Both the position numbers and the translations under genes were made by a program. The notes beneath the pieces are model-generated. The model had not been told where the DNA came from, made no database searches, and worked only from the letters and a program-made list of their open reading frames with translations. Below, in pieces: positions 1 to 7,456 of a stretch of 7,456 nt of DNA; positions within the stretch are counted from its first letter, which is position 1, and each line of letters starts with the position of its first letter. Origin of the DNA: Aquificaceae bacterium (GTDB lineage: Bacteria > Aquificota > Aquificia > Aquificales > Aquificaceae); NCBI GenBank assembly GCA_026983685.1, contig JALSTO010000299.1, forward strand, positions 1-7,456, written 5' to 3'.

Positions 1-1396
1 CCTGTTAGGCTTTCAGCTTTTTATACTTATCTACTTCACCACGGTAAACCTTATATACACTACGTTCATCCTCCTTTCAATGTACTATCTCTCAAAAAGG
101 GCTTTGCTCGCTTACAGGGAGAATCTGGAGGCTATGATATCAAACGTTCTCTACAGACCCATATCCATAATAGTCCCTGCCTACAATGAAGAAGAGACGA
201 TTGTAGAGAACATAAAATCCCTTCTCAAGCTTCACTATCCAGAGTTTGAGCTTGTGGTGGTTAACGATGGTTCTACCGACGCTACTTTTGAAAAGCTGAA
301 GGAAAGCTTTAGACTTGTAAGACTTGATAAGCCTGTAAGGCAAGTCCTGAAGCACAATCCTATAAGGGGGGTGTATGTTTCCTTGGACTTTCCAAACCTG
401 ATCGTTGTAGATAAAGAAAACGGAGGCAAAGCGGACGCCCTCAACTGCGGGATAAATGTAAGTAACTACCCCCTTTTCTGCTGTATAGATGCGGATTCTC
501 TCCTTGAGGAGTCTGCGCTCCTGAGGGCTTCTCGCCTGTTCGTTGAAGATAAGGAGGTCGTAGCAACGGGTGGAACTGTTAGGGTCTTGAACGGCTGTAA
601 GGTCAGGGGAGGACGTGTTGTTGAAATAAGGGCTCCAAAAAAATGGATAGAGGTATTTCAGGTTATTGAGTACACAAGAGGCTTCCTCATAGGCAGGACA
701 GCGTGGAATTTTCTGAACAGCCTTCTTATAATCTCGGGGGCGTTTGGCATATTCAGAAAGGATGTTGTTCTTGAGATGGGCGGGTACAGGCACACCGTCG
801 GTGAGGATATGGACCTTGTTGTCAGACTCCACAAGTACTGCGCTGACAAGGGTATAAGATACAAGATGGTATTTGTCCCCGATCCCATCTGCTGGACGCA
901 AGCTCCCTCGGATGTAAGCTCACTACTCAAACAGAGAAATCGCTGGCACAGAGGACTAATAGACAGCCTGTGGTACAGCAAAGGGATGTTCTTCAATCCC
1001 AAGTACGGATGGACGGGAATGTTTGGCTTTCCCTACTTCGTGTTTGTGGAAGCTCTCGGTCCCTTTGTTGAATTTCTGGGATACCTGGGTGTCGTGCTCT
1101 TTTATATATTTGGACTTTTGAACAGAGAGTTCGCCATCCTCTTCTTCTTTGTCGCCTTCTTCTGGGGCGTTCTGATAAGTATAGGCTCGGTGCTTCTTGA
1201 CAACCTGCTCTACAGGAGGTACGGCTCCATTAAAGATGTGATAAAGCTGTGTCTTTTCTCGTTGCTTGAGATATTCGGCTACAGACAGCTGATAGTTATG
1301 GAAAGGTTTGTTGCCACATTCCAGTTCTGGTACAGGGCTTGGGGTAAGCCGAAGAGGAAAAGGATGGAGGAAAAGGTTGATAAAGCTGTTGCTTAG
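1..1396 (+). CDS. Membrane-bound processive family 2 glycosyltransferase (5' end outside window)
   Basis: Likely transfers sugars from a nucleotide-sugar to a growing polysaccharide at the inner membrane (PgaC/cellulose-synthase-like GT2). The frame is open from base 2, and 26 hydrophobic residues (beginning LLGFQLFILIYF) precede the Met at base 80. That stretch is a membrane helix, so the true start lies upstream and the Met at 80 is internal. Counting from that Met, the GT-A motifs appear in order: VPAYNEEET (32-40), VVNDGST with D63, NGGKADALN (114-122), D137-A-D139 for metal and nucleotide binding, GED (241-243) with the catalytic Asp, and Q285-R-N-R-W289, the QxxRW mark of processive enzymes. 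About 312-345 and 350-374 are membrane segments, followed by a basic tail. The next gene starts inside its last 20 bases. The motifs make the family firm. The sugar and polymer are unknown; poly-N-acetylglucosamine is one option, from similarity to PgaC only. Confidence 0.93.
   Translation, partial: LLGFQLFILIYFTTVNLIYTTFILLSMYYLSKRALLAYRENLEAMISNVLYRPISIIVPAYNEEETIVENIKSLLKLHYPEFELVVVNDGSTDATFEKLKESFRLVRLDKPVRQVLKHNPIRGVYVSLDFPNLIVVDKENGGKADALNCGINVSNYPLFCCIDADSLLEESALLRASRLFVEDKEVVATGGTVRVLNGCKVRGGRVVEIRAPKKWIEVFQVIEYTRGFLIGRTAWNFLNSLLIISGAFGIFRKDVVLEMGGYRHTVGEDMDLVVRLHKYCADKGIRYKMVFVPDPICWTQAPSDVSSLLKQRNRWHRGLIDSLWYSKGMFFNPKYGWTGMFGFPYFVFVEALGPFVEFLGYLGVVLFYIFGLLNREFAILFFFVAFFWGVLISIGSVLLDNLLYRRYGSIKDVIKLCLFSLLEIFGYRQLIVMERFVATFQFWYRAWGKPKRKRMEEKVDKAVA
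1366..1370 (+). promoter_or_regulatory. Ribosome binding site fixing a TTG start
   Basis: GGAGG lies six bases before TTG 1377, inside the end of the glycosyltransferase gene. It is the best-placed ribosome site for the following gene and points to TTG 1377 rather than longer or shorter starts in the frame. Confidence 0.6.
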
Positions 1397-1859
1397 TGTA
1401 CAGACGCTGACAGCCCGCTTAGTGTTCGGCACCGTTGCTGTGGTTTCACTCCTTGTACTCTTCTTGGTAATGATAGACTTTCCGAAGGTAGAGCCTTACC
1501 TGTATCCCATTCATCTGTTGAAGAAAAAGCCCGAAAGAATATCTGAATATGTGTGGATCGGAGGCTACATGGAGGAAAAAGAGCTTATTGAGTTTTTAAA
1601 AAAGAACAATATAAAGGTCGTTATATCCCTGCTCAGTGATACGATGATACATGAGAAAAAGCTCCTGAGGAAAGAGAAAAGGTTCTTGGAAAGGAAAGGT
1701 ATAAAGTTTTACTCCGTGCCGATGAACCCTTTCCTGAAGGAAGGGAGAAAGGTGCGCAGGCTCAGACAGCTTCTCAGGAAAAGGAGAAAGGTTTATATCC
1801 ACAGCTACCTTGGAAGGATCAGGACCAGAATAGTAAAGGAGGTGTTAGGTGTTAAGTAA
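1377..1859 (+). CDS. Membrane-anchored phosphatase-fold protein with catalytic Cys replaced by Ser (probable pseudophosphatase)
   Basis: A 160-residue protein with one N-terminal membrane helix (about 15-33), a juxtamembrane EPYLYP (39-44) and a domain resembling dual-specificity protein phosphatases. I see the early strand YVWIGGY, the helix plus strand IKVVISLLSD, a strand KFYSVPM, and the P-loop at KVYIHSYLGRIRT. In active family members this reads H-C-x5-R; here Ser143 (AGC, 1803-1805) stands where the Cys nucleophile should be, while Arg149 and a following Thr are kept. No obvious general-acid Asp is seen after VPM. It probably cannot do normal Cys phosphatase chemistry and may bind phosphorylated ligands or partner with its downstream paralogue, which matches along its length. 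TTG 1377 is chosen for the GGAGG just before it and because it gives a length matching the paralogue (159). The frame extends to TTG 1308, but that adds unrelated residues overlapping the glycosyltransferase. Basic residues before the helix suggest the domain faces the periplasm. Confidence 0.8.
   Translation: MIKLLLSVQTLTARLVFGTVAVVSLLVLFLVMIDFPKVEPYLYPIHLLKKKPERISEYVWIGGYMEEKELIEFLKKNNIKVVISLLSDTMIHEKKLLRKEKRFLERKGIKFYSVPMNPFLKEGRKVRRLRQLLRKRRKVYIHSYLGRIRTRIVKEVLGVK
1837..1843 (+). promoter_or_regulatory. Strong ribosome binding site for the GTG start at 1849
   Basis: AGGAGGT ends five bases before GTG 1849. It sits inside the end of the preceding gene, whose stop falls after the start, so translation of the two paralogues is probably coupled. 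Confidence 0.7.
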
Positions 1860-2328
1860 GCTTTTAAGAGTAGCGTTCATTGTAGTGTTTGCAGGTTACA
1901 GTTTTACGCTCCTATCCGCCTACTTCAGCTACATTGAACCTTATCTTTTTCCCCTCCGTATGATACAGGGAGAAGCCAGATACGTGACTGAAAATATAAT
2001 AATAGGACCTTATCCTCATGAAAAGGACATAGAAAAACTCGTTAAAGTTGAGAAGGTTAAGATAATCATCTCTCTCCTGAACCCTTCCATACCCTTTGAG
2101 GGTTCTTTAGTTAAAAAAGAAAGGGAAATAGCTCAGAAATATGGGCTCAAATTCTACAACTTTCCTATGAGCTACATAGGCTTGGACACCAAGGAGAACA
2201 ACATTCAGGTTATGAAAATAAAGGAGGTTATCCGTAAGCACCCTGGAGAGAAGGTGTATATACACTGTTACCTGGGAAGGCACAGGGTTGAGTTCGTTGC
2301 AAGAAAACTGATTGGGGATGTAAAGTGA
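1849..2328 (+). CDS. Membrane-anchored Cys-dependent (dual-specificity-type) phosphatase-like protein
   Basis: A 159-residue paralogue of the preceding gene. It has a basic N-terminus, a membrane helix (about 7-27), the juxtamembrane motif EPYLFP (30-35), and a phosphatase-like domain from about 45. The P-loop KVYIHCYLGRHR contains His139, Cys140 (TGT, 2266-2268) and Arg146, the H-C-x5-R signature of Cys-based phosphatases, in which the Cys forms a phospho-enzyme. Asp113, a short distance after the FPM strand, is a candidate general acid. The residue after the signature Arg is Val rather than the usual Ser or Thr, so activity is likely but may be atypical. Topology by the positive-inside rule places the domain in the periplasm, where a lipid-linked or polysaccharide phosphate is more plausible than a cytosolic phosphoprotein; this is inference. 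GTG 1849 is chosen for its ribosome site. The gene overlaps its upstream neighbour by 11 bases and its downstream neighbour by 4. Confidence 0.82.
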   Translation: MLSKLLRVAFIVVFAGYSFTLLSAYFSYIEPYLFPLRMIQGEARYVTENIIIGPYPHEKDIEKLVKVEKVKIIISLLNPSIPFEGSLVKKEREIAQKYGLKFYNFPMSYIGLDTKENNIQVMKIKEVIRKHPGEKVYIHCYLGRHRVEFVARKLIGDVK

Positions 2329-3296
2329 AGAGCTTACCGCTCCTGTTAGTGATACTTTTTATCATCACATCCTGTTCTCCTAAGGCGGAGAAGCTCGTCG
2401 GTGTGAACTACGTTGATATTGTACAAGTAGGAGATAAGATAAGCCTGTCTTACTATAGAACGAATCCGCTGAAGCGGGAGTCAAGAGGTAAGCCTGTAAG
2501 GACAGAGGTAAACTGTAGAAAGGGACGCTCTCCCACCGCTCTCTGGGTATGGAACTTCAGGGATATATATAAAAATAAAGACAGGTTTCGTAATACTGTG
2601 CATAGGTATGGTGTGAAGAGGATATATTTACAGCACAGCGGTGAGCTAACTCCATCCGTGATAAGGGAAATTGAGAAGCTGGGACTGGAAGTCTTCCTGT
2701 TAGACGGCGGGAAGGATATAGTCCTCAACTTTCCCCTTGATAGGCTTGATTATCTTGGTGTTCGTGGTTTGCAGGTTGATATAGAGCCTTACCTTAACTG
2801 GGATTTCAACTTAAAAAGGGAAGATTACGTATCCAAGTATGTGGATTTTATAAGGCGGTTGAAGTCAGGGCTTGGGAAAAAGTACAGGCTTTCAGTGGTC
2901 ATACCTTTCTGGTATGACTCTATACACTATAAAGGAAAGAGCTTAACTGAACATGTATTTATGTATGCGGATGAGGTTGTGGTTATGGCTTACAGGAGCT
3001 CCCTTGAAAGGGTGCTTTCAACCGCTTCAGAAGAAATTTACCTGTCTCACAAGTACAGGAAGCCCCTCTGGATAGGTGTAGAGCTTACCCCTCAAGAGAA
3101 TGAACACCACCATATATATAGAGTTTCAAGAAAGAAGTTGGACTTTGTAGGAAGTTACAGGGTTAAGGGTGATACGTTGGTATTCCCCCACGACAGAGCG
3201 ATCTTGCTGAAGAGTATCAAATGCGAGGGGGTAAAGGGCTTCGTCCTCCACAGCTACCGCTCAATTAAAACAGAGGAGCTCACTTCCGTAAAATAA
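2325..3296 (+). CDS. Predicted lipoprotein with glycosidase-like TIM-barrel domain
   Basis: A 323-residue protein starting with GTG in a GTGA overlap with the preceding stop. The N-terminus (about 1-16) is a signal peptide ending in the lipobox ITSC with Cys17, so it should be lipid-anchored in the envelope. Residues about 70-313 look like an eight-stranded barrel of glycoside hydrolase type: ALWVWNF, RIYLQHSG, LEVFLLDG, then GLQVDIEPY (148-156), LSVVIPFWYD (189-198), YADEVVVMAYR (214-224), LWIGVELTP (248-256) and VKGFVLHSYRS (303-313). The D152-x-E154 end of strand four and the later MAY strand resemble family 18-like enzymes, where the Glu is the acid catalyst. The earlier Asp residues of the DxxDxDxE motif are replaced (Arg147, Gln150), so assignment to that exact family is not safe. 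The neighbouring polysaccharide synthase suggests a role in trimming or handling the polymer, as PgaB does for PgaC, though I see no PgaB-type deacetylase domain. The ribosome site is weak (GGGGA at 2314-2318), so coupling probably drives its translation. Confidence 0.8.
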   Translation: MKSLPLLLVILFIITSCSPKAEKLVGVNYVDIVQVGDKISLSYYRTNPLKRESRGKPVRTEVNCRKGRSPTALWVWNFRDIYKNKDRFRNTVHRYGVKRIYLQHSGELTPSVIREIEKLGLEVFLLDGGKDIVLNFPLDRLDYLGVRGLQVDIEPYLNWDFNLKREDYVSKYVDFIRRLKSGLGKKYRLSVVIPFWYDSIHYKGKSLTEHVFMYADEVVVMAYRSSLERVLSTASEEIYLSHKYRKPLWIGVELTPQENEHHHIYRVSRKKLDFVGSYRVKGDTLVFPHDRAILLKSIKCEGVKGFVLHSYRSIKTEELTSVK

Positions 3297-3301
3297 TAAC
3301 G

Positions 3302-3895
3302 ATGAACGATATATACAGGTCCATACTGCATGAACTCGGCAACAAGGTGTCTTTTCTGAAGAGCTATCTTGAAGCTTTTCCGGAGAAATTTAATAGGGAT
3401 ATAGTTGATGCGGTATCAAGCATAGATGTGCTCACCCACTACCTACTCGATCTGCACAGCCTTGAAGATAGGTCAAGGCTGGAAAAATTTGTGGAGCGGA
3501 TAAATATTAAAGATTTAATTGAAGATGTCTATCAGGAATTAAAGGTCTTTTCCTTCATCAATAATGTAAAGGTGGAGATAAAAGGTTGTGAGGGCATAGA
3601 GCTCAAAATTAATAAGTTTCTGCTAAGGAGGGTCCTCTTTAACCTCATTCACAACGCGATAAAGTTTTCTCCTAAGGATAGCAAGGTTAGTATAACCTGT
3701 TCATCGGATAAGGGCGGCAGACTGGAGCTGAGGATGCTTAACGCTGTTGATAGAAAAAAGCTTATTGAGAGCAAGGGCACGGAGATCGGTCTTGAGATAA
3801 CCAAGAACCTGATCAAGCTTCTGGGAGGGTATATAAAGGTAGAGCTCGGCAAAGATCCAGCGGAAGTCGTCCTCACTTTAATACCCCATACCTAA
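3302..3895 (+). CDS. Small histidine-kinase-like protein with degenerate ATP-binding domain
   Basis: A 197-residue soluble protein with no membrane segment and no sensor domain. Residues 3-57 look like the two-helix dimerisation domain of histidine kinases. His10 in HELGN (10-14) is the candidate phospho-site, and YLLDLHSLED (47-56) is typical of the second helix. The ATPase-like part follows, with an N-box at RRVLFNLIHNAIKFSP (Asn114 and Asn118) and a remnant of the G2 box at KGTEIGLEITKNL, then GG. Between strand LELRMLN and KGTEIGL there are only about a dozen residues, with no DxGxG (G1) box and no ATP lid. ATP binding is therefore doubtful, and the protein may act as a phosphotransferase in the manner of ChpT or Spo0B, or as a scaffold. 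No response regulator is visible here. The start is ATG 3302, five bases after the previous stop. It has no clear ribosome site, so reinitiation from the preceding gene is likely. This stretch is AT-richer than mutS. Confidence 0.8.
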   Translation: MNDIYRSILHELGNKVSFLKSYLEAFPEKFNRDIVDAVSSIDVLTHYLLDLHSLEDRSRLEKFVERINIKDLIEDVYQELKVFSFINNVKVEIKGCEGIELKINKFLLRRVLFNLIHNAIKFSPKDSKVSITCSSDKGGRLELRMLNAVDRKKLIESKGTEIGLEITKNLIKLLGGYIKVELGKDPAEVVLTLIPHT

Positions 3896-3919
3896 AACGG
3901 GCTTATTAATATAACTTAT

Positions 3920-6469
3920 ATGGCAGATAAAGAGCTTACCCCCATGTTGGCACAGTATCACTACTTCAAAAACGAATACCCCGACTGTCTTCTCTTCTTC
4001 AGACTCGGAGATTTCTACGAGCTCTTCTACGAGGATGCGGTGGTAGGTTCAAGGGAGCTAAATCTCGTCCTGACTTCAAGACCGGCAGGAAAGGGCAGGG
4101 AGAGGATACCCATGTGCGGTGTCCCTTACCACTCCGCGGGAAACTACATAAACAGACTCGTCAGGAAAGGCTACAAGATAGCGATATGCGAACAGGTTGA
4201 AGACCCTTCTAAGGCAAAGGGAATAGTCAAGAGGGATGTGATACGGGTGATAACCCCCGGCACCTACTTTGAGAAGGAAACGGGCGGGCTCGCATCCCTA
4301 TACAGGACAGCCAACCACTACCACTTCGCTTATCTCAACCTCTCCGTTGGGGAGTTCTTCGGGGCTAAGGTGAGAGCCCAGGACCTCCTTGACTTTCTGT
4401 CCAAGTTCAGCATCAAAGAGCTCCTTATCAAAAAGGGGGATAAGATACCTGCGGAGCTTGAGAAGACCCTTGACCTCTTCATAACCGAGCTTGAGGAGGA
4501 GTTCTATCAGGATGGAGTTGAGCTTCTGAAGGACGCCTTCGGCGTGTGGAACCCGAGGTCAATAGGCTTTGAAGAGGAGGAATCCCTCCTTCCCCTCGGG
4601 GCGGTCTATCACTATGCGAGGGCTACCCAGAAGGACTTTACCCCCTTCGTAAAGAAACCAAAGCCGTTCCACGATGAGGGCTTTGTGAGGATTGACCTCA
4701 AAGCGCGGAAGGGGCTTGAGCTCCTTGAAAGCCTTGAAGGGAGGAAGGACTACTCCCTTTTCCGAGTCCTTGACAAAACACTTACAGGAATGGGAAGGAG
4801 GAGGCTGAGATTCCACATCCTCAACCCCTTCAGGGAGGTGAGCAGGATAGAGAAGGTTCAGAAAGCTGTTGAGGAGCTTGTCAGAAAGAACGATGAGAGG
4901 GGGAAGATAAGGGAAGTTCTCTCGGACATGGCTGACTTAGAGAGACTGGTTAGCAGGATAAGCTCCAACATGGCTACGCCGAGGGACATCCTCCATCTGA
5001 GGAACACCCTTTACAAGGTTGAGGAGCTCAGGAAGATAGTGAAGGAGCTTGAGAGCGAGCTCTTCGGTGAGGTGGCGAGCCAGCTGGAGAACCTCGGGGA
5101 GCTGGCTCAGGAGATAGAGAGGATCCTCGTTGATGAACCTCCCGTACACCTGAAGGAGGGAGGTCTCATAAAGGAAGGGGTTGACAGCTTCCTTGACGAG
5201 CTGAGGTTTGTGAGGGACAACACCTGTAGGCTCCTGAAGGACTACGAAAAGAAGCTAAAGGAGGAGACGGGTATATCAAGCCTAAAGGTAGGCTACAACA
5301 AGGTTATGGGCTACTACATTGAGGTGACCAAACCGAACCTCAAGTACGTTCCCGAGAGCTTCCGCAGGAGGCAGACCCTTACGAACGCGGAGCGTTTCAT
5401 AACAGACGAGCTCTCAAGGCTTGAAGAGAAGATACTCTCAGCCCAGAGCAGGATAAACGAGCTGGAGTACGAGATATTCGTCAGGCTCAGGGAGAGGATA
5501 GTGAAGGAGCTGGAGAGAATAGGAAGGAACGCCCAGCTCGTAGGCGAGATAGATTACGTCCAGTCCTTGGCTGAGGTAGCCTATCGTAAGGGGTGGGTAA
5601 AGCCTCAGGTTCATGAGGGCTACAGGATAGAGATTGAGGGCGGAAGGCACCCTATAATAGAGAGCTTCTGCAAAGAGTTCGTCCCCAACGACACGAACCT
5701 AACTGAGGAGGACTTCATCCACGTTATAACGGGTCCCAACATGGCTGGAAAATCAAGCTACATAAGACAGGTAGCGCTCATCGTCTTGCTTGCTCACATG
5801 GGTGGCTTCGTACCCGCAAAAAGGGCTCTCGTTGGAACGGTTGATGCCATATACACGAGGATAGGCTCGGGAGATGTCCTCGCCCTCGGTGTCTCAACCT
5901 TCATGAACGAGATGCTTGATGTTGCCAACATGATATCCAATGCAACCCCAAAGAGCCTTATAGTTCTTGACGAGATAGGGAGGGGAACATCAACCTACGA
6001 TGGCATATCCATATCAAAGGCTCTCGTTGAATACATCTCCGAGAATCTTGGAACCAGAACCCTTTTAGCCACCCACTTCCTTGAGCTCACGGAGCTTGAA
6101 GGAAAGGTAAAGGGAGTTAAGAACTATCACATGGCGGTCAGCAGGGACGGTGAAGGCATAACCTTCCTCTACACCCTTGTGCCTGGCAAAGCAGAGGGTA
6201 GCTTCGGTATAGAGGTAGCCCGTATGGCCGGTCTTCCGGAGAAGCTTATAGATAGGGCAAAGGAGATACTTACAAACCTTGAGGACGGAACCCTCCCGGT
6301 TCTTGAGGAGACCTTTAAAAGATCTGTTGAGGTTATCAAGCAGGAGGAAGAGGAGGACCTTATATCCAAGCTTCTCTCTATTGATGTAGCCAACACCACG
6401 CCCCTCCAGGCTCTCGTTCTTCTTAACCAGCTCAAGGAGGAGGCGAGCAGGATAAACAGGGGGAATTGA
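3920..6469 (+). CDS. mutS: DNA mismatch repair protein MutS
   Basis: Recognises base mismatches and small loops as a dimer and, on ATP binding, clamps DNA and recruits downstream repair (normally MutL). Full-length at 849 residues, within the usual bacterial MutS1 range. The N-terminal mismatch-reading domain has GDFYELF with Phe32 and Glu34, the Phe-x-Glu pair that stacks on the mispair. Connector, lever and clamp domains follow (about 115-560, with charged coiled-coil stretches around 335-405 and 440-540). The ATPase has Walker A GPNMAGKS (605-612), the [17 protein letters not shown] signature, Walker B LIVLDE (Asp684, Glu685), GRGTSTYDG (687-695) and ATHF with His719. The C-terminus keeps the [15 protein letters not shown] element. 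The sequence is very close to what I recall of Aquifex MutS. ATG 3920 gives the expected N-terminus ([10 protein letters not shown]). No Shine-Dalgarno is seen in the 24 bases before it. No mutL lies in the window, and the neighbours give no hint of a repair operon. Confidence 0.98.
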
Positions 6470-6491
6470 TTTTTTAGGAAAATTATTATAA

Positions 6492-6500
6492 AGGAGGTGG
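6492..6500 (+). promoter_or_regulatory. Ribosome binding site for the exported protein at 6508
   Basis: AGGAGGTGG ends seven bases before ATG 6508, in the 38-base gap after mutS. The gap is AT-rich with a run of six T (6470-6475), but no hairpin precedes the T run, so I do not call a terminator. Confidence 0.7.
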
Positions 6501-6507
6501 TGGTGAG

Positions 6508-7011
6508 ATGAGGTTTATTCTTCTGGGCTTCCTGCTCCTCGGGCTTTCCTTCGCTGTTACAGAAAAGGAGTTCAAAGAGGACAGAGCCTACCTGAGCAGG
6601 GTGGAGAAGAGGCTTGAGGAGCTGGACAGGAGAGCTCAGAAGGAGGGTCCAAAAACAGAGATTATTGATGAGCTCAACTCTTACGGCTATCCCCTCTACA
6701 GTATGAAGGACAAGTACATGCTTGAGGAAGGAAGCAGGTTCCAACGCTTCTACCGCAGGGTGAGCGCTGTTTACGAGAAGCTCCTTTACGTCAAGAGAGG
6801 TCTCTTTCCCAAGATCCTCTTTGAGGAGGCTAAGGAGCTGAAGATACCGGTCTGCAGGGTGAAGGCTGAGGGAGAGGGTAGGAAAAGGCTTACAATAGGC
6901 ATCAAAGACCCTAAGAGCGAGAAGGACGTGCTTAAGCTCATGACCCAGACTCAGCTCCGGTACGCCCAGCTTTTGGGTATAGAGGAGATAAACTTCAAAA
7001 AGTGCAGGTGA
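6508..7011 (+). CDS. Small exported protein of unknown function
   Basis: A 167-residue protein I do not recognise. The N-terminus MRFILLGFLLLGLSFA is a Sec signal peptide with a likely signal peptidase I cut after Ala16 (SFA followed by VTE). There is no lipobox, so the mature form should be free in the periplasm or secreted. Residues about 20-46 are strongly charged with leucines at regular spacing and may form a short coiled coil. The rest is predicted mainly helical and very basic/acidic. The mature part has just two cysteines, Cys116 (IPVCRV) and Cys166, the second-last residue, which could form a disulphide. The gene follows mutS by 38 bases, has a strong ribosome site, and ends in TGA immediately followed by an in-frame TAG. 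Its position after mutS is probably not functional. Confidence 0.8.
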   Translation: MRFILLGFLLLGLSFAVTEKEFKEDRAYLSRVEKRLEELDRRAQKEGPKTEIIDELNSYGYPLYSMKDKYMLEEGSRFQRFYRRVSAVYEKLLYVKRGLFPKILFEEAKELKIPVCRVKAEGEGRKRLTIGIKDPKSEKDVLKLMTQTQLRYAQLLGIEEINFKKCR

Positions 7012-7021
7012 TAGAATACTT

Positions 7022-7029
7022 GAGGAGGT
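7022..7029 (+). promoter_or_regulatory. Ribosome binding site for the gene starting at 7034
   Basis: GAGGAGGT ends four bases before ATG 7034 and supports a real gene there, although its stop lies beyond the window. Confidence 0.65.
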
Positions 7030-7033
7030 AAAA

Positions 7034-7456
7034 ATGGAACTTTACTGCGATGGAGAGAGGGTGTTCATTTCAAAGGACTACAGGGTTGAGGGTGTTTCCA
7101 AGAAGGAGTTTATTGAGAGCTCAATAACTGAGGTTGTTTGGCAGTCCGCAAAGCTCTCCGAGACCCCGAAGAGGCTTGCCAACACGAGGTACCACCTGAT
7201 AGGTGCTGGCGGTTCCCGTCTCATCAGGATGGACAGGAGAAACGGTGAGACCGTTGAGGTTGACGTGGGGAACGAGGTTAAAGATATAGACACTGACCTC
7301 AGGGAGGTCTTTCTAAACACCTCTGAAGGGATCTACAGAATACCTGCGGAGAGGTTCGTTGAGTCCGAGATGGTCAGGCTTCCTGTGTCGGATGTAATTG
7401 AGAAGCCCATAAGGTCCGTTGCCATCTTGGGCGGAGACCTCTACGTCCTCAGCAGG
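7034..7456 (+). CDS. Unrecognised protein, N-terminal 141 residues only (3' end outside window)
   Basis: An open frame of 141 codons running to the last base without a stop, begun by ATG with a good ribosome site 22 bases after the previous gene. The protein begins MELYCDGERVFISKDY, has no signal peptide or membrane helix and is probably cytosolic. It alternates short beta-type strands with turns. YHLIGAGGSRLIRMDRRNGE, GIYRIPAERF and SVAILGGDLYVLSR look like propeller-blade strands (hydrophobic strand, Gly/Asp turn, L-Y-V-L strand), so a beta-propeller continuing past the window is possible but unproven. Codon use is like that of mutS. I cannot assign a function. Confidence 0.75.
   Translation, partial: MELYCDGERVFISKDYRVEGVSKKEFIESSITEVVWQSAKLSETPKRLANTRYHLIGAGGSRLIRMDRRNGETVEVDVGNEVKDIDTDLREVFLNTSEGIYRIPAERFVESEMVRLPVSDVIEKPIRSVAILGGDLYVLSR

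Follow-up and report, generated by a model that had tools for sequence, protein, structure and literature searches.

Why should a bacterium keep, directly beside a polysaccharide synthase, two neighbouring versions of what appears to be one phosphatase, of which only one retains the catalytic cysteine? This question is raised by a contig from an Aquificaceae bacterium, analysed here over 7,456 nucleotides and referred to as the window (G000:C299, from a genome of 1.48 Mb that is 84.6% complete and has Aquificaceae MAGs as its nearest named relatives). On the forward strand, it encodes a GT2 polysaccharide synthase, two small proteins that we call gene 1 and gene 2, a GH18-like lipoprotein, a histidine kinase and an ORF that we take, by its sequence, to be MutS; each of the first four ORFs runs into the next one. 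The synthase (2..1396), whose 5' end is cut by the window, is PgaC/IcaA-like and matches Pfam Glycos_transf_2 (6.9e-23) as well as NCBIfam PgaC_IcaA (1.9e-38; 132.5 bits, below the cut-off of 422.3 bits). Gene 1 (1377..1859; 160 aa, TTG start) overlaps it by 20 bases and is, judging from its ORF, sequence and model, a predicted membrane-anchored DSP-fold pseudophosphatase. Gene 2 (1849..2328; 159 aa, GTG start), a predicted membrane-anchored atypical DSP with Cys140, His145 and Arg146, overlaps gene 1 by 11 bases, and the two start codons are each preceded, at a distance of six bases, by a GGAGG (1366-1370 and 1838-1842). The predicted lipoprotein (2325..3296), with a lipobox recognized by eye, has a weak match to Pfam Glyco_hydro_18 (E 3.2e-4; 20.9 bits, below the cut-off of 29.6 bits). 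The kinase (3302..3895; HATPase_c 1.2e-8) has no sensor domain and is the last gene of the cluster; a kinase-like ORF also follows the pair or the lipoprotein at four further loci (L023, L025, L026 and L058).

The initial annotation had described genes 1 and 2 as adjacent paralogues built to the same plan, and this holds. Both ORFs are present, their products share 34% identity across 143 columns (E 1e-24), and both have an N-terminal hydrophobic helix, the motif EPYL[YF]P and the loop KVYIH[SC]YLGRxR. The proposed difference in this loop can likewise be read directly from the DNA: the upstream copy has AGC for Ser143 (1803..1805) and the downstream copy TGT for Cys140 (2266..2268), the predicted nucleophile. 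As single sequences, neither protein reaches the cut-off of any PTP family in Pfam, and gene 2 alone yielded nothing useful against PDB sequences (best E 0.16). A profile of 32 gene-2 proteins (A2; 18 of the 27 Aquificaceae proteins and 14 of the 18 distant ones described below) matched PDB sequences weakly, namely LSF2 (1.7e-3), Siw14 (9.3e-3) and PTPMT1 (0.016). Half of the members of a joint alignment, A3, match Pfam Y_phosphatase2 at E <=0.1 (12 of 24), and DUF442 is absent from the 13 Pfam families matched at E 0.1 by the 24 scanned members. The AlphaFold2 models are confident (mean pLDDT 91.6 for gene 1 and 89.5 for gene 2), and with Foldseek and VIA-align both match solved structures of the DSP fold, their neighbours being DUF442, LSF2, Siw14/AtPFA-DSP1, PTPMT1, STYX and TpbA. 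The putative DUF442 phosphatases 3gxg and 3gxh obtain the top VIA Z for both models, and the TpbA C132S complex is the fourth-ranked structure match for that of gene 1. Given such models and matches, the objection that the domains might not be of the phosphatase fold fails at the level of predicted structure.

To trace the substitution beyond the window, we compared 16 gene-1 proteins, from nine genomes and seven further database entries. Before counting, we removed two rows that went unmatched at 1e-4 (G010 and G025; E 0.005 and 0.0013), one internally shortened protein (P0028) and four copies of proteins already included (P0047, P0048, P0052 and P0055, the same as G023, G013, G062 and G017); two near-identical twins were kept, P0043 for the window's gene 1 (97%) and P0050 for that of G015. 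At the catalytic position, these proteins have Ser 14 times and Gly twice, and Cys in no case, whereas every gene-2-type protein has Cys there (45 of 45: 27 belonging to the Aquificaceae group, 18 more distant). The Ser codons, read from eight genomes, are AGC or AGT; Gly is confined to G015, with the codon GGG, and its twin P0050. The Ser is thus not private to the window, and its suggested conservation in gene 1 stands as far as the loss of Cys is concerned (16 of 16), while two near-identical copies have Gly in its stead. A sequencing error or recent decay as the source of the Ser is ruled out by these 16 proteins without Cys.

The loop has changed at a further position. His at Cys+5 is kept in all 45 gene-2 types (in the window His145, CAC, 2281..2283) and in none of the 16 gene-1 proteins, which have Ile (6), Phe (6) or Val (4) instead; in the window it is replaced by Ile148 (ATC, 1818..1820). 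This is a second lesion alongside that of the Cys, one that the initial annotation did not include. The remainder of the loop is intact: the other P-loop His, the Tyr, the Gly and both Arg are kept in 11 of 11 aligned gene-1 rows, and the phosphate-cradling YLGRxR is retained, in two copies as YFGRFR. The contrast drawn earlier between Thr after the signature Arg in the inactive copy and Val in the active-looking one is correct for Aquificaceae gene 2, with Val in 27 of 27 proteins. It is no rule, since gene 1 itself is mixed (Val 7, Thr 6 and Ile 3 of 16).

In a phylogenetic tree for which the distant gene-2-type proteins were chosen as the outgroup, the gene-1 proteins form a single clade (100/100), with the gene-2 proteins of Aquificaceae as the clade next to it (92/95). 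Of the two, gene 1 is the faster-evolving: the pairwise dN/dS among G020, G022 and G016 is 0.21, 0.13 and 0.37 for gene 1, whereas gene 2 gives 0.06, 0.12 and 0.13. In the remaining 25 gene-1 pairs, silent sites are saturated (17) or dS exceeds 1.6 (8). Gene-1 P-loop residues are invariant across two genera. Judged from the sequences, the Cys replacement is kept under selection, as indicated by the single clade and by the dN/dS of 0.13-0.37 in the three close pairs. Having lost Cys and His with the rest of the loop preserved, gene 1 therefore resembles a dedicated trap or a regulatory partner.

Gene 2 reads HCYLGRHR in the window, and its CX5R signature has His before the Cys in 43 of 45 proteins and Asn in two. 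Its P-loop still has Cys, His and Arg, and it is likely an active phosphatase. The Asp that commonly serves as general acid before the P-loop is absent at the usual column: in an alignment with LSF2, whose general-acid position we take to mark this column, the window has Ser108, and 32 gene-2 proteins have Ser (19), Gly (7), Thr (2) or Tyr, Asn, Glu and Lys (one each). 'Active' can therefore mean PFA-DSP-like at best. Acid-less Cys phosphatases are described as natural exceptions in the accessible text of PMC9038691, where His155 in the P-loop of AtPFA-DSP1 is proposed as the general base, its mutation lowers activity by 95-98%, and Ser150 of a Cys150Ser variant helps to trap the substrate. 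Gene 2 is like PFA-DSP/Siw14 in having His at Cys+5 and Arg at Cys+6, with the spacing of His155 in AtPFA-DSP1 (PMC9038691, accessible text), and like Siw14 in the basic residue before this His (GRHR, compared with GKHR). It further agrees with the PFA-DSP group in lacking an acid at the WPD-equivalent column and in its predicted fold. In gene 2, the signature Arg is followed by Val, not by the Thr that the same text names as catalytically important in AtPFA-DSP1 (PMC9038691). Every Aquificaceae copy (27 of 27) also stops 11-14 residues past this Arg, which makes it too short for a region equivalent to that carrying Lys186 and Asp191 in AtPFA-DSP1. Finally, its predicted membrane anchor and possibly periplasmic location set it apart from PFA-DSP/Siw14. 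Given the missing acid, Val for Thr and the short C-terminus, gene 2 may be slow or may not be a phosphatase.

On which side of the membrane the two domains lie is only weakly predicted, since net charge favours an outside domain and raw Lys/Arg counts disagree. The group means of the net charge range from +1.35 to +2.17 before the helix and from -0.33 to +0.5 after it, and are higher before than after in every group. Raw Lys/Arg counts rise across the helix, from 2.73 to 3.73 in gene 1 and from 1.5 to 1.81 in Aquificaceae gene 2, and the N-in orientation is obtained on both measures just for the distant gene-2-type group. Both domains may face the periplasm, a prediction we regard as weak. 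Cys residues other than the catalytic one are missing from 26 of 27 Aquificaceae and 12 of 18 distant gene-2 proteins, and 15 of 16 gene-1 proteins have no Cys at all; this scarcity fits with export and is no proof of it.

How closely are the two genes linked? The DSP family is matched at 1e-4 in 11 of 136 Aquificota genomes, all of them among the 64 of the window's family, Aquificaceae, and eight of the latter have both genes (G000, G013, G015, G016, G020, G022, G023 and G062). The expectation that the pair stays together is borne out in seven of these eight, where the genes are adjacent and overlapping; it fails in G013, which has them on different contigs, and in G019, where gene 2 directly follows the GT2 gene and gene 1 is missing. 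G017 (79% complete) has gene 1 with no gene 2 found, and G021 has gene 2 only, on a stretch that ends inside it. With G019, G013 and G017 as exceptions, the pair is therefore not obligate: its linkage is strong, not strict. In G015, the GT2 operon is at a different place from the pair, the lipoprotein and the kinase, and in G020 the contig starts just before gene 1. An origin from phages or plasmids was considered and rejected: gene 2 has no match in phage sequences, the distant member P0039 none in plasmids, and the A2 profile no relative in viral contigs.

The wider cluster is seen in G062, where it runs from a response regulator through a SPOR-TPR-YaiO barrel, a HEAT protein, GT2, gene 1, gene 2 and a GH18-like protein to a kinase (read as ORFs, with domain matches taken from the G022 version). 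When GT2 was used as the search anchor, 26 of 391 genomes had this synthase, eight of them in the window's family. Outside Aquificota, the search recovered 19 loci in 18 genomes, and a DSP-family member is present at one of them, in G285. In the other 18, no ORF of >=90 aa in the stretch around GT2 matches the profiles A1, A2 or A3, three of these stretches (L099, L108 and L110) being shortened by contig ends. Since 18 of 19 such loci lack a DSP, strict DSP-GT2 coupling is ruled out and the DSP can be an accessory at most. Within the window's family, G046 has a GT2 that is 43% identical and no DSP anywhere in its genome. Across the 64 Aquificaceae genomes, co-occurrence of DSP and GT2 exceeds chance (7/4/1/52; Fisher p 4e-6, kinship not corrected for).

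The locus in G285, which belongs to another phylum, is the only match outside Aquificota in 391 + 386 genomes (overlapping samples around the window and G285). It encodes a 317-residue DSP-TPR fusion, with an N-terminal helix recognized by eye, a DSP domain with HCYLGIHR and TPRs behind it. The same operon encodes a GGDEF regulator carrying two receiver domains, a HEAT protein, GT2 and a YaiO barrel. The GT2 is 44% identical to that of the window; the HEAT proteins of Aquificota and of the G285 phylum were not alike in BLASTP. In two phyla, the DSP is thus at most an occasional accessory of an exopolysaccharide-type cluster and no core part of it. A literature search returned no fitting account of a YaiO/HEAT/glycosyltransferase cluster. 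Among four of the 18 non-Aquificota loci without a DSP that were listed ORF by ORF, response regulators were seen by eye near GT2 in L093, L094 and L096.

What, then, might the pair do? Gene 1 is likely a pseudophosphatase that regulates its partner gene 2. For the fuller reading, we consider the chances evenly balanced: gene 2 would be an active phosphatase, and gene 1 a pseudophosphatase that tunes it by binding either the phospho-ligand of gene 2 or the gene-2 protein. The heterodimer, or sensor plus enzyme, put forward in the initial annotation stays at the level of a hypothesis. By analogy with engineered Cys-to-Ser traps, the gene-1 P-loop would hold a phosphorylated ligand without turnover, and gene 2, lacking a WPD acid, would dephosphorylate its substrate in the manner of PFA-DSPs. 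Exopolysaccharide output of GT2 could then depend on the balance between the two, much as periplasmic TpbA acts on EPS and biofilm in Pseudomonas. A more specific version, which we consider unlikely in this form, is a natural substrate trap: a membrane ligand, phosphorylated or diphosphorylated, would be hydrolysed by acid-less gene 2 and captured on the periplasmic face by a permanently inactive gene 1, so that a capture-and-release switch would gate the polysaccharide synthase.

The irregular linkage of the genes would also suit a gene 1 that acts independently of gene 2, as a stand-alone phospho-ligand binder or scaffold that owes its position to tandem duplication. It is separated from gene 2 in G013, G017 has it with no gene 2 detected, G019 has gene 2 after GT2 without it, and it evolves faster. 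Against this, the genes are adjacent and overlapping wherever both occur except in G013, and even there both are kept despite their different contigs; we therefore treat independence as a doubtful yet serious alternative. The same rate difference and the missing gene 1 beside gene 2 in G019 could be taken to mean that both proteins are functionless remnants, gene 1 simply decaying. The open reading frames, dN/dS well below 1 in close pairs, and a single gene-1 clade with P-loop residues invariant in two genera make this highly improbable.

A different idea is that gene 2 is no phosphatase in vivo, that its single Cys carries a persulfide, as in DUF442/Blh sulfurtransferases, and that the two proteins have a role in metabolizing or sensing sulfur. 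We hold this to be improbable, as the matched structure 3gxg is itself titled a putative phosphatase, the CX5R loop is complete with conserved Arg and His, half of the A3 members show the Y_phosphatase2 match, and the operon context is of the EPS type in two phyla.

Known systems share parts of this arrangement. Gene 1 is like STYX in its predicted DSP fold with the catalytic Cys replaced, and unlike both STYX and the MK-STYX-PTPMT1 system, which are eukaryotic, it has also lost the P-loop His. To our knowledge, STYX and MK-STYX are neither encoded in tandem nor membrane-anchored. DUF442 proteins (3gxg, 3gxh) are bacterial, of similar size and matched in structure, and we know of none with an anchor or a dead twin. 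MK-STYX provides an example of an inactive DSP that is able to hold back an active one (PMC3977970). TpbA, a periplasmic DUSP of Pseudomonas aeruginosa, shares the DSP fold of both models and the exopolysaccharide link, a likeness at fold level only (16-20% identity). According to the accessible text of PMC4409338, TpbA can control exopolysaccharide, and its C132S variant was made as a substrate trap. It is an active enzyme and, unlike gene 2, has a general acid; no dead paralogue is described with it in that text (PMC4409338).

Active/pseudophosphatase pairs are known in eukaryotes (PMC10211241, accessible text), and searches of open-licence PMC text listed no paper on such a pair in bacteria. 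We thus found the arrangement described only in eukaryotes; if the capture-and-release reading is true, no dedicated pair of an active DSP and a pseudo-DSP would have been described from bacteria before. The pseudophosphatases that we found in the literature are eukaryotic, with tangled partners and substrates. Here, the two proteins are encoded by neighbouring genes in a small cluster, both have about 160 residues and confident models, and an internal control is built in, with two P-loop residues lost together in the gene-1 clade and kept without exception in gene-2 types. The question of whether an inactive phosphatase traps a ligand, stimulates its partner or holds it back can thus be put to a simple system. 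In addition, the exopolysaccharide clusters of bacteria, for which the periplasmic precedent we found is TpbA, gain a candidate phosphatase that is Siw14-like and lacks the acid. As a side observation, the regulator in the G285 operon is a GGDEF response regulator, and a TpbA-type DUSP would be expected to dephosphorylate a membrane diguanylate cyclase and to lower EPS.

The counterparts of gene 1, the predicted pseudophosphatase of the pair, in the Aquificaceae genome G015 (locus L026, 5520-6008) and in the database protein P0050 carry Gly in place of Ser, encoded by GGG in G015, together with the motif YFGRFR, and these copies represent a predicted second kind of dead P-loop within the family.

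Downstream of the pair, the window encodes a GH18-like predicted lipoprotein (2325-3296), which brings to mind the hydrolase parts of the Pga and Pel systems; in another member of the Aquificaceae (G023, locus L058), no such gene separates gene 2 from the kinase. This kinase, a small histidine kinase that lacks a sensor domain, accompanies the pair in the window (3302-3895) as well as in the loci L023 (7428-8006), L025 (7421-7999) and L026 (7446-8012), and the pair-kinase cluster begins with a stand-alone response regulator in L023 and L025. Further 3', beyond mutS, neither of two ORFs (6508-7011 and 7034-7456) has a Pfam match above the cut-off; by eye, the former looks like an exported coiled-coil protein.

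As judged by eye from the sequence, a related operon of the polysaccharide synthase (GT2) in the Aquificaceae genome G046 (L053) contains polysaccharide deacetylase-like and TPR proteins, and the dual-specificity phosphatase (DSP) is missing from it. In a different phylum (G285, L073 7786-8736, minus strand), TPRs and a DSP domain bearing HCYLGIHR are joined in one protein, within an exopolysaccharide-type operon that also encodes a GGDEF regulator with two receiver domains.
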